Below are positions 1 to 64,000 of a DNA stretch of 64,000 nucleotides, piece after piece; the stretch's first letter is position 1, and each line of letters begins with the position of its first letter. The notes below the pieces were generated by a model. It had not been told where the DNA came from and made no database searches. It saw only the letters and a list, made by a program, of their open reading frames with translations. Location of the stretch: positions 62,001 to 126,000 of the forward strand of contig JAAFKE010000005.1 of NCBI GenBank assembly GCA_013298215.1, given 5' to 3'. The DNA comes from Cytophagales bacterium. GTDB lineage: Bacteria > Bacteroidota > Bacteroidia > Cytophagales > Spirosomataceae. The position numbers and the translations under genes are program-made.

Positions 1-137
1 ACGCCCACTTAGGTCACCAGCGCGGCGACTTTCCGAATGCCGAGTACCTGGCCGACCATTGCGTGTCGCTGCCGATGTTTGCCGAACTTACCGACGATGA
101 GGTGAACCACGTCATCGACACCATTAACAAATATTAG
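1..137 (+). CDS. DegT/DnrJ/EryC1-type sugar aminotransferase, C-terminal end only
   Basis: The first 44 codons (reading from base 3) end at TAG 135-137. The visible peptide has the typical tail of PLP-dependent sugar aminotransferases (DegT/DnrJ/EryC1/StrS): RGDFPNAEYLADHCVSLPMF followed by an acidic linker and a VIDTINKY-like end. These enzymes transaminate nucleotide-linked keto sugars for surface polysaccharides or glycosylated metabolites. The next gene, a GT2 glycosyltransferase, starts on the base after the stop, so the two are almost certainly co-transcribed and belong to a glycan pathway lying upstream of the window. The substrate cannot be told from this fragment. Confidence 0.8.
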   Translation, partial: AHLGHQRGDFPNAEYLADHCVSLPMFAELTDDEVNHVIDTINKY

Positions 138-851
138 ATGAACCAGACGTGGAGTATTGTCGTTTTTTGTTTCAACGAAGTGCATACAGTGCAAAAAGTA
201 GTAACTAAGTTGGTGGCTATCTTTGATATTTATCGCCCAGGTTTGTACGAAATAATAGTGGTTGATGACGGCAGTTCGGATGGCTCGCAGGGAGTTATTC
301 AAAAAATGGCCCAGGAGTATCCTTGCGTTCGCCCGTTGTTTCATGCCACCAACCTGGGCATTGGCCACGCCCTCCGCACTGGATACGCCAACGCCCGCCA
401 CGAAAACACCACGGCCGTACCCGCCGACGGACAATTTGACACCAACGAGCTCGTTGCCCACATCAACGTAGATGCCCAGGCTTACGTGTCGTTTTACCGC
501 ATCGAAAACACCACCTATACCTTTGCCCGAAACGTGCTTTCGTTCGCCAACCGAATGGTGAACAAGCTCTTTTTGGGGTTTGATCTGAAGGACGTGAATT
601 GGGTAAAAATCTACAAAACTGCCGACTTGCAGCAATTAGACTTGGAGATCGAAAGCTCGCTGGTAGAAAGCGAAATCTGCGCGAAGCTAAAAGCCATCGG
701 GCGGCGGGTGGTTCAGGTAGAGTCGCGCTACTACCCGCGCGAAGCGGGTGTGAGCAAAGGTGCGTCGTGGAAAATAGTGCGCCAAGCCCTCGGCGACACC
801 CTCGCGCTGGCGCGGGTGTTGCGGCGTTTTCGGAACGAACAAAAAAAATGA
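138..851 (+). CDS. Glycosyltransferase family 2
   Basis: 237 aa. The GT-A fold begins with a nucleotide-sugar binding strand ([10 protein letters not shown], residues 5-14), then [12 protein letters not shown] near residues 39-50 with the Asp pair that contacts the nucleotide, and a metal-binding-like motif ADGQFD near residue 95. It has no C-terminal membrane segments, unlike many dolichol-phosphate-type GT2 enzymes, so it is probably a soluble or peripheral transferase. It starts with no gap after the aminotransferase stop, which implies translational coupling. Family members move a sugar from a nucleotide donor to a lipid or glycan acceptor. Neither donor nor acceptor can be read from the sequence. 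The basic tail (RRFRNEQKK) may contact the membrane. Confidence 0.85.
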
Positions 852-918
852 TCCCGAGCCCCCAAACCAAAACGCAAACATTTTGTTAGTCCCAAATACA
901 ACCATTAAAACTGAACCA

Positions 919-3804
919 ATGAAAGTCAATCTGCACCAGCAAGAATCTTTTGAACGCCGCCACCACGGGCAAAGCCAAGCCGCCATGCAAACCATGTTGC
1001 AGACCGTTGGGGTGGCTACCTTAGACGAACTCATTGACCAGACCATACCCGCTGCCATTCGCCTGCAAGCACCCATGCACCTGCCCGAGGCCATGTCTGA
1101 GCGCCAGTTTTTGGACAACTTTAAGCAGTTGGCGGCTCAAAATCAGGTGTTTAAGTCTTTTATTGGAACGGGCTACCACGACACCATCACGCCAAATGTA
1201 ATACTGCGGAATATTCTCGAAAACCCCGCTTGGTACACCGCCTACACGCCCTACCAAGCCGAAATTGCGCAGGGACGTTTAGAAATGCTGCTCAATTTCC
1301 AGACGATGGTGATTGACTTGACTGGCATGGAGATTGCCAACGCCTCGCTCTTGGACGAATCTACGGCCGCCGCCGAAGCCATGACGATGTTCCACAGTGT
1401 GCGGGTGGCAGCCAAGAAAAATGCCGACACCTTCTTTGTGTCGGAGCTTTGCCATCCTCAAACAATAGATTTAATAAAAACCCGCGCCACTCCCCTCAAT
1501 ATCAAGGTAGTGGTTGGTTGCCACCAAAAAATAGACATCACCGATGAGTCAATCTTCGGTGCGCTGTTGCAATACCCAGCCACCAACGGCGAGGTATATG
1601 ACTACACCGACATGATTGCTGCCGCCCACGAACAAAACGTTTTTGTGATCGTGGCCGCCGACCTACTGAGCCTCACGCTCCTCAAAGCACCAGGCCAGAT
1701 GGGTGCCGATGCGGTGGTGGGTTCGGCGCAGCGTTTTGGTGTGCCAATGGGATACGGCGGCCCGCACGCGGCATTTTTTGCCACCAAAGATGCTTTTAAA
1801 CGCCAAATGCCAGGGCGTATTATTGGCGTTTCGATAGACGCGCAGGGAAACCGCGCCCTGCGAATGGCTCTTCAAACGCGCGAGCAGCACATTCGGCGCG
1901 AGAAAGCAACCTCTAATATTTGCACCGCCCAGGTGCTGCTGTCGGTTATGGCGGCGGCCTACGGCGTTTACCACGGCCCAGACGGCCTCAAAGCCATCGC
2001 CGCAAAAATCCACGGCCTGACCAAAGTGTTTGCCAACTCGATGCGTCAAATGGGTTACGATGTGCAAACCCAAACGTATTTTGACACTGTGACCGTGAAA
2101 ACCCCGTTCGTGCTCAAAGTGCGCGAACTGGCCGAGGAGCGCGGCCTCAACCTGCGCTACAATGCCAACCTTACCGTGGGCGTGTCGTTCGACGAGGGCA
2201 AGGGCTTCAACGACGTAATTGAGTTGCTCAATTTGTTTGCCGACATTACGGGCGTGAACGGCGAAATGACCATTCCGAGCAACGTCGAGGTTTCGTTTCC
2301 TGAGCGTCTGGCGCGCACCTCCGACTTTATGACCCACCCCGTTTTTAGTAGCTACCATACCGAACACGAAATGTTGCGGTATCTTAAAACATTAGAAAAC
2401 AAAGACTTATCGCTCGTTCATTCGATGATTGCGCTCGGTAGCTGCACCATGAAACTCAATGCAACCGCCGAGATGATCCCAGTGACGTGGCCAGAGTTTG
2501 GCAAAATACACCCCTTTGCCCCAGTGAGCCAGACCAAAGGCTACCAGATGTTGTTCAAAAACCTGAACGACTGGCTTTGTGAGGTAACGGGTTTTGCGGA
2601 GATGTCGTTGCAACCCAATTCGGGCGCGCAGGGCGAGTACGCGGGTCTGATGGTGATCCGCGCCTACCACGAAAGCCGGGGCGATACCCACCGCACAATT
2701 GCCCTTATTCCTTCGTCGGCACACGGCACCAACCCAGCGTCGGCGGTGATGGCGGGCATGAAAGTGGTGGTGACAAAGTGCGACGAGAACGGCAACATTG
2801 ACGTGGCCGACCTGCGGGCAAAAGCCCAACAATACAGCGACTCGCTGGCCTGTCTGATGGTCACGTACCCATCTACGCACGGTGTTTTTGAGGAATCGAT
2901 CATCGAAATTTGTGAGCTTATCCACCAGCACGGTGGGCAGGTATATATGGACGGTGCCAACATGAATGCCCAAGTGGGTCTGACCAGTCCCGCCAACATT
3001 GGGGCGGACGTTTGCCACCTGAACTTACACAAAACGTTTTGTATTCCGCACGGTGGAGGTGGGCCAGGCATGGGCCCGATCGGCGTGGCGGCGCAATTAG
3101 TGCCTTTTCTGCCAGGCCACGCGGTTATTAAAACGGGTGGCGAGCAGGCCATTACGGCCATTTCTGCCGCGCCGTGGGGGTCGGCCAGCATCCTCACCAT
3201 TTCGTATGCCTACATTGCCATGATGGGTAACGAAGGACTTACGAACGCCACCAAAATGGCTATTCTGAACGCCAACTACATAAAAGAGCGGCTCAATGGC
3301 CACTACGAGGTGCTTTACACGGGCAAAAACGGACGTTGCGCCCACGAGATGATCTTAGACTGCCGCCCTTTCAAAGCGGTTGGTGTTGAAGCCGAAGACT
3401 TGGCCAAGCGGCTGATGGACTACGGATTCCACGCACCTACGCTGTCGTTCCCAGTGGCGGGTACGCTCATGGTCGAACCCACCGAATCGGAGTCATTGGC
3501 CGAGTTAGATCGTTTTTGTGAGGTAATGATTGCGATCCGGAACGAAATTCGGGAGGTCGAAAACGGCCAGGTCGATCGTGCCGACAACGTACTGAAACAC
3601 GCGCCGCACACCGCCACCGTGGCACTTGCCGAAAGTTGGACGCGGCCATACAGCCGCCAAAAAGCTGTTTACCCGCTGGAATACTTGAAAACCAATAAGT
3701 TTTGGCCATCGGTGAGCCGCATTGACTCGGCCTACGGCGACCGCAATTTGATCTGTACCTGTTTGCCGATCGAAGAATACGCCGAAGAGGTGGCGAGTAA
3801 TTAG
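919..3804 (+). CDS. gcvP: Glycine dehydrogenase (decarboxylating), P-protein of the glycine cleavage system
   Basis: 961 aa, the usual length of the single-chain (fused P1/P2) P-protein. It decarboxylates glycine on PLP and passes the aminomethyl group to the lipoyl H-protein. The PLP-binding Lys is K705 in [18 protein letters not shown], the diagnostic motif. The N-terminal half contains the GCV_P-like segment with [14 protein letters not shown] and STAAAEAM. The frame is open back to a TTG at 883, but ATG 919 gives the normal family start ([15 protein letters not shown]), so I chose it. The other glycine cleavage genes (gcvT, gcvH) are not in the window, so this copy is unlinked, as is common in Bacteroidota. 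It is followed by the trpE control region. Confidence 0.97.
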
Positions 3805-3822
3805 AAAAAAAACGCCAAAAAG

Positions 3823-3853
3823 TTGGTCATCCAGTAGCGTAATCTTACTTTTG
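3823..3853 (+). promoter_or_regulatory. Promoter of the trp leader/trpE transcript (Bacteroidota type)
   Basis: TTG at 3823-3825, a 20-base spacer, then TACTTTTG at 3846-3853. This is a full match to the Bacteroidota -33/-7 pattern (TTTG or TTG, about 20 bases, TAnnTTTG). Transcription should start around 3857-3860, at or just before the leader ATG (3858), so the leader peptide mRNA would be leaderless or nearly so. It lies between the gcvP stop and the trp leader. Confidence 0.7.
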
Positions 3854-3857
3854 TGGA

Positions 3858-3923
3858 ATGTCGATCAAAAAATCAAACATAAATGCTTGGTGGTGGCCAC
3901 TCCCTAACACGGACAGACGGTAG
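3858..3923 (+). CDS. trpL: Tryptophan leader peptide
   Basis: A 21-codon ORF (ATG 3858, TAG 3921-3923) that starts MSIKKSNINA, then has three consecutive TGG Trp codons at 3888-3896, then PLPNTDRR. It lies between a Bacteroidota-type promoter and a strong terminator hairpin, directly upstream of trpE. This is the arrangement of a classical attenuation leader: ribosome stalling on the Trp codons reports low charged tRNA-Trp. The symbol trpL is used by analogy with enterobacteria; the peptide shares no useful similarity beyond the Trp run. There is no Shine-Dalgarno sequence, consistent with a near-leaderless start. Confidence 0.8.
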   Translation: MSIKKSNINAWWWPLPNTDRR

Positions 3924-3968
3924 GCACACGCCCAAGCGAAAGATACACAATCCCAACGCCCGCTGTTC
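3911..3968 (+). promoter_or_regulatory. Putative antiterminator pairing of the trp attenuator
   Basis: GGACAGACGG at 3911-3920 can pair with CCGCTGTTC at 3960-3968: nine pairs, one G-U, with a single bulged A at 3917. This would sequester the left arm of the terminator. The upstream strand lies 15 bases after the last Trp codon, so a ribosome stalled there leaves it free. A ribosome reaching the stop codon at 3921 would cover it and let the terminator form. I saw no convincing separate 1:2 hairpin. Pairing was found by eye, not by folding. Confidence 0.6.
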
Positions 3969-3989
3969 GAGACGAACAGCGGGTTTTTT
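3959..3989 (+). terminator. trp attenuator terminator
   Basis: Perfect 11-bp inverted repeat CCCGCTGTTCG (3959-3969) / CGAACAGCGGG (3973-3983) with a three-base loop, followed at once by TTTTTT (3984-3989). This is a canonical intrinsic terminator. It sits 35 bases after the leader peptide stop and 26 bases before the trpE ATG, so it must be bypassed for trpE to be expressed. Confidence 0.85.
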
Positions 3990-4015
3990 GTTGGTTTAAC
4001 CCTAAAAAAGCAACG

Positions 4016-5440
4016 ATGAGTGTTCCGAAACGATTTCCGATTAAGACGGCTTTCCGCAGTTTGTTGGCCGATATGCAAACGCCCGTGGGGGTTTACTTGA
4101 AGCTGCGCGACAAATTTCCGTACACCGTTATGTTGGAAAGCTCCGAATACCGTGGCACCGAACACGGTTTTAGTTGCATTGCCTGCGACCCCGTGGCATT
4201 GTTTGAACTCGACGACGACGTGGTAACGCAGCAGTTTCCCGACGGCAGCACCGAAAAATTTCCGCTCACCCACCGAAAAGACGGCGTAAATGCCCTTAAA
4301 GCCTTCACGGAGCGTTTTGAGGACGACCCCGAGGTGGTTTTTCCGTTTATGACGGGCGGGCTTTTTGGACACATGAGCTACGACTCGGTGGAGTATTTTG
4401 AGGACATTGAGATTCAGGCCAAGACCCCCGAAAACGCCATTCCGCAGATTGTGTACCGCGCCTACCGATACGTGCTCACGTTCAACCATTTTAAGGATGA
4501 AGTATATATTTTTGAACACGACTACGGCACAGCGGGCAAATCTGGCGTGACGCTCGACATGATTGAGATGATCGTGAACGCGCCAAAAACAGTAAATTTT
4601 AAGTTTAAACCAACCGACGTAGAAACCAGTAACCTCACCGACGACCAGATGTACGCGATCGTCGAAAAGTGCATTGGCCACTGTTTGCGGGGAGATGTTT
4701 TTCAGATTGTGCCCTCGCGGAGGTTCGCCCGGCCTTTTCAAGGCGACGAGTTCAATGTGTATCGAACGCTGCGCTCAATAAACCCATCGCCCTACCTATT
4801 TTTCTTTGACTTTGGGAGTTACAAAATCTTCGGGTCGTCGCCCGAGAAACAAATATTGATTAAAAATGGGCAGGCCGAAATCCACCCCATCGCGGGGACT
4901 TTTCGGCGCACCGGAGACGACGAGCAGGATGCCGAACTGGCGCGCAAGTTGGCGCAAGATCCCAAAGAAACCGCCGAACACGTGATGCTCGTCGATCTGG
5001 CCCGCAACGACCTAAGCCGCTCCTGCGATACCGTTCAGGTGGAAACGTACAAGCAAGTCCAGTTTTTTTCGCACGTTATTCACCTGGTTTCTAAGGTAAC
5101 TGGCCAGATGAAAGCGGGGACGAACCCGCTCCAATTGGTGGCCGATACTTTTCCCGCTGGAACGCTGTCGGGCGCACCCAAACACAACGCCATGACGCTC
5201 ATCGACCGCTACGAAACCACCAACCGGGGTATTTACGGCGGCGCACTGGGGCACCTTGGTTTCAACGGAGATTTTAATCATTGCATCGCCATCCGCACGT
5301 TTTTGAGCAAGAACAACACCCTGTTTTTTCAGGCGGGCATGGGTGTGGTGGCCAAGTCGAACATAGAATCTGAAATGCAGGAGGTGCACAGCAAACTGGC
5401 CGCTCTCCGAAAAGCCATCGAGGTGGCGGCAGAGTTATAA
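4016..5440 (+). CDS. trpE: Anthranilate synthase component I
   Basis: 474 aa, normal length. It makes anthranilate from chorismate with the TrpG glutaminase, the first step of tryptophan synthesis. The N-terminal regulatory part keeps an LLESx-like feedback site (MLESSEY, residues 39-45), so allosteric inhibition by Trp is expected. The chorismate-binding domain has the family signatures DVFQIVPSRRF, PIAGTFRRTG, EHVMLVDLARNDL and FPAGTLSGAPK. ATG 4016 follows the attenuator. The gene appears monocistronic: trpG, D, C, F, B and A are absent here and the next gene is an unrelated outer-membrane receptor. Separation of trpE from the rest of trp, with its own attenuator, is the notable point. Confidence 0.96.
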   Translation: MSVPKRFPIKTAFRSLLADMQTPVGVYLKLRDKFPYTVMLESSEYRGTEHGFSCIACDPVALFELDDDVVTQQFPDGSTEKFPLTHRKDGVNALKAFTERFEDDPEVVFPFMTGGLFGHMSYDSVEYFEDIEIQAKTPENAIPQIVYRAYRYVLTFNHFKDEVYIFEHDYGTAGKSGVTLDMIEMIVNAPKTVNFKFKPTDVETSNLTDDQMYAIVEKCIGHCLRGDVFQIVPSRRFARPFQGDEFNVYRTLRSINPSPYLFFFDFGSYKIFGSSPEKQILIKNGQAEIHPIAGTFRRTGDDEQDAELARKLAQDPKETAEHVMLVDLARNDLSRSCDTVQVETYKQVQFFSHVIHLVSKVTGQMKAGTNPLQLVADTFPAGTLSGAPKHNAMTLIDRYETTNRGIYGGALGHLGFNGDFNHCIAIRTFLSKNNTLFFQAGMGVVAKSNIESEMQEVHSKLAALRKAIEVAAEL

Positions 5441-5568
5441 CCTCGCCAGCCAATCGGTCAAAAGTACAGATTCGTCTATTATATGCCCCCGCTGGTCTTT
5501 TTTCACAAATCGCCTAATTATGAGTGTGTTAGCTTTGTATTGTTGATAAACCATTATTTTGTACTGCC

Positions 5569-8163
5569 ATGTTAAAACCATTCTTTACGCTCATTTTACT
5601 GTTTTCGTTGCAGATGGCCTCCGCCCAATTTCCTGGTGGTGGTGGTTTTGGCGGTGGCGGCAGCCGCGACCGCAACAGCCAGATGCCAGGCATGAACCCA
5701 AAACCGACCGAAATGCTCGACGAGCCAGCGCGGGGCAACAGCCGCGTGTCGGGCAACGTGGTCGACTCGGTCTCGGCAAAGGCCGTCGAGTACGCCAACG
5801 TGACGCTGTTTGACAAAAAAACGAATAAAATGATCGACGGCGCAGTGGCCGACGAAAAGGGAAAGTTCGTTATCAAAAACTTAGCCGCTGGCGACTACAA
5901 AATATCGGTTACTTTTTTGGGCTATAAAACAGCCACCAAAGACGTGACTCTGGCAAAAAAAGGCGCTGGCTCCGACGTGAACATCGGCGATCTGGCACTA
6001 CCCCAAGACATTCGGCTGCTCAATGAGGTGCGGGTTACGGGCGTAGCGTCGCTGATTGAAGAGAAGGTGGACAGGCTGGTGTATAATGCCGAAAAAGATT
6101 TTACGAGCAAAGGCGGCGATGCCGCCGATGTGATGCGAAAAGTACCCATGCTGTCGGTAGATCTGGACGGAAACGTGTCGCTGAGGGGCAGCCAAAACGT
6201 GCGCGTGCTCATAAACAACAAACCCAGCACGATTGTGGCCAGTAGCGTGGCCGATGCCCTCAAACAAATTCCCGCCGACATGATTAAGACGGTGGAGGTT
6301 ATTACTTCGCCGTCGGCCAAATACGACGCCGAAGGTTCGGCGGGGATCATAAACATTGTGACCAAGAAAAACACGTTGCAGGGCCTGACGCTCAACGTGG
6401 AGTCGAGCGTGGGCAACCGTGGGTCGAACCTAAACCTAAACGGAAACTACCGCCGAGGGAATATGGGCATGAGTTTGGGCGGTTTTGGGCGGTTCAACTA
6501 CAATATTATTGGTAAATCAGAAACGATACAAACGGCCAAACTGGCCAGCGGTGGGGCTTTTATTACCAATCAAAACTCCGACAGCCGCAACGCCGGAAAC
6601 TTCGGCAACTACAACCTGGGCTGGGACTGGGATATTTCTAAGACCAGTTCTGTGACCGCCAGTGTGCGCTACGGTGCGCGCAACCAGCTCACGGTGCAAG
6701 ACCTCAGCACGCGCCTCAACAACAACGGCGTGCCGTTGCGCAGTACACTCCGCCACGTGGACAGCAAAGATTTGTCGGGAACGTGGGACGTGAACGTGGA
6801 CTACACCAAGCAACTTGGCAAACCCCAGCAGGAGTTTAGTATCTCCACGCAGTTTAGCCGCAACAACCGAAACAATAATTTTTTGGCCAACCTGTTAGAT
6901 GCCACAAACAATACCATCAACAGCCGAGAACGCAACGACAACCTGAGCTACAACCAAGAAAGTACGCTGCAATTAGACTACCAAACGCCCATTGGCAAGC
7001 GGCAATTGATCGAGTTTGGCGGCAAAGGAATTATGCGTCAGATTTCGAGCGACTACCAGTATTTGATGGCCGCCGGCGAAAACGGGACGTTTGTAATCAA
7101 CCCAAACCGCCCCGCCAATGTGTTCGACTACAACCAAAACGTGGTGGGCTCGTATTTTTCTTACACGCTTTCTACCAAAAGCAAGTATAGCGTAAAGGTG
7201 GGTGCGCGCTACGAATACACCACGATAAGCGCCAATTTTAGGACCGACAAACAGGTTGATATTCCAGACTACGGAAACTTGGTGCCGAGCATTAATATTT
7301 CCAAGAACCTAAGCGGAAACTTAACCCTCAAAGCGGCCTACAACCGCAGGTTGCAGCGGCCTTCGATCCAGTTTTTGAACCCCAACCTGAACGCCGCAAA
7401 CCCGCAAAGCATTACCTTTGGAAACCCAAACTTAGCCCCCGAACTGACTGATAACTTTGAGGTGTCGGTTAGTAAGTACCTCAAAACCACGTATTTGAAC
7501 CTCACCATGTTTGTGCGCCACACTGGAAACGCCATTGAGGCCGTCAGGACCACCGACGACCAGGGCGTGATCGCAACCACCTACCAAAACATTGGCCAGC
7601 AGGATGCCTACGGTGTTAATCTATTTGGCAACGTGACCATCGCGCGGGTTTGGCAATTGGGCGGCGGAATAGATGGTTTCTACGCCGTTTTGAACGGCTT
7701 TGCCAACGGGCAGCAACTCTCCAACGCGGGGGTTGTGACAAACTACCGCTTTTTCTCTAACGTAACCCTGGGCAAAGGCTGGGGCTTGCAGGGTTTTGGT
7801 TTCATGCGTTCGGGGCAGGTGCAGTTACAGGGTACGCAGGGCGGCTTTGGGGTGTATAGTTTGGGCGTGAAACGCGATTTCAAAAACAAAAAAGGTAGCG
7901 TAGGCTTTGGGGTCGAAAACTTCTTTTCGGAGAGCTTCAAGGTGCGCAACAGCTTAGACAATGCCAACTTTACCCAAAATAGCACCCAATTTCTGTTCAA
8001 CCGGGGCGTGAAGATGACCTTTAGCTACCGCATTGGCAAGATGTCTTTTGAAGACACTGGCCGCAAGAAAAAGAAATCGGTGAGCAACGACGACCAAAAA
8101 TCGGAGGGCGGCGGCACAACCGAACAAGGTGGTGGAGGCCGCCCAGCCGCTGGGCCGCGCTAA
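5569..8163 (+). CDS. Outer-membrane beta-barrel receptor (TonB-dependent receptor-like, carboxypeptidase-regulatory-like domain)
   Basis: 864 aa. Signal peptide MLKPFFTLILLFSLQMASAQ is followed by a glycine-rich stretch. A CarboxypepD_reg-like beta-sandwich follows (VSGNVVDSVSAKAVEYANVTLF to about residue 140), then a plug-like segment (RKVPMLSVDLDGNVSLRGSQ, ITSPSAKYDAEGSAGIINI) and an OMP_b-brl_3-type barrel to the C terminus. After the last strand comes a charged and glycine-rich tail (RKKKKSVSNDD to GGGGRPAAGPR), which is unusual because these barrels generally end on an aromatic residue. It belongs to the TonB-receptor superfamily group that is not SusC. No SusD lies beside it and the ligand is unknown. 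It appears to be monocistronic and ends at a strong hairpin. Confidence 0.85.
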   Translation: MLKPFFTLILLFSLQMASAQFPGGGGFGGGGSRDRNSQMPGMNPKPTEMLDEPARGNSRVSGNVVDSVSAKAVEYANVTLFDKKTNKMIDGAVADEKGKFVIKNLAAGDYKISVTFLGYKTATKDVTLAKKGAGSDVNIGDLALPQDIRLLNEVRVTGVASLIEEKVDRLVYNAEKDFTSKGGDAADVMRKVPMLSVDLDGNVSLRGSQNVRVLINNKPSTIVASSVADALKQIPADMIKTVEVITSPSAKYDAEGSAGIINIVTKKNTLQGLTLNVESSVGNRGSNLNLNGNYRRGNMGMSLGGFGRFNYNIIGKSETIQTAKLASGGAFITNQNSDSRNAGNFGNYNLGWDWDISKTSSVTASVRYGARNQLTVQDLSTRLNNNGVPLRSTLRHVDSKDLSGTWDVNVDYTKQLGKPQQEFSISTQFSRNNRNNNFLANLLDATNNTINSRERNDNLSYNQESTLQLDYQTPIGKRQLIEFGGKGIMRQISSDYQYLMAAGENGTFVINPNRPANVFDYNQNVVGSYFSYTLSTKSKYSVKVGARYEYTTISANFRTDKQVDIPDYGNLVPSINISKNLSGNLTLKAAYNRRLQRPSIQFLNPNLNAANPQSITFGNPNLAPELTDNFEVSVSKYLKTTYLNLTMFVRHTGNAIEAVRTTDDQGVIATTYQNIGQQDAYGVNLFGNVTIARVWQLGGGIDGFYAVLNGFANGQQLSNAGVVTNYRFFSNVTLGKGWGLQGFGFMRSGQVQLQGTQGGFGVYSLGVKRDFKNKKGSVGFGVENFFSESFKVRNSLDNANFTQNSTQFLFNRGVKMTFSYRIGKMSFEDTGRKKKKSVSNDDQKSEGGGTTEQGGGGRPAAGPR

Positions 8164-8177
8164 GAGTAGCTCATAAC

Positions 8178-8225
8178 GACGCAAGAAAGCCGCCGAAAAG
8201 TATTTTTCGGCGGCTTTCTTGCGTC
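8178..8225. terminator. Long terminator-like hairpin
   Basis: A perfect 22-bp inverted repeat, arms 8178-8199 and 8204-8225, loop of four bases, 14 bases after the receptor stop. The arms hold an A-run and a T-run near the loop, and there is no clean U-tract outside. It probably stops transcription of the receptor before the sigma-factor promoter, whose -33 element starts four bases later. Confidence 0.65.
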
Positions 8226-8228
8226 TAA

Positions 8229-8260
8229 TTTGAATTTGAGGCCGTAGATTTGTATTTTTG
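8229..8260 (+). promoter_or_regulatory. Promoter of the ECF sigma factor / histidine kinase transcript
   Basis: TTTG at 8229-8232, exactly 20 bases of spacer, then TATTTTTG at 8253-8260. This matches the Bacteroidota consensus in both elements and spacing. The predicted start of transcription is near 8265, about 30 bases upstream of the TTG start codon. Confidence 0.7.
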
Positions 8261-8295
8261 ATTTTTGCACCCCGGCATCAAAAATCAAATCTGTT

Positions 8296-8883
8296 TTGCC
8301 AAAGCCACTCGACGAAACCGCGCTTTTAGATTGCATCGCCCGCCTCCGCGCTGGCGACGAGGCGGCGTTCGGCGATTTCTACGGCCATTTCCACGCGCGT
8401 TTGTACCGCTCCTCGTTGCGCTTTCTGAAAGTCCCCGAACTGGCCGAGGAGATCACCCAAGATGTTTTTGTTAAAGTTTGGGAAATGCGCTGGCAGTTAG
8501 ACGCAAACCGAAACGTAGAGTCTTTTTTGTTTACGGTGACAAAAAATTTGACGCTAAATTTGCTCGACAAAGCCAGCCGCGAAGAACGCCTGCGCCAAGA
8601 AATTGGCCTGCACCTCTACAAAGAAAGCCTGATCGACGGGCCGCCCGACGACCTAAACAGCGAAAAACGCCTGCACGAAGCCATCCTGAAACTCCCCGCC
8701 CAACGCCAAACAGTGCTGCGGCTGTCGAAGTTCGACGGGATGTCGTATGAGGCCATTGGGCAGCAGCTCGGCATTAGCAAAGGAACCGTGAGCGACCACC
8801 TCGTGAAAGCCCTGCGGTTTTTGAGGGCTAATTTGCAAATTGGCGGCCTGGCGGTTTTATTACTGGGCAACGAGCCGTGGTAA
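8296..8883 (+). CDS. RNA polymerase sigma-70 factor, ECF subfamily
   Basis: 195 aa. Region 2 is visible as RLRAGDEAAFGDFYGHFHARLYRSSLRFL and LAEEITQDVFVKVWE (-10 recognition part). Region 4 is a helix-turn-helix, LPAQRQTVLRLSKFDGMSYEAIGQQLGISKGTVSDHLVKALRFL. The only usable start is TTG 8296; no in-frame ATG lies upstream or before region 2.1. No FecR-type anti-sigma gene follows, unlike the usual Bacteroidota ECF/FecR/TonB set. The next gene, 36 bases on, is a hybrid histidine kinase, so the two may be co-transcribed and functionally linked, which is inference. The short hydrophobic tail (GLAVLLLGNEPW) is seen in family members. Confidence 0.9.
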   Translation: MPKPLDETALLDCIARLRAGDEAAFGDFYGHFHARLYRSSLRFLKVPELAEEITQDVFVKVWEMRWQLDANRNVESFLFTVTKNLTLNLLDKASREERLRQEIGLHLYKESLIDGPPDDLNSEKRLHEAILKLPAQRQTVLRLSKFDGMSYEAIGQQLGISKGTVSDHLVKALRFLRANLQIGGLAVLLLGNEPW

Positions 8884-8919
8884 ACCAGGTGAATTGAAAC
8901 GACAAAACGCACTGAACCT

Positions 8920-11900
8920 ATGATTGCAGAACAATATACCTCGCTGATTGACAAACTAAACCTAATTGGTTTGCGCATCGGGCACGACGGCAGCATTAGA
9001 TTCTGTAATAGTTTTACGCTGCACGACACCGGCTGGCGGAGCGAGGAAGTGATCGGGAAAGATTTTTTTGCCGTTTTTATTCCCAAGCACCAGCACGAAC
9101 ACACCGATTTGGTGTTGAAAAAGGTACTGGAAAAAGGTGGTTTATTAGAAAAAACCGTCGAGATCAGCATCCTTACCCGCAACGGCCAACAGCGTGACGT
9201 TCAGCTCAATACGGTACTGGTACACGACGATTCGTACACCATTATTGGCGAGGATATTACGAGCGAAAAAAAGGTGAGTACGGCACTGAGCCAGTCGAGT
9301 ACGCAACTGCAAGATTTGGTAAACAACACCTCGGACTTGATTCAGCTGGTGGCGCTCGACGGGCGTTTTTTGTTTGTGAACCGCGCTTGGCTCGAGCGGC
9401 TGGGCTACGACTACGACGAAACCGCCAAGTTGAAGCTGTCTGATATTTTGCACCCGTTGGCGGCCAAAGACACCCTAAAAAAATTGGATAAAATCCAAAA
9501 GGGCGAGCCAATGGCCGACTTTGAAACGATTTTTAAAAGCAAAGCAGGAAAGAAAATATACTTAACGGGCAGCATTACGTGCCGATTCGAGAACGATAAA
9601 CCCACTGCATTTAGGTGTATTTTACACGACACCAGTAGCCGCGTGCGTGCCGAAAGATCGCAGAAGCTCTATTTTAGCATCGCCAACTGGATTATTCGCT
9701 CCCGAACACTCGACGATTTTTACCAGCGCGTGCACGAAGAACTGGCCAAGGCCATCGAAGCGCAGAATTTTTTTATTGCCCTCTACGACCCCACCAAAAA
9801 CTACATTCACTTTCCGTACTACGTCGATGAGGACTTCGACAGCAATGTACGCTTTACCAAACGCCGCCTCGGCAACGGCCTCACCGAATACACCATTGCC
9901 GCCAACCGCCCCCTGCTCCTGCGCGAAAAAGACATCGAACGGCTCGCCAAAAGCAACCGCTTGCACATAAACGGCAAAATACCCAAGGCCATGCTCTGCG
10001 TGCCGCTGCGCGTGGGAGACCACACCACGGGGGTAATCGGCGTGAAGTCGTACTACGACGGCGACGTGTACCGAACGAGGCACTTGGAGATGCTAGAATT
10101 TATTTCGGGGCAGGTGGCCATTGCCATTCAAAGAAAGCAAAACGAGGAGCAATTGGCCAAACAAACAGCCCGCCTCAATGCTATTTTCGACAGCAGTACG
10201 CACCTGATCTGGTCCATAAATCGGGCTTTTGAATTGAAGGGGTTCAATAAAAATTACCAACAACTTATTTTCGATCAGTTCGCGCTGTCGTCGCAAGAAA
10301 TCCAGAACTCTGGCCGAGAAACTTGGCGGATGTTTGCGCCCCAAAATCGGGTGATGCTCGAAGAAAAATACCGCGCTGCGTTTAGGGGCGAGGCCCAAAA
10401 TTTTGAGATTCAGCTCCAAACCAAACACCGCGAAGCACTTTGGTTTGAGTTTCATCTCAATCCTATTTTGCTCCAGAACGGGGTCATTGAGGAGGTTTCG
10501 GGCATTGGGCAGGACATAACCCAGCGCAAAAAAGCCGAGTTTGGCCTCCGCGAAAGCGAGGAAAAGTTTAGGGGCATATTCCTTAATTTCCAAGATATTT
10601 ACTGCCGCACCAACCGGCAGGGGCGCATCACGATGATAAGCCCGTCGGTGCTAAAAAGAACTGGCTACACCGTGGAAGACGTAATTGGGCAGGATGTGAC
10701 CCAGTTTTTTGTAGACAAACAACGCATTCGGGCGGCACTCATCAGGCTGCGGCGCGACGGGAGTTTACGGAATTTTGAGGCCACTTTGCGCACCAAAGAG
10801 GGCCTCACGCGGCAATTTATGTTCAATATGCTGTTGCTCAAAGATGCCGAGGGCAAGTACTCGATAGCCGCCTTGGCGCGCGACATTACCGAGCTGATCC
10901 GCAACCAGCAGGAACTCGTGGCGGCAAAAGAAGATGCCGAACGCTCCCTCAAAGTGAAAGAAAGATTTTTGGCCAATATGAGCCACGAGATCAGAACGCC
11001 CATGAACGGCGTGATCGGGATGGTGGACCTGCTGGCCGACGGCAACCTCAACGATGAGCAACGAGACTACGTGCAGACCATCAAGCGGTCGTCGGAAACG
11101 CTCTTGGATATTCTGAACGACATCCTCGACCTCTCTAAAATAGAAGCGGGCAAAATGGCCCTCAACGAAGCCCCCGTGGTTTTTAGGGAGATTTTGAACA
11201 AGGTGACGGCACTTTTTGGCCAAACGGCCAAGGCCAAAAACAACACGCTCACCTTTCAGATTGCCGACAATGTGCCGCAGTTTGTGATTGCCGACCAAAC
11301 GCGGCTGCTCCAAATTTTTTCTAACCTGACCTCCAACGCGCTCAAGTTTACCGAAAACGGCGACGTAACCATTGGCGTGTCGGTGGTGGCCAAAAAAGGA
11401 AAATTTCATAAGTTCAGGGTCGAAGTTCGAGACACGGGCATCGGCATCTCGCCCGAGGGTCTGGCGATGCTTTTCAATTCGTTTAGCCAAGTCGATAATT
11501 CGTCAAAAAAATCTTTTGGGGGCACGGGGCTTGGTTTGGCGATCTCGAAAGAACTGGCAAAATTAATGAAGGGCGAAGTTGGCGTGGAATCGACCGACGG
11601 CAGGGGCAGTATGTTTTGGTTTACTTTTGAGGTGAAAGAAACCAGCATTGCGCCCACAAACCAGACCTCTGAGCACCAAGAAACGCAGATTATGGGGGTG
11701 TTTAAAGACTACAAGCCAGTGGTGCTGCTGGTAGACGACAACGCCGTGAACCGAAAGGTGGCCAGCGAAATTCTACGAAAAGCGGGTTGCCACGTCGATA
11801 CCGCCGAAAGCGGTTTCAAGGCCATTGAACTGGTGACGCTGACGCACAACACCGCCAAAGCCCACTACGACATGATTTTTATGGACATTCAGATGCCCGA

Positions 11901-12501
11901 CATGGACGGAGTGGAAACCACCCAAAAACTCCGCGCCCAGTTTGGCAAACACCTGCCAACGGTGGTGGCCATGACGGCCTACTCGATGAAAGAAGACCGC
12001 GAACGATTTTTGAGCCAGGGCATGGACGACTACGTACCAAAGCCAATTCGGGCGCAGATTCTGATTGACAAAGTGCGCGAAATACTCGCCCACAAACCCA
12101 ACCGCTTGGAGAGCAACGAGCGGTCGGTGAAACAAAAAGAAATGGCGCAAGAAATGGCCCTGCCCGTGATTGACATTGACATTGTGGGCCAACTGCGTAA
12201 GTTGGGCGGGCAAGACTTGGTGGCCGAAATATTTGAGGAGTTTGTGAACGAAACCACCCAGTTGGTCAATGAGGCGGTGGAAAGCTACGCGCAGGGCAAC
12301 CTGGCAACCCTAAAAAGCCATCTACACACCATTAAAGGCAGTGCGGGTACGCTCGGCGTGGCTCGGCTGGCCGAGGTGGCGCGTCGGGCCGAAGACAAAC
12401 TCAAACACGACGACACCAGCACACTACCCCACGACCTGCCCCGTTTGGAGCGCGAGTTTGATGCGTTTATGGCCAACTACCAAAAGCTAATTGCGGAGTG
12501 A
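8920..12501 (+). CDS. Hybrid sensor histidine kinase with PAS, GAF, receiver and Hpt domains
   Basis: 1193 aa, soluble: no signal peptide or membrane segment seen. Domains in order: PAS (about 10-120), PAS (about 128-245), GAF (about 265-405), PAS (about 415-535), PAS (about 545-660), HisKA with phospho-accepting H689 in SHEIRTPMNG, HATPase (DQTRLLQIFSNLTSNALKFT, GTGLGLAISKEL), receiver with D939/D940 and phospho-acceptor D989 in FMDIQMPDMDG, and a C-terminal Hpt with H1136 in HTIKGSAGT. It therefore holds a complete internal His-Asp-His phosphorelay and must pass phosphate to a separate response regulator not found here. Multiple PAS/GAF domains point to a cytoplasmic redox, light or small-molecule signal. 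It lies 36 bases after the ECF sigma gene. Confidence 0.93.
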   Translation: MIAEQYTSLIDKLNLIGLRIGHDGSIRFCNSFTLHDTGWRSEEVIGKDFFAVFIPKHQHEHTDLVLKKVLEKGGLLEKTVEISILTRNGQQRDVQLNTVLVHDDSYTIIGEDITSEKKVSTALSQSSTQLQDLVNNTSDLIQLVALDGRFLFVNRAWLERLGYDYDETAKLKLSDILHPLAAKDTLKKLDKIQKGEPMADFETIFKSKAGKKIYLTGSITCRFENDKPTAFRCILHDTSSRVRAERSQKLYFSIANWIIRSRTLDDFYQRVHEELAKAIEAQNFFIALYDPTKNYIHFPYYVDEDFDSNVRFTKRRLGNGLTEYTIAANRPLLLREKDIERLAKSNRLHINGKIPKAMLCVPLRVGDHTTGVIGVKSYYDGDVYRTRHLEMLEFISGQVAIAIQRKQNEEQLAKQTARLNAIFDSSTHLIWSINRAFELKGFNKNYQQLIFDQFALSSQEIQNSGRETWRMFAPQNRVMLEEKYRAAFRGEAQNFEIQLQTKHREALWFEFHLNPILLQNGVIEEVSGIGQDITQRKKAEFGLRESEEKFRGIFLNFQDIYCRTNRQGRITMISPSVLKRTGYTVEDVIGQDVTQFFVDKQRIRAALIRLRRDGSLRNFEATLRTKEGLTRQFMFNMLLLKDAEGKYSIAALARDITELIRNQQELVAAKEDAERSLKVKERFLANMSHEIRTPMNGVIGMVDLLADGNLNDEQRDYVQTIKRSSETLLDILNDILDLSKIEAGKMALNEAPVVFREILNKVTALFGQTAKAKNNTLTFQIADNVPQFVIADQTRLLQIFSNLTSNALKFTENGDVTIGVSVVAKKGKFHKFRVEVRDTGIGISPEGLAMLFNSFSQVDNSSKKSFGGTGLGLAISKELAKLMKGEVGVESTDGRGSMFWFTFEVKETSIAPTNQTSEHQETQIMGVFKDYKPVVLLVDDNAVNRKVASEILRKAGCHVDTAESGFKAIELVTLTHNTAKAHYDMIFMDIQMPDMDGVETTQKLRAQFGKHLPTVVAMTAYSMKEDRERFLSQGMDDYVPKPIRAQILIDKVREILAHKPNRLESNERSVKQKEMAQEMALPVIDIDIVGQLRKLGGQDLVAEIFEEFVNETTQLVNEAVESYAQGNLATLKSHLHTIKGSAGTLGVARLAEVARRAEDKLKHDDTSTLPHDLPRLEREFDAFMANYQKLIAE

Positions 12502-12701
12502 GCACCGCCTTGTCTAATGGGCGAGCCTTGTTGAGGTATTGCCGAAGAATGGGCTTTGAGGTACTGATGTTCTGTAATTTATTGATAATCAGAGTATTTT
12601 GTCGGTTCGTGTACTTTCATCAGCCCGTTTTTTTGCAATACTATGTTAATGGCTGCTTTTTCTGCATCGAAACCTTAGATATTTACCGTAACTTAAGGTG
12701 G

Positions 12702-13256
12702 TTACATATTATGCAGTAAAACGACATTTGTTATTTCATCCTGATTTTGACCTGTCAAAATTGAAGAAACATATGGGTTTGGGGTCATTACCTTACTTAA
12801 CTGTATATTAGCCTTGCTATAAAACCTAGTTCCAGAATGGAAAAAGTAATCAAACAATAAAAAAGTACCACAAATCAAACAAATGCGGATAAAAGACCAT
12901 CTTAACATACTTAACTTCACCACTCCAATAAATGCATTCTTGAAGTCTTCCGATAATTCGATTAGTGAATTTGGAATATCACTAATATTTAATGTGTTTT
13001 TCCGTTGCTTACTTTTATTTTTTGCAATCGCCATAATTATTTTTATGTCAGCAAATTCAGGGTTGATTATAATATTTTTGTGGGCTCTTAAAAATGCAAC
13101 AATATTGTTGTTCAAAGGGATGTCATTTTTTAGAATTGTAATTTCCATTTTTTCATATGTGGTGGACATTTCATTTAACAATATACGTTTATCCATAGAC
13201 TTTTTTCTATGGAAATATATTGTAAATACTATTATTACAAATACTAAATATATCAT
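12702..13256 (-). CDS. Membrane protein of unknown function, AT-rich
   Basis: 184 aa, not recognised. It has an N-terminal hydrophobic helix (MIYLVFVIIVFTIYF) followed by basic residues, a charged middle region, and a second hydrophobic stretch near 118-140 (SFIRICLICGTFLLFDYFF), so probably two membrane passes. Its ATG overlaps the stop of the upstream 94-aa gene as ATGA, which supports translation of this strand rather than the 127-aa ORF on the opposite strand (12883-13266). Base composition is far more AT-rich than the kinase and gldG on either side, suggesting recent acquisition. Function unknown. Confidence 0.6.
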   Translation of the reverse strand: MIYLVFVIIVFTIYFHRKKSMDKRILLNEMSTTYEKMEITILKNDIPLNNNIVAFLRAHKNIIINPEFADIKIIMAIAKNKSKQRKNTLNISDIPNSLIELSEDFKNAFIGVVKLSMLRWSFIRICLICGTFLLFDYFFHSGTRFYSKANIQLSKVMTPNPYVSSILTGQNQDEITNVVLLHNM

Positions 13257-13537
13257 GATTGTTTAAAGTAACGAGATAACTTATCAAAAAATGACTTGTC
13301 TTTTTTATCAACTTGAACCATTTTTAATTTATCGTAAATGGCTAGTTTCAAACTTTGTATGTGTTCGTCTTTCGATTTAATTACATTGTCATAACTCTGA
13401 ACTAGCTTACGGTCTCCAACGAATTTATTGTACAAAGAAATAATAATCATGCCAATAATAATACCAGAAATTAAACTTGATTGTTTTGAAAATTCATCTG
13501 TGACAATTTTAACTAGGTTTCCTATAAATTCATTCAT
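13253..13537 (-). CDS. Small membrane-anchored protein of unknown function, AT-rich
   Basis: 94 aa, not recognised. An amphipathic start (MNEFIGNLVKIVTDEFSKQ) leads into one hydrophobic helix (ISGIIIGMIIISLYNKF, about residues 23-39), then a long charged, probably helical or coiled-coil C-terminal part rich in Lys and Asp. It is first in a two-gene unit, overlapping the next gene by four bases (ATGA), and has a Bacteroidota-type promoter about 50 bases upstream. AT-rich like its partner. The pair may form a membrane complex, but nothing shows what it does. Confidence 0.6.
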   Translation of the reverse strand: MNEFIGNLVKIVTDEFSKQSSLISGIIIGMIIISLYNKFVGDRKLVQSYDNVIKSKDEHIQSLKLAIYDKLKMVQVDKKDKSFFDKLSRYFKQS

Positions 13538-13586
13538 GTAACGCTTTATTTTAGATATATATTACAGTGTACTTCTATCTTTAAGG

Positions 13587-13616
13587 CAAAGATAAATCAA
13601 ATTTTATTCAGACAAA
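13587..13616 (-). promoter_or_regulatory. Promoter of the two-gene AT-rich unit
   Basis: On the minus strand, TTTG (plus 13613-13616), 18 bases of spacer, then TATCTTTG (plus 13587-13594). The -7 element is a perfect match and the spacing is slightly short. It would start transcription near 13580, about 40 bases before the ATG of the 94-aa gene. Confidence 0.55.
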
Positions 13617-13709
13617 CGAGTTTTGACTGTACCATTTGTAAAAGATGGTTAAATCAAAGTTGTAAGAGCATATCGCGGTCAATTTGTGCCGTCCGAGCCT
13701 TGGACGCAT

Positions 13710-15371
13710 TTACGCAAACTGCCGCCGCCGATACCACTGCCACAGCCCCCCCAGCGTTAGCACCAAAACGACTGGCAAAACCATGTTGAGCGCCTGCCAC
13801 TGGGTTTTTTCTTCTTTTAGGCGGAGCTTGTCCAATGGCCGAAGCGTAACCTGCTTGTTGCGGGCGGTTATCAGGCCGTTGTCGTCTAAGAGATAATCTA
13901 CCGCGTACAAGATAAAATCTTTGTTGGCAAAAATATTGCGCGTCAATTTGTCGAAACCAAGCGGCAGCGGGGCCTGGCGTTTGTAGTCTATGTCGTTTAT
14001 GAGCACGTCGCCGTCGCTGCAAACGACAATCCTGGTGTCTTTGTTCTGAGCCCTAAAAGTAGCATGGCGCGGATCGGACGGCAACACCCTGTTTTTGTAA
14101 AGCGACTCAAATTTGCCCTCTAATAAATACGCAACCGTCTGAATGCCAGCACTGTATTGTGCAGGATCAATCTTCTGGCGTGCTTCGTTGTAGGCCACCG
14201 CAGCGGGAGTTTGCAGCGTTTTGGTATATTGGGAGGTCATTAGAAGGGGTGTTTTTTTGATGCCCTCGGCCCGCACGGTGTCGATGGTACTGGTAAATTT
14301 GGTGTAGATGGCATCCAAATTTCTGACGATGGGGTGCTTACCGAAATTGTTAATCAGCGGAAAAAACCGCCACGGCATGGGCTGAATATTGGGTTTTTCG
14401 CCGCTGTTGCCCACATTGAGCGGAATGTAGGCACAACTGAGGTCTTTAACCAGATTGGGATTGATTCGGAAACCGTACTTAAAAAACAGGTCGTCCAAAT
14501 TGAGCGAAAGCGGCAGGGCAAAAGTTCCCTCCGCGCTGATGCTGTCCACGCGTGCGCCGTCCACAAAAAACAAGGCCCGTCCGCCGTTTACCACAAACTG
14601 GTCGATTTGGTATTTTTCGGCATCGGTAAACGGAACGTCGGGTTTTGGCACTAAAATAGCGTCCAGACCCGCGTAAGACCCGCTGACTTTTCCACTGCCG
14701 TCCACGTCAAAAAATAGGTCGTAGTTTTGTTGCAAAGTGGCAATCAAGTCCGAAAACCGCTCGGGCTGAACCTTGGTGTGGCTCACAATGAGCCCTATTC
14801 GCTTGCGCTTGGTCTGCGTAATTTTTTTTATGCCAGTAATAAGCTCAAATTCTATGCCCTCGTAAGACTGGTTCAGTTGCTGCTCGGCGGTGGCGGTTTT
14901 GTTGCCTTTCAAGAGCAAAATGGGCGTTTCGCGGCCTTTGTAGCTCAAAAGTGCGTAAGGAAAGAGTAGCTTTTCGGTGCGCTGGTCGCTCGTTCCAGCA
15001 AAAACATTGGTGGCCACCATTCCTTTTTTTTCTAATTCGGCGTAGCGCTCGCTTCGTTTTTCGGGGTTTGTTTCGGCGGCAATGTCCACGTAGCGCACGC
15101 TCATTTTTGTGCCAGCATACGCCTTAAAATCGTCGAGGGTCTCGCGGGTGGCGGCTTCCAAGCGCTCGAAACCAGCGGGGAGGTCGCCCGATAAATAAAC
15201 GGTCACAAACACCTGGTCTTCTAAACTGCCCAGCACGTTTTTAGTGCCTTCGGCCACCGTAAAGCGTTTTTCTTGGGTCAGATCCCACCTAAAAAAAACG
15301 AACGAAGCCAGTATATTTATGGCAACAATGGCCGCCAGCACCGTTAATATGTTGGTTAATCGTTTCTGCAT
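13710..15371 (-). CDS. gldG: Gliding-motility ABC transporter substrate-binding protein GldG
   Basis: 553 aa. N-terminal membrane anchor (ILTVLAAIVAINILASFVFF) followed by FRWDLTQEKRFTVAEGTKNVL, the typical GldG start. A large periplasmic part includes LIVSHTKVQPERFSDLIATL and RALFFVDGARVDS. A second membrane helix near the C terminus (MVLPVVLVLTLGGLWQWYRRRQ) closes the protein. GldG works with GldF and GldA in an ABC complex linked to gliding in Bacteroidota. The usual gldF partner is not immediately upstream; instead there is a lipid kinase and then lptB. Either gldF is elsewhere or this copy belongs to a related transporter of uncertain role. Confidence 0.85.
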   Translation of the reverse strand: MQKRLTNILTVLAAIVAINILASFVFFRWDLTQEKRFTVAEGTKNVLGSLEDQVFVTVYLSGDLPAGFERLEAATRETLDDFKAYAGTKMSVRYVDIAAETNPEKRSERYAELEKKGMVATNVFAGTSDQRTEKLLFPYALLSYKGRETPILLLKGNKTATAEQQLNQSYEGIEFELITGIKKITQTKRKRIGLIVSHTKVQPERFSDLIATLQQNYDLFFDVDGSGKVSGSYAGLDAILVPKPDVPFTDAEKYQIDQFVVNGGRALFFVDGARVDSISAEGTFALPLSLNLDDLFFKYGFRINPNLVKDLSCAYIPLNVGNSGEKPNIQPMPWRFFPLINNFGKHPIVRNLDAIYTKFTSTIDTVRAEGIKKTPLLMTSQYTKTLQTPAAVAYNEARQKIDPAQYSAGIQTVAYLLEGKFESLYKNRVLPSDPRHATFRAQNKDTRIVVCSDGDVLINDIDYKRQAPLPLGFDKLTRNIFANKDFILYAVDYLLDDNGLITARNKQVTLRPLDKLRLKEEKTQWQALNMVLPVVLVLTLGGLWQWYRRRQFA

Positions 15372-15452
15372 TAGATTTTGGTTTCAGTGTTTATTAACGC
15401 TCAAAACGAACGGGTCGGTATTGGCGCGGGACATAAATTAGGGACAATACCA

Positions 15453-15460
15453 CAAAAGTA
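15453..15460 (-). promoter_or_regulatory. Possible -7 element for gldG
   Basis: On the minus strand TACTTTTG (plus 15453-15460), a perfect TAnnTTTG match about 80 bases upstream of the gldG ATG. No TTG lies at the expected distance, so the promoter is only half supported. Confidence 0.35.
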
Positions 15461-15470
15461 GGGTGTTTGT

Positions 15471-16337
15471 CTATAAAATTACGTTCAAGCATTTTGGGTT
15501 TATGCTCACCTCCAGCCGATTGGTGGCCAGTTGCAGCGGCTCGCCGTCGTAGTGAATCAAGAAGTTGGTCTGCGCTTCGACGACCGCCTGGCTGGCCTCG
15601 AATGTATCAATGAACCGAGAACGGGGCAAACTTCCCAAAAACAACCGCGCACTAACGTTCGGAAACATAAACAGCGGAAACGGCCGCAGCAAAACCAAAT
15701 CCAACAGGCCGTCGCTGGCGTTGGCCTGCGGAGCCACGTAAGCGTTGTTGCCATACTGAGACGCGTTGGCGAAGGTCATGGCGAACAGTTTTTTGGGCTC
15801 ACCGTTTACTACATAATTTTGTGGTTCATACGCGCTCAACGATGTCAGGCTCGTTTGCACGTAGGTAGCCAACCCACGCGTGGGTTGGCGGGCGAAACGA
15901 TCGGCCACGAAAGCATCGAAGCCAAAACCAGCCGTACAAAAAAAAGGCATTGTGTTAATGATCCCAGCGTCGATGAGCACAGTCTTTCCCTGAAATATTC
16001 GGTCAATCGCCCTGCCACCGTCCATGGGTATCCCCAAGTGCCGCGCCAGCCCGTTGCCCGACCCCATTGGCAAAATCCCGAGTGTAGTGTTGGTGTTTAT
16101 CAAAGACTTAGCTATTTCGTTCATTGTGCCGTCGCCGCCCACGGCCACTACCACGCCCACATTTTTTAGCGCGGCGTTGCGTGCCAGTTCGGTGGCGTGG
16201 CCAGCTTTCTGCGTAAAAACGATTTCAATGTTTTTGCGGTGTGCGGTGGCCTTTCGCTCAATGAGCTCGATGACCTGGGCGCGTTGGCGAGCCGAAACTG
16301 TACCAGATTTTGGGTTGATGATGAAGAGGTGTTTCAA
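15471..16337 (-). CDS. Diacylglycerol kinase-family lipid kinase (YegS/BmrU-like)
   Basis: 288 aa, standard length. The nucleotide-binding catalytic domain shows INPKSG (residues 7-12), the conserved GGDGT at 67-71 and GILPMGSGNGLARHLGIP near 90-110, all hallmarks of the DAGK_cat family. The C-terminal beta-sandwich domain includes FCTAGFGFDA and NASDGLLDLVL. Such enzymes phosphorylate diacylglycerol, sphingoid or related lipids at the inner membrane; the exact lipid is not predictable. It lies upstream of gldG and downstream of lptB on the same strand, with gaps of about 100-130 bases, so co-transcription is possible but not shown. Confidence 0.9.
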   Translation of the reverse strand: MKHLFIINPKSGTVSARQRAQVIELIERKATAHRKNIEIVFTQKAGHATELARNAALKNVGVVVAVGGDGTMNEIAKSLINTNTTLGILPMGSGNGLARHLGIPMDGGRAIDRIFQGKTVLIDAGIINTMPFFCTAGFGFDAFVADRFARQPTRGLATYVQTSLTSLSAYEPQNYVVNGEPKKLFAMTFANASQYGNNAYVAPQANASDGLLDLVLLRPFPLFMFPNVSARLFLGSLPRSRFIDTFEASQAVVEAQTNFLIHYDGEPLQLATNRLEVSINPKCLNVIL

Positions 16338-16437
16338 CTAAAAAAAGAGCGCAAATAAAAGTTCGATAAAAATAAAAATGTAGTAAAGTCCATCTGTGAA
16401 TGGGTAAGTTTGGCGGTTTATTTTTTTGAGAATTTCA

Positions 16438-16469
16438 CCCCGTATTACTTCCATCGGTAGCAATACGGG
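16438..16469 (-). terminator. Possible terminator after lptB
   Basis: Inverted repeat CCCGTATT / AATACGGG (plus 16438-16445 and 16462-16469) just beyond the lptB stop, with a 16-base loop that can add a few pairs. No U-tract is evident, so it is a modest candidate. Confidence 0.35.
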
Positions 16470-17201
16470 TCAAACTTTTCGTTTCAGCTCGAAATTTTTA
16501 CCCAAATAAACGCGCCGTACCTGCTCATCGTTGGCCAGGTCTTCTGCCGACCCTTGCTTGAGAATTTTCCCCTCAAAGAGCAGGTAAGCGCGGTCGGTTA
16601 TCGACAGGGTTTCGTTCACGTTGTGGTCGGTGATGAGAATACCGATATTTTTGAGTTTGAGCTTGGCCACAATGCTCTGAATGTCTTCTACGGCAATTGG
16701 ATCTACGCCCGCAAAGGGTTCGTCGAGTAGTATAAAATTGGGGTTCACGGCCAGGCAGCGCGCAATCTCGGTGCGCCGCCGCTCGCCACCCGACAGCACC
16801 ATGCCCTTGCTTTTGCGGACGTGCGTGAGGCTAAATTCCTCCAAAAGGGCCTCCGTTTTTTCTTTTCTGATGGCCTTGGTCAAGTCGGTCATCTCCAACA
16901 CTGCCAATATGTTTTCTTCGACGGTGAGGTTGCGAAAAATAGACGCTTCCTGCGCCAAATACCCCAAGCCGAGCCGGGCGCGTTTGTACATGGGCAGGTC
17001 GGTTATGTCTTTGTTGTCGATGTAAACCTTGCCGCTGTTTGGTTTCACCAAGCCCACCGCCATGTAAAACGACGTGGTTTTGCCCGCCCCGTTTGGCCCC
17101 AAAAGACCCACAATTTCGCCCTGCTCAACGTGGTAGCTTACGTTGTCGTTCACGAGGCGTTGGCCGTATTTTTTAATCAGATTTTCGGTTCTTAGTACCA
17201 T
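16470..17201 (-). CDS. lptB: LPS export ABC transporter ATP-binding protein
   Basis: 243 aa. Walker A is GPNGAGKTT at residues 35-43, the signature is [15 protein letters not shown], Walker B is [20 protein letters not shown], and the switch His is in [11 protein letters not shown]. The GGERRR form and [13 protein letters not shown] are characteristic of LptB rather than general ABC ATPases. LptB powers extraction of lipopolysaccharide by LptFG and its passage along LptC/A/D. The membrane partners are not in the window. Residues [28 protein letters not shown] match the family Q-loop region (here GKVYIDNKD). It appears to be transcribed as a single gene or with the lipid kinase downstream. Confidence 0.95.
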
Positions 17202-17291
17202 AAAGTTGGCGAACGGTGGCTTTTAGTGCCCGCAAATTTCGGACTAAATAACCGATTATGCGCCACCTTGCCCGTAAAGTTTCTTGTGTGT

Positions 17292-18305
17292 TTATCCAAT
17301 TTTGAGTACGATTTTACCAAATTGCAACCCTTCGTTCATGCGGGCGAGGGCCGTTTGGGCCTGCTCCAGCGGAAATATTGAGTCTATGACGGGCTGTATC
17401 TGGTATTTTTCTACGAAAGTGAGCATATCGGCAAACTCGGCATCTGAGCCCATGGTAGAACCCAAAATATTGAGTTGTTTAAAAAAAACCTTGCTCGGCA
17501 CAATGTCGGTGATGTTGCCGTTTGTGCCACCAAAAAAACAAATGCGCGCGCCCAGAGCCGCCGCATCGGTGAGTTTCGCAAACGAGGGTCCTCCTGCGCT
17601 GTCAATAATTACGTCGAAATACCCCGCCCTACCGCCGCCCGTAACTTCCATGAGTTTTTTGAGCCAGTCGGCTTGGCGGTAGTTTACCCCGCCCTTCGCT
17701 CCGAGGGCAACGGCGCGTTCAATTTTGTCGTCCGACCCCGACGTTACCCACACCTCGGCTCCCGTTGCCACCGCAAACTGCAACACAAACAGCGCCACTC
17801 CGCCGCCAATGCCCGTCACCAGCACGCGCTCGCCTGCTTTTAGGCCAGCTCTGCCCATGAGCGCGCGCCAGCCCGTCAGTGCCGCCAGGGGCAGAGCGGC
17901 GGCCGCCTCAAAACTCAAGTGGCTTGGCTTGGCGTAGCAATTTTTGGCATCTATTGCGATAAACTCGGCAAACGTGCCGTTGTCGGGCATTCCTAAAATT
18001 TTAAAATCTTTGCCATAAAACGCTGGATTTACTCCCCAATTTAGGGCAGGATTTATGACCACTTCCCTGCCAAGAAGAGCGTCCGAAACGCCCTCGCCCA
18101 CCGCCACAACCACCCCCGCGCCGTCCGAGCCCAGTACGACGGGCAGGTTTATGCCCGGGTATTTGCCCTCTTGCACAAAAACATCTCGGTGGTTGAGGGC
18201 GGCAGCTTTGAGGCCCACCACCACCTGGCCCGCTGCGGCCACTGGTTTGGGTATTTGGCTAATACTAATTGGTTGGTTGGTCTCGGTTTGAAGGGCTACG
18301 ATCAT
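17292..18305 (-). CDS. Zinc-type alcohol dehydrogenase / quinone oxidoreductase family protein
   Basis: 337 aa MDR-superfamily oxidoreductase. The GroES-like N-terminal domain contains KAAALNHRDVFVQEGKYPGI and VLGSDGAGVVVAVGEGV. The Rossmann domain begins with RVLVTGIGGGVALFVLQFA, an NADPH-binding glycine motif. The catalytic zinc Cys is replaced (NHRDVF rather than CRTD), and no structural four-Cys zinc loop is visible, so it is closer to quinone oxidoreductase/YogA-like enzymes that act without zinc or with an altered site. Substrate unknown. It lies between lptB and nuoD on the same strand but has no obvious functional link with either. Confidence 0.82.
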   Translation of the reverse strand: MIVALQTETNQPISISQIPKPVAAAGQVVVGLKAAALNHRDVFVQEGKYPGINLPVVLGSDGAGVVVAVGEGVSDALLGREVVINPALNWGVNPAFYGKDFKILGMPDNGTFAEFIAIDAKNCYAKPSHLSFEAAAALPLAALTGWRALMGRAGLKAGERVLVTGIGGGVALFVLQFAVATGAEVWVTSGSDDKIERAVALGAKGGVNYRQADWLKKLMEVTGGGRAGYFDVIIDSAGGPSFAKLTDAAALGARICFFGGTNGNITDIVPSKVFFKQLNILGSTMGSDAEFADMLTFVEKYQIQPVIDSIFPLEQAQTALARMNEGLQFGKIVLKIG

Positions 18306-18347
18306 TTTTAGTATAATTTTGAATGATTGGGTGCGTTTATGTTTTTT

Positions 18348-19562
18348 TCATCGATCTACCTCGCCCATTACTACGTCGATCGAACCGATGACGGCAATGA
18401 GGTCGGCCAGCAGGCCACCGCGCGATAGTTCGGGTAGCACGGCCAGGTTGCTAAACGAACACGCCCGGGCTTTGCACCGCACAGGCACGTCCGACTTGCC
18501 GTCGGTGCGGAAGAAAAACCCAAGTTCGCCCTTGGGGTTTTCGGCGCGTATATAAAAGTCCATGGCCTTGGGGCGGATTTTTTTGGGTACCAACGCCTGG
18601 GGGTCAAAATCAAGGCTTCGTTTGTGTTCGTCGGTGAGCTTCCGAACGCACTGCTCAATAATGCGCACCGACTCCCAGCACTCCTGCACCCGCACGTAAG
18701 TTCGGTCCCAGCAGTCGCCGACTTGCCCCATTTTTCCTTCGCCAATTGGCACGTCAAATTCCAGTTCGGGATACACCGAGTAGCCATCAACCCGCCGCAG
18801 GTCGTATCTCAACCCCGAACCGCGCAGCATCGGCCCCGTGCAACCGTAGTTTATGGCCAGGTCGAGGGGCAAAACGCCCACGTTAGCGGTGCGTTGCACA
18901 AAAATTTTGTTGTCCATTACCAACTGTTGGAGTTCGACCAATTTTGGTTTTAGGTACGCCACAAACGAGCGGCAGCGGTCTTCGAAGCCCACGGGCAGGT
19001 CATAAAACAACCCGCCAATCCAGATGTAGTTGTAGAGCATCCGCGTGCCCGACAGCCACTCGAGCATCCGCTGGATGTGTTCGCGGTCGCGCATGAGCCA
19101 CAAAAAAGGGGTGGGTGCGCCAATGTCGAGCGCATACGTGCCAACGGCCACAAAGTGCGATGCCAGCCGGTTGAGCTCTGCCACCAGCACCCGAATGTAT
19201 TCTACCCGCTTCGGGATTTCTTTTTCGATGCCCAGCATTCGTTCCAGGCCCATTACGTAGGCGTGTTCGGAGTTCATGGCCGCCACGTAGTCCATTCTGT
19301 CCACGTAAGGAATAATCTGGTTGAAGGGCAGCGCCTCGGCGTGTTTCTCAAAACACCGGTGAAGGTAGCCCACGTGCGGCACCACATCAACCACAAGTTC
19401 GCCGTCGCTCACCACTTCCAACCTCAGCACGCCGTGCGTCGATGGGTGCTGGGGGCCAATGTTAATAACCATTTCCTCGGTGCGAAGATTACTGGTATTA
19501 TACACATTGGGCTCCGATGCGTTTAGGTGTTGGGCGTTGTATTGGTACTGAATTTTGCTCAT
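18348..19562 (-). CDS. nuoD: NADH-quinone oxidoreductase subunit D (49-kDa)
   Basis: 404 aa, full length. NuoD forms, with NuoB, the quinone-binding pocket of Complex I at the interface of the peripheral and membrane arms. Seen: INIGPQHPSTHGVLRL (residues about 32-47), HRCFEKHAE, and the C-terminal ENPKGELGFFFRTDG and LIAVIGSIDVVMGEVDR segments typical of the family. The gene stands apart from the other nuo genes here: a NUDIX gene and an oppositely oriented glycosyltransferase separate it from nuoJ. nuoA, B, C, E and F are not in the window. No promoter was recognised upstream. Confidence 0.96.
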   Translation of the reverse strand: MSKIQYQYNAQHLNASEPNVYNTSNLRTEEMVINIGPQHPSTHGVLRLEVVSDGELVVDVVPHVGYLHRCFEKHAEALPFNQIIPYVDRMDYVAAMNSEHAYVMGLERMLGIEKEIPKRVEYIRVLVAELNRLASHFVAVGTYALDIGAPTPFLWLMRDREHIQRMLEWLSGTRMLYNYIWIGGLFYDLPVGFEDRCRSFVAYLKPKLVELQQLVMDNKIFVQRTANVGVLPLDLAINYGCTGPMLRGSGLRYDLRRVDGYSVYPELEFDVPIGEGKMGQVGDCWDRTYVRVQECWESVRIIEQCVRKLTDEHKRSLDFDPQALVPKKIRPKAMDFYIRAENPKGELGFFFRTDGKSDVPVRCKARACSFSNLAVLPELSRGGLLADLIAVIGSIDVVMGEVDR

Positions 19563-19598
19563 GGGTGCTAATATAAAAAAATGGCGGCCGACTGCTGT

Positions 19599-20045
19599 TT
19601 ACCCAAAATAACTTTGCGCTACCTTGCCAACGTAAATGGGCGCGTTTTGGTTTTCTAAAAGCATTCCAATCTGATGCCCAACGTTGGGGTACAAGTTGAG
19701 CGCCTCCAACTGGTCGATGGGTTTCCAGACTGCATCTAATGCGGTAGTCTGGGTGGGGTTTGGGCGGGGCTGGCCCGCCACAATGTGGGCTTCAAAGACG
19801 CAGTGCAGCACGTCGTTTTTGAGCTGGGGCAAAATTACCTCTCCCACAATGCACATTTTTTCCACCTCAATCTCAATACCAAGTTCTTCGGCCAACTCTC
19901 TTTCTAAGGTTTCGGCCAGGGTTTCGCCTGGGTCAGGGTTGCCGCCAGGTAGCCCAAATACATCCATTCCTGCGTAGTTGTATTGCATCAATAAAACGGA
20001 ATTGTTTTTTATTATCAGTGCGGCGGGGCGTACTTTCATGTTCAA
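19599..20045 (-). CDS. NUDIX hydrolase
   Basis: 148 aa. A complete Nudix box is visible: GNPDPGETLAETLERELAEE followed by LGIE, matching G-x5-E-x7-REUxEExGU, the Mg-binding loop-helix that cleaves nucleoside diphosphates linked to another moiety. The N-terminal strand set (VRPAALIIKNNSVLLMQYN) and GLPGG lead into it. Its specificity (ADP-ribose, dinucleotide or oxidised nucleotide) cannot be told. It starts 36 bases upstream of nuoD on the same strand, so the two may share a transcript; an NADH-related function is only speculation from position. Confidence 0.9.
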   Translation of the reverse strand: MNMKVRPAALIIKNNSVLLMQYNYAGMDVFGLPGGNPDPGETLAETLERELAEELGIEIEVEKMCIVGEVILPQLKNDVLHCVFEAHIVAGQPRPNPTQTTALDAVWKPIDQLEALNLYPNVGHQIGMLLENQNAPIYVGKVAQSYFG

Positions 20046-20125
20046 TTGGTTGTTTTTGTATCTACGCCTGTTGCGTAGTGGCGTTAGTTATTGTGTAAAG
20101 TAGCATCATTTTTTGGTTAAAAAAA

Positions 20126-20266
20126 TTGGTGGCCAGTGGGTTACTCAAAAACATTATTGTGGTGGTCTTGTTTTTTACCTTGCTTATCGGCGTGCTTTTG
20201 CCTGCGCTACTAAATATTTTAATACCTCTAATATCGAAATGCGTTCAACCTGACTACGTATTTTAA
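20126..20266 (+). CDS. Possible 46-residue membrane peptide
   Basis: A TTG-started ORF (GTG follows directly) ending at TAA 20264-20266. Its product is almost wholly hydrophobic (KNIIVVVLFFTLLIGVLLPA) with a short polar end (SKCVQPDYVF), compatible with one membrane helix. The codons look like those of neighbouring genes. There is no recognisable promoter or ribosome binding site and no family was recognised. It may be chance in a hydrophobic-coding strand. Confidence 0.3.
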   Translation: MVASGLLKNIIVVVLFFTLLIGVLLPALLNILIPLISKCVQPDYVF

Positions 20267-20407
20267 CTTGGCAGTTCGCAACGATGGGTTTATTGGTTAC
20301 CCTCGACATTGATTGAGAACACCCAATTTTCGAGTCAGCGTACATAACCGATCAAGAATTATCGTGTTTTTAACATTTTTTAAAAAGAATACGGCAATTT
20401 TACGAAA

Positions 20408-20436
20408 TTTGGAATCGTTTTTGGAGTATAGCTTTG
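20408..20436 (+). promoter_or_regulatory. Candidate promoter of the DPM1-like glycosyltransferase
   Basis: TTTG at 20408-20411, 17 bases of spacer, TAGCTTTG at 20429-20436. The -7 element is perfect but the spacing is about three bases short of the usual 19-21. Transcription would begin near 20442, about 27 bases before the ATG. Confidence 0.45.
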
Positions 20437-20468
20437 AAAACGTACTATTTTGAAAAACTGACAGGATC

Positions 20469-21242
20469 ATGCACCACTGCATTGTAATAATACCGACTTA
20501 CAACGAAATTGAAAACATCGAGAATATCATCCGTAAGGTAATGAGCCTGGTGGTGCCGTTCGATGTTTTGGTTGTGGACGACGGTTCGCCTGATGGCACT
20601 GCCACCAAGGTTCGGGAGCTTCAATTGGAGTTCTCAGAGCGTTTATTTTTGCGCGAACGCAAAGGCAAACTTGGCCTCGGTACGGCTTACATCGACGGGT
20701 TTAAGTGGGCACTGGCGCAACAATACCAGTATTTTATTGAGATGGACGCGGATTTTTCGCACAATCCCGACGACCTGGCCCGCCTCTACCAAGCCTGCAA
20801 AGACGGCTACGATGCCGCCATTGGTTCGCGCTACATCAAGGGGGTGAACGTGGTCAATTGGCCAATTGGGCGCGTGCTGATGTCGTACTTTGCGGGTATT
20901 TACGTGCGCTTCATCACGGGCATGAACATCATGGATCCAACGGCAGGGTTTATCTGCTACCGCCGCGCCGTTCTCGAAAACATCAATCTCGACTCCATAA
21001 AATTTGTAGGTTACGCCTTTCAGATCGAAATGAAGTTCAATACTTGGAAGTACGGGTACGAGATCACCGAAGTGCCCATCACCTTCACCGACCGCACCAG
21101 AGGAGTTTCTAAAATGTCTTCTAAAATATTTAAGGAAGCCATATTTGGGGTTATGTACCTGAAAATCAGAAGTTTTTTTAAGCATTACATTCGGGTCAGT
21201 TCCGCCGAGTTGGCGCAAAGAAGTACGTTGGAGATAGCCTAA
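20469..21242 (+). CDS. Polyprenol monophosphomannose synthase-like GT2
   Basis: 257 aa. Close to the DPM1 group: VIIPTYNEIENIENII at the start, VLVVDDGSPDGTA near residues 33-45, ERKGKLGLGTAYIDGFKWAL, EMDADFSHNPDDL (metal/nucleotide site near residues 94-106), GSRYIKGVNVVNWPIGR and FVGYAFQIEMKF. These enzymes transfer mannose (or another hexose) from a nucleotide donor to undecaprenyl/polyprenyl phosphate on the cytoplasmic face. No C-terminal membrane helices are present, as in the short bacterial forms. The lipid-linked sugar would feed membrane GT-C transferases; one such polytopic protein is encoded at 28-29.6 kb, but a link is inference. Confidence 0.88.
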   Translation: MHHCIVIIPTYNEIENIENIIRKVMSLVVPFDVLVVDDGSPDGTATKVRELQLEFSERLFLRERKGKLGLGTAYIDGFKWALAQQYQYFIEMDADFSHNPDDLARLYQACKDGYDAAIGSRYIKGVNVVNWPIGRVLMSYFAGIYVRFITGMNIMDPTAGFICYRRAVLENINLDSIKFVGYAFQIEMKFNTWKYGYEITEVPITFTDRTRGVSKMSSKIFKEAIFGVMYLKIRSFFKHYIRVSSAELAQRSTLEIA

Positions 21243-21245
21243 AAG

Positions 21246-22223
21246 CTACGAGTGCGCTTGGCAAAATGCCAGAGCTCGGCGTTCGGCCCAGGTAAACTCG
21301 TCGTTGGGCACCATAAAACCAACGTGCCCACCACGCGCGGGCGTTTCTACAAAAATGAGTGGATGCTGCTTGCCCAACTGCTTAGGCGCACACTCCGCAC
21401 TGAGCAGCGGGTCGTTTTGGGCGTTGCAGATCAAAACTGGCACGGCCGTGCCAGCTACGTAATTGATGGCCGACCCTTGCTCATAAAAATCGAGCGCGTC
21501 GCGGTAGCCATTGACGGGGGCAGAAAACAGATCGTCGAAATCCTGCCATTTTTTCACGTCTTTTAGGCGACCCATGTCTATTCTTTCGGGAAATGCCGCC
21601 GCTTTTTGGGTCATTTTCAGCACCAATTTTTTCATAAACCGCTGCCTATAAAACCAATTGCGGGGCTCATCCAAGAGTTTTGCGCTCGAAATCAAGTCGG
21701 TAGGTGCCGAAAAAGCCAGGCCAGCCTTTATGTTATCGGACAGTGCGCTGCCTTTTGTTCCCAGGTATTTGAGCGTAATGTTGCCGCCCATGCTGTAGCC
21801 CACCAGCACAACGCGCTGGTAGTTTTTGTTTCGGCAGGCGTGGGTTATTACCTCGTGCAGGTCGCCAATTTCGCCGTGGTTGTAGAGTCTGAAAGCGCGG
21901 TTCATTTCTCCGCTGCACGAGCGGCAGTTCCAGGCGATGGCATCCCAACCGTGCTGAAAAAACAATTTTGCGGTGCCTTTTATGTAGTGTCGTCCCGAGT
22001 CGCCCTCCAAACCGTGGGTTAGCACAACAAGTTTGTCGGCTTTGTCGGCTTTGTTGGTGAGCCAGTCTAAGTCCACAAAATCGCCGTCGGGTAGTTCGAG
22101 CCGCTCCCGTTGGTAGTTTACGCCCTCAATTTTACGAAAAATACTAGGCGCAATGGTCTGAACGTGGCCGTTGAACTGAAACAGGGGTGGGTTTGGGTAC
22201 GACGATTGCGGGATGATGGGCAT
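21246..22223 (-). CDS. Alpha/beta hydrolase, YheT family
   Basis: 325 aa. Family traits: FNGHVQTIAPSIFRKI near the N terminus, LELPDGDFVDLDW, the oxyanion/elbow region VVLTHGLEGDSGRHYIKG, the nucleophile elbow GYSMGGN (catalytic Ser) and the C-terminal His in ARGGHVGF. YheT-like enzymes are esterases or lipases without a known physiological substrate. Its ATG shares one base with the nuoJ stop (TAATG), so it is the last gene of the partial Complex I operon, presumably by accident of genome rearrangement rather than function. Confidence 0.9.
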   Translation of the reverse strand: MPIIPQSSYPNPPLFQFNGHVQTIAPSIFRKIEGVNYQRERLELPDGDFVDLDWLTNKADKADKLVVLTHGLEGDSGRHYIKGTAKLFFQHGWDAIAWNCRSCSGEMNRAFRLYNHGEIGDLHEVITHACRNKNYQRVVLVGYSMGGNITLKYLGTKGSALSDNIKAGLAFSAPTDLISSAKLLDEPRNWFYRQRFMKKLVLKMTQKAAAFPERIDMGRLKDVKKWQDFDDLFSAPVNGYRDALDFYEQGSAINYVAGTAVPVLICNAQNDPLLSAECAPKQLGKQHPLIFVETPARGGHVGFMVPNDEFTWAERRALAFCQAHS

Positions 22224-22759
22224 TAGAAGTGACGGTCTCCCGCCTCGCGCCGCCCGAGCATCACGGCTCCCACCATGGCAATCAAAAAGAGTACCGATGC
22301 TAACTCAAAGGGCAATAAATATTCTCTAAACAACACTGACCCCAAGTTTTTTACCATACCCACCTGCGAGTCGAACGCCATCGGATTGAAAGCCGCTACC
22401 TTTACTGTGGAGAACGCCAGCACCAGTGTTACACCCAACACAATGGCCGTGCCAGTGGCCAGCGTCCTGATGAGGGTGGGTGAGGTTTCGGCCTCGTCTT
22501 CTTTCATGTTCAGAAACATAATAACAAACAGAAAAAGCACCATAATTGCGCCTGCGTAGACAATGATATTTACAAAGGCCAAAAACTGCGCGTTCAGGAT
22601 AATGTAATGACCCGACAGGCAGAAAAAAGTAAGGATCAGGTACAGCACGCTGTAAACGGGGCTTTTTGAGGTAACGACCATGAGCGCACTCAAAATGGTG
22701 AGAAAAGATAAAAACCAAAATAGGCTTTGGGTCGAGAAAATTCGGTCAATAAATTCCAT
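22223..22759 (-). CDS. nuoJ: NADH-quinone oxidoreductase subunit J
   Basis: 178 aa, five hydrophobic helices. The family signature is the run SPVYSVLYLILTFFCLSGHYIILNAQFLAFVNIIVYAGAIMVLFLFVIMFLN, here at residues about 33-83. NuoJ belongs to the membrane arm next to NuoK and contributes to coupling quinone reduction to proton pumping. In most genomes nuoK follows directly; here a YheT hydrolase overlaps the stop instead, so nuoK-L-M-N must be elsewhere. Upstream, 15 bases away, is a GNAT gene placed between nuoI and nuoJ. Confidence 0.93.
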   Translation of the reverse strand: MEFIDRIFSTQSLFWFLSFLTILSALMVVTSKSPVYSVLYLILTFFCLSGHYIILNAQFLAFVNIIVYAGAIMVLFLFVIMFLNMKEDEAETSPTLIRTLATGTAIVLGVTLVLAFSTVKVAAFNPMAFDSQVGMVKNLGSVLFREYLLPFELASVLFLIAMVGAVMLGRREAGDRHF

Positions 22760-22774
22760 GTTGCAATTGAGGGA

Positions 22775-23272
22775 TCAAACTGTTTTTGTCATTATAAAAT
22801 CTTGCATCAAGTACCCACGCCCAATGTCTATGTCTTCGGTTGCGGTGGCAATGAAACCAACTTTTTCATAGAACTGCACTGCCTTGTTCTTTCGGTTCAC
22901 GTTGAGGATAAGTTGCTGATTTTGGGCCAATTGCGCCGCCAATACAACCTGATCGATCAATGCTTTGCCTATGCCACGGCCCTGACTTTGGGGCAACAGG
23001 TATATTTTGTGGATTTTTGTTTGGGGTTGGTTCTTGTAATTGAGTTCGTAAGAAATAAACCCCAGAATGCTTTCTTCAACTTTTGCAATCAAAAAAACGT
23101 ACCCTTTGTGGGTCATCTGGTGCTGGAGTTCTGACAGGTCGTACATACGCTCCAACATATATTCGATCTGCTCCTGCGACACAATGTCTTTGTAGGTACT
23201 CGGCCAAGTTTGGTAGGCAATGTCCCGAACGGCGGACAAATGCTCGGGCTCGGCCTCAAAGATTACGGTCAT
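22775..23272 (-). CDS. GNAT-family N-acetyltransferase
   Basis: 165 aa from ATG 23270-23272, which overlaps the nuoI stop as ATGA. A longer in-frame start exists inside nuoI but adds a non-homologous stretch, so I prefer the overlapping ATG. GNAT motif A (acetyl-CoA binding) is LLPQSQGRGIGKALIDQVV near residues 88-106; the C-terminal NRKNKAVQFYEKVGFI is also typical. Its substrate (amino acid, polyamine or protein N-terminus) is unknown. Position inside the nuo operon, with translational coupling to nuoI, means it is co-expressed with Complex I subunits. Whether this has meaning is open. Confidence 0.88.
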   Translation of the reverse strand: MTVIFEAEPEHLSAVRDIAYQTWPSTYKDIVSQEQIEYMLERMYDLSELQHQMTHKGYVFLIAKVEESILGFISYELNYKNQPQTKIHKIYLLPQSQGRGIGKALIDQVVLAAQLAQNQQLILNVNRKNKAVQFYEKVGFIATATEDIDIGRGYLMQDFIMTKTV

Positions 23273-23826
23273 ACGCGCTCGTTTTTCCACTTCTCCGACC
23301 ACTCCTCCTTCGTCCAGGAGTCGCGGTTATAGCGGGCGTTCATGTCTTCAACCAATTTGTCTTTGCCGTATACAACCCCCTCTCGCTCCGTGAAAACGGG
23401 CACAAACTGGTCGTGGCGCAGGTACACGGCTTGTTTTGGGCAGGCTTCCTCGCAGAGGCCACAAAATATGCAGCGCAGCATATTGACTTCGTAAACGGCG
23501 GCGTATTTTTCTTCGCGGTAGAGGTGTTTTTCTTCTTTGGTGCGCTCGGCGGCCACCATCGAAATGGCCTCGGCTGGGCAAGCCACCGCGCACAGTCCGC
23601 AGGCGGTGCAGCGTTCGCGGCCTTCGTCGTCGCGCTTCAAAATGTGCTGCCCCCTAAAAACTGGTCCCAAATACCGCTTCACTTCGGGGTAACGGATGGT
23701 TACTTTTTTAGCAAAGAAGTGTTTGATTGTAATCCCCAAACCCGACACAATAGCGGGCAGGTACAGGCGCTCGGCAAACGTCATTTCTTTTTTGCTTACC
23801 TCTTTTGATCGGTTTGTTAATTGCAT
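23269..23826 (-). CDS. nuoI: NADH-quinone oxidoreductase subunit I (two [4Fe-4S] clusters)
   Basis: 185 aa. Two ferredoxin motifs, CTACGLCAVACP and CIFCGLCEEACP, carry clusters N6a and N6b, which pass electrons from NuoG to NuoB. The first block ends in AEAISM and the second in KQAVYLR, as usual. The N terminus has a short charged stretch followed by an amphipathic helix (YLPAIVSGLGITIKHFF) that anchors it to the membrane arm. It overlaps the downstream GNAT gene and lies 46 bases after nuoH. Confidence 0.95.
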   Translation of the reverse strand: MQLTNRSKEVSKKEMTFAERLYLPAIVSGLGITIKHFFAKKVTIRYPEVKRYLGPVFRGQHILKRDDEGRERCTACGLCAVACPAEAISMVAAERTKEEKHLYREEKYAAVYEVNMLRCIFCGLCEEACPKQAVYLRHDQFVPVFTEREGVVYGKDKLVEDMNARYNRDSWTKEEWSEKWKNERV

Positions 23827-23872
23827 AATTTTGGTGGGATGAACAATGAACCTACTCTACAACAGTTGTTGG

Positions 23873-25024
23873 TTAAACATCGGCGGGGTACATTTTGCGG
23901 GGTGGTGCTTTAACGGCGTTGGTGGCGGCCAAGATGGTCATAATGCCAACGATGATCCAAGTGAAGCCGTGGTAGCCGAGCATTTCGCCCGCACCCGTAA
24001 AGAAAATATTGAGGATCGCCAGCGGGAAGAGTGCCTTCCAGCCCAAGTCCATCAATTGGTCGAACCGAAACCTGGGAACCGTCCAGCGCACCCACATGAA
24101 AAAGAACACGCCGAAAAGCCCCTTGAAAAACAGTGCTAAAAAGCCAATCAAGGTGGCCAAGTTATGGCCCGTTGTGTCTCCCGCAAGCGCGGTGAGTTTG
24201 GCATATACCCAGTCCATGCCAGGATAATTGAAACCGCCCAAATAGAGGGTAGAAACGACCAGCGACGAGATGAACATATTAATATACTCTGAAAACAAGT
24301 AGAAACCCAGTTTCATGGAGCTGTATTCGGTGTGGTAGCCGCCCACGAGCTCGGTTTCGCACTCGGGCAGGTCGAACGGCGTGCGGTTGCACTCGGCAAA
24401 CGCACAGGTCACAAATATAATAAAGCCAACGGGTTGGTAAAAAATGTTCCAAGCAAAGCCGTGTTGCTGGTTCACGATGTCGCGCAGCGAAAGCGACCCC
24501 GCCGACATGATGATGGCGATGATCGAAAGCCCCAGGGCGATCTCGTAACTAATATTTTGTGAGGCGGCCCGAACCGCGCCCAGCAGCGAAAACTTGTTGT
24601 TAGATGCCCAGCCGCCGATCATCAGACCATAGACACCGAGCGAAACAATGCCAAACACGTACAAAATACCAACGTTCAGTTCCACACCCTGCACAGCAAT
24701 TGTTTGTTCTTCGTAGCGGATGGTATCTCCGAACGGTATCACGGCGCTGGTCATTAGGGCGGTGAGCATAGACAGGCAAGGCCCCGCTATAAACAACCAT
24801 TTATTGGCTTGGGCGGGAATAAAATCTTCTTTGAAGAACATCTTGACCGCATCGGCCAGGGGCTGAAAAACCCCAAACGGGCCAGCCCGATCGGGTCCCA
24901 GTCTGTCTTGCATAAACCCCGCGATTTTTCGTTCGGCGAGGGTAGAGTACGTGGCAATGAGCAACGTGACGGCAAAAACCCCCACAATTATCAGTGCCTT
25001 TATGATCCAACTTGCGGTATCCAT
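23873..25024 (-). CDS. nuoH: NADH-quinone oxidoreductase subunit H
   Basis: 383 aa with about eight or nine membrane helices. NuoH (ND1) links peripheral and membrane arms and forms part of the quinone channel. Signatures: TLAERKIAGFMQDRLGPDRAGPFGVFQPLADAVKMFFKE (residues about 28-66) and the acidic loop AFAECNRTPFDLPECETELVGGYHTEYSSMKLG, which is nearly invariant in the family. The C-terminal VRWTVPRFRFDQLMDLGWKALFP is also diagnostic. It sits between nuoG (30 bases) and nuoI (46 bases) in the usual G-H-I order. Confidence 0.96.
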   Translation of the reverse strand: MDTASWIIKALIIVGVFAVTLLIATYSTLAERKIAGFMQDRLGPDRAGPFGVFQPLADAVKMFFKEDFIPAQANKWLFIAGPCLSMLTALMTSAVIPFGDTIRYEEQTIAVQGVELNVGILYVFGIVSLGVYGLMIGGWASNNKFSLLGAVRAASQNISYEIALGLSIIAIIMSAGSLSLRDIVNQQHGFAWNIFYQPVGFIIFVTCAFAECNRTPFDLPECETELVGGYHTEYSSMKLGFYLFSEYINMFISSLVVSTLYLGGFNYPGMDWVYAKLTALAGDTTGHNLATLIGFLALFFKGLFGVFFFMWVRWTVPRFRFDQLMDLGWKALFPLAILNIFFTGAGEMLGYHGFTWIIVGIMTILAATNAVKAPPRKMYPADV

Positions 25025-25054
25025 AAACAGTAGTGCGGTTATTTCGGTTGTGTT

Positions 25055-26140
25055 TTATTTCTCAAAAAACGCTTCATTTTTTTCGGCCAACGCCACTGCA
25101 TCGGGCAAGGCTTTGATGGCGGGTAGGTCGGTTATAAAAGACCGCGAATCGTCGATCTGCTTGAAAGTGGCAGCGGCCAGTTTGTCGCCGAATGTTGGTT
25201 TGCGCACGTCGGCGCGGTATTTGTTGGCCATAATTACCGAGTGGCGGTCAATTTTTGTTGGCCCTTCTATTGTCCAGTCGCTGGTTTTTTTGGTCTCAAA
25301 ACGGCAGGTATTGCAAATAAAATCGTTTACCTCGCCCCACTGGTTCTTCCTCGCCGTGACCCGTATTACCTCATCGCCCCGGTACCACAGCGTTACTTTG
25401 CCGCAGCATTTTGTGCAGTTGCGGTGGGCATCTACGGGTTTGCTAAACCACACCCGGTTTTTGAACCGGTAGGTCTTATCGGTCAATGCCCCAACTGGAC
25501 AAACGTCGATTACGTTGCCCGAAAAATCGTTGTCGATGGCCTTGTGAATGTAGGTGCTAATTTCAGAGTGGTCGCCCCGGTTCATCACACCGTGCACGCG
25601 CCCGTCGGTAATTTGGTCGGCAGTATAGACGCACCGGTAGCACAAAATGCAGCGCGTCATATGGAGCTGCACGTAAGGGCCAATGTCCTCTTTTTCAAAA
25701 GTGCGTCTGTCTTCTTCGTACCGGGTTTTGGCCGATCCGTGCTCGAAGGCAAAGTCTTGCAGGTGGCACTCGCCCGCTTGGTCGCAGACGGGGCAGTCGA
25801 GTGGGTGGTTAATGAGCAGAAACTCCACCACGCCTTTTCGGGCTTCTAAAACGGCGGGGCTGGTGGTGTTTTCTACCACCATGCCGTCTTGCACGGGTGT
25901 TATGCACGAAGCTACCAACTTGGGCATTGGGCGCGGGTCTTTGCCAGAGCCAGCGGCCACGCGCACCAAGCAAGCGCGGCATTTGCCGCCGCTGCCTTTG
26001 AGGGGTTCGTAGTAGCACATGGCGGGCGGTGCTACTTCGGGGCCAACCTTTCGGGCGGCCTGCAAGATGGTTGTGCCTGGGGCCACTTCCACCTCCACAC
26101 CGTCAATGGTTACTTTGAACATCGGGGTTACGTTCTCCAT
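25055..26140 (-). CDS. nuoG: NuoG-like 2Fe-2S/4Fe-4S subunit, short form
   Basis: 361 aa, against 600-900 aa for full-length NuoG. The N-terminal ferredoxin domain has C42, C54, C57 and C79 for a [2Fe-2S] cluster. It is followed by the His-Cys3 [4Fe-4S] site (HPLDCPVCDQAGEC), a second [4Fe-4S] motif (RCILCYRC to VCPVGAL) and a Cys pair set (NCTKCC and ICNTC) like the start of the molybdopterin-type domain. The bulk of that domain is missing, and the protein ends naturally in a helical tail rather than a frameshift. Short NuoG forms occur in Bacteroidota. It still carries the clusters needed to pass electrons from NuoF to NuoI. First gene of the local nuo operon. Confidence 0.88.
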   Translation of the reverse strand: MENVTPMFKVTIDGVEVEVAPGTTILQAARKVGPEVAPPAMCYYEPLKGSGGKCRACLVRVAAGSGKDPRPMPKLVASCITPVQDGMVVENTTSPAVLEARKGVVEFLLINHPLDCPVCDQAGECHLQDFAFEHGSAKTRYEEDRRTFEKEDIGPYVQLHMTRCILCYRCVYTADQITDGRVHGVMNRGDHSEISTYIHKAIDNDFSGNVIDVCPVGALTDKTYRFKNRVWFSKPVDAHRNCTKCCGKVTLWYRGDEVIRVTARKNQWGEVNDFICNTCRFETKKTSDWTIEGPTKIDRHSVIMANKYRADVRKPTFGDKLAAATFKQIDDSRSFITDLPAIKALPDAVALAEKNEAFFEK

Positions 26141-26255
26141 AAGTATAGATCCTTCGTCAGTTTTTAATTCGATTCAGTTTGCTTTTTAACTTTCTGAGCG
26201 GCGGCTTTGTTTCGCTCGGTAGCGCGTAAAGTTACTGCACAGAGCGCAAAAAACC

Positions 26256-27257
26256 TTATTTCAGCGTCTCAATATCTTCGATCCAAGCCCGCACCAGAGC
26301 CACCTCGCCGTCGCCAAAATACTTGGCATCGGTCAGGGCTTGGTAGCAGGTTAGCAGGTTTTGGTTGATGTTCTCGACGCCAGGTTTCAGATCGAGCTCG
26401 GCCAGGGCTTTGCAAATGTTAAAGTTATTGGTGTAGCCCGATATTTCGTCCTCAAAATCTTTCATTAAGTTGTGCTCGTTGCGCTCCTGATACACCGTGG
26501 CGTTGTGAAACAAAACGTTCCAACCGCAAGTCCAGCCAATGCGTTGGGCAATGTAACTACGCCAAATGTCGGTCATTCTAAAGCTGCAATACGACGGCAG
26601 GTAAAGCAACGCAAACGCCTCTTTGAACCAAGTGGTGTTTTGGCTATTGAAAGGACACCACGCGCCGTTGCCGAGGGCCACGCTGTCGTTTTTCTCGAAA
26701 TTGAACGGCAGCGGCAGTATGAGCCTATAAATTGCATCCACGTCGGGGTTTTCGTCGGCCAGCCCCTGCTGAATCGGGCAGTTTGCCTCGGTAAGTCCAG
26801 TGAGGGTAGGCACTGGCTTTTGGAGGTCTTCGAGGGCAAATCCGCGCGGCCAAATGTTGAGGTCGGTAAAATACCGATACACATTGGTCCAGCCAGTGTT
26901 TTCTAAGACGTGGGCTGGGGCGGTGCGGCTTCGGTTGTGCCAAAAACCTTCTAATGGGAAATTGTCATCGTCGGTTTCGATGATAACCTCCGCACCTTGC
27001 TTAATGGCTTGCAGATAGCCCAGGTTTTTGCGGGCGTAGTGGCGCGTAGGCAGGTCTTTAACCAACTTAAAGTCCATGGTAAGTTGGCGGTCGATACTCC
27101 AAAAATCGCAGCCTGGCAAATCGAACTCAGCTGGCGACTTGGTGTCGCCAATGACGATGTAGCCTACTTGGTTTTGGGCAGTGCCGTCGGCACACGACTT
27201 CAAGACTGCGTTTGGGGCAGCGATGGATGTAATGACTAAAAAGGAGTTCTGGTTCAT
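26256..27257 (-). CDS. STELLO-type glycosyltransferase (DUF288-like)
   Basis: 333 aa. Seen: FLVITSIAAPNAVLKSCADG at the start, YIVIGDTKSP, LPTRHYARKNLGYLQAIKQGAEVIIETDDDNFPLEGF with the acidic TDDD metal site near residues 95-98, then WRSYIAQRI and ALAELDLK. This is the pattern of STELLO/DUF288 proteins, first known from plant cellulose-synthase trafficking and also present in bacteria with unknown glycan targets. No membrane helix. It overlaps the upstream GT2 gene by four bases (ATGA), so it is translationally coupled to it, and both follow a polytopic GT-C-like protein. Donor and acceptor are unknown. Confidence 0.75.
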   Translation of the reverse strand: MNQNSFLVITSIAAPNAVLKSCADGTAQNQVGYIVIGDTKSPAEFDLPGCDFWSIDRQLTMDFKLVKDLPTRHYARKNLGYLQAIKQGAEVIIETDDDNFPLEGFWHNRSRTAPAHVLENTGWTNVYRYFTDLNIWPRGFALEDLQKPVPTLTGLTEANCPIQQGLADENPDVDAIYRLILPLPFNFEKNDSVALGNGAWCPFNSQNTTWFKEAFALLYLPSYCSFRMTDIWRSYIAQRIGWTCGWNVLFHNATVYQERNEHNLMKDFEDEISGYTNNFNICKALAELDLKPGVENINQNLLTCYQALTDAKYFGDGEVALVRAWIEDIETLK

Positions 27258-27994
27258 TCGATAACAGCGGATTGCCCCGCCAGTCTGAGTCTAAAATAAT
27301 ACCAAAGCGTGCTGAGGGAGTTTTTTATGGCGTTTTCAGACACGCTCGGCGATGGTGCGCGGTAATGAATGGGTATTTCGGCGTAGCGTTTTTTGCGGAG
27401 CAAATACCGCAGTTCGGTTTGGTAAAAGTGTGCCGTCGATTTGAGCGGGTAGGCCAAAAACTGTGCTACCACTTCGGCATGAAAACCCTGGTAGCCCGAG
27501 GTCATGTCGTACATCTCCGAGCCAAGTAGTACGTTTGAAAGCGTTGTGCCTATTTTTGAGAGGAACGTGCGCTTAAAATTAGATTGATAAATAGACCCGC
27601 CGTTGATAAATCTGCTGCCGAAGGCGCACTCGTTGCCCTCGTTGAGTACCCGCAAAAACATGGGTACAGCGCGTGGATCGTGCGACAGCCCCGCGTCCAT
27701 TTCGATGATAATGTCGTGGCCGTTTTTGAGGGCTTCGCGGTAGCCACGCAGGTAGGCGTGCACAATGTTGCGGTTTTCGGGTGCCCACACGGCCACGAAC
27801 CGGGGGTCTTTGGCGGCCAAGCTTTGCGCCAGCTCCAGGGTTCGATCTTTCGACACGTTGTCGATTACCATGTAAACCTTGCCGCACTGGAGCTTGTCCA
27901 ACTCGTCGGCCAAGATGCTGGTAAATTCGCCAAACTCCTTTTCTTCGTTGGCCATCGGACTTACGATAGCGAAATTATTGCGGTAAGAGAACAT
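27254..27994 (-). CDS. Glycosyltransferase family 2
   Basis: 246 aa. NFAIVSPMANEEKEFGEF opens the GT-A fold, followed by VYMVIDNVSKDRTLELAQ (nucleotide-binding Asp) and IIIEMDAGLSHDPRAVPMF (metal site), similar to dolichol-phosphate-mannose-synthase-like GT2s but with a short C-terminal part. It ends with RLRLAGQSAVIE and has no membrane helix. Middle gene of a three-gene operon: it overlaps the STELLO-like gene downstream by four bases and starts 15 bases after the membrane GT-C-like gene upstream. It probably makes a lipid-linked sugar used by that membrane enzyme, which is inference. Confidence 0.82.
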   Translation of the reverse strand: MFSYRNNFAIVSPMANEEKEFGEFTSILADELDKLQCGKVYMVIDNVSKDRTLELAQSLAAKDPRFVAVWAPENRNIVHAYLRGYREALKNGHDIIIEMDAGLSHDPRAVPMFLRVLNEGNECAFGSRFINGGSIYQSNFKRTFLSKIGTTLSNVLLGSEMYDMTSGYQGFHAEVVAQFLAYPLKSTAHFYQTELRYLLRKKRYAEIPIHYRAPSPSVSENAIKNSLSTLWYYFRLRLAGQSAVIE

Positions 27995-28009
27995 GTATAA
28001 AGAGGTCGA

Positions 28010-29620
28010 TTATTTTAAGTTTTTGGACACGTAAATGGCATCCGAAGGCAACACGCCTTTCTTTTTTACGTAACCCAGGGCATCATAATTTCTAATGAAA
28101 TCGGCAAAACCCGCGTCGTTTTTAAAATATTTGGTCATTTTATCTCGCACAAAAATACAGTTGATTTGTTTATCGGTGATAAACTTTTTGAAATCTTTCG
28201 GATAATACTGATCCAGGTAATGAAAGTTCCAGTTCGAACCCAGGTAAAGATAGTACGTGAGCGGCTCAGTGCCGAGCATGGTTATTGGCTGGCTGATGCG
28301 CAGATTTTGCAAAGCGTGCAGTACGTCGTAGTTTGGGCGGGGGGCGTTTTGGGTGGTATTTTGGTAGCGTGGCCACAAAAACAAAACGAGTAAAAAGGTA
28401 TTTAACGCAACCAAAAAAGGTGTTTTAAAAGAACCAAGCCGGGCCAAGCTACGCCACTCGATTCCGTCTAAGAGCAGCCCCGCCAATGTTAGATACATGG
28501 CGCAGTGGAACACAACGTAGTGCTCGCGCGGGAAGATCAGCACGGTGGAGATAAACGTTGGTGCGAGTACGAGCAGCAAAACACCCAAAAACCAGCCGCT
28601 GGTTCTGAAATTGATACTTATTTGGCGCATCGATCGTGGAAAATCGATCATGGCGATTGTGCCCACAAGCAGGCCGCCGATCAAATACCGCCGCCCGCCG
28701 AAGTGGACGGAGTCATAGACAGAACCCCAAAACAGGGTTTTGATGTTATAAAAGGTGTTTGAAATCAGGTTGCTGATGTTGGTGAAGATGTGTTTCAGAA
28801 AAATGGAGGGGTTCAGGCCGAAAGCATCGCCGACGGATGTGACCTGCCGCCCGAAGGCTTTTTGGATGAAAACTTCGGAGTGCATCCACGGAGAAAACGG
28901 TATTTCGGGGTGCCAAATGGCGTAGTTCATCGCAAAGTGTTGCCCAAAAGCAATGTGGCTGCGCCCACCTCCGAGCGGAAATCCAAAAACAATAACCATC
29001 GCAACAGCGACTCCCAAAACCAGTAGCAGATTTTTGGGGGACGATTGAGGGCGGTTTTGAAAAAATAAAAACACGCCCAGTAGCGTCAAAAGCAAAAATG
29101 CCACGTAAAACTCTGGCCGAACGTAACTGGCCACCAAAACGGTGAGGGCCGTGAGCAGGGTTCGCTGAAAAATGGTCTTTCCAAACGTGTTGGCGGCGGC
29201 CATGCCGAAGAGCATGAGCGTGAGGGCAAACAACGATACCTTCGGAAGCAGTGGGAAGTTGAGATGAAAAAACAGAAAAAACAGCGCCAGCCAGCCGCTC
29301 ACCGCCGTATTTATTTGCAGGCTACGTAGCAAACAATAGAATCCTACGCCTACCAGTGCCGAGATGAGCACCCAATTGAGGTAATAGACTTGAACGGAGT
29401 CTTGCAAGAAAAGATTGAGCGCCGCGTACCAAAAACTGAAAAATGGTGAGGTCTGAACGGGAGGCATCCCGTTGGTAGAAAGCGTGAGGCCGTTGTAAAA
29501 GATATTATCGTCGTCGGTGGCGATAATATCTAAGCGTTTTGTAATGTGATGGTTGAGAACAAATCCGCCCAAAATGACCAGTAGCAGACCCCAGTTTTTT
29601 CTTAAAGCTAACAGACTCAT
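28010..29620 (-). CDS. Polytopic membrane protein, GT-C-like glycosyltransferase candidate
   Basis: 536 aa with about ten to twelve hydrophobic segments. After the first helix (LLLVILGGFVLNHHI) comes an acidic loop, DIIATDDDNIFYNG (residues about 30-43), placed like the catalytic Asp loop of GT-C enzymes (PMT/ArnT/GT39 type). The C-terminal 110 residues are soluble and include MLGTEPLTYYLYLGSNWNFHYLDQYYPKDFKKF. I do not recognise a named family with certainty. First gene of an operon with GT2 and STELLO-like genes. It would use a polyprenyl-phosphate sugar made by a GT2 enzyme and act on the periplasmic side, if the GT-C reading is correct. Confidence 0.6.
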   Translation of the reverse strand: MSLLALRKNWGLLLVILGGFVLNHHITKRLDIIATDDDNIFYNGLTLSTNGMPPVQTSPFFSFWYAALNLFLQDSVQVYYLNWVLISALVGVGFYCLLRSLQINTAVSGWLALFFLFFHLNFPLLPKVSLFALTLMLFGMAAANTFGKTIFQRTLLTALTVLVASYVRPEFYVAFLLLTLLGVFLFFQNRPQSSPKNLLLVLGVAVAMVIVFGFPLGGGRSHIAFGQHFAMNYAIWHPEIPFSPWMHSEVFIQKAFGRQVTSVGDAFGLNPSIFLKHIFTNISNLISNTFYNIKTLFWGSVYDSVHFGGRRYLIGGLLVGTIAMIDFPRSMRQISINFRTSGWFLGVLLLVLAPTFISTVLIFPREHYVVFHCAMYLTLAGLLLDGIEWRSLARLGSFKTPFLVALNTFLLVLFLWPRYQNTTQNAPRPNYDVLHALQNLRISQPITMLGTEPLTYYLYLGSNWNFHYLDQYYPKDFKKFITDKQINCIFVRDKMTKYFKNDAGFADFIRNYDALGYVKKKGVLPSDAIYVSKNLK

Positions 29621-29775
29621 TTAATACGACCGAATTTGAGCCTGCAAAATAGCACATTTTTTGGCCCTAAAACAACCCACGCGCCCTTGAAAAAGAAACG
29701 AACCAGCCTAAGAAGACCTTATTTGGTCACACTGTCCAAACCCCCGTGTGGTAGTTGCAAAGTTAAATTATCCAC

Positions 29776-32196
29776 TTAACTCTTCACCCGACTTTTCTCT
29801 GCATCTGACCCGCCCGACTGCCTAATATTGAGCGTTTTGCCTTTGTTGAAACGGTATGAGAAAGCAACGGAAACGACTCTCGTGTCGAGGTAGCTATACC
29901 AGTTGGCGGTGGCGTTGGCAATGTTTCTGATGTCGCCACCCACTTGGTTTGTGTAAAGTATATCGCTGACATTGAGCTTAATAGCTCCTTGATTTTTTAG
30001 TATTTTTTTGGAAATTCCCGCGCGAATGGCCCAGATGGGCAATACTAAAAACTGACCAGAAAGCACTTTTGATTGGTACGAACCAGCCAACTCGGCCGAC
30101 CAACCCTTGCTCATCTGAAACTGATTGGTGAGCATAATCAACCAAAACGGGCGAGACTCGTCGAGGGTTTGTTCGTACAAAAAAGCCTTGTAACTTCGGT
30201 TTTGAGCCAAACCATACACCTGAATCGTCCACCATTTGTAGGGTTGAAAAGTCCCGTTGAACGAAATTCCGTAAATGACCTGCTCGCCAAAATTGCCTGG
30301 ACGGCTGTAATAAATGGTGCCGCGTTGCTCGTTGGTTTCTGAAATAATATTTTTGGCAAGGCTGTACTCGAACGTAGTCGTAAATTTGTTTTTGTAGGTA
30401 TGCGACAGCTCGAAATTATACGAAAAAGTAGGTTGCAAAAACGGATTCCCGCCGTAATAAGTGAACCTGTCCATGGGGTAGCTAAACGGGTTCATATCTT
30501 GGTAATTTGGGCGTTCAACTCGCCGCCCCAGATTAAAACCTACAACGTGCGTTTGGGTTGTATCTAACTGATATTGAGCGTAAAAAGTTGGAAAGATATT
30601 GCTGTAGTTTCTAACAAAGGTCGAATCTTTTATTTTAATATTGCCCAACTGATAACCAGTAATGTTGGTGTTTTCGAGGCGTAAACCGAGTTGCAAAGAC
30701 AGCCGTTTGAAATCTTTCGAGTAGTTCAAATAAGCTGCATTTATGTTTTCGTTGTAATTAAAACTGTTGGAAAAATCATAATTTGGCGTGCGAATTTTGT
30801 CAAAAACGTCGGTAAAATCAGCCACGTTTTTTGTTTCGACAAAGCTCGTTTTTGTACCAATTTCCAACTTCCCACCGCCTGTCAAGGGGTGTACGTAGTC
30901 TATTTTGGCGGTTTTAATAGAAATATTAGTGGGCAATGACGAATCTAAAATAGTCTGGCTCACAAATTTGTTTTTTGCGTCGAATACCGCGTTTGTGAGC
31001 GTCTGACTCATCTCAGAATTGTAGTTGATATAGTCCAAATTCATGCTCAATTCCCTGCCCGTACTGTCTAATTTGTAGGCATAATTAATGTTTGCACTCC
31101 CGTTTTTCCAGAGGCTTTTCGTCGGATTGAAGGCCTCTACCTTGCCCGTAAGCTGGTTGTTAATATCCAAAATCTGGGCCTTATTGGTTGTTATCCTGGC
31201 CGAAGGATTCCTAAAACCCGTCAAAACTACGCCCATCGTGGCTTTTTTAGAAAAGTAATAATCAAACCCCATCTTCAAATTTGCGCTGCCATTTTCTTTT
31301 TTGATGTACGAATTCTGCGTGAAAGCCGAGCTGTACTCGCCTGTTGGTTTGTAGTATTGCCGCCAAATAGTCAAATCTTGGTAACTGTCGTTTTGGCTAA
31401 TGCCGGCGTTCGAAAAGAAGTTAATTTTGTTGATTCGATAATTAAAATTGAGGCTATTGTTGGTTCGTCCGTATCGGCCTTGTCCATAGGCCAGGTTGAT
31501 ACCGCCGTTAAAACCCCGTTCAATGTTTCTTTTGAGTTTAATATTAATGACCCCAGCGTTTCCAGCGGCGTCGTATTTGGCGGGCGGGTTGGTCATAATC
31601 TCAATTGTTTCTATTGAGCCTGCGGGCAGCGATTTCAAATAGCCCGCCAAATCTGCCGCCGCCAAGTAGGTTGGCTTGTCGTCAATAAACACCATTACTC
31701 CCGATTTTCCTTTCAGTATTAGCCCATCGTTTTGGTCGAGCGTAACGCCTGGGGCTTTTTCTAACACTTCGAGTGCCGTTGCGCCAGCGTTGCCAATGAG
31801 CGCATCGACGTTTACGATGGTTCGGTCAATTTTGCGCTCAATAAAAGGTTTTCGGGCAACAATTTTTACCTCTTGCAAATTGGTAGCAGCAATCGAAAGC
31901 GTAATAGCAAATGGTAGAACTGTATTTTTTGGCGTGAATAATGCCGAAAAATAAGTAGTAAAGCCCACGTAAGAAACCGAAATTTTGCAACTGTCGGCCA
32001 CGGGTTGTTCAAACTCAAATTTCCCTTCTGGGTCTGTAAAAACGACCTTAATGAGTTTACTATCGGGTTTCAATAGCACAACAGTTGCCCCCGCTACTGC
32101 TTGGTTATCAGGGCTTTTTACTGTGCCAGTTAGCTGTGCTGTAGCTATGTTTGACATAACTGAGATGCAAAAAAACAATGAATAGATCCTTTTCAT
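29776..32196 (-). CDS. Outer-membrane beta-barrel receptor (TonB-dependent receptor-like)
   Basis: 806 aa. Signal peptide MKRIYSLFFCISVMSNIATA; carboxypeptidase-regulatory-like domain (QLTGTVKSPDNQAVAGATVVLL to about residue 105); plug-like part with ERKIDRTIVNVDAL, APGVTLDQNDGLILKGKSGV and NPPAKYDAAGNAGVINIKL; then an OMP_b-brl_3 barrel. The last strand (VVSVAFSYRFNKG) is followed by a short polar tail. Same architecture as the protein at 5.6-8.2 kb, though only distantly alike in sequence. It is divergent from the GH95 gene and the two share an intergenic region with promoters on both strands, so it may import the products of that enzyme; no SusD is present. Confidence 0.85.
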   Translation of the reverse strand: MKRIYSLFFCISVMSNIATAQLTGTVKSPDNQAVAGATVVLLKPDSKLIKVVFTDPEGKFEFEQPVADSCKISVSYVGFTTYFSALFTPKNTVLPFAITLSIAATNLQEVKIVARKPFIERKIDRTIVNVDALIGNAGATALEVLEKAPGVTLDQNDGLILKGKSGVMVFIDDKPTYLAAADLAGYLKSLPAGSIETIEIMTNPPAKYDAAGNAGVINIKLKRNIERGFNGGINLAYGQGRYGRTNNSLNFNYRINKINFFSNAGISQNDSYQDLTIWRQYYKPTGEYSSAFTQNSYIKKENGSANLKMGFDYYFSKKATMGVVLTGFRNPSARITTNKAQILDINNQLTGKVEAFNPTKSLWKNGSANINYAYKLDSTGRELSMNLDYINYNSEMSQTLTNAVFDAKNKFVSQTILDSSLPTNISIKTAKIDYVHPLTGGGKLEIGTKTSFVETKNVADFTDVFDKIRTPNYDFSNSFNYNENINAAYLNYSKDFKRLSLQLGLRLENTNITGYQLGNIKIKDSTFVRNYSNIFPTFYAQYQLDTTQTHVVGFNLGRRVERPNYQDMNPFSYPMDRFTYYGGNPFLQPTFSYNFELSHTYKNKFTTTFEYSLAKNIISETNEQRGTIYYSRPGNFGEQVIYGISFNGTFQPYKWWTIQVYGLAQNRSYKAFLYEQTLDESRPFWLIMLTNQFQMSKGWSAELAGSYQSKVLSGQFLVLPIWAIRAGISKKILKNQGAIKLNVSDILYTNQVGGDIRNIANATANWYSYLDTRVVSVAFSYRFNKGKTLNIRQSGGSDAEKSRVKS

Positions 32197-32250
32197 GGCG
32201 GTAAGTGGGTTTGTTAGCAGTGTGTGAGTAAGTGGCAGTTCATTTTAGTT

Positions 32251-32281
32251 CAAATTTAGTTCAAGCATGAGCCCAAACCAA
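32251..32281 (-). promoter_or_regulatory. Promoter of the outer-membrane receptor gene
   Basis: On the minus strand, TTG (plus 32279-32281), exactly 20 bases, TAAATTTG (plus 32251-32258). Both elements and spacing agree with the Bacteroidota pattern. It predicts transcription from about 32245, some 50 bases before the ATG at 32196. Confidence 0.6.
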
Positions 32282-32379
32282 GGTTTATTTTCGTAAATTC
32301 AGGCCTTGTTTTTACTGTCCAGTAGTTTGCAGCCCCAATACTTAGACCATTTGATTATCAACTACTTATAAAGTATCGC

Positions 32380-32387
32380 TAATTTTG
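32380..32387 (+). promoter_or_regulatory. Possible -7 element for the GH95 gene
   Basis: TAATTTTG, a perfect TAnnTTTG, ends 19 bases before ATG 32407. The nearest upstream TTTG (32350-32353) is 26 bases away, longer than usual, so only half of the promoter is supported. Confidence 0.35.
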
Positions 32388-32406
32388 TTACAAAACCCCA
32401 CAACCA

Positions 32407-34989
32407 ATGATGACGATGAAAAAATATCCGCAAGATAAGTTGAACAAAAAAGTGGCTTTGGTCGCCGCGCTTATTTTATGCAATTGCTTGGCGTGTGTTG
32501 CCCAGCAAAAACCAATGCTATTGTGGTTTGATAAACCTGCCTATCAACCAGCGGAATTTAGCTACAACCAAAAAATATTTAAGAACAAATATCATTTTGA
32601 AAACAACGGCTGGAACGAAGCTTTGCCCGTTGGCAATGGCCGCCTCGGCGGAATGGTGTTTGGCGGGGTATTGAAAGAACGCATCCAACTAAATGAAGAA
32701 AGCCTGTGGGACGGCTACCCGCGCAATGCGGTAAACCCCAAGGCTGGTAAGGCTTTGCCAGAAATACAACGGTTGCTGTTTGCTGGGCAAAATGACGCTG
32801 CCGATGCATTGGCGGCTTCGTCAATGACTGGCGTTCCCAAAGAAATACGGCCCTATCAATCGCTGGGTGATTTGTTAATTGACTTTAAAAATACCAATGG
32901 CGACACAACATACCGTAATTACCGACGCTGGTTGAGTCTTGATTCGGCGGTTGCCGTTACGCAATTTACTTACCAAGGTGCTACTTACAGGAGAGAAATT
33001 TTTTCTTCTCACCCAAGCCAAGTAATGGTGGTAAAAATCACCTGCGACAAACCCAGCGCAATCAATTTGCGCATTCGTTTATTGCGGCAGCAAGATGCCG
33101 CAAGTACCAATTCAGCATTAGATGCAAATCGGCTGATAATGACTGGGCGCATCAATTGCATAAACGACGAAACCAAACAACCCGTGGGCATGGGTTTTGA
33201 AAGCCACGTAAAAGCAATAAATAGTGGTGGAAAAGTGATTGTTTCCGAAAATGGGGAAATGGAAGTACTGGCTGCCAATGAATTGGTTTTGATAATTGCC
33301 GCCGCTACCAATTATGCTGGTAGAAATCCAAGGCAGCTTTGCGAAAAAAAAATATCGCGCGCAACTCAATTCACTTATAATCAATTGTTTGAATCCCACG
33401 CAAAAGATTATCAGTTACTTTACAATCGGGTAAAAATTGATTTGGACAACAGTGCCAATCCAATGGAGTTGCCCCAAGATAAGCGTTTGGCAAGGGTGCA
33501 AAAAGACGATTACCAAGACCCCTATCTTTCGGAATTACTGTTTCAATATGGCCGATATTTGTTAATTGCCTCTTCCAGAAAAGGAGACCTGGCCGCAAAC
33601 CTGCAAGGGCTATGGAACCAAAATATGAACCCGCCTTGGAGTGCTGATTATCACATAAATATTAATCTGCAAATGAATTACATGGCTGCCGAAGCCGTAA
33701 ACTTGGCAGAGTGCCACCAGTCTTTATTTGTACTGATGGATTCGTTGATGAAACACGGCCAACAAACTGCCAAACAAATGTACAATGCAAACGGTTGGGT
33801 GGTGCATCACCTTACCGATGTGTTTTGGCGCACCGCACCCGCCGATGATGTGCCAGGTTTGTGGCCAATGGGGCAAGGCTGGCTGTGCCACCATGTGTAC
33901 GACCATTATCTTTTTTCAAAAAACAAGACTTTTCTTCGCAAACAAGCCTTTCCGCTAATGAAAGGTGCAGCCGAATTTTATCTTGATTTCTTAAAACCAA
34001 TTCCTGCTGGTTTGCCGATGGCTGGCAAGTTGGTTTCCAACCCATCTCACTCACCCGAAAATGCGTTTGAAAAAGCCGATGGTAAGCAATATATGTTTAC
34101 CTACGGGGCCACGATGGACGTACAAATTTGCCATGAGCTATTTACGAATTGTTTAAAAGCAATTGAAGATTTAAGTACCCCTGAAAAGCCATTTGAACCT
34201 TTGCTAAAAACAAAATTGCAGCAGGCACTCCGTAATCTGGCACCCATACAAGTCAGCAAGCTCACGGGCGGCATACAGGAGTGGATTGAAGATTACAAAG
34301 AACCCGAAATTGGCCATCGGCACATTTCACATTTGTACGCGCTGTTTCCTTCCAGTCAGATTAGCATCGAAACACCCGAACTGTACGCGGCTGCCCGAAA
34401 AACGCTGGAACGCAGGCTAACGGGCAATCTCAATGCCAAAGTGGAGGAGGCAAACAACAAGTATTTGAGCTACGGTAGTTACCTCGGCGGCAAGAGTTTT
34501 GGTGGCTGGTTGAGCAACTGGGTGGCCATGATGTGGCTACGTTTTGGCGAAGCTGAAGAGGCCTATAAACACCACCAGTACCAATTAAAATACGGCATGA
34601 AGGCCAACTTTTTTGGCGATGCGTACCAGTTAGATGCCACATTTGGCTCGGGTGCAGTAGTTGCTGAAATGCTATTGCAAAGCCACACCAGCACCATTGA
34701 CTTACTGCCCGCATTGCCCAGGCGCTGGCACACTGGCAATATAACTGGATTGCGGGCAAGGGGCGGCTTTGAAATTGATATACAGTGGAAAGAAGGCAAA
34801 CTAAAAACTGCGACGGTTAAATCTAACGAAGGTGCTTTGTGCCGTTTAACACTGCCTACCAATGCCAAAGTTTATTTTCGTGGTAAGCCCATTAAGACCA
34901 TCAAAAATGGCAATAATACCCTCGAATTTGCTACAAAAAAGGGCAACGTTTATGAGATAATTGCGGAAGACAGCCCCAAATCAAAATAA
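32407..34989 (+). CDS. Glycoside hydrolase family 95 (alpha-L-fucosidase / alpha-L-galactosidase type)
   Basis: 860 aa. Signal peptide around ALVAALILCNCLACVAQQ, possibly lipidated at one of the Cys residues. The N-terminal beta-domain has WNEALPVGNGRLGGMVFGGVLKERIQLNEESLWDGYP, the standard GH95 opening. The (alpha/alpha)6 catalytic domain includes LQGLWNQNMNPPWSADYHININLQMNYMAAE and PEIGHRHISHLYALFPSSQIS, and the C-terminal part has LLQSHTSTIDLLPALP and GLRARGGFEIDIQW. It releases alpha-1,2-linked L-fucose or L-galactose from plant or host glycans by inversion. ATG occurs at 32407, 32410 and 32416; the exact start is uncertain. No fucose-catabolic or SusCD genes accompany it. Confidence 0.92.
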   Translation: MMTMKKYPQDKLNKKVALVAALILCNCLACVAQQKPMLLWFDKPAYQPAEFSYNQKIFKNKYHFENNGWNEALPVGNGRLGGMVFGGVLKERIQLNEESLWDGYPRNAVNPKAGKALPEIQRLLFAGQNDAADALAASSMTGVPKEIRPYQSLGDLLIDFKNTNGDTTYRNYRRWLSLDSAVAVTQFTYQGATYRREIFSSHPSQVMVVKITCDKPSAINLRIRLLRQQDAASTNSALDANRLIMTGRINCINDETKQPVGMGFESHVKAINSGGKVIVSENGEMEVLAANELVLIIAAATNYAGRNPRQLCEKKISRATQFTYNQLFESHAKDYQLLYNRVKIDLDNSANPMELPQDKRLARVQKDDYQDPYLSELLFQYGRYLLIASSRKGDLAANLQGLWNQNMNPPWSADYHININLQMNYMAAEAVNLAECHQSLFVLMDSLMKHGQQTAKQMYNANGWVVHHLTDVFWRTAPADDVPGLWPMGQGWLCHHVYDHYLFSKNKTFLRKQAFPLMKGAAEFYLDFLKPIPAGLPMAGKLVSNPSHSPENAFEKADGKQYMFTYGATMDVQICHELFTNCLKAIEDLSTPEKPFEPLLKTKLQQALRNLAPIQVSKLTGGIQEWIEDYKEPEIGHRHISHLYALFPSSQISIETPELYAAARKTLERRLTGNLNAKVEEANNKYLSYGSYLGGKSFGGWLSNWVAMMWLRFGEAEEAYKHHQYQLKYGMKANFFGDAYQLDATFGSGAVVAEMLLQSHTSTIDLLPALPRRWHTGNITGLRARGGFEIDIQWKEGKLKTATVKSNEGALCRLTLPTNAKVYFRGKPIKTIKNGNNTLEFATKKGNVYEIIAEDSPKSK

Positions 34990-35312
34990 GATTGTTCAAC
35001 TTGGTTACTGTCGTCAAATCAATCAAGTTCCCAAAAATAGCCCCGAACGATTTTGTTTTTAATTTAACAGAAAACAAAATTAATTTGCTAATTCCATTTA
35101 CCAGAACTATTTTTGCTACAATAGTATCAATATTAGTGATGGTAGTTTTACTGAAAGTGCAGAAAGTGCGACGCTTCCCCTCTTTTTCATTAGGAAATTA
35201 AGATAACCTCATTTTTTTAGAATTCGAAAATAGGCAAGGTGATAAATTTAGATTTTCAAGCAACTGATTATCCGTAGTTTTTAACAACTTAGTGAACTAA
35301 ATAATACTATTC
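34990..35312. other. Intergenic region, no supported gene (323 bases)
   Basis: AT-rich stretch between GH95 and the coathanger protein. A TTG-started 69-codon ORF (34992-35201, plus) has a hydrophobic stretch but no family, start signal or promoter that I can recognise, so I do not call it. No hairpin or RNA seen. Confidence 0.5.
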
Positions 35313-37019
35313 ATGAGAAAAACAATTTCTTTATCCCTGCTCTGTATAGGCTTGTTATTGAAAGCTAACGCCCAAATTGATTATGTATTCACTTCGTTTT
35401 CAGGCACATACGCTTCTATTTCGGGGGCAACAACCGCTCCGCTTACGGCAGCGTATTCAAGTACTCGACCTATTTTAGACGAATCTTTTGCCAATGACAT
35501 TCCGCTCGATTTTACGTTTCAATACAACGGAATTAATTATACCAAAATCCACCTCAATGCCAATGGTTTTGCCGCTTTGGGAAATCCTTTTCAGGCAGCC
35601 TCTTCTGTCAATCCCATGTATGATGTAAATGAATTGAGGTCTGCTACTGGATTGAAGGGAGCGATTAGACCCGTTTTAGCCCCTTTTTGGGACAATTTAT
35701 TGTTCAGCAATGCCAGTAATTTAACTTATAAAACCGAAGGTGTTTCCCCCAACAAAACCTTTACGGTACAGTGGCAAAACATGATTTGGCAAAGCGGCAC
35801 GGCGGCAATTTCATTCCAGATGAAATTGTATGAATCAACGGGCGTAGTCGAATTTTTATATCAGCAACAAACGGGCGCAGCAGGAGCCAATGCCACGGCA
35901 TCTATTGGATTGACTGCCCAAACTTTTACGGCTACCAGCGCAGAAGTTGGTTTGGGCAACTTTGTTTCCCTGAATAATTCAGGCTCAAGTCCAACCGTCA
36001 GCAAAACACTTGAAACAGACAATATTTCCAGCAAACCCGCCACGAATCAGGGCTACCGATTTACGCCAAGCACTTGCGCATCACCCAATGGTTTGAAAAT
36101 TAAATTCTTAACCGACAACACTGCCTCAATAGAATGGACAGCGTTGAAAAATGCGACAAATTATCAATATGCTCTTGGGAATTATGAGGTTTTGCCAAGC
36201 ACTTGGACTGCCATTACTGCCAACTCGGTTAGTTTCACGGATTTAGTACCAAACACCCAATATTACTTTTATATCCGCAGCGAATGTGGTTCAGATTGGC
36301 GAATTTTTCGTTTCAAAACGCCCACAACCGCTCTGATGCCATTTGCCGAAGGTTTTGAAACAAGTATTGATAACCGACTTCCTGCCCGAATGATAAGTCA
36401 AAATCTGAGCGATGATTTTGCGGATATTTTTTGGCAAACTTCAGAATATATTGTGCCAGCAACGGGCGGTTTGAAAGCGGTCGTAAATGCCTCTGCTTTT
36501 GCCAATGCCCAAACGTGGCTTTATACCCCTGGTTTTGCTTTGGAACAAGGAAAATCTTACAAACTCCAATTTAAGTACGCCACATCGGGCGGAGCGCAGG
36601 GGTTGGAGGTAAAATATGGTCAGCAAATTGGCCAAGAAACGATGAATAATCAAGTTTTTAACATCTCAAATATCGCCAATACAAGCTATAAAGACACTAC
36701 GCTCACTTTCACGCCCCCACTTACTTCTGTTTATTACATTGGGTTTTTGTACAAATCATCGGTAAATAATGGGCTCTTTTTGTTAGATGATATTGCAATG
36801 AATGTTTCTGTTTCCCCTTGCAATGACAACCCCACTTTGCCCAACTATGCGTCTGGAACAAACACGCACGTCAAGGCAACCAATTTTATTACCGCAACCA
36901 ATACCATTAATACCAACACTAATATTCTTTATCAGGCTGGTAAATCTATTGAATTTAAGCCCAATTTTGAGGTCAAGGCAGGAGCTGTGTTCAAAGCACA
37001 AATTGGAGGTTGTAATTAG
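35313..37019 (+). CDS. Secreted protein with fibronectin type III and C-terminal 3-coathanger stack domain
   Basis: 568 aa. Signal peptide MRKTISLSLLCIGLLLKANAQ. Residues about 22-250 form a beta-rich domain found at the start of many Bacteroidota surface proteins (FTFQYNGINYTKIHLNANGF, PVLAPFWDNLLF). An FN3-like module follows near 253-340 (LKIKFLTDNTASIEWTALKNATNYQYAL). Next is a MAM/jelly-roll-like part to about 500, then the C-terminal repeat region ILYQAGKSIEFKPNFEVKAGAVFKAQIGGC, the 3-coathanger stack pattern. It starts a probable operon with the Calx-beta/DUF1800 and DUF1501 genes (gaps of 31 and 5 bases). Probably exported to the cell surface; the ligand is unknown. Confidence 0.8.
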   Translation: MRKTISLSLLCIGLLLKANAQIDYVFTSFSGTYASISGATTAPLTAAYSSTRPILDESFANDIPLDFTFQYNGINYTKIHLNANGFAALGNPFQAASSVNPMYDVNELRSATGLKGAIRPVLAPFWDNLLFSNASNLTYKTEGVSPNKTFTVQWQNMIWQSGTAAISFQMKLYESTGVVEFLYQQQTGAAGANATASIGLTAQTFTATSAEVGLGNFVSLNNSGSSPTVSKTLETDNISSKPATNQGYRFTPSTCASPNGLKIKFLTDNTASIEWTALKNATNYQYALGNYEVLPSTWTAITANSVSFTDLVPNTQYYFYIRSECGSDWRIFRFKTPTTALMPFAEGFETSIDNRLPARMISQNLSDDFADIFWQTSEYIVPATGGLKAVVNASAFANAQTWLYTPGFALEQGKSYKLQFKYATSGGAQGLEVKYGQQIGQETMNNQVFNISNIANTSYKDTTLTFTPPLTSVYYIGFLYKSSVNNGLFLLDDIAMNVSVSPCNDNPTLPNYASGTNTHVKATNFITATNTINTNTNILYQAGKSIEFKPNFEVKAGAVFKAQIGGCN

Positions 37020-37050
37020 TAAGATGTACAAAATTAAAATTTGAGATAGT

Positions 37051-39051
37051 ATGATATCTAAAAATATATTCTCGACAATTGCCGTTATTGGCGTTCTTCT
37101 CATTCACAACTCCCGCTCATTGGGACAGACCGTATCGACTCTTACGCCAGACGTTATTTCTATATCTACCTTAAATACAGAATCTTACGAAAGTTGGACT
37201 CGCCCCGCCACCATCGTAATAAGAAGAAGTGGTGGGGTAAGAGCCGTAACCATTCCCATCGTTTTTTTGGGAACGGCCACCCGCAATACCGACTATACCA
37301 CCACAGCAGGTTCCAGCGTTACAATGCCAATGGGAGCCCGCGAACTTTTTATTCAAATCACCCCCAGATTGGATGCTTTGGTTGAAAGTACGGAGACCAT
37401 CCAAGTCCAGTTGCAGGCCAGCACCGCTTACACTATTTCAGGTGCTAATACTACTTCCGTTGATTTAAGAGACGCGTCTGCCCCACTCAACGACGAAGAA
37501 GCCACGCGCTTTTTGATTCAAGCGGGTTTTGGAGCCGACCCCGACGAATTGAGCGATGTAAAGGCTCTTGGGTTTTCGGCTTGGATTGATGCCCAGATTG
37601 CCCGACCCAAAGGTTACCTGCAACCAATAATAACGGCAAAAGCAGCAATTGGCCCTGTTTATCATCCAGAAACAAAAGTAGCCTTGTGGACACAAATGAT
37701 GCGCAGGCGTTATCCAAGTCCAGGGGTTACGGTAAATACTGACATACTCCGCCAAAGAATAGCCTACTCTTTGTTACAAATTTTTGTAATCTCTCAAAAT
37801 GTAGATGCGTTACTTCCGCCCGAAGGAGTAGCCAATTATTATGACAGATTAATAGACGGTGCTTTAGGAAATTTTAGGGATATATTGTACGACGTAACCA
37901 TGCATCCTGCAATGGGCATATACCTTAGTCATCGTGGTAACAGAAAAGGCAATGTTGCACTCAATATTTTCCCAGACGAAAATTATGCCCGAGAAATCAT
38001 GCAGTTATTTTCTATTGGCCTTTGGGAGCTCAACAACGATGGTACAAGAAAATTATCAAACGGACAGCCTATCCCAACTTATAGCAACGTTGATATTACA
38101 AATTTTGCAAGGGTTTTTACAGGATTACAATATGGTGGCCCTAATAATGATAGTTTTGAGTGGGCAGGCGAGGAAACTAAATTTCCTATGAAAGCGTACG
38201 ATGCATTTCATGACCAAGATGCAAAAACCTTGTTGCGTGGGCAAACACTCGCCGCTGGTAGAACTACCTTGCAGGACATTAATTCGGCCATTGATAATCT
38301 TTTTAATCATTCCAATACGGGCCCTTTCATTAGTAAACTTTTGATACAGCGTTTGGTTAATTCTAACCCTTCCCCAGCTTATGTGGACAGGGTAGCATCA
38401 AAATTTAATAACAACGGAGCTAACGTAAGGGGAGATATGGGTGCGGTGGTAAAAGCAATTTTGATGGATGAGGAGGCTCGAAACTATAGCTATACCACAG
38501 GAGTATTGGCTGGTAAAATGAGAGAACCTTACATGACACTCATGAATATGGGCAAGACTTTTAATGCACAACCAGCCAGCAACAATTATGAAAGTGCAAC
38601 TTATATGTATGAGTTTTACCTGCAAGAACCCTTTCAATCTCCCAGTGTTTTCAATTTTTATAAACCAGAAGACAGGCCATTTGGTGAAGTTACACTCATG
38701 GATAAATACGCGCCTGAGTTCAAAATATTAACGGCCGTTACTGCCATTGAATCTCAAAACAACCTATTGAACTCTGTTCAAAATCAGATTGCGAGGTGGG
38801 GAGCAAGCTCACCAGCCAATGAAATGAAATTGAATTTTTCAGCAGAGTTGCCTTTGGCAAATAACCCCGATGCGCTGATACGGCAATTGTCGGTAAGGAT
38901 GCTTGGAGGTTCATTACAACCCAAAACTTTTCAAATAGTGAGAGATGCAGTGATAAAAATAGACGCAAGTGGTAGTACTTGGCAAAAAGACCGGGTAGAT
39001 ATGGCGGCCTATCTAATTGCCGCAAGTACCGAATTTAACATCCAAAAGTAA
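37051..39051 (+). CDS. Secreted DUF1800 protein with N-terminal Calx-beta-like domain
   Basis: 666 aa. Signal-peptide-like start (IFSTIAVIGVLLIHNSRSLGQ). Residues about 30-145 resemble a Calx-beta domain: ATIVIRRSGGVRAVTIPIVF, TATRNTDYTTTAGSSVTMP and VESTETIQVQL. DUF1800 occupies the rest: ATRFLIQAGFGADPDELSDV, LRQRIAYSLLQIFVIS, NYAREIMQLFSIGLWELN, SVFNFYKPEDRPFG and the C-terminal RVDMAAYLIAASTEFNIQK. DUF1800 and DUF1501 proteins are nearly always encoded side by side, and the pair's function is unknown. The stop is five bases before the DUF1501 start, so translation is closely linked. Confidence 0.9.
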   Translation: MISKNIFSTIAVIGVLLIHNSRSLGQTVSTLTPDVISISTLNTESYESWTRPATIVIRRSGGVRAVTIPIVFLGTATRNTDYTTTAGSSVTMPMGARELFIQITPRLDALVESTETIQVQLQASTAYTISGANTTSVDLRDASAPLNDEEATRFLIQAGFGADPDELSDVKALGFSAWIDAQIARPKGYLQPIITAKAAIGPVYHPETKVALWTQMMRRRYPSPGVTVNTDILRQRIAYSLLQIFVISQNVDALLPPEGVANYYDRLIDGALGNFRDILYDVTMHPAMGIYLSHRGNRKGNVALNIFPDENYAREIMQLFSIGLWELNNDGTRKLSNGQPIPTYSNVDITNFARVFTGLQYGGPNNDSFEWAGEETKFPMKAYDAFHDQDAKTLLRGQTLAAGRTTLQDINSAIDNLFNHSNTGPFISKLLIQRLVNSNPSPAYVDRVASKFNNNGANVRGDMGAVVKAILMDEEARNYSYTTGVLAGKMREPYMTLMNMGKTFNAQPASNNYESATYMYEFYLQEPFQSPSVFNFYKPEDRPFGEVTLMDKYAPEFKILTAVTAIESQNNLLNSVQNQIARWGASSPANEMKLNFSAELPLANNPDALIRQLSVRMLGGSLQPKTFQIVRDAVIKIDASGSTWQKDRVDMAAYLIAASTEFNIQK

Positions 39052-39056
39052 AAGCT

Positions 39057-40445
39057 ATGTTAACAGAAAATAACAACATCGGAAGGCGTAAATTTATTGG
39101 ACAGGCAAGCTGTGCTGCGGTGGGCTCTACTTCATTGATGAGTATGCTTACCAATTTATTGTTCACCAACTCCGCAGTAGCACAAAATGCACCAGCATTT
39201 ACGGACTACAAGGCAATGGTCTGCCTTTTTTTGCCAGGTGGTAACGATTCATTTAATATGTTGGTGCCCATGGGAGGGGCTTACGGCGACTACGCAACCG
39301 TTCGGCAGGACTTGGCACTGCCCCAAGCATCGTTGCTTCCAATTACCCCCATTAATACAATAGGAAAGCAATTGGGCTTGCATCCAGGCATGACAGGTAT
39401 TAAGTCTTTATTTGATGCAGGCAAGTTGAGCTTTATTGCCAACATAGGTAGCCTCGTAAGGCCAACGACACTCATTGATTTCAATAATGGTGCTTCATTG
39501 CCTTACGGAGTCTTTTCTCACTCTGACCAGCAAGAGCAATGGCAAACCTCCATACCCGATGTCCGCAGCGGAATTGGCTGGGCGGGCAGAACAGCAGATT
39601 TGTTGGTTGGTGCAAATAGAAACTCCGCAGTGTCAATGAATATTTCTATTTCTGGCAACAATCTGTGGCAGGTGGGCAATAAGGTGGTGCCCTATACCGT
39701 AAATGCAGATGGTGCCGCTAAGCTAAATGGGTATAGTGACAGTTGGGGTTTAAACCCTATCCGTAAAGCCGCAATTGACAATATGCTGGCGCAGGAATAC
39801 AGCAATGTGCTGGATAAAACCTACACCCGAATGAAGGGAAATGCGATGGATGCCTATGAGCTATTCGCTCAGGCAACCAGTACAACCTTGCCTGCCGATA
39901 CTTTGGGCGGCGGCCCACTGGGAAATTCATTGCGGCAGGTGGCAAAAATTATTGCCGGTAGAAATACCCTTGGTGTAAAGCGTCAAATATTTTATGTGCA
40001 ATGGGGCGGCTGGGATTTTCACGATAATGTATTAAACAACATGAACACCATGATGCCCATCGTCAGTGATGCCATGAAATCTTTTTATGATTTAATGCTA
40101 GCAATGGGGGTTGCCAATGACGTAACACTATTTTCAGCTTCGGAATTTGGCCGCAGCCTCACTTCTAACGCAGAGGGAAGCGACCATGCTTGGGGTGGCA
40201 ATCAATTTGTAATGGGTGGGGCCGTGAATGGCAAACGTGTTTTTGGTACTTACCCAGACTTATTTAGCGGAAACCCCTTAGATACAGGTCGGGGACGTAT
40301 TATTCCCACCACTTCGGTAGATGAACATTCAGCGGAGCTTGCCCTATGGATGGGCGTATCAAAATCAGATTTACCCCTCATTTTACCCAATATTTCAAGG
40401 TTTTATAACCTCAGTAGTACAGTAAATCCGATTGGTTTTATGTAG
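39057..40445 (+). CDS. DUF1501 protein with twin-arginine-like signal
   Basis: 462 aa. The N terminus NNIGRRKFIGQASCAAVG resembles a Tat signal (RRKF then a hydrophobic stretch to SAVAQ), suggesting export in folded form. The family core is seen: KAMVCLFLPGGNDSFNMLVP, LGLHPGMTGIKSLFDAGKLSFIANIGSL, QEQWQTS, GWAGR, FYVQWGGWDFHDN, EFGRSLTSNAEGSDHAWGG, and DEHSAELALWMGV. DUF1501 has an alkaline-phosphatase/sulfatase-like fold in distant comparisons, and the Asp and His residues in GGNDS, HDN, DHAWGG could bind metal. No activity is established. Last gene of the secreted three-gene unit. Confidence 0.92.
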   Translation: MLTENNNIGRRKFIGQASCAAVGSTSLMSMLTNLLFTNSAVAQNAPAFTDYKAMVCLFLPGGNDSFNMLVPMGGAYGDYATVRQDLALPQASLLPITPINTIGKQLGLHPGMTGIKSLFDAGKLSFIANIGSLVRPTTLIDFNNGASLPYGVFSHSDQQEQWQTSIPDVRSGIGWAGRTADLLVGANRNSAVSMNISISGNNLWQVGNKVVPYTVNADGAAKLNGYSDSWGLNPIRKAAIDNMLAQEYSNVLDKTYTRMKGNAMDAYELFAQATSTTLPADTLGGGPLGNSLRQVAKIIAGRNTLGVKRQIFYVQWGGWDFHDNVLNNMNTMMPIVSDAMKSFYDLMLAMGVANDVTLFSASEFGRSLTSNAEGSDHAWGGNQFVMGGAVNGKRVFGTYPDLFSGNPLDTGRGRIIPTTSVDEHSAELALWMGVSKSDLPLILPNISRFYNLSSTVNPIGFM

Positions 40446-40486
40446 GGCTTGCTTAGTTGAATTTGGTTCTTAAGTTATGTTAAACT

Positions 40487-40609
40487 CTATGCTAAATATA
40501 GCCCAAATCTAAAGTTTTGGGACTTACACTCAGACCGTAATAAGGTTCGTTTGTAAGTGTCTATCCAAGCAGAAGTAGTCTCGATTTTCTTGCGGAAACC
40601 GTAAATATA
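40487..40609 (-). pseudogene. Decayed C-terminal piece resembling an IS5-type transposase
   Basis: The minus-strand frame from 40609 to the TAG at 40487-40489 reads FRKKIETTSAWIDTYKRTLL and then RSECKSQNFRFGLYLA. This matches the end of many IS5-family transposases, where the catalytic Glu lies in an RxxIExTxAWxDxxRxLLxR motif followed by an aromatic NF...YLA helix. There is no start, and nothing resembling the rest of the transposase is visible upstream in this frame, which is closed by TAA 40610-40612. I take it as a remnant of an insertion at the edge of the AT-richer block. No terminal repeats were found. Confidence 0.45.
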
Positions 40610-40726
40610 TTACCCCAAATATCTACGTTCTTGAGCTACCATTTTATGCTCCATTTCAATAAAAGCATTTGGATCAAATAACTTGATTATTTGTGCTTCC
40701 CAATCTTGTACCTTTACGAAACCCAT
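40610..40726 (-). CDS. Short ORF of unknown origin beside the transposase remnant
   Basis: ATG 40726 to TAA 40610, 38 residues (begins MGFVKVQDWEAQIIKLFDPN), in the same frame as the IS5-like remnant and directly before it. It could be part of the same decayed gene split by a stop codon, or an independent small ORF. Not recognised; it has no promoter or ribosome site that I can see. Confidence 0.25.
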   Translation of the reverse strand: MGFVKVQDWEAQIIKLFDPNAFIEMEHKMVAQERRYLG

Positions 40727-40770
40727 TGCGTTACCTGCTTCCGCATTACCATTCCTCAAAACCAAATAAA

Positions 40771-41310
40771 ATGACTTCTCAAATGACAACCGTGGAGATT
40801 CTGGAGAGCCTCCGAGCCACTATTCAGACCTACAAAACGGCGTTGGACACCTACACCGACGAGCAGTTTGCCCACCAACAGGCCGACGGCGGATGGTCGC
40901 TGGCGCAAATGTACGAGCACCTGTACACGACGGCCAATTTCTTTTTTTTGGCCAATACCCAGCGTTGTCTCGACCAGCGAAAGGGGCAGTTGGGCGGCGA
41001 AAAAAACGACCACGGCCTAAATTTGTACAAATACGGTGGTTTTCCGCCCGTAAAAATCAAGATTCCAGAGGCGTTGCGCGGCCCCGAGCCAGTGGGCAAA
41101 ACCCGCGCCGAATACGCGCCACTTTTGGATAAAATTGTGGACGACTACGCCAAAATGGCGCAACCCGTAGCGCAAGATCTGGGCGCGTACAAGTGCATTC
41201 AGCCCGCTTTTGGGTGGCTCAACGCCCACGAGTGGTACCATATTGGCGAGATGCACCTGCGCCATCACCTGCGCCAAAAAGCAGAATTGGAGGGCTATCT
41301 GAACCGATAA
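40771..41310 (+). CDS. DinB-family protein
   Basis: 179 aa from ATG 40771; the frame is open further upstream but that part lies in the transposase-remnant spacer and shows no family likeness. Four-helix DinB/YfiT-like fold: ATIQTYKTALDTYTDEQFAHQQADGGWSLAQMYEHLYTTANFFF, with the first metal-ligand His in EHLY. The C-terminal LNAHEWYHIGEMHLRHHLRQ holds the other His residues of the metal-binding triad. Members are thiol-transferase-like or unknown metalloenzymes in stress responses. Its GC-rich codon use returns to that of the wider chromosome, unlike the genes just upstream. Confidence 0.85.
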   Translation: MTSQMTTVEILESLRATIQTYKTALDTYTDEQFAHQQADGGWSLAQMYEHLYTTANFFFLANTQRCLDQRKGQLGGEKNDHGLNLYKYGGFPPVKIKIPEALRGPEPVGKTRAEYAPLLDKIVDDYAKMAQPVAQDLGAYKCIQPAFGWLNAHEWYHIGEMHLRHHLRQKAELEGYLNR

Positions 41311-41323
41311 CCACCGCGTTTTT

Positions 41324-42031
41324 TTACTTTATCTCGAACTCCTTGTCTTTGATTCCCTTGTTGATCTTGACCGACTGAACTTCCATTTTCATGGCAAAGC
41401 GGCCACCCATTTCGCGGACGTAAGGAATTTTAACGCCCTCCACGGCTTTGTAATCGCTGTAGCTTTGGGCAATATCCATTTTGCCGCGTGGCGTTTCTAC
41501 CGTAGCCGACCGCTTTACTTTTAAGCCCGAGGCTACGTCAAAGTGCTCGATCCATTTGCGGTCGCCGAGGCTAAACTCTACCTTGTTTGCCTCCGCGCCG
41601 TTGATGGGTTCTTTGCCCAGCAGCACCCGCTGCACGCCCAACGAGTCGTAGAATAGTTCGGGAAAAGGGTGGTTTTGCATGAGTTCGCCCTGCGCCTTGG
41701 CACCGTCAGAGAGCTGGGTTTGGTTGTTGCCACCGAAGCCCTGGGTGGTAGATACCCGCCCGCCGCTGCCCGTTACGCGGCGCACTTCGCTACCCATGGC
41801 AAACATAACGCTCACAAATTTGTCGGGGGCTTTCATCTTAAACTCGCTCAACATGGTACCGCGCTCAGTTTCGGCCGCCATGTCCATGCTCATGTCCTTA
41901 ACTTTGACAATGGCCGCTCTGCCGCCAATGGCCGTTAGGTAGGTGTCGATGACTTGGTTGGCGGTGGGGGCGTTTTGGGCCTGAGCGGCGGTTATTACTA
42001 AACACAGAATGAGGGTCAGGATTGTTTTCAT
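41324..42031 (-). CDS. Secreted protein with LolA-like fold, function unknown
   Basis: 235 aa. Signal peptide MKTILTLILCLVITAAQAQ. The mature part (NQVIDTYLTAIGGRAAIVKVKDMSMDMAAETERGT, then FKMKAPDKFVSVMF and a repeated beta pattern ending VKINKGIKDKEFEIK) resembles the LolA/LppX-like antiparallel sheet used for lipid or lipoprotein binding. Related domains also occur at the end of Bacteroidota insulinase-like peptidases. I do not recognise a precise family. It is convergent with the DinB gene (13 bases apart) and divergent from glpK, with its own promoter. Confidence 0.6.
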   Translation of the reverse strand: MKTILTLILCLVITAAQAQNAPTANQVIDTYLTAIGGRAAIVKVKDMSMDMAAETERGTMLSEFKMKAPDKFVSVMFAMGSEVRRVTGSGGRVSTTQGFGGNNQTQLSDGAKAQGELMQNHPFPELFYDSLGVQRVLLGKEPINGAEANKVEFSLGDRKWIEHFDVASGLKVKRSATVETPRGKMDIAQSYSDYKAVEGVKIPYVREMGGRFAMKMEVQSVKINKGIKDKEFEIK

Positions 42032-42083
42032 GGCACAATTTTAGATTTAGTTTTTAAGATTAACAGATTATCACCATTTTTGG

Positions 42084-42114
42084 CAAATTTAAGCTGTAAA
42101 AGTACAAAATACAA
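42084..42114 (-). promoter_or_regulatory. Promoter of the LolA-like secreted protein gene
   Basis: On the minus strand, TTG (plus 42112-42114), 20 bases, TAAATTTG (plus 42084-42091): full agreement with the Bacteroidota pattern. Transcription would begin near 42078, about 47 bases before the ATG. The -33 element lies just before the glpK start codon at 42118, so the two genes share very compact control. Confidence 0.6.
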
Positions 42115-42117
42115 TTT

Positions 42118-43611
42118 ATGAAATACGTAGCCGCCATTGACCAAGGAACAACCAGTACGCGTTGCATTATTTTTGATAAAAAGGGCAACATCGTTACGGT
42201 GGGTCAGAAAGAACACGAGCAAATTTACCCCCGCCCTGGCTGGGTAGAACACAACCCCGAAGAAATCTGGAAAAACACCCTCGAGGTAGTAGCCAAGGCC
42301 CGCATCGGCGAACACATTGCCACCGCCGACATAACCGCATTGGGTATTACAAACCAGCGCGAAACAACCGTGATCTGGAATAAAACCACGGGCGCGGCCT
42401 ACCACAACGCGCTGGTGTGGCAAGACACCCGCACCAGCGACCTCGTAACCCAACTCGAAGAACGAATTGGGTCGGGCTGGTTTAGAGACAAAACTGGGTT
42501 GCCACTGGCCACTTATTTTAGCGGCCTAAAAATAGTGTGGCTCCTGCAAAATGTGCCAGGTTTGCGCCAAGAAGCCGAGCAAGGCAACGCCCTTTTTGGA
42601 AACATGGACTCGTTTTTGGTTTGGAACCTAACGGGCGGCGTGCGCGGCGGGGTGCACATCACAGACGTGACCAACGCCTCGCGCACCCAACTTATGAACT
42701 TACAAACAATGGCCTGGGACGACGAGATTTTGGCCGAACTCGACATTCCTCGAAAAATGTTGCCCACCATCGAACCGAGCAGCAAAATATACGGAAAGGT
42801 AACGTCGGAGGTGATGACGGGCGTACCGATTGCGGGCATACTCGGCGACCAGCAGGCTGCCCTGGTGGGCCAAACTTGCTACCAGCCCGGCCAGGCCAAA
42901 AATACCTACGGCACTGGCTGTTTTATGTTAATGAACACAGGTACGGAAGCTGTGCCGTCGAAACACGGTTTGCTCACCACGGTGGCGTATCAGTTTGAAA
43001 ACCAACCCGTTCACTACGCCCTCGAGGGCTCGGTGGCCATTGCGGGCGCGTTGGTACAGTGGCTGCGCGACAACCTGGGGATAATCCAAAAAAGCGAGGA
43101 CATTGAGGCGCTGGCCAAAACAGTGGACGACAACGGTGGGGCTTATTTTGTGCCAGCTTTCTCGGGCCTTTATGCGCCCTACTGGAAAAGCAACGCCCGG
43201 GGCGTAATTGCGGGCCTAACGCGCTACGTAAACAAGGGGCACATAGCCCGCGCCGCCCTCGAAGCCACCGCCTACCAAACCCGCGAGGTGCTGCACGCCA
43301 TGCAACAAGATTCGGGAATAGAGGTGAAGGCACTGCGGGTGGACGGCGGCATGACGGTGAACGAGTTGCTGATGCAGTTTCAGGCCGATATTATGGACAC
43401 GCCCGTTACGCGCCCCAAAATGATCGAAACCACTGCCCTTGGTGCTGCCTACGCGGCGGGGTTGGCCGTGGGATACTGGAAAAACTTAGACGACCTGGTG
43501 CTGAACTGGGGCATAGACAAAACTTGGCAACCAAAAATGGACGACGGCACGCGCCAAGAGCTGTTTGCGGGCTGGCTCAAAGCCATTGAGCGGTCGTTCG
43601 ACTGGGAATAG
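42118..43611 (+). CDS. glpK: Glycerol kinase
   Basis: 497 aa, normal length for FGGY kinases of this type. Phosphorylates glycerol to glycerol-3-phosphate with ATP. ATP-binding phosphate motif [13 protein letters not shown] at residues 7-19; [17 protein letters not shown] and [11 protein letters not shown] near residue 80-105; [51 protein letters not shown] with [20 protein letters not shown]. All are classical GlpK signatures. No glpF or glpD is adjacent, so it appears as a lone gene. The ATG follows closely on the divergent promoter of the secreted protein gene; no clear promoter of its own was seen. Confidence 0.97.
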
Positions 43612-43810
43612 GGACGCGTTTACGAACAGAGCCTTGTGCAGGTGGGGAAATAGAATCGCAACGGCGAGCCATAACAAATCGGGGCGGCTCGTGCCGTACA
43701 AATTTATTACCAATATTCAGCGATGCTTGTCAAACTGAACAGAACTACAAATGCTCATTGTTATTCCGTCTGCCCCACTTGCACAAAACCCCATGTTGGC
43801 GGCAGTTTTT
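43612..43810. other. Spacer at the 3' end of an AT-rich cargo gene
   Basis: Between glpK and the serine hydrolase. In the orientation of the hydrolase, its stop is followed by a segment containing GCCGCCAACATGGGGTTTTG and then TGCAAGTGGGGC (plus 43762-43805 region). From memory, similar blocks follow many small AT-rich genes in other Bacteroidota genomes, and may mark cassette-like insertions. I cannot check this here. Also present are GGCGAGCC / GGCTCG near glpK, a weak terminator candidate. Confidence 0.35.
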
Positions 43811-45217
43811 CTACTTCTTAGCCCCTGTCCAATGTGATGTAAACTTTCTGTCTGCTGAATAAGAAATTCCATAAATTTTATTTCCAACAATGTAGCCAGA
43901 ATGAAAGTAGGTATTCGTTTTGTCCTTCGTTGAAAATGCAAAATATAAGTTTTCCCAATCAGTATTAAAGTATCCTGTTGTAAAAGCTGTTCCATAAAAT
44001 TCTCCACTAAATGCTCTGCCTTTCGTTGGGATAATTATAAAATCTTTTAAGTAAGGCTCACTGTTTGGGTCTGGTCGTAAGTCAAGTAGCCAAGTACCTT
44101 TTATTTTTTCAAGGTCGTAACCTGTCGTTGGGTTAATAATAGTAGTTTTTGGTATTGTTGTTGGCTGTCCTGTTGCAATTAAAATCAATTGTTCGGTTAA
44201 ATCGTTAAGATTTGTTGCGTTGGTATTGCTAAAAACAATTACAGTTTTATTTTTATCTATTAGATGAATCCAATTTGTGTTTGCTCCCCAAATTGAACCT
44301 TGTCGGTTTGCAGTTTTTGTTGTTATGTTTCCGTACTTATTGTCCGTAACCCAAAAGCCATAAGCAACTCCGTAAAGTTCGGGGTAAGGTGTAAGCATTA
44401 AGTCAACTGTCTTTTTAGCTAATATTTTGTTTCCAAAAATTGCATTGTCAAATTTCAATAAGTCTTCAACTGTTGAATACATTGCTCCTGCCGTAAAATA
44501 ATTTTCTATATACATTGGGTCGTCAATGAAAAATGTTTTTGTACTGTCGTCAATATTGTAGGTTGGTACAAGTCCGCTTACAATGTCTTTGGTGGCAAGC
44601 ATGCTTGTGTTGTTCAATCCATAAGGTTTCAGTATAGTTTCATTAAGATTTTGTAGAAATGATTTTTCTGTTATTTTTTCAATTATTCGTCCAAGAATAA
44701 TGTAGTCGCCATTGTCATAACTAAATTGTTTGCCTGGCTCAAATTCTAATTTTCCGCTGCAATATTTTGCAATAAAATCGTCAGTAGAAATTGGTAGCTG
44801 ATAAACTTCTATTCCTGTTTTTCCTTCGCAATTAGGAATTCCCGAACTGTAGGTTAGTAAATTGTGAATGGTTACTTTGTCTTTTCCATCTCCTTTGTAG
44901 TCGGGCAAGTATTTTCCAATTGTTTCTTTTAAATCAAGTTTGCCTTGTTCATAAAGTTTCAAAATTAAAACTGCTGTAAATGTTTTTGTGATAGATGCAA
45001 TTTTGAATTTAGACTTTGTGTTTATGTTAGTTCCTGCTTGTCTGTTAGCAAATCCAACTCCGCTTATAAAATCAATTTGCCCGTTTGTGGCAACAACAAC
45101 AGAACCATTAAAATTCTTTTCAGATTTGTAATAATTAATAACTTCTGAAAACTTGGTTGTCTGTCCGAAACCAAGACTGGAAATTAAAAGCGTCAAAATG
45201 ATAAAGGTAAATTTCAT
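43811..45217 (-). CDS. Serine hydrolase (class C beta-lactamase-like)
   Basis: 468 aa. Signal peptide MKFTFIILTLLISSLGFGQ. The catalytic SxxK is S75-I-T-K78, followed by YDNGDYIILGRIIEK, giving the second-motif Tyr-x-Asn. The domain belongs to the beta-lactamase/D-alanyl-D-alanine carboxypeptidase-like family that also includes esterases and peptidases; resistance function is not implied. A C-terminal domain of about 110 residues (IKGTWLLDLRPDPNSEPYLKDFIIIPTKGRA to the end) is lipocalin-like. The gene is much more AT-rich than glpK and tcdA around it, so it was probably acquired. The third KTG-like motif was not clearly seen. Confidence 0.87.
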   Translation of the reverse strand: MKFTFIILTLLISSLGFGQTTKFSEVINYYKSEKNFNGSVVVATNGQIDFISGVGFANRQAGTNINTKSKFKIASITKTFTAVLILKLYEQGKLDLKETIGKYLPDYKGDGKDKVTIHNLLTYSSGIPNCEGKTGIEVYQLPISTDDFIAKYCSGKLEFEPGKQFSYDNGDYIILGRIIEKITEKSFLQNLNETILKPYGLNNTSMLATKDIVSGLVPTYNIDDSTKTFFIDDPMYIENYFTAGAMYSTVEDLLKFDNAIFGNKILAKKTVDLMLTPYPELYGVAYGFWVTDNKYGNITTKTANRQGSIWGANTNWIHLIDKNKTVIVFSNTNATNLNDLTEQLILIATGQPTTIPKTTIINPTTGYDLEKIKGTWLLDLRPDPNSEPYLKDFIIIPTKGRAFSGEFYGTAFTTGYFNTDWENLYFAFSTKDKTNTYFHSGYIVGNKIYGISYSADRKFTSHWTGAKK

Positions 45218-45274
45218 TTATTGATTTTTTAAATTGTCAAAATTTCGCACAATGTCGCTCTAAAATGGCGCCCA

Positions 45275-46087
45275 TTACTCATTTTTTTTGGCAATGTCGC
45301 GCTGTTGTTTTTTTGCTTTTTCTTTTTGCTTGCGGCGGTTTTCGTCGGGGCGTTGGTGCATTTGGATGGGCGTGCCGAGCAGGTCTCGGATCACCACCGA
45401 GGCGCACACCCCGCCGAAAGCAGCGGGCAGGTACGAGATGGTACCGTAGGCCGAGAGCTTAAAATTGCTGCCGTCGGTCATAATGAGCGAGTCGCGCTGA
45501 ACGCGCTCCGTCGAAAACACCGCCTTGATGCCCGCCCCTACGCCGTAGCGGCGCAACCGCTTGCGCACATACTGCGCAAATACGCACTCGTAGGTTTCAA
45601 AAAGCTCGCCCACTTTCAGTTGGGTGGCATCCATTTTGCCGCCCGCACCCATCGAACTTACGATGCGGAGGTTTTTGCGGTAGGCGGTGTTGAGCAAAGT
45701 AAGTTTGGGCGTAACGCTGTCGATGCAGTCCATGACGTAGTCGAAATGCGTGTCCTCAAAAATAGATTCGGCTTTTTCGGGGGTCAGAAATGCCTGAACA
45801 ACCGTCAGTTTTAGCTCGGGGTTTATGGCCAATAGCCGCTCGGCCATCAGCAGGGCCTTAGACTGTCCGTGGGTGGTGGCCAGGGCTGGTAGTTGTCGGT
45901 TTCGGTTGGTCGGATCCACCACGTCGCCGTCCACGATGGTCATCGTTCCCACGCCCGCTCTGGCAATAAATTCTGCCGCAAAAGACCCCACCCCGCCCAA
46001 ACCAACCACCAGCACGTGGGCTTGGTGTAGTTTTTGGAGGCCGTCTGGGCCAATCAATAGTTCAGTGCGCGATAACCAGTTCGACAT
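45275..46087 (-). CDS. tcdA: tRNA threonylcarbamoyladenosine dehydratase (ThiF/E1-like)
   Basis: 270 aa from ATG 46087; the frame is open to a TTG at 46120 but the ATG gives the family start MSNWLSRTELLIGPDGL. The ATP-binding Rossmann motif is VLVVGLGGVGSFAAEFIARAG, followed by DGDVVDPTNRNRQLPA and the Asp-containing FDYVMDCIDSVTPKL. The MGAGGKMDATQL and YVRKRLRRYGV segments are typical of TcdA/CsdL. It cyclises t6A to ct6A at position 37 of tRNAs, an ATP-dependent step improving decoding of ANN codons. It ends in a Lys/Gln-rich tail. It follows glnS with a short gap, and both act on tRNA, so co-transcription is plausible. Confidence 0.92.
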   Translation of the reverse strand: MSNWLSRTELLIGPDGLQKLHQAHVLVVGLGGVGSFAAEFIARAGVGTMTIVDGDVVDPTNRNRQLPALATTHGQSKALLMAERLLAINPELKLTVVQAFLTPEKAESIFEDTHFDYVMDCIDSVTPKLTLLNTAYRKNLRIVSSMGAGGKMDATQLKVGELFETYECVFAQYVRKRLRRYGVGAGIKAVFSTERVQRDSLIMTDGSNFKLSAYGTISYLPAAFGGVCASVVIRDLLGTPIQMHQRPDENRRKQKEKAKKQQRDIAKKNE

Positions 46088-46123
46088 ATTGTTTTGTACG
46101 AATAAAATAGTTTTAGGCAACTG

Positions 46124-47806
46124 CTACTTCACTTTTGCCCAGGAGTCTTTGAGTGTAACCGTCCGATTGAAGACCAGTTTTTGGGGCGTTGAGTCGGTGT
46201 CCAGACAAAAATAACCTTTTCGGACGAATTGGTAATTTTGGCCTATTTGCGCCTCCGCCAGGCAGGGTTCCACAAAAGCAGTGGTGCGTTGCAACGATTC
46301 GGGGTTAATATGGTCTTGGAAATTGCCCTCGGCCTGGCTCATGTCCTCGGCCTTGAAGAGGCGGTCGTACAAGCGTACTTCGGCGGCGTGCGCGTGCTGC
46401 ACCGACACCCAGTGGAGCGTGCCCTTCACCACAATGCCCGACTCGTCTTGGCCGCTTTTGCTGTTGGCCACGTAGGTGCAGTGCAACTCGGTGATGTGGC
46501 CGTTTTGGTCTTTCACAAAGTCGTGGCACTGAATAATATACGCGCTTTTGAGGCGTGCCATCAGCCCTGGCCCGAGCCGAAACCACTTTTTGGGCGGCGG
46601 CGGATTTTCCATAAAGTCTTCGCGCTCAATGTATAATTCTCGGCTAAAAGGCACTTGGCGCACGCCAGCTTCGGGGTCTTCGGGGTTGTTTTCGGTGCTG
46701 AGTAGTTCGGTTTGGTTTTCGGGATAGTTGGTAATAATAACCTTGATGGGGTCTAAAACGGCCATCACCCGCCGAGCCTTTTTGTTCAGGTGTTCGCGAA
46801 CACAAAACTCCAAGAGGCTAAAACTAATCAGGTTTTCGTGGCGGGCTATTCCGATGCGGTCGCAAAACTCGCGGATAGACTCGGGCGTAAACCCGCGCCT
46901 GCGCAGCCCCGAAATGGTCGGCATCCGGGGGTCGTCCCAGCCCGACACGAAGCCCTCATTGACCAATTGCAACAGTTTTCGTTTGCTCATCACGGTGTGG
47001 GTCATGTTCAAACGCGCAAATTCGTATTGTTTAGACGGAAAAATCCCCAGCTTTTCGATGCACCAGTCGTACAGATCGCGGTGCGGCACAAACTCGAGCG
47101 TGCAGATCGAATGCGTTATTTTTTCGATCGAATCGGACTGCCCGTGGGCAAAATCGTACATCGGATAAACGCACCATTTGTTGCCCGTGCGGTGGTGGTG
47201 GGCAAATTTTATGCGGTACAAAAGTGGGTCTCTCAGAAGCATGTTGGGGGCAGCAAGGTCTATTTTGGCCCGCAGCACCTTCGTACCTTCGGCAAATTGG
47301 CCGTTGCGCATTCCCTCAAACAGGGCCAAGTTTTCTTCAATGCTCCTGTTTCGGTATTCGTTGCCAGTGCCTGGCTCGGTTGGCGTGCCTTTCTGTTCGG
47401 CTATCTGTGCCGCCGTAGAGTCATCGACGTAGGCCAGACCTTTTTTGATGAGGTCGATGGCCAGGTTGTAGAGGGTGTCAAAATAATCGGAGGCATAAAA
47501 CTCGTTTGCCCACTCGAAGCCCAACCAGCGCACATCGGCCTTGATCGATTCTACGTATTCAGTATCCTCGGTTACGGGGTTGGTGTCGTCGAAACGCAGG
47601 TTGGTTTGGCCGCCGTATCGGTTGGCCAAACCAAAGTTGAGGCAAATAGACTTGGCGTGGCCAATGTGCAAATACCCGTTTGGCTCGGGCGGAAAGCGCG
47701 TTAGCACCCGCCCGCCGTTTTTGCCCGCGCGGAGGTCTTCCTCCACTATCTTTTCGATAAAATTCAGGGGTTTTTCGGCGGCTTCTTTCTTGTCTTCGAT
47801 CGTCAT
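46124..47806 (-). CDS. glnS: Glutamine--tRNA ligase
   Basis: 560 aa from ATG 47806; the open frame reaches 47965 but the extra 53 residues are not family-like. Class I synthetase: HIGH-type motif YLHIGHAKSICLNFGLA and KMSKS-type motif VMSKRKLLQLV. RFDDTNPVTEDTEYVESIKADVRWLGFEW is the GlnRS/GluRS signature, and the C-terminal anticodon-binding beta-barrels follow (IYIEREDFMENPPPPKKWFRLGPG). It directly charges tRNA-Gln, so this organism does not depend only on the GatCAB route. Downstream, 36 bases away, is tcdA. Confidence 0.96.
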   Translation of the reverse strand: MTIEDKKEAAEKPLNFIEKIVEEDLRAGKNGGRVLTRFPPEPNGYLHIGHAKSICLNFGLANRYGGQTNLRFDDTNPVTEDTEYVESIKADVRWLGFEWANEFYASDYFDTLYNLAIDLIKKGLAYVDDSTAAQIAEQKGTPTEPGTGNEYRNRSIEENLALFEGMRNGQFAEGTKVLRAKIDLAAPNMLLRDPLLYRIKFAHHHRTGNKWCVYPMYDFAHGQSDSIEKITHSICTLEFVPHRDLYDWCIEKLGIFPSKQYEFARLNMTHTVMSKRKLLQLVNEGFVSGWDDPRMPTISGLRRRGFTPESIREFCDRIGIARHENLISFSLLEFCVREHLNKKARRVMAVLDPIKVIITNYPENQTELLSTENNPEDPEAGVRQVPFSRELYIEREDFMENPPPPKKWFRLGPGLMARLKSAYIIQCHDFVKDQNGHITELHCTYVANSKSGQDESGIVVKGTLHWVSVQHAHAAEVRLYDRLFKAEDMSQAEGNFQDHINPESLQRTTAFVEPCLAEAQIGQNYQFVRKGYFCLDTDSTPQKLVFNRTVTLKDSWAKVK

Positions 47807-47981
47807 GGGCACTGTTATTGGTGGTTGTGGGCACAAAAATAGCCAATTCTTTTCAAAAGACACCGAACCTGATTTGCGCAAAACAAACGAAATTTTAAAA
47901 ACTTGGCTTCTAAAAACACACAGTGAGGCCGTTTCTGGTGCTAAATGCACGCCCGATACCATCATTTAGCGTTTAAGTGTT

Positions 47982-47989
47982 TAAATTTG
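47982..47989 (+). promoter_or_regulatory. Possible -7 element for the first DUF5916 gene
   Basis: TAAATTTG, a perfect TAnnTTTG, ends 21 bases before ATG 48011. No TTG is found about 20 bases upstream, so the promoter is only partly supported. Confidence 0.35.
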
Positions 47990-48010
47990 GGGCAATTTCT
48001 TCGCTGATTT

Positions 48011-50227
48011 ATGAAACAAAAACCACCTCTGGCATTTTCGCTGTTTTTACTATTTGCTTCGATCGGTCTTGTTCCTACCGTTTTTTGCCAAAACCCCCAA
48101 ACGCCGTCCGTTACCGTTAAAACCGTTCAAACACCCATTAAAATTGATGGAATAATCAACGAAACTGCCTGGGAAGGCAGCCGCTTGGAAGGCGATTTTT
48201 GGCAGTATTTTCCGTCGGACACGGCGCGTGCCAAGGGCAAAACCGAATTGTACATAACCTGCGACGCCAACAATATTTACGTGGCTGCCAAGTGCTACAC
48301 ATCGGCCAACAAGTTCGTTGTGCCGTCGTACCGAAGAGACTACCGCGCGGGCGGAAACGACAACATTAGCTTTGTGTTTGATACTTTCAACGACAAAACC
48401 AACGCTTTTTTGTTTGGTATGAACCCGCTCGGAGTCATGCGCGAGGCACTGATTTCTAACGGCGGTTCTGCCCCCGAGTTTCTCAATACTTTTTGGGACA
48501 ATAAGTGGACGGGCGTGTCCAAAGCCTACGAAAACTACTGGGTTTGCGAGGTGTCTATTCCTTTCAAAACGCTGCGCTATAAAGACGGCGTGGCCCAGTG
48601 GAACTTTATGTGCTACCGTTTCGATACGCAACTCAACGAAAATTCGACGTGGGTGCGCGTGCCACAAAATCAACTTATTTTCAACTTGGCCTTCACGGCT
48701 CCGCTCTACTTTGAGCAGCCACTCAAAAAACCTGGCCTCAACCTGTCGGTCATCCCCTACGCCCGCACTGGTTTTAGCCAAGACAACACCGCCAAAGATA
48801 GCCGCGCGCTGCCCCAAAACGGCATCGGTGCCGACGTGAAGGTGGGTATCACGCCGGGCATGGTGCTGGACCTGTCGGTCAATCCCGATTTTTCGCAGGT
48901 CGAAGCCGACCGCCAGATTCAAAACCTCACCCGATTCGACATTTCGTACTCGTTTCCCGAGCAGCGGCAGTTTTTTTTAGAGAACGCCGATCTCTTCGGC
49001 GGCTTTGGAAACCAGAATGTTACCCCGTTTTTTTCGCGGCGGGTGGGGTTGGCTATCGACACCACCACGGGCGTTTTTGTGCCCAATCCGATCAGGTACG
49101 GGGCGCGGCTCAACGGCAAAATAGACAACAACTGGCGGCTGGGCGTGCTAAACCTCCAAACCGCCGACGAGCCCAACAAGGGCATACCTGGCACCAACTA
49201 CACCGTGGGCGTGCTGCAACGAAAACTGTTTAGCCGCTCCAACGTATCGGTTATTTTTGTGAACAAACACAACCTAAACCCCGAAATAAACCCCCGTCTG
49301 GCGCGTTTCAACCGCGCGGCGGGGATAGAATACAACCTGGCCTCTACCGACAACCGCTGGCAGGGCAAGGTCTATTACCACCAGACTTTTTCGGCACGCA
49401 GCAGAGACCAAAACTTTGCCTCGGGCGGCACACTGACCTACAACAAATTGCGCTACCAAATTTCTTTGGCTGGCGACTGGGTGGGGCGGGGTTTCGATGC
49501 CGAGGTGGGGTTTGTGCCTCGCACGGGCGTTTGGCGGGTCAATCCGCAGGCGCAAATCAACTTTTATCCGCGCAATCGGGTCTTCAATCAGCACAGCATC
49601 GGGTTCACGCACGAGCAGTTTAATATATTCGGCACTGGCCTGGCCGACCGCGCCACAGGCTTGATCTGGACGGTGCTTTTTACCAAAACGGGGCGGCTCA
49701 CGGCGCAACTACTTAATAATTTTACGTACCTTTTTGATAAATTCGACCCCACCCTCGGCAAGGCCGCGCCGCTGCTCGCCAAAAGCACCTATACCTACAA
49801 TAATTTCCAGTTTTTGTATTTGTCTGACCAACGCAAAAAACTAAGTATGAGCACACAAGGAACTGTGGGTCAGTATTTTAATGGAAAAATTATAAGCATA
49901 AGCGGTGCGCTGCTCTATCGTTTTCAGCCCTTTGGCAACCTCACACTCAATTATAGTTTTAGTCGAATAAGCACGCCCACGGCCCAAAACATCATTTATT
50001 TGGTTGGCCCGCGCACCGACATTACGTTCTCCAAAAACGTGTTTTGGACCACATTTTTGCAGTACAACACCCGTACCAATAATTTCAACGTAAATTCGCG
50101 GGTGCAGTGGCGTTTCAAACCCGTGTCCGATTTTTTCTTGGTGTATGCTGATAATTATTTTGCCGATAGTTTCGCCCGAAAAAACCGCGCCCTGGTGGCA
50201 AAAATCACCTATTGGTTCAACGTGTGA
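48011..50227 (+). CDS. DUF5916 outer-membrane protein with CBM9-like N-terminal domain (paralogue 1)
   Basis: 738 aa. Signal peptide MKQKPPLAFSLFLLFASIGL to CQ. Residues about 35-230 form a carbohydrate-binding family 9-like sandwich (KIDGIINETAWEGSRLEGDFWQYFP, ELYITCDANNIYVAAKCY). The remaining 500 residues are DUF5916, predicted as an outer-membrane beta-barrel: NPDFSQVEADRQIQNLTRFDI, SFPEQRQFFLENADLF and the C-terminal VFWTTFLQYNTRTNNFNVNSRVQWRFKPVSDFFLVYADNYF. A very similar end occurs in the second paralogue at 52.5-54.8 kb. Function is unknown; the domain set suggests sugar or polymer binding at the outer membrane. Confidence 0.85.
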   Translation: MKQKPPLAFSLFLLFASIGLVPTVFCQNPQTPSVTVKTVQTPIKIDGIINETAWEGSRLEGDFWQYFPSDTARAKGKTELYITCDANNIYVAAKCYTSANKFVVPSYRRDYRAGGNDNISFVFDTFNDKTNAFLFGMNPLGVMREALISNGGSAPEFLNTFWDNKWTGVSKAYENYWVCEVSIPFKTLRYKDGVAQWNFMCYRFDTQLNENSTWVRVPQNQLIFNLAFTAPLYFEQPLKKPGLNLSVIPYARTGFSQDNTAKDSRALPQNGIGADVKVGITPGMVLDLSVNPDFSQVEADRQIQNLTRFDISYSFPEQRQFFLENADLFGGFGNQNVTPFFSRRVGLAIDTTTGVFVPNPIRYGARLNGKIDNNWRLGVLNLQTADEPNKGIPGTNYTVGVLQRKLFSRSNVSVIFVNKHNLNPEINPRLARFNRAAGIEYNLASTDNRWQGKVYYHQTFSARSRDQNFASGGTLTYNKLRYQISLAGDWVGRGFDAEVGFVPRTGVWRVNPQAQINFYPRNRVFNQHSIGFTHEQFNIFGTGLADRATGLIWTVLFTKTGRLTAQLLNNFTYLFDKFDPTLGKAAPLLAKSTYTYNNFQFLYLSDQRKKLSMSTQGTVGQYFNGKIISISGALLYRFQPFGNLTLNYSFSRISTPTAQNIIYLVGPRTDITFSKNVFWTTFLQYNTRTNNFNVNSRVQWRFKPVSDFFLVYADNYFADSFARKNRALVAKITYWFNV

Positions 50228-50280
50228 CGAATAAAACAGTAGCACAAAATACCCATCTCAAACCTCAACATTCAACAACA

Positions 50281-51348
50281 ATGGACATACACATCGACGG
50301 CGCGTCGGAGACCAGAAAAGGGGAAGAAATCCCGCTCGAAGACCTCAACGATTATTTGAGCCAGGCAGTCCCCGAACTCGGCAAAGTCTTAGAAATCAGG
50401 CAGTTTGCCAAAGGTTTCTCGAACCTTACGTACTTATTGACCACCCAAAACGGCCACGAATACGTGCTGCGCCGCCCGCCGTTTGGGGCAAAAATAAAAT
50501 CGGCGCACGACATGGGGCGCGAGTTTAGGGTGCTTCAAGCCCTGCGCCCGCATTTTAGCTACTTGCCGCAGCCCGTTCATTTTTGCGAGTCAGCGGCGTT
50601 TATGGACGGTGCGGGTTTTTACATCATGCAACGCCTGCGGGGGTTTATACTGCGCCCAACCGAGGCTTTTTCGGCGCAAATAGACCCAACTACCATGCAG
50701 CAAATGTCGCTCACGCTGGTAGACACCCTCGTAGAACTGCACAAAACAGACATACAAACCACTGGGCTGGCTCAATTGGGCAAGCCCGACGGCTACGTGC
50801 AACGGCAGGTTTTGGGTTGGATCCAGCGCTACCAAAACGCCGAAACCGACCGGGTAGCAGCCATGGATGCCCTGGCGCACTGGTTGCAAAACAACGCACC
50901 ACGTCCGCAAAAGCCCGCTTTTTTGCACAACGATTATAAGTTTGACAATGTAATTTACGACACCGAACACCTGTCGAAAATAGTGGGCATATTAGACTGG
51001 GAAATGTCCACCGTCGGCGACCCGCTCATGGATTTGGGGGCATCGTTGGCCTACTGGGTTGAGGCACACGAAGGCCCCACACTGCGGCTCTACAACGCCA
51101 CCTGGATGCCTGGCAACCTCTCGCGCCAGCAGGTTATTGAACGCTACGCCCTGCAAAGTGGCCGCGATTTGACCGATATTTTGTTCTACTACGTGTTTGG
51201 CCTCTACAAAAATGCCGTCATCACCCAGCAAATTTATAAACGCTGGAAAGACGGCAGTACCCAAGATGCCCGCTTCAAAGACCTGATTTTGATGGTAAAA
51301 TACCTGTCTGAGCGCGGCACCGAGGCACTGGACAAGGGCGTAGTCTAA
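50281..51348 (+). CDS. Phosphotransferase (aminoglycoside/choline kinase-like, ACAD10-type)
   Basis: 355 aa from ATG 50281; the open frame back to 50212 overlaps the end of the DUF5916 gene and is not family-like. Kinase-like fold: RQFAKGFSNLTYLLTTQNGHEYVLRRPPFG (nucleotide-binding lobe), then the catalytic loop LHNDYKFDNVIYD (H-x-D-x4-N) and the metal-binding ILDWEMSTVGDPLMDLG. These are features of APH-fold proteins close to human ACAD10/11 and bacterial phosphotransferases tied to fatty-acid or 4-hydroxy-acid metabolism. Drug resistance is unlikely. It may phosphorylate a hydroxyacyl substrate, but nothing nearby shows which. Confidence 0.88.
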   Translation: MDIHIDGASETRKGEEIPLEDLNDYLSQAVPELGKVLEIRQFAKGFSNLTYLLTTQNGHEYVLRRPPFGAKIKSAHDMGREFRVLQALRPHFSYLPQPVHFCESAAFMDGAGFYIMQRLRGFILRPTEAFSAQIDPTTMQQMSLTLVDTLVELHKTDIQTTGLAQLGKPDGYVQRQVLGWIQRYQNAETDRVAAMDALAHWLQNNAPRPQKPAFLHNDYKFDNVIYDTEHLSKIVGILDWEMSTVGDPLMDLGASLAYWVEAHEGPTLRLYNATWMPGNLSRQQVIERYALQSGRDLTDILFYYVFGLYKNAVITQQIYKRWKDGSTQDARFKDLILMVKYLSERGTEALDKGVV

Positions 51349-51510
51349 GTCACCATCATGCGCCACGAACCTGGTAATGTTACCCAACGTGGCACTTAGC
51401 ACCATGTTTTTGGGGGATGTCTTTGCCTTATTTTAGAGGTCAATTGTAGACATACACCAAATAAACGACCAATAATTCTAAAACATACGCCAACGCAAAA
51501 CCACCTATTC

Positions 51511-52425
51511 ATGCTCTTTTTTGTTCTCACGGTGCTGCTCACCGTTTCTTTGTACTTGATTATGAGAGCTTTCGGCCATTTTGGGGTCAATACCACCCAG
51601 GCGGTGGCCATCAATTATTTTTCGTGCGTGGCCACTGGCTGGTTTCTGTTGCCCACTGGCCAGGGTTTGTCGGCCGTAAATTGGTCGTCGCCAGCAACGC
51701 TCCTCACGGTGTCGCTCGGGATTTTGTTTGTGGTTGTTTTTGTGCTAATCGGCCAAACGACCCAGAAAGTGGGAGTCACGGCCACATCGCTGGCCAGCAA
51801 TATGTCGTTGGTCATCCCCGTGGTTTTTAGTCTTTTTGTGTTCAAAAACACCAGTAAGGTCTTCACAAACCTAAATTATGTGGGCCTTTTGGTCGCTTTG
51901 GTGGCGCTGGCGTTGAGTAGTTTTCAAAAAAACAACAATGCGGACGGGCGGGCATCAACCCAGAAAAAGACCGCGCTGTGGCTACTACCCATTTTGCTAT
52001 TTGTGGGCAGTGGCACCAACAACACGCTCATTAATTACCTGAGTTTTACGTACTACAAACCCACCGAAACCTCGCTGTTTACGGTTGTAGCCTGCACGGG
52101 TGCGTGCGTGGTGGGCGCGGGTGTGCTGGCCTACGACGTGGTCAGGGGCCAGGTGCCAACCTTAAAAACCGTTTTTGGGGGCGTAGTTTTGGGTGTTCCC
52201 AACTTTTTGTCGCTCTACTTCCTGCTCAAAGCCTTAGATTCTTTCGGCAACAGCGCGGCATTTGTCTTTCCGATATTCAATATCTCGGTTATTTTGGTAT
52301 CGGCGGCGGCGGGCTTTATTTTGTTTAAAGAAAAACTCTCGGGTTTCAATAAAATTGGCCTAATTCTGGCTGTGGTTGCCATATTGCTCATTTCGTACCA
52401 AGAAGTACTGGTGGCGTTTGGGTAG
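51511..52425 (+). CDS. EamA/DMT-family transporter
   Basis: 304 aa with about ten hydrophobic helices in two similar halves, as in the drug/metabolite transporter superfamily. Examples are FFVLTVLLTVSLYLIM at the N terminus, GVTATSLASNMSLVIPVVFSLFVF, NYVGLLVALVALALSS, and the second-half repeat SAAFVFPIFNISVILVSAAAGFILFKEKLSGFNKIGLILAVVAILLISY. The Phe-Lys-Glu-Lys-Leu segment at the end of helix 9 is typical of EamA domains. Substrate unknown; family members export amino acids, sugars or metabolites. It lies alone between the phosphotransferase and the second DUF5916 gene. Confidence 0.87.
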   Translation: MLFFVLTVLLTVSLYLIMRAFGHFGVNTTQAVAINYFSCVATGWFLLPTGQGLSAVNWSSPATLLTVSLGILFVVVFVLIGQTTQKVGVTATSLASNMSLVIPVVFSLFVFKNTSKVFTNLNYVGLLVALVALALSSFQKNNNADGRASTQKKTALWLLPILLFVGSGTNNTLINYLSFTYYKPTETSLFTVVACTGACVVGAGVLAYDVVRGQVPTLKTVFGGVVLGVPNFLSLYFLLKALDSFGNSAAFVFPIFNISVILVSAAAGFILFKEKLSGFNKIGLILAVVAILLISYQEVLVAFG

Positions 52426-52514
52426 CCGAGTCGATTTTTTTGCGGGTTTGGGCGTTTATATCGCGCCAAACCAATTAGGATCGTACCTTTACGTTGTCAT
52501 TTTCAGCCTAAAAT

Positions 52515-54779
52515 ATGTTTTTAAAACGCTACATCGGTGCTTTACTGCTGCTTTGGTCATTTGCAGCCGCTGCCAACAAAGATTCGACGGGCATTGGCGG
52601 GGCGGCGTACCAAGAAAAATACCAGCACCCAATTCGCAAGGCAACGGGCCTAATTAAAATAGACGGCAACCTGTCGGACTCGGCTTGGGCTGGCCTGGAA
52701 GTGGCCGATAAATTTGCCGCCCACTGGCCGCAAGACAACGTGCCGCTGCTGCGCCAAACCGAAGTGCGGATGACTTTCGACGACAAGTTTTTGTACATCG
52801 CGGCCGTTTGCCGAGATACCAACTACCACATTATTCAAAGCCTGAAACGCGACGGCGATTATTGGAGTTCGGACGCGTTTGCGGTGACGCTCGACCCCAT
52901 AAACGAGCGGACGAACGGCTTTTTTTTCGGTGTGAGCGTGGCCAATGCCCAAACCGACGACCTGCTGACGTTTAGTTCTGACGACCTCAACGGGAGCTGG
53001 GACAACCGCTGGTACTCGCAAACCAAGGTTTTTGAGACCTACTGGACCGTCGAGATCGCGATTCCTTTCAAAACGTTGCGCTACGACCCAAAAAAACTAA
53101 AATGGGGGATAAACTTCTCGCGCAATGACCTCAAAAACAACCAGTATTCGACCTGGACGTTCATTCCCGTCAATTTTAACGGCTACGACCTGGGCTACAC
53201 CGCCGCGCTAAACTGGCAAACCGCCCCGCCGCCCGTGCAAGGAAACGCCGCCCTGATTCCGTACATAACGGGTGGTTTAGAAAGCAACCAGCTCGCCCAA
53301 AAACCCACCGTTGGCACTTTTAAAGGTGGCTTGGATGCCAAAATTGCCATTACGCCCCAACTTAATCTGGACGTAACGATAAACCCCGATTTTTCGCAGA
53401 TAGAGGTAGATCGGCAAGTGACCAACTTAACGCGTTTTAGTATATTTTTTCCCGAGAGGCGCACCTTTTTTTTAGAAAACGACGACCTGTTTAGCAGCTA
53501 CGGATCGCCGGTGTTTCGCCCGTTTTTTTCGCGCTCCATTGGCCTCGATCGAAACGCGCAACCCCTACAAATACTGGGCGGGCTGCGTTTGAGTGGCAAC
53601 TTAGACAAAAACTGGCGCGTTGGGCTCATGACCATGCAGACCGCCGCCAAAGACAGCCTCACGCCCGCGCAAAATTTTACCGCTTTTTCGTTCAACAGAA
53701 AAGTACTTAAACGATCGTTGGTGAAAGGATATGTGCTTAACCGACAAGGTTTTATGAACACCAAAGAGCAGCAAGCCAACCCCCAAAACCAGTTCGGGCG
53801 CAACCAAGGTTTAGAGTTCAATTACTCGAACGTGAAGGGCGATCTGAACGTGTGGGCGGGGTATCATTTGTCGCAAAAACCAACGGTTTCTAAACAAAAC
53901 GATGCCAAGCAACTCGGCTTTGGGTACTTCGGGCGCGACTTTAGTTTTTTTATCGATTACCTCAATCTGGGCACCAATTACCACGCCGACATGGGTTTTT
54001 TGAATCGGATCGAAAACTATACCTTTCAGTTGGACCAGTTTGGTAAAATTAGGTCAGACACCACCGTTAGGCTCGGCTACCAACAAATTTATTCGGAGAC
54101 CGAGTACAACATCAGGCCCGAAAAAAGCAAAATAAACACCCATACTTTTAGCGCCGAGACGTTTTTGCTCTGGAACCCCAACGGCACTCTCGGCGACCAT
54201 TCGACGGGGGTTCGCTACCGCGTGCAGCTCCAAAATGCCAGTAGTTTTAGGGTGCGTTTCGACCACAACGACGTGCGTGCGCTCTTCCCTTTTGTGTTTA
54301 CCGACAGCGACTTCCCGCTCCTACCCCGCCGCTACACCTACAACCAATACAGTGCGCGGTACGAATCGGACTACCGAAAGAAATTTTATTTCTCGGCCAG
54401 CGCGCGGGTGGGTGGTTTTTACGGTGGAACGCTCAACCAATATAATTTGGAGATGACCTACCGCGCCCAGCCGTGGGGGAATTTTTCGATGAGTTTCGAG
54501 CAAAACGACGTGAAACTGCCAGACCCCCACGGCAGCGACCGCCTACTGCTGATTAGTCCGCGAATTGAAATTAATTTTTCGACCAATATGTTCTGGACTA
54601 CCTTTTTGCAGTTCAACACCCAGCGCAATAACTTCAACGTGAACAGCCGTTTGCAGTGGCGATACAAACCAATGTCGGACTTCTTTTTGGTCTATACCGA
54701 TAATTATTTTACCGATCCGTTGTTCAAAAATCAAAACCGCGCCATTGTGTTCAAACTCAATTATTGGCTAACGCTCTGA
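52515..54779 (+). CDS. DUF5916 outer-membrane protein with CBM9-like N-terminal domain (paralogue 2)
   Basis: 754 aa. Signal peptide MFLKRYIGALLLLWSFAAAA. CBM9-like part from about 45 to 235 (LIKIDGNLSDSAWAGLEVADKF, FDDKFLYIAAVCRD, VEIAIPFKTLRYDPKKLKWGINFSR). DUF5916 barrel follows with INPDFSQIEVDRQVTNLTRF, FFPERRTFFLENDDLF and the end TTFLQFNTQRNNFNVNSRLQWRYKP then DNYF. Same architecture as the gene at 48 kb with strong local identity at the C terminus, so these are duplicated genes. They are separated by two unrelated genes. Probably an outer-membrane protein; binding partner or substrate unknown. Confidence 0.85.
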   Translation: MFLKRYIGALLLLWSFAAAANKDSTGIGGAAYQEKYQHPIRKATGLIKIDGNLSDSAWAGLEVADKFAAHWPQDNVPLLRQTEVRMTFDDKFLYIAAVCRDTNYHIIQSLKRDGDYWSSDAFAVTLDPINERTNGFFFGVSVANAQTDDLLTFSSDDLNGSWDNRWYSQTKVFETYWTVEIAIPFKTLRYDPKKLKWGINFSRNDLKNNQYSTWTFIPVNFNGYDLGYTAALNWQTAPPPVQGNAALIPYITGGLESNQLAQKPTVGTFKGGLDAKIAITPQLNLDVTINPDFSQIEVDRQVTNLTRFSIFFPERRTFFLENDDLFSSYGSPVFRPFFSRSIGLDRNAQPLQILGGLRLSGNLDKNWRVGLMTMQTAAKDSLTPAQNFTAFSFNRKVLKRSLVKGYVLNRQGFMNTKEQQANPQNQFGRNQGLEFNYSNVKGDLNVWAGYHLSQKPTVSKQNDAKQLGFGYFGRDFSFFIDYLNLGTNYHADMGFLNRIENYTFQLDQFGKIRSDTTVRLGYQQIYSETEYNIRPEKSKINTHTFSAETFLLWNPNGTLGDHSTGVRYRVQLQNASSFRVRFDHNDVRALFPFVFTDSDFPLLPRRYTYNQYSARYESDYRKKFYFSASARVGGFYGGTLNQYNLEMTYRAQPWGNFSMSFEQNDVKLPDPHGSDRLLLISPRIEINFSTNMFWTTFLQFNTQRNNFNVNSRLQWRYKPMSDFFLVYTDNYFTDPLFKNQNRAIVFKLNYWLTL

Positions 54780-55058
54780 CTTATTGTTTAAAACAAGGTA
54801 GAGTCAAGTTTCAAATGCAACAAAGCCATTGTTGGCTAAGGTTTGTGAAAGTGCTTCGTTCGTAGCTCGAAGTTCACATTCTTTCCCCGGCGATCCGCTT
54901 CATATTTTTGGCAAGAAAGAATCTTTTGGCCTTCGCCAGTGTAGCTTCTTACAACGGCGAACTGTTTTTGCATTTATCCATTAAGTCTGAGAAAATTATT
55001 GTTTTTTTACAGAAATAACAACAATAAATACTTCATTTGTCTTAAAAATAGGTAGCTC
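54780..55058. other. Intergenic region (279 bases)
   Basis: Between the second DUF5916 gene and the sialate esterase. A minus-strand 45-codon ORF (54836-54973, begins MQKQFAVVRSYTGEGQ) is polar and lysine-rich, of no family I know, and has no visible start signals; I note it without calling it a gene. The last 90 bases are AT-rich. No hairpin terminator stands out. Confidence 0.5.
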
Positions 55059-57014
55059 ATGCGTAGATCAATCCCACTTCTGACGGCCCTGTTGCTGGCC
55101 GCGTTATCGTCGAGTGCCCAACTGCGGTTGGCTAAAATCTTTGGTTCGGGCATGGTTCTGCAGCAAAATGCACCTGTACCCGTTTGGGGTTGGGCCAGGG
55201 CGGGCGAGAAAATAACGGTGAGTTTTGCCGATCAGAAAAAATCGGTTCGTGCCAACAAGAACGGAAAATGGATGCTCCGCTTAGAACCCCTACTGGCGGG
55301 CGGGCCGTTTAGTTTGGAGCTAACTGGCGAGGACAACGCAATCAACGTTCTAAAAGATGTGTACGTGGGCGAGGTTTGGGTGTGTTCGGGGCAGTCGAAC
55401 ATGGAGTGGGACGTGGGGTCGTCGGCCAACGCCGAAAGCGAGATAAAAGAAGCCAACTACCCCACAATTAGGCACATAAAAATAGGAACCGACCTGGCAC
55501 TGAGCCCCAAAGAAGACATCGAACGCACCTCGGGCTGGCAGGTTTGCTCGCCCGCAACGGTGGGAGGGTTCTCGGCGGTGGGGTACTTTTTTGCGCGGGA
55601 GCTTCAAAAAAAACTTAAAGTACCAGTTGGCCTCATTAACAACGCCTGGGGTGGCTCGCAGCTGGAGTCGTGGTTGAGCAAGGAGGCCATGCTCACGCAC
55701 CCCGATCTGATTAAGGCAGCCAACGAGCTTCCTGCCGATTTTGAAACCCTCACGCAACAAATCGAAACCAAAATAAAACAACAGTACGCCCACGCCGACG
55801 TGAAAACGCCGACCGACGAAACCCAGTTTTTTACATCTCCTCTTTTAGACGAAAGCAAATGGCAAACATTTGGAGTGCCCGGAAGCTGGGAGTGGCAAAA
55901 CAATTTGACGGGATTCACGGGGACGGTTTGGTTCAGAAAAACCTTCGAGCTGTCGGACGAAAAAAACCTTGATAACTTTAAACTGGGCTTGGGCCTGATA
56001 AACTCTGCCGACCAAACCTACCTAAACGGCACGCTCATTGGCAGCACAACGGGAGAAACAAAACGGTTGTATGATGTGCCGAAGGGATTGTTGAAGGTAG
56101 GCAAAAACGTGATTGCCTCCCGCGTGAGCTGCGACCGCGACTGGATTGGCGGCATAAACGGAAACCGCCAAGACGTGTTTCTCCGAAACGATGCCGTTGA
56201 TATACCCCTGCACGGCGACTGGAAAGGCGCAGTGAGCGTTACGGCCCCCATGAAGATTGTCTTGCACCACAACAACGCTGGCACGTTGCTCTTCAATGCC
56301 ATGCTTGCGCCCTTAATTCCGTATGCCATTCAGGGCGTACTCTGGTACCAGGGGGAGGCCAACGCTGGCCGTGCGTTTCAGTACCGAAGCTCCTTTCCGC
56401 TGCTGATTAAAGACTGGCGAAAGCACTGGGCGCAGGGCGATTTTTCGTTTTTGTACGCCCAACTGTCGAGTTTCGACGCGGGCGGCGGCAACAGTAAAAA
56501 AGGCAGCGGATGGGCCGAACTCCGTGAAGCGCAGGCTTTTACGCTCGCTCTGCCCAACACGGGCATGGCCGTAACTACCGACATTGGCGAGTCGGGGGAT
56601 ATTCACCCAAAAAATAAGTTGGACGTTGGAAAACGGCTGGCAATGCCCGCGCTGGCGTTGTCGTATGGCCTTAAAACGCCGTACAGTGGCCCCACTTACA
56701 ACAGTTTTAAAACCTACAACAACAAAGCCGAGCTCCAGTTCGACTACGCCGCCAGTGGCCTCATGGCAAAAGGAAGCACCCTCGGGGGATTTGAAGTGGC
56801 GGGAGCAGACAAGGTTTTTTATGCGGCCAAGGCCGACATTGTGGCCAACAAAGTGGTGGTTTCGAGTGAGCGCGTGCCCAAAATACTGTCGGTGCGCTAC
56901 AATTGGGCCGACGATGCCAAAGAAGGTAATTTATACAACCGCAACGGCTTGCCAGCAGCACCCTTCCGAACCGATTCTTGGGCAGGCGTTACTGGGCAAA
57001 ATAAATTTCAATGA
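55059..57014 (+). CDS. Sialate O-acetylesterase
   Basis: 651 aa. Signal peptide MRRSIPLLTALLLAALSSSA. The SGNH/GDSL catalytic block is GQSNMEW with Ser at 113 (VWVCSGQSNMEWDVG). The oxyanion residues are in VPVGLINNAWGGSQLESWLSK, and the Asp-x-His block near the C terminus is GESGDIHPKNKLDVGKRLA. A jelly-roll insert sits between (GSWEWQNNLTGFTGTVWFRKTF, about residues 270-380), giving the long form typical of Bacteroidota. The enzyme removes O-acetyl groups from sialic acids or from plant polysaccharides such as xylan. It is transcribed alone; no sialidase or nan genes are nearby, though GH95 and DUF5916 genes are within 25 kb. Confidence 0.93.
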   Translation: MRRSIPLLTALLLAALSSSAQLRLAKIFGSGMVLQQNAPVPVWGWARAGEKITVSFADQKKSVRANKNGKWMLRLEPLLAGGPFSLELTGEDNAINVLKDVYVGEVWVCSGQSNMEWDVGSSANAESEIKEANYPTIRHIKIGTDLALSPKEDIERTSGWQVCSPATVGGFSAVGYFFARELQKKLKVPVGLINNAWGGSQLESWLSKEAMLTHPDLIKAANELPADFETLTQQIETKIKQQYAHADVKTPTDETQFFTSPLLDESKWQTFGVPGSWEWQNNLTGFTGTVWFRKTFELSDEKNLDNFKLGLGLINSADQTYLNGTLIGSTTGETKRLYDVPKGLLKVGKNVIASRVSCDRDWIGGINGNRQDVFLRNDAVDIPLHGDWKGAVSVTAPMKIVLHHNNAGTLLFNAMLAPLIPYAIQGVLWYQGEANAGRAFQYRSSFPLLIKDWRKHWAQGDFSFLYAQLSSFDAGGGNSKKGSGWAELREAQAFTLALPNTGMAVTTDIGESGDIHPKNKLDVGKRLAMPALALSYGLKTPYSGPTYNSFKTYNNKAELQFDYAASGLMAKGSTLGGFEVAGADKVFYAAKADIVANKVVVSSERVPKILSVRYNWADDAKEGNLYNRNGLPAAPFRTDSWAGVTGQNKFQ

Positions 57015-57182
57015 GGCGCAATTTTTGCCCCCAATTTTTGGTTTCACCACGACAATAAAGCATCTATGGAACATAAAATAAGTAGTTGGATTTTGACATA
57101 TAAATAGCTGATTGTCAAGCGTTATTCAACCACTCAATAATTCAAAACTCATTCCTATGCAGCTCAGTGACAGCTTTTTTTG

Positions 57183-58421
57183 TCAGAGCAACAAGCCCGC
57201 CAGCGTGGCCGACAGATAGGAGGCCAGCGTACCACAAATGAGGGCTTTGAAACCAAGTTTGGCCAGGTCCGAGCGTCGTTCGGGGGCCAACTGCCCAATG
57301 CCGCCCACCTGAATGGCAATAGAGCTGAAATTGGCAAAACCACAAAGGGCAAAACTGGTGATGGCGACAGTTTTGGGGTCTAAGGTAGGTCGGAGTTTGA
57401 TGAGGTCTAAGTAGGCCACAAACTCATTTACCACCATTTTTGTACCCATCAGCGAGCCAGCAATTTCAATATCTTTGGTGGGCACGCCCATGGCCCAGGC
57501 AAAAACAGCGAACACCTTGCCGAGGATAAACTTGAAACTAAGCTCGGGGAACGCCACCAGCGAGCCAACCTTGCCCAGCACCAAATCTAACAGGGCAATG
57601 AGCGCAATGAAGCCGATGAGCATCGCAATTACGTTCAAGCCCACTTTGAGGCCGTCGGCGGCGCCAGCCGCAACTGCGTCTATCAGGTTTACGTGCTGTT
57701 TTTTGACTTCTAATTTTACTACGCCCTGTGTTTCAGATACTTCTGTTTCTGGGTACACAATTTTGGCAATAACCAACGCCCCGGGTGCGGCCATAATACT
57801 GGCCGCCAGCAGGTATTCGGCGGGCACGCCGAAGGCAATGTACGTGGCCATGACCCCCCCCGCAATGCAAGCAAAACTCCCCGTCATCGACGACATGAGT
57901 TCGGAATTGGTCATGCCTTTCAGATAAGGGCGAATCATAATCTGTGCCTCTACCTGCCCCACAAACGTGCTGGCCACGTTAGAAACAGCCTCCGCGCCGC
58001 TCACGCCCATGAGGCGGTGGACGATCTTGGCCATGAAGGCCACAATAATTTGCATGAGGCCAATGTGGTAGGCCAGATTGACCAACACGGCCACAAAAAT
58101 AATTGTCGGGATTACCTTGAAGAAAAAAATGAAATCGTTGCCCGCCCCAAACGCCTTGGTCATCAACTGGGTTTTTACGAGCGAGCCAAACACAAACTCA
58201 GCGCCTTGGTCCGACATTTCGAGGAGACGCTTTATCTTGTCGCCCATCCAGGCAAAGGTATTTTGGCCAATAGTGGTTTTCAGAACAAAAATGGCCAGGC
58301 CAAATTGCAGCAGCAACCCCACACCCACGGTGCGGTAGTTGATGGCTTTGCGGTTGTTGGAAAGGGCGAAGGCAATGCCCAAAATCATTACAATGCCGAT
58401 GAGTCCAGTAAAACGTTCCAT
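57183..58421 (-). CDS. Concentrative nucleoside transporter (NupC/CNT family)
   Basis: 412 aa with many membrane helices. CNT signatures: ERFTGLIGIVMILGIAFALSNNRKAINYRTV at the N terminus, the Na/H-site region AYHIGLMQIIVAFMAKIV, SGAEAVSNVASTFVGQVEAQIMIRPYL, MTGSFACIAGGVMATYIAFGVP, and the C-terminal FVAYLDL to FALCGFANFSSIAIQVGGIG, which carries the conserved nucleoside-binding segment. It imports nucleosides with sodium or protons. It is a single gene with the -7 element at 58486-58493 upstream, and it is convergent with the sialate esterase. Confidence 0.94.
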   Translation of the reverse strand: MERFTGLIGIVMILGIAFALSNNRKAINYRTVGVGLLLQFGLAIFVLKTTIGQNTFAWMGDKIKRLLEMSDQGAEFVFGSLVKTQLMTKAFGAGNDFIFFFKVIPTIIFVAVLVNLAYHIGLMQIIVAFMAKIVHRLMGVSGAEAVSNVASTFVGQVEAQIMIRPYLKGMTNSELMSSMTGSFACIAGGVMATYIAFGVPAEYLLAASIMAAPGALVIAKIVYPETEVSETQGVVKLEVKKQHVNLIDAVAAGAADGLKVGLNVIAMLIGFIALIALLDLVLGKVGSLVAFPELSFKFILGKVFAVFAWAMGVPTKDIEIAGSLMGTKMVVNEFVAYLDLIKLRPTLDPKTVAITSFALCGFANFSSIAIQVGGIGQLAPERRSDLAKLGFKALICGTLASYLSATLAGLLL

Positions 58422-58485
58422 TCAGTAGGGTTTGGTGTTGTAGGTTTGGTGTAAAGGGTTTGAGGCTTGTGGCAGGTGGAGGAAT

Positions 58486-58493
58486 CAAAAGTA
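58486..58493 (-). promoter_or_regulatory. Possible -7 element for the nucleoside transporter gene
   Basis: On the minus strand TACTTTTG (plus 58486-58493), perfect TAnnTTTG, about 65 bases upstream of the ATG at 58421. No clear -33 TTG at the usual distance. Confidence 0.35.
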
Positions 58494-58559
58494 CAAATAT
58501 TCAATTCAGCAGTTCTGGTTCCATTATGTATGCCAAACCCTTGCTATTAAGCAGTAAAT

Positions 58560-58805
58560 TTATCGGTTCTTGTCAGATTGTGATAAAATTGATGCCGCAA
58601 GTTCTTTTGTTGTGCCGCTATATTTATCGCTTTTCAAAATATTTGAGGCTATAATTTCCATTTCTTTTCCCGTCTCGTGAGTTTTGTTTTTTTGAGAAAG
58701 TGCAGAGCCTGCTAATTTTTTTGTAATTTCTGATGAGTTTTGATTACTCAAAATTTTTGATGCGACTGACGCAATTTTGTCTGATGTTACTTTTTTATTT
58801 GCCAT
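58560..58805 (-). CDS. Small protein with two tandem repeats, function unknown
   Basis: 81 aa, AT-rich. The sequence is an internal duplication: IASVASKILSNQNSSEITKK LAGSALSQ (about residues 11-38) and IIASNILKSDKYSGTTKELA ASILSQ (about 51-76), each with an alpha-helical Ala/Ser/Leu pattern (AS-x-IL ... TK-x-LA-x-S-x-LSQ). Similar short all-helical proteins are scattered in many bacteria, often near mobile genes, without known function. It lies nine bases after the 231-aa gene upstream, so they are probably co-transcribed. Not recognised further. Confidence 0.65.
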   Translation of the reverse strand: MANKKVTSDKIASVASKILSNQNSSEITKKLAGSALSQKNKTHETGKEMEIIASNILKSDKYSGTTKELAASILSQSDKNR

Positions 58806-58814
58806 ACTATCAAC

Positions 58815-59510
58815 CTAATAATCCTCTATTGTGGTGTGTTTTTTTAAAATTTCTTTAAAATGTGGATTTGCTCCAATTTTCTCACAAAACTCCGTACTTA
58901 TTTTGGAATACTCTTGAATTACTTTTTCGGGACAAGGAATAACTATCACTACATTTTTTTTATTCCCAACTTCTTTAATTGTATTCTTAAATCCTTCATC
59001 TGTCTCTTTTGTAAAGAATTTTTTAATTATTTCGTAATCTATAAATTGATTTTGACTGTCTGCTTTTAAAGCATTACAACGTGGGTCATCTTCAAAAATA
59101 AAGTTTGGATGGTGTGTAAATAAAAATCCTTTTGGATGCTTTACAAAATTAGCCCATTTTCTAATTCTTATCAGTTGTTCCCAATTTTGTTCAACATACT
59201 CGAATGTAATTCCAATCAATCTGAAAATAGTTTGAAATTTTTCAACCTGCAAATACAATAACAAAATGAACATTGTAAATGAGTATTCAATGTCTTCCTC
59301 TGTTTTAGTGTCATTAAGAAATTTAAAAATTCTCATATTTCCAACTTGTAATTGGCAAGCGATGCAATTGTGTGAATTAGTATTTTCTGTCTGTGGTGAA
59401 CCTAAATAATCCTCATTATGCAATTTGCAGAATAGTGCCTCACAACCTTGTTGATCGTCGTGGTGTGAAATTTTATAAAGTTCATTTTTCGCTATTTGAA
59501 ATTTGTCCAT
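58815..59510 (-). CDS. Uncharacterised AT-rich protein
   Basis: 231 aa, not recognised. No signal peptide or clear membrane helix, except a hydrophobic stretch (YSFTMFILLLYLQVEKFQTIFRLIG, about 85-110) that looks like a buried helix. Two Cys pairs occur near the N terminus (CEALFC and CIACQL) and several His residues lie in KHPKGFLFTHHPNF. The C-terminal half contains VVIVIPCPEKVIQEYSKI. It is AT-rich compared with both neighbours and shares a transcript with the 81-aa repeat protein. Such paired small genes often belong to mobile or defence cargo, but I see no specific defence domain. Confidence 0.6.
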   Translation of the reverse strand: MDKFQIAKNELYKISHHDDQQGCEALFCKLHNEDYLGSPQTENTNSHNCIACQLQVGNMRIFKFLNDTKTEEDIEYSFTMFILLLYLQVEKFQTIFRLIGITFEYVEQNWEQLIRIRKWANFVKHPKGFLFTHHPNFIFEDDPRCNALKADSQNQFIDYEIIKKFFTKETDEGFKNTIKEVGNKKNVVIVIPCPEKVIQEYSKISTEFCEKIGANPHFKEILKKHTTIEDY

Positions 59511-59583
59511 TGTTACTATCTCTCTGTTTTATTACCGCCTCACGAACAAAGTTATCAAAAAACCCGCAAAACGTCTTTTTTTA

Positions 59584-59614
59584 TTGTGTAATAGATTGGG
59601 GTGGCGTACATTTG
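59584..59614 (+). promoter_or_regulatory. Promoter of the saccharopine dehydrogenase / DUF1338 unit
   Basis: TTG at 59584-59586, exactly 20 bases, TACATTTG at 59607-59614. Both elements and the spacing fit the Bacteroidota pattern. Transcription should start near 59620, which leaves a 5' leader of about 170 bases before ATG 59791, long for such a gene. Confidence 0.6.
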
Positions 59615-59790
59615 TGGCCGCATGAATAACCTTATCAACGTACAACTTTCGCGCTTCTCCTTTCTTCGGAGTATGTCCTCGCAGGTGCCAAGCGGCGGGT
59701 GCTAATCTCGTTTGGGCAGTCTTACGCCTAAACTGCTTTCTCTAAAATAGCTTTCCTTTCTTATTTTTTACACCCTAAATACGCATCTCC
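59615..59790 (+). other. Long 5' leader with a 27-codon ORF
   Basis: Between the predicted promoter and the saccharopine dehydrogenase ATG. A short ORF runs from ATG 59622 to TAA 59703-59705 (begins MNNLINVQLSRFSFLRSM, ends VPSGGC) and starts within a few bases of the predicted transcript start. It has no Lys run, so a lysine-sensing leader peptide is not supported. The segment around AGGTGCCAAGCGGCGGGTGC (59682-59701) is GC-rich and may fold. No riboswitch class was recognised. Confidence 0.4.
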
Positions 59791-60846
59791 ATGCAAAAAG
59801 TCCTTGTCATTGGCATGGGCAAAGTGGGTTCGTTGGTAGGTGTTTTGTTGAGCAAACGTTTCGACGTGACTGGCTTCGACAAACGCCAACCCGCTACTCC
59901 ATTGCCCTTTGAAATTGTTATCGGCGACGTGGCCAACGCCCAAACCCTCAGCACGCTCATGCCCCGCTTCGACGCGGTGGTGTCTTGCATGCCCTACAAC
60001 CTCAATTTGCCCATTGCGCGGGCAGCCCACGCGGCGGGGATTCATTATTTTGACCTCACCGAAGACGTGCCCACCACCACCGCCATCCGCGAAATGGCCG
60101 AAACTTCGGCGGGTGTTATGGCGCCGCAGTGCGGCCTGGCACCAGGCATCATTGGCATCATAGGCGCAGACCTGGCCACGCGCTTCACCAAGCTGCGCGA
60201 CATGGAACTGCGCGTGGGTGCGCTGCCGAGGTATCCGAACGGCCTGCTGGGGTACTCGTTCACTTGGTCGCCAGCGGGGGTTATCAACGAGTACATCAAC
60301 GACTGCGAGGTGATTCATAACGGCCAACAAAAAATGGTGTCGGCCCTCGACGGCATCGAAGTTATCAACATAGAAGGCCAAGAGTTTGAGGCGTTTAGCA
60401 CCTCGGGCGGTTTAGGAACAATGTGCGAGACCTTCGCGGGGCGCGTCGATACGCTCAACTACAAGACCATCCGCTACCCGGGGCATTGCAAGCTCATGAA
60501 GTTTTTGCTCTATGAACTCATTCTTAAAGAACGCCGCGACCAAATTGAAGAAATACTGACGGCCGCCAAACCACCCGTTCAAGAAGACGTGGTGTATGTG
60601 TATGCGGTGGTGGAGGGCTGGAAAGGCAGCGAACTGGCCCGCGAGGAGTTCTTTGAGGCGTACCACCCCATTGTGGTCGATGGCCAACATTGGCGGGCAA
60701 TTTCTTGGACTACGGCCGCCTCCATTGCGGCGGTGGTAGAAATGGTTGCCGATGGCACTTTGGCCCAAAAAGGGTTCATTAAGCAAGAAGAAATTGCCTT
60801 TTCGGATTTTCTAAACACCTCAAACGGTCAATATTTCAAGCAATAA
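59791..60846 (+). CDS. Saccharopine dehydrogenase family protein
   Basis: 351 aa. N-terminal Rossmann motif VLVIGMGKVGSLVGVLLSKR (residues 4-23) for NAD(P), then DAVVSCMPYNLNLPIARAA and YFDLTEDV, and the C-terminal saccharopine-dehydrogenase domain (LAPGIIGIIGADLATRF, LPRYPNGLLGYSFTWSPAGVINEY, KTIRYPGHCKLMKFLLYEL). Such enzymes split saccharopine to glutamate and aminoadipate semialdehyde, or act on related amino acids. It is 33 bases upstream of a DUF1338 gene, whose characterised relatives act on 2-oxoadipate, a later product of the same lysine route. Together they suggest lysine breakdown by the saccharopine pathway; this is inference from context. Confidence 0.85.
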   Translation: MQKVLVIGMGKVGSLVGVLLSKRFDVTGFDKRQPATPLPFEIVIGDVANAQTLSTLMPRFDAVVSCMPYNLNLPIARAAHAAGIHYFDLTEDVPTTTAIREMAETSAGVMAPQCGLAPGIIGIIGADLATRFTKLRDMELRVGALPRYPNGLLGYSFTWSPAGVINEYINDCEVIHNGQQKMVSALDGIEVINIEGQEFEAFSTSGGLGTMCETFAGRVDTLNYKTIRYPGHCKLMKFLLYELILKERRDQIEEILTAAKPPVQEDVVYVYAVVEGWKGSELAREEFFEAYHPIVVDGQHWRAISWTTAASIAAVVEMVADGTLAQKGFIKQEEIAFSDFLNTSNGQYFKQ

Positions 60847-60879
60847 AACGTTCATTATTTCCAACAAACTGCTACAACT

Positions 60880-61776
60880 ATGAACACCGATGTTTTAACT
60901 ATTGTGATGAACGGCCTCATGCGCCGCTACCAGGAGCGCGTGCCCGACGTGCCAGCGGTAATCGAGGCGATGATTGCCGAGGGAATAATTAAAAACAGTG
61001 CCGAGATCGAAAACGACCACATTGCCTTTCGGACAATGGGCGTTGAAAACCTGGGCATTGGGTCGTTCGAGAAAATATTTTTGCACCTTGGCTACACCAA
61101 ACGCGATTTTTATAACTTCCCTGAAAAAAAACTGAACGCTTTTTGGTACGCCCCGCCCGCGCCAGAATTTCCACGCATTTTTGTGAGCGAGTTGCGCGTG
61201 AACCAGCTGTCGGACGAGGCGCAGGATATTATTAGAAGCTACACCGACGAGGTAACGACCGACCCCGTAGATGCGCTCGACCTAAACGACGGCCTGGCCA
61301 TCGACGCGTTTTTGCACAAAGCCCTCTGGCGAACACCCAAACTGGACGACTACAAACTGCTGCTGCAAGAAAGCGAGTACGCTGCCTGGGTCATTTACAA
61401 CCGCTACTACCTCAATCATTTCACGGTGAGCGTGCACAACCTACCCGAGGGCTTTAATACGTGCCAGGCGTTCACTGATTTTTTGGAGGCAAAGGGCTTT
61501 AAGATTAACAGTGCGGGCGGCAAAGTGAAACAAAGCCCCGACGGCGTATTGTTGCAGAGTTCGACGGTGGCGCAGATGATCGAAACCACTTTTGCCGACG
61601 GCGAGCAGTACACCATTGCGGGCAGCTACGTGGAGTTTGCCGAACGGCGCGTGCTGCCGCAGTTTGCCCACTTAGACCCGAGCGAAATTGGCCGCCAGCA
61701 CCGCCGCGACGGTTTTGAGGCCAACAACGCCGATAAAATTTTTGAGAGTACGTTTACCACCCAGACTTCGCGCTGA
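60880..61776 (+). CDS. DUF1338 protein, 2-oxoadipate dioxygenase/decarboxylase-like
   Basis: 298 aa. DUF1338 shows as ENDHIAFRTMGVENLGIGSFEKIFLHLGY, YLNHFTVSVHNL and GSYVEFAERRVLP. The conserved metal ligands by position would be H47, H180 and E252 (Fe(II) His-His-Glu). Characterised relatives (HglS/YdcJ of Pseudomonas putida and plant homologues) convert 2-oxoadipate to 2-hydroxyglutarate with O2, a step in lysine catabolism. This form is shorter than the P. putida protein and nearer the plant-type length. Pairing with a saccharopine dehydrogenase strengthens the lysine reading. A terminator hairpin follows 50 bases after the stop. Confidence 0.85.
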   Translation: MNTDVLTIVMNGLMRRYQERVPDVPAVIEAMIAEGIIKNSAEIENDHIAFRTMGVENLGIGSFEKIFLHLGYTKRDFYNFPEKKLNAFWYAPPAPEFPRIFVSELRVNQLSDEAQDIIRSYTDEVTTDPVDALDLNDGLAIDAFLHKALWRTPKLDDYKLLLQESEYAAWVIYNRYYLNHFTVSVHNLPEGFNTCQAFTDFLEAKGFKINSAGGKVKQSPDGVLLQSSTVAQMIETTFADGEQYTIAGSYVEFAERRVLPQFAHLDPSEIGRQHRRDGFEANNADKIFESTFTTQTSR

Positions 61777-61802
61777 ATGCGCTCAAAGTAAATAACCTTT
61801 TG

Positions 61803-61810
61803 TAACTTTG
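61803..61810 (+). promoter_or_regulatory. Possible -7 element upstream of mltG
   Basis: TAACTTTG, a perfect TAnnTTTG, 66 bases before the mltG ATG, with no convincing TTG 20 bases upstream. It lies before the terminator-like hairpin at 61827-61862, so a transcript from here would have to read through the hairpin to reach mltG. Confidence 0.35.
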
Positions 61811-61826
61811 CCCATTGTTTTGAATT

Positions 61827-61862
61827 AAACGCTGGTGTTTTCTTGAAAGCACCAGCGTTTTT
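61827..61862 (+). terminator. Intrinsic terminator after the DUF1338 gene
   Basis: Inverted repeat AAACGCTGGTG (61827-61837) / CACCAGCGTTT (61850-61860), 11 bp, with a 12-base loop that can add further pairs, followed by TT. It separates the saccharopine dehydrogenase/DUF1338 pair from mltG, 14 bases upstream of the mltG ATG. Confidence 0.7.
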
Positions 61863-61876
61863 ATCTCTTAAATGTG

Positions 61877-62923
61877 ATGTTGAGTAACACAAAAATTGGC
61901 GTATTGTTGGTGTTCATGATCTTGTTCACCAGCTTTGCTACTTACTTTTGGCAAATTGCCAAAGCCCCCAACCTCCAAGTAGAAGACTCGGCCCCGCCCT
62001 TTGCGCTCTACGTGGGCACAAAAGGCACCTACAAAGACGTGTTAGACTCGCTCTACAAATACAGGGTGGTGAACGACAAGATGTCGTTTCAGTTTTTGGC
62101 CAAGTTTCTCGACCTAAAAGAACAGCTCAAACCTGGCCGCTACGTCATTAGGCCCAAGGCGGGTAACTTGGAGGTGATCCAAAAGTTGCGCAAGGGGCTG
62201 CAAGACCCCGTACCGCTGACCTTCAACAACATACGCCTAAAAGCAGATTTAATAAAACGAATTGGCAACAAATTTGCCTTTGGCCCCGCCGCACTGGGCG
62301 CACTGTTGAATGATTCGGCCACTTGCCACAAATTTGGTTTCGACACCACCACCGTGGTGAGTATGTTTTTGCCAAACACCTACGATGTCATGTGGACGAC
62401 CTCGCCCGACAAACTCCTCGGCAGGATGCACGACGAATACAAAAAGTTTTGGACTCCAGGCCGCACAGCCAAGGCCACCGCCCAGGGGCTGTCGCCAGTG
62501 CAGGTGTCGGTGATGGCATCTATTGTGGACGCTGAAACCAACCAAGAAGACGAAATGCCGCGCGTGGCGGGGGTATACCTAAACCGCCTGCGCCAAAATA
62601 TGCCCCTGCAAGCCGACCCAACGGTGATTTTTGCCACCGGCGATTTTAGCATCAAACGCGTCACGGGGCGCATTTTGGGGCTCGACTCGCCCTACAACAC
62701 CTACCGAAACACGGGGCTGCCCCCTGGCCCCATCAACCTGCCCAGCTTGGCCGCCCTCGACGCCGTGCTGAACGCCGAAAACCACAAGTACCTGTACTTT
62801 TGCGTGCGCCTTACCACCGACGGCGGCTTTACGGGCTACCACGACTTTGCCGAAAGCTACGCCGACCACCAAAACAATGCCCGACTCTACCAAGAAGCCC
62901 TCAACAAAAGAAACATCCAATAA
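61877..62923 (+). CDS. mltG: Endolytic transglycosylase MltG
   Basis: 348 aa from ATG 61877 (a GTG lies three bases earlier). One N-terminal membrane helix (IGVLLVFMILFTSFATYFW), a LysM-like linker (KFLDLKEQLKPGRYVIRPKAGNLEVIQKL), then the YceG catalytic domain with SIVDAETNQEDEMPRVAGVYLNRL. The Glu of AETNQ is at the position of the catalytic Glu in E. coli MltG, and the following LQADPTVIFATGD and SPYNTYRNTGLPPGPINLPSLAAL are diagnostic. It cleaves nascent glycan strands to set their length in peptidoglycan synthesis. The stop overlaps the start of the thioesterase gene by one base (TAATG). Confidence 0.95.
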   Translation: MLSNTKIGVLLVFMILFTSFATYFWQIAKAPNLQVEDSAPPFALYVGTKGTYKDVLDSLYKYRVVNDKMSFQFLAKFLDLKEQLKPGRYVIRPKAGNLEVIQKLRKGLQDPVPLTFNNIRLKADLIKRIGNKFAFGPAALGALLNDSATCHKFGFDTTTVVSMFLPNTYDVMWTTSPDKLLGRMHDEYKKFWTPGRTAKATAQGLSPVQVSVMASIVDAETNQEDEMPRVAGVYLNRLRQNMPLQADPTVIFATGDFSIKRVTGRILGLDSPYNTYRNTGLPPGPINLPSLAALDAVLNAENHKYLYFCVRLTTDGGFTGYHDFAESYADHQNNARLYQEALNKRNIQ

Positions 62924-63348
62924 TGTTTAGTTTCGAACTCACTAACCTGCGGGTACGTTATGCCGACACCGACCAAATGGGGTATGTATATTACGGAAAC
63001 TACGCCCGGCTGTACGAAATAGCGCGTACCGATGCCCTCCGCGCCATTGGCCTTCGCTACAAAGATATGGAAGACGACGGCGTGATGATGCCCGTTTACG
63101 AAAACTACTCGCGGTTTCATCAGCCAGCCAAATACGACGAGCTGCTCACGATTCGGGTTTTTGTGAAAACCATGCCAGCGGTGCGGGCGGTGTTTAATTA
63201 CGAAATTTTTAACGAAGAGGGCAAGCTCATTCACGAGGGCGAAACCACGCTTGTTTTTGTGAATGTACGCACCAACCGCCCCGTGAAAGCGCCACCGCTT
63301 TTTGTGGAAAAAATGCAAAAGTACTTCCAGCCCCCCCATGCTCAATGA
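62923..63348 (+). CDS. Acyl-CoA thioesterase, YbgC/FadM hotdog family
   Basis: 141 aa from ATG 62923, which overlaps the mltG stop by one base; the open frame continues upstream inside mltG but is not family-like. Hotdog fold with the active-site motif RYADTDQMGYVYYGNYARLYEIAR (Asp15/Asp17), then YENYSRFHQPAKYDELLTI and LIHEGETTLVFVNVRTNRPVKAP. YbgC-like enzymes hydrolyse short- to medium-chain acyl-CoA; in many Gram-negatives the gene lies with tol-pal, not here. It is translationally coupled to mltG and overlaps the YihY start by 11 bases, so the three genes form one transcript. Confidence 0.92.
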   Translation: MFSFELTNLRVRYADTDQMGYVYYGNYARLYEIARTDALRAIGLRYKDMEDDGVMMPVYENYSRFHQPAKYDELLTIRVFVKTMPAVRAVFNYEIFNEEGKLIHEGETTLVFVNVRTNRPVKAPPLFVEKMQKYFQPPHAQ

Positions 63349-64000
63349 TCTGCTGAAATACCGTTATTTGGCTCCGCTGAGACGTTTTTTGACGGACATA
63401 AAAGTCCTGAACGGGTCGGTTTCGCTGTTCGATATTTTGTCGCTATTGGTCGATAAGATCGTTATGTTCAACGTCGATCAACGCGCCACGGCAGTGGCCT
63501 TCAATTTTACGTTGGCGGTTTTTCCAGCCATTTTGTTTTTGTTTACGCTCATTCCATACATTCCGATCGAACGTTTGGACGAGCAAATTATGGTCTTTCT
63601 GCGCGATTTTATGCCGGGCGGCATCTACAAAGAAGCCGAAAGCACCATCAGAAACATTGTGAGTCTCAAACAGGGCGGCGTGCTGTCGTTTGGGTTTATA
63701 CTGGCCCTGGTGGCCGCCACCAACGGAATGTCTGCGCTGATGACGGCTTTTGATATTGCCCACCAAGCCCAAAAAAGCCGGGGATTCTTAAAGACCAAGG
63801 GCTTGGCTGTGTTGCTCACCGTCCTGTTGTCGTTTGTGTTATTTTTGGCCGTTGTTTTGTTGATCGTCGGCGGGCTCATTACCACCTTCATCGAGCAACG
63901 CGCTTGGCTAAACAGCGACTTGGTCATCATAACCTTTAATTTGTTGCGTTACCTGATCGTGTTTGCCAGTTTTGTGGTAGCGGTGTCGCTCATCTATCAT
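63338..64000 (+). CDS. YihY/BrkB-family inner-membrane protein, N-terminal part
   Basis: 221 codons are visible, open to the window end. ATG 63338 overlaps the end of the thioesterase gene by 11 bases. A basic N-terminal part (LKYRYLAPLRRFLTDIKVL) leads to ATAVAFNFTLAVFPAILFLFTLIPYIP, the family signature in helix 1, then LRDFMPGGIYKEAESTIRNIVS and further helices (LSFGFILALVAATNGMSALMTAFDIAH, LLTVLLSFVLFLAVVLLIVGGLI). The family was once called tRNA-processing RNase BN by mistake; its role is unclear, with proposed transport activity. Co-transcribed with mltG and the thioesterase. Confidence 0.88.
   Translation, partial: MLNDLLKYRYLAPLRRFLTDIKVLNGSVSLFDILSLLVDKIVMFNVDQRATAVAFNFTLAVFPAILFLFTLIPYIPIERLDEQIMVFLRDFMPGGIYKEAESTIRNIVSLKQGGVLSFGFILALVAATNGMSALMTAFDIAHQAQKSRGFLKTKGLAVLLTVLLSFVLFLAVVLLIVGGLITTFIEQRAWLNSDLVIITFNLLRYLIVFASFVVAVSLIYH

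Follow-up and report, generated by a model that had tools for sequence, protein, structure and literature searches.

In the window, by which we mean the whole 64,000-nt stretch of DNA analysed here (positions 62001–126000 of contig C45 in a 3.55-Mb genome), trpE is very probably controlled by ribosome-mediated attenuation of transcription in response to charged tRNA-Trp; we infer this function from a Trp leader, an antiterminator and a terminator that are conserved and covary in front of trpE. These findings support the reading as a tryptophan attenuator that had been put forward in the preliminary description. Attenuators of this kind are already known in Bacteroidota, which makes the present one less surprising. 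Less expected, and not raised in that description, are two features: the leader mRNA is probably leaderless, and the switch has been kept on a trpE that lost its neighbour trpG. The attenuator is real and its logic conventional; what merits an experiment is the start, which is probably leaderless, and the recurrence of this state.

Parts of the attenuator

Re-reading of the sequence confirmed the parts previously described upstream of trpE. The features, all on the + strand, are the following (with the basis of each in brackets).

3823–3825, +, TTG element of the promoter, "-33", at -35 to -33 if +1 is 3858 (sequence)
3846–3853, +, -7 box TACTTTTG (TAnnTTTG), ending 4 nt 5′ of the leader ATG (sequence; F. 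psychrophilum box geometry as given in PMC9723704)
3858, +, predicted leaderless transcription start, on the first base of the leader AUG (position of the box)
3858–3923, +, leader ORF MSIKKSNINAWWWPLPNTDRR with TAG stop at 3921–3923 (sequence)
3885–3890, +, strand 1 of the protector helix, GCTTGG (folding; p 0.060 in the window sequence)
3888–3896, +, three consecutive Trp codons, proposed stalling site (sequence, leader alignment)
3910–3920, +, strand 2, the 5′ arm of the antiterminator, ending directly 5′ of the leader stop codon (covariation, folding)
3932–3937, +, strand 2b, CCAAGC, partner of strand 1 (folding)
3958–3984, +, intrinsic terminator hairpin, with the T run extending to 3989 (folding, terminator scan, covariation)
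3959–3969, +, strand 3, common to antiterminator and terminator (folding, covariation)
4016–5440, +, trpE, anthranilate synthase component I, without an adjoining trpG (sequence, NCBIfam, neighbour scan)

The proposed Bacteroidota promoter is present, with TTG at 3823–3825, which we take to be the -33 element, and TACTTTTG (TAnnTTTG) at 3846–3853. The leader ORF indeed comprises 21 codons from the ATG at 3858, and its three consecutive Trp codons are codons 11–13. The terminator had been described as a perfect 11-bp hairpin followed by six T, and this agrees with Watson–Crick pairing throughout 3959–3969/3973–3983 and with T at 3984–3989; if the closing G·U is added, the hairpin has 12 pairs, 8 of them G–C. 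The antiterminator strand and its one bulge (A3917) were likewise found as described, but the number of pairs is 10, including one G·U, and not 9; the duplex of 3910–3920 with 3960–3969 has an energy of -12.8 kcal/mol.

In the proposed mechanism, RNA polymerase would begin the transcript at the first base of the leader start codon, and a ribosome would load at the 5′ end. If Trp-tRNA is scarce, this ribosome would stall at codons 11–13, open the protector helix (3885–3890/3932–3937) and free 3910–3920 to pair with 3960–3969; the antiterminator, once formed, would block the terminator and permit transcription of trpE. If Trp is plentiful, the ribosome would reach the stop codon at 3921 and cover 3910–3920, and the terminator would form. 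The transcription start, the leaderless translation, the stalling and the regulatory outcome are predictions of this scheme.

The best NCBIfam model for trpE is TIGR00564, anthranilate synthase component I, with 414.4 bits, which lies below the strict cut-off of 517.7 for this model. Its closest TrpE relatives are those of Runella, with 75–76% identity for the named Runella loci and 77% for one further genome. On the same strand, gcvP (model TIGR00461) ends at 3804, 54 nt upstream of the leader ATG. A terminator scan of 3700–4120 revealed none between gcvP and trpE besides the attenuator hairpin, and trpE may be transcribed from gcvP as well.

Folding of the leader

Folding of 3858–3990, suggested as a check in the preliminary description, yielded -43.0 kcal/mol with a z-score of -3.88. 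The same segment minus the right arm of the terminator folds in an ordinary way (z 0.33), hence the folding excess is due to the terminator. Compared with shuffled sequences, the antiterminator of the window reached p 0.014 (1000 shuffles) and its protector helix p 0.060, missing 0.05. The helix energies in the window are -15.5 (1:2), -12.8 (2:3) and -22.4 kcal/mol (3:4). With a ribosome placed at the Trp codons, the computed fold of the free stretch is the antiterminator, before strand 4 is made, and in both folds with the complete hairpin and free upstream strands the terminator wins. The latter outcome fits an attenuator, but equally a plain terminator. The generic terminator scan alone was not significant (1 found vs 0.8 expected). 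The pattern TTTGNNNNATGN{12,42}TGGTGGTGG had a single match in the 3.55-Mb genome, at the leader of the window trpE. The decisive support comes from conservation in relatives.

Conservation and covariation in relatives

The family set combined 80 named loci, the best-ranking out of 342, with 28 loci obtained by searching 39 relatives, these 28 being drawn from the 30 best matches, with weaker order-level matches such as G024, G034 and G036 left out. L002 and L003 (not trpE) and L032 (no upstream sequence) were dropped, and the set is redundant as some contigs occur in both collections. An ATG-started Trp-Trp leader ORF was found upstream of trpE in 104 of the 108 relatives' loci (105/109 with the window), and it was accompanied by a terminator, located with our own terminator finder, in 98 of them (99/109 including the window); among the named loci these numbers were 80/80 and 77/80. 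By this rule L022, L026, L027 and L031 (4/108) lack such an ORF, and L022 still has MIWWWHSSHLG.

For the covariation analysis we used alignment A1 of 54 non-redundant leaders, window included, from which 44 near-identical leaders, 6 leaders without a found terminator and L029 were left out; the ORF of L029 is apparently accidental, and this locus is still counted in the 105 and the 99. In the terminator, 96.0% of 647 cells were paired, 99 of them double-changed (compensatory), and in the antiterminator 91.5% of 412 cells, 20 of them double-changed; none of 500 shuffles was as high in either case. When the antiterminator register was shifted by 1–3 columns, pairing amounted to only 26–51%, a control that favours structures picked from the consensus, as the antiterminator was. 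Two of the five antiterminator measures failed against shuffles, namely both-side-changed pairs (231/500) and pair types (420/500). We also calculated z-scores for the antiterminator from whole-segment shuffles; these were weak for many loci, and column counts were used instead. The row of the window is out of register in A1, therefore its own antiterminator was assessed by direct folding.

The commonest strand 2 is approximately GRUGAACA, versus CUGUUCAUC in and after the left arm of the terminator, and in several clades strand 2 overlaps the leader stop codon. The protector helix joins the stretch before and at the Trp codons to a segment 3′ of strand 2; its register varies by clade, and it was therefore tested one sequence at a time. 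It surpassed shuffles (p ≤ 0.05) in 39 of the 54 leaders and did not in 15, window included. The comparison of trpE upstream regions from related genomes, which had been proposed earlier, thus revealed a retained Trp leader and terminator, with covariation in both terminator and antiterminator. Taken by kind, the elements found are a tandem-Trp leader ORF, an intrinsic terminator and a mutually exclusive, covarying antiterminator, the last surpassing shuffles in 3 of 5 measures.

Several loci of the family set showed additional features. In L104 (JAAFJP010000035.1), a tRNA-Trp (CCA) gene is located at 1253–1326, between the attenuator terminator and trpE; this arrangement was seen only in this one MAG contig among the 108 relatives' loci scanned, and the attenuator of L104 could also control the tRNA that it senses. 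Directly upstream of the Trp leader, L020–L024 (minus strand) possess a tRNA-Pro (CGG) gene (~3099–3213), at distances of 14, 33, 71, 15 and 14 nt from the first in-frame ATG. No promoter box was detected within 50 nt in the four scored loci of this group, hence the 5′ end of the leader might stem from tRNA processing. In L088, the attenuator is separated from trpE by roughly seven tandem repeats of a unit close to CGCTCAGCCACCGATATGTCGGATC.

Distribution across the phylum

From 148 genomes drawn evenly across the phylum, 90 had a TrpE match at 1e-80 and the other 58 were left out; 88 new trpE starts were examined, as the window's own and that of G035 were already within the family set. A short ORF with WW or WxW was present upstream of 78/88 trpE genes (4 on the opposite strand; shuffles: mean 4.0, highest 9), and three clustered Trp codons within a short ORF were present upstream of 67/88 (0 on the opposite strand; shuffles: mean 0.1). 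The WW leader was absent from all sampled trpE genes of the family codes f26 (4), f32 (3), f44 (2), f42 (1) and f45 (1), and also from some members of other family codes in this sample. The Trp leader is widespread, with gaps, among trpE genes of this type.

Promoter box and predicted leaderless start

To our knowledge, Shine-Dalgarno sequences are largely absent in Bacteroidota. For Flavobacterium psychrophilum, PMC9723704 places the TAnnTTTG box at -12 to -5. In the window the box ends at 3853, and with this Flavobacterium geometry transcription would start at 3858, on the first base of the leader AUG. The leader mRNA is therefore likely to be leaderless, with transcription starting at the AUG, as judged from a box geometry that comes from another group than this one.

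A spacing of exactly 4 nt between box and leader ATG occurs in 22 of the 105 family leaders, window included (21 relatives' rows), and in 19 rows after removal of contigs seen twice. These leaders belong to Runella, Lacihabitans, Jiulongibacter and some others; in L017, L018 and L105 the box reads TAnnTTTA. The other 83 leaders do not have the box at 4 nt, and none in the family set has its best-scoring box at 5–13 nt, the remaining ones having it at 14 nt or more, or none within 60 nt. A quick TrpE tree with 87 rows, which carries long-branch warnings, implies that the leaderless state changed five times, and starred branches force four of these changes. In the phylum sample, a box (at least 5 of 6) was found at 4–9 nt in 39 of 71 WW leaders vs 5.6% of 2698 control windows, and six of these 39 have it at exactly 4 nt. 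For comparison, 40 window genes with crude start calls had a box of at least 5 of 6 at 4–9 nt in 4 cases, a perfect one in none, and in one case a 5-of-6 box with the exact 4-nt spacing. With the spacing fixed, a pattern search also yielded leaders of this form upstream of trpE in other families (9 of 30 loci kept: L132, L146, L147 and L151–L156); as the spacing was imposed by the query, these were not counted as evidence for it.

Alternatively, the same attenuator could lie on a transcript with an ordinary 5′ UTR that starts at a different promoter, for instance by read-through from gcvP, the box at 4 nt being there by chance. The end of gcvP 54 nt upstream on the same strand and the 83/105 family leaders lacking a box at 4 nt fit this explanation, but we regard it as unlikely because the 4-nt spacing recurs in 22 rows (19 deduplicated) with none at 5–13 nt, and because among the 40 window genes a perfect box at 4–9 nt occurs 0 times and a 5-of-6 box at 4 nt once. 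Two further explanations concern the attenuator itself. TRAP-like and T-box systems control trp genes in Firmicutes, and a Trp-binding protein or a T-box could in principle replace the ribosome here; this is most improbable, as the window has no Rfam match at cut-off, no T-box up to E 10 at the leader and only two (G/T)AG triplets in 3858–4015, compared with the 11 repeats given for the B. subtilis trp leader in PMC4027176. Equally implausible is a terminator that merely ends the gcvP transcript next to an incidental short ORF: such a terminator after gcvP would be ordinary, and the terminator scan alone is not significant, but a Trp-Trp leader accompanies trpE in 104/108 relatives' loci, the triple-Trp type precedes 67/88 phylum trpE genes vs 0 on the opposite strand, and the antiterminator covaries.

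With regard to the leaderless start of a ribosome-controlled attenuator, there is about an even chance that translation of the leader peptide from the extreme 5′ end of the message (AUG at +1 or no more than ~5 nt from it) has been adopted repeatedly by Trp attenuators of Bacteroidota. If true, a near-zero 5′ UTR would let the first ribosome load at once and stay in step with RNA polymerase, and leaderless initiation could be studied in a natural setting in which ribosome–polymerase timing is the function. The published share of leaderless mRNAs is 5.5% in a Flavobacterium species, and a share has also been given for thetaiotaomicron (PMC7366714). No description of leaderless Trp leaders in Bacteroidota was found in the text consulted from the open-access literature.

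A detached trpE that kept its attenuator

In most loci trpG follows trpE on the same strand, namely in 94/108 family loci and in 28/28 phylum loci with full flanks. The 14 family loci without a downstream trpG are L033–L040, L004, L025, L026, L027, L031 and L044, among which L004 and L037 carry little weight, being one contig in two collections with 526 nt downstream only. In the window and the Runella loci, trpE has lost its neighbour trpG yet retained its switch. For marine bacteria it has been argued that trp genes, once detached, no longer need attenuation (PMC2395257); the window trpE exemplifies a gene that has left its neighbours and kept its control.

The trp genes of this genome are scattered over the contigs C45, C65 and C5, with trpE, trpG-trpD, trpF-trpB, trpC and trpA not forming one operon; the genes other than trpE were named by NCBIfam, with trpF below its cut-off. 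Searches upstream of trpG-trpD, of trpF and trpB, of trpC and of trpA (1464 nt) yielded no short ORF with at least two Trp codons; in this genome, control of this type thus seems limited to the first enzyme of the pathway. A genome-wide scan with a His-codon pattern gave 49 hits vs 45 in the reversed control and was dropped.

Comparison with known systems

The preliminary description had been unsure how widely such attenuation is described in Bacteroidota. This doubt is answered by the Rfam family RF01692 (Bacteroid-trp), "Bacteroidete tryptophan peptide leader RNA" (Weinberg 2010, PMC2864571), and by hints that leader peptides attenuate amino-acid operons in F. psychrophilum (PMC9723704). RF01692 shares with the window the phylum, the target and a Trp leader, and the window gave no match to it (gathering cut-off 49 bits). 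Among 60 relatives' loci, 10 matched at cut-off (batches 1/20, 1/20 and 8/20). L102 of the family set passes narrowly with 49.5 bits, which suggests that the window leader is a divergent cousin of this family. The matches differ in their best box, which lies 16–30 nt before the ATG in 8/10, at 5 nt in 2/10 and at 4 nt in none. With 10/60 loci recognized, this widespread amino-acid sensor is mostly missed by current Rfam models.

The Escherichia coli trp attenuator (RF00513, Trp_leader) has the same logic and the same order of parts as the window, in which 3882–3992 scored 20.2 bits (E 0.11), below the 41-bit gathering cut-off. In E. coli, trpL is preceded by a 5′ UTR containing a Shine-Dalgarno site and stands before a whole operon, in contrast to the predicted leaderless start and the lone trpE of the window. 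In Sinorhizobium meliloti, trpE is fused to trpG. According to PMC7298713, the leader RNA of S. meliloti trpLE(G) begins with the ATG of trpL, only trpE(G) of the three trp operons is attenuated, and an sRNA and the peptide act in trans; S. meliloti thus resembles what is predicted for the window, with a leaderless Trp leader and control of trpE(G) alone, although it belongs to another phylum. Streptomyces lividans trpL1-trpE, as described in PMC8079986, has an 18-residue WWW leader reported to be leaderless, a monocistronic trpE and a termination thought to be Rho-independent; it resembles the window in the WWW leader, the lone trpE and the leaderless start predicted for the window, and differs in belonging to the Actinobacteria. 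Leaderless Trp leaders have thus been reported from Sinorhizobium and Streptomyces, and if Trp attenuators of Bacteroidota have indeed adopted such a start repeatedly, a near-zero 5′ UTR would, together with these two, represent a convergent design rule.
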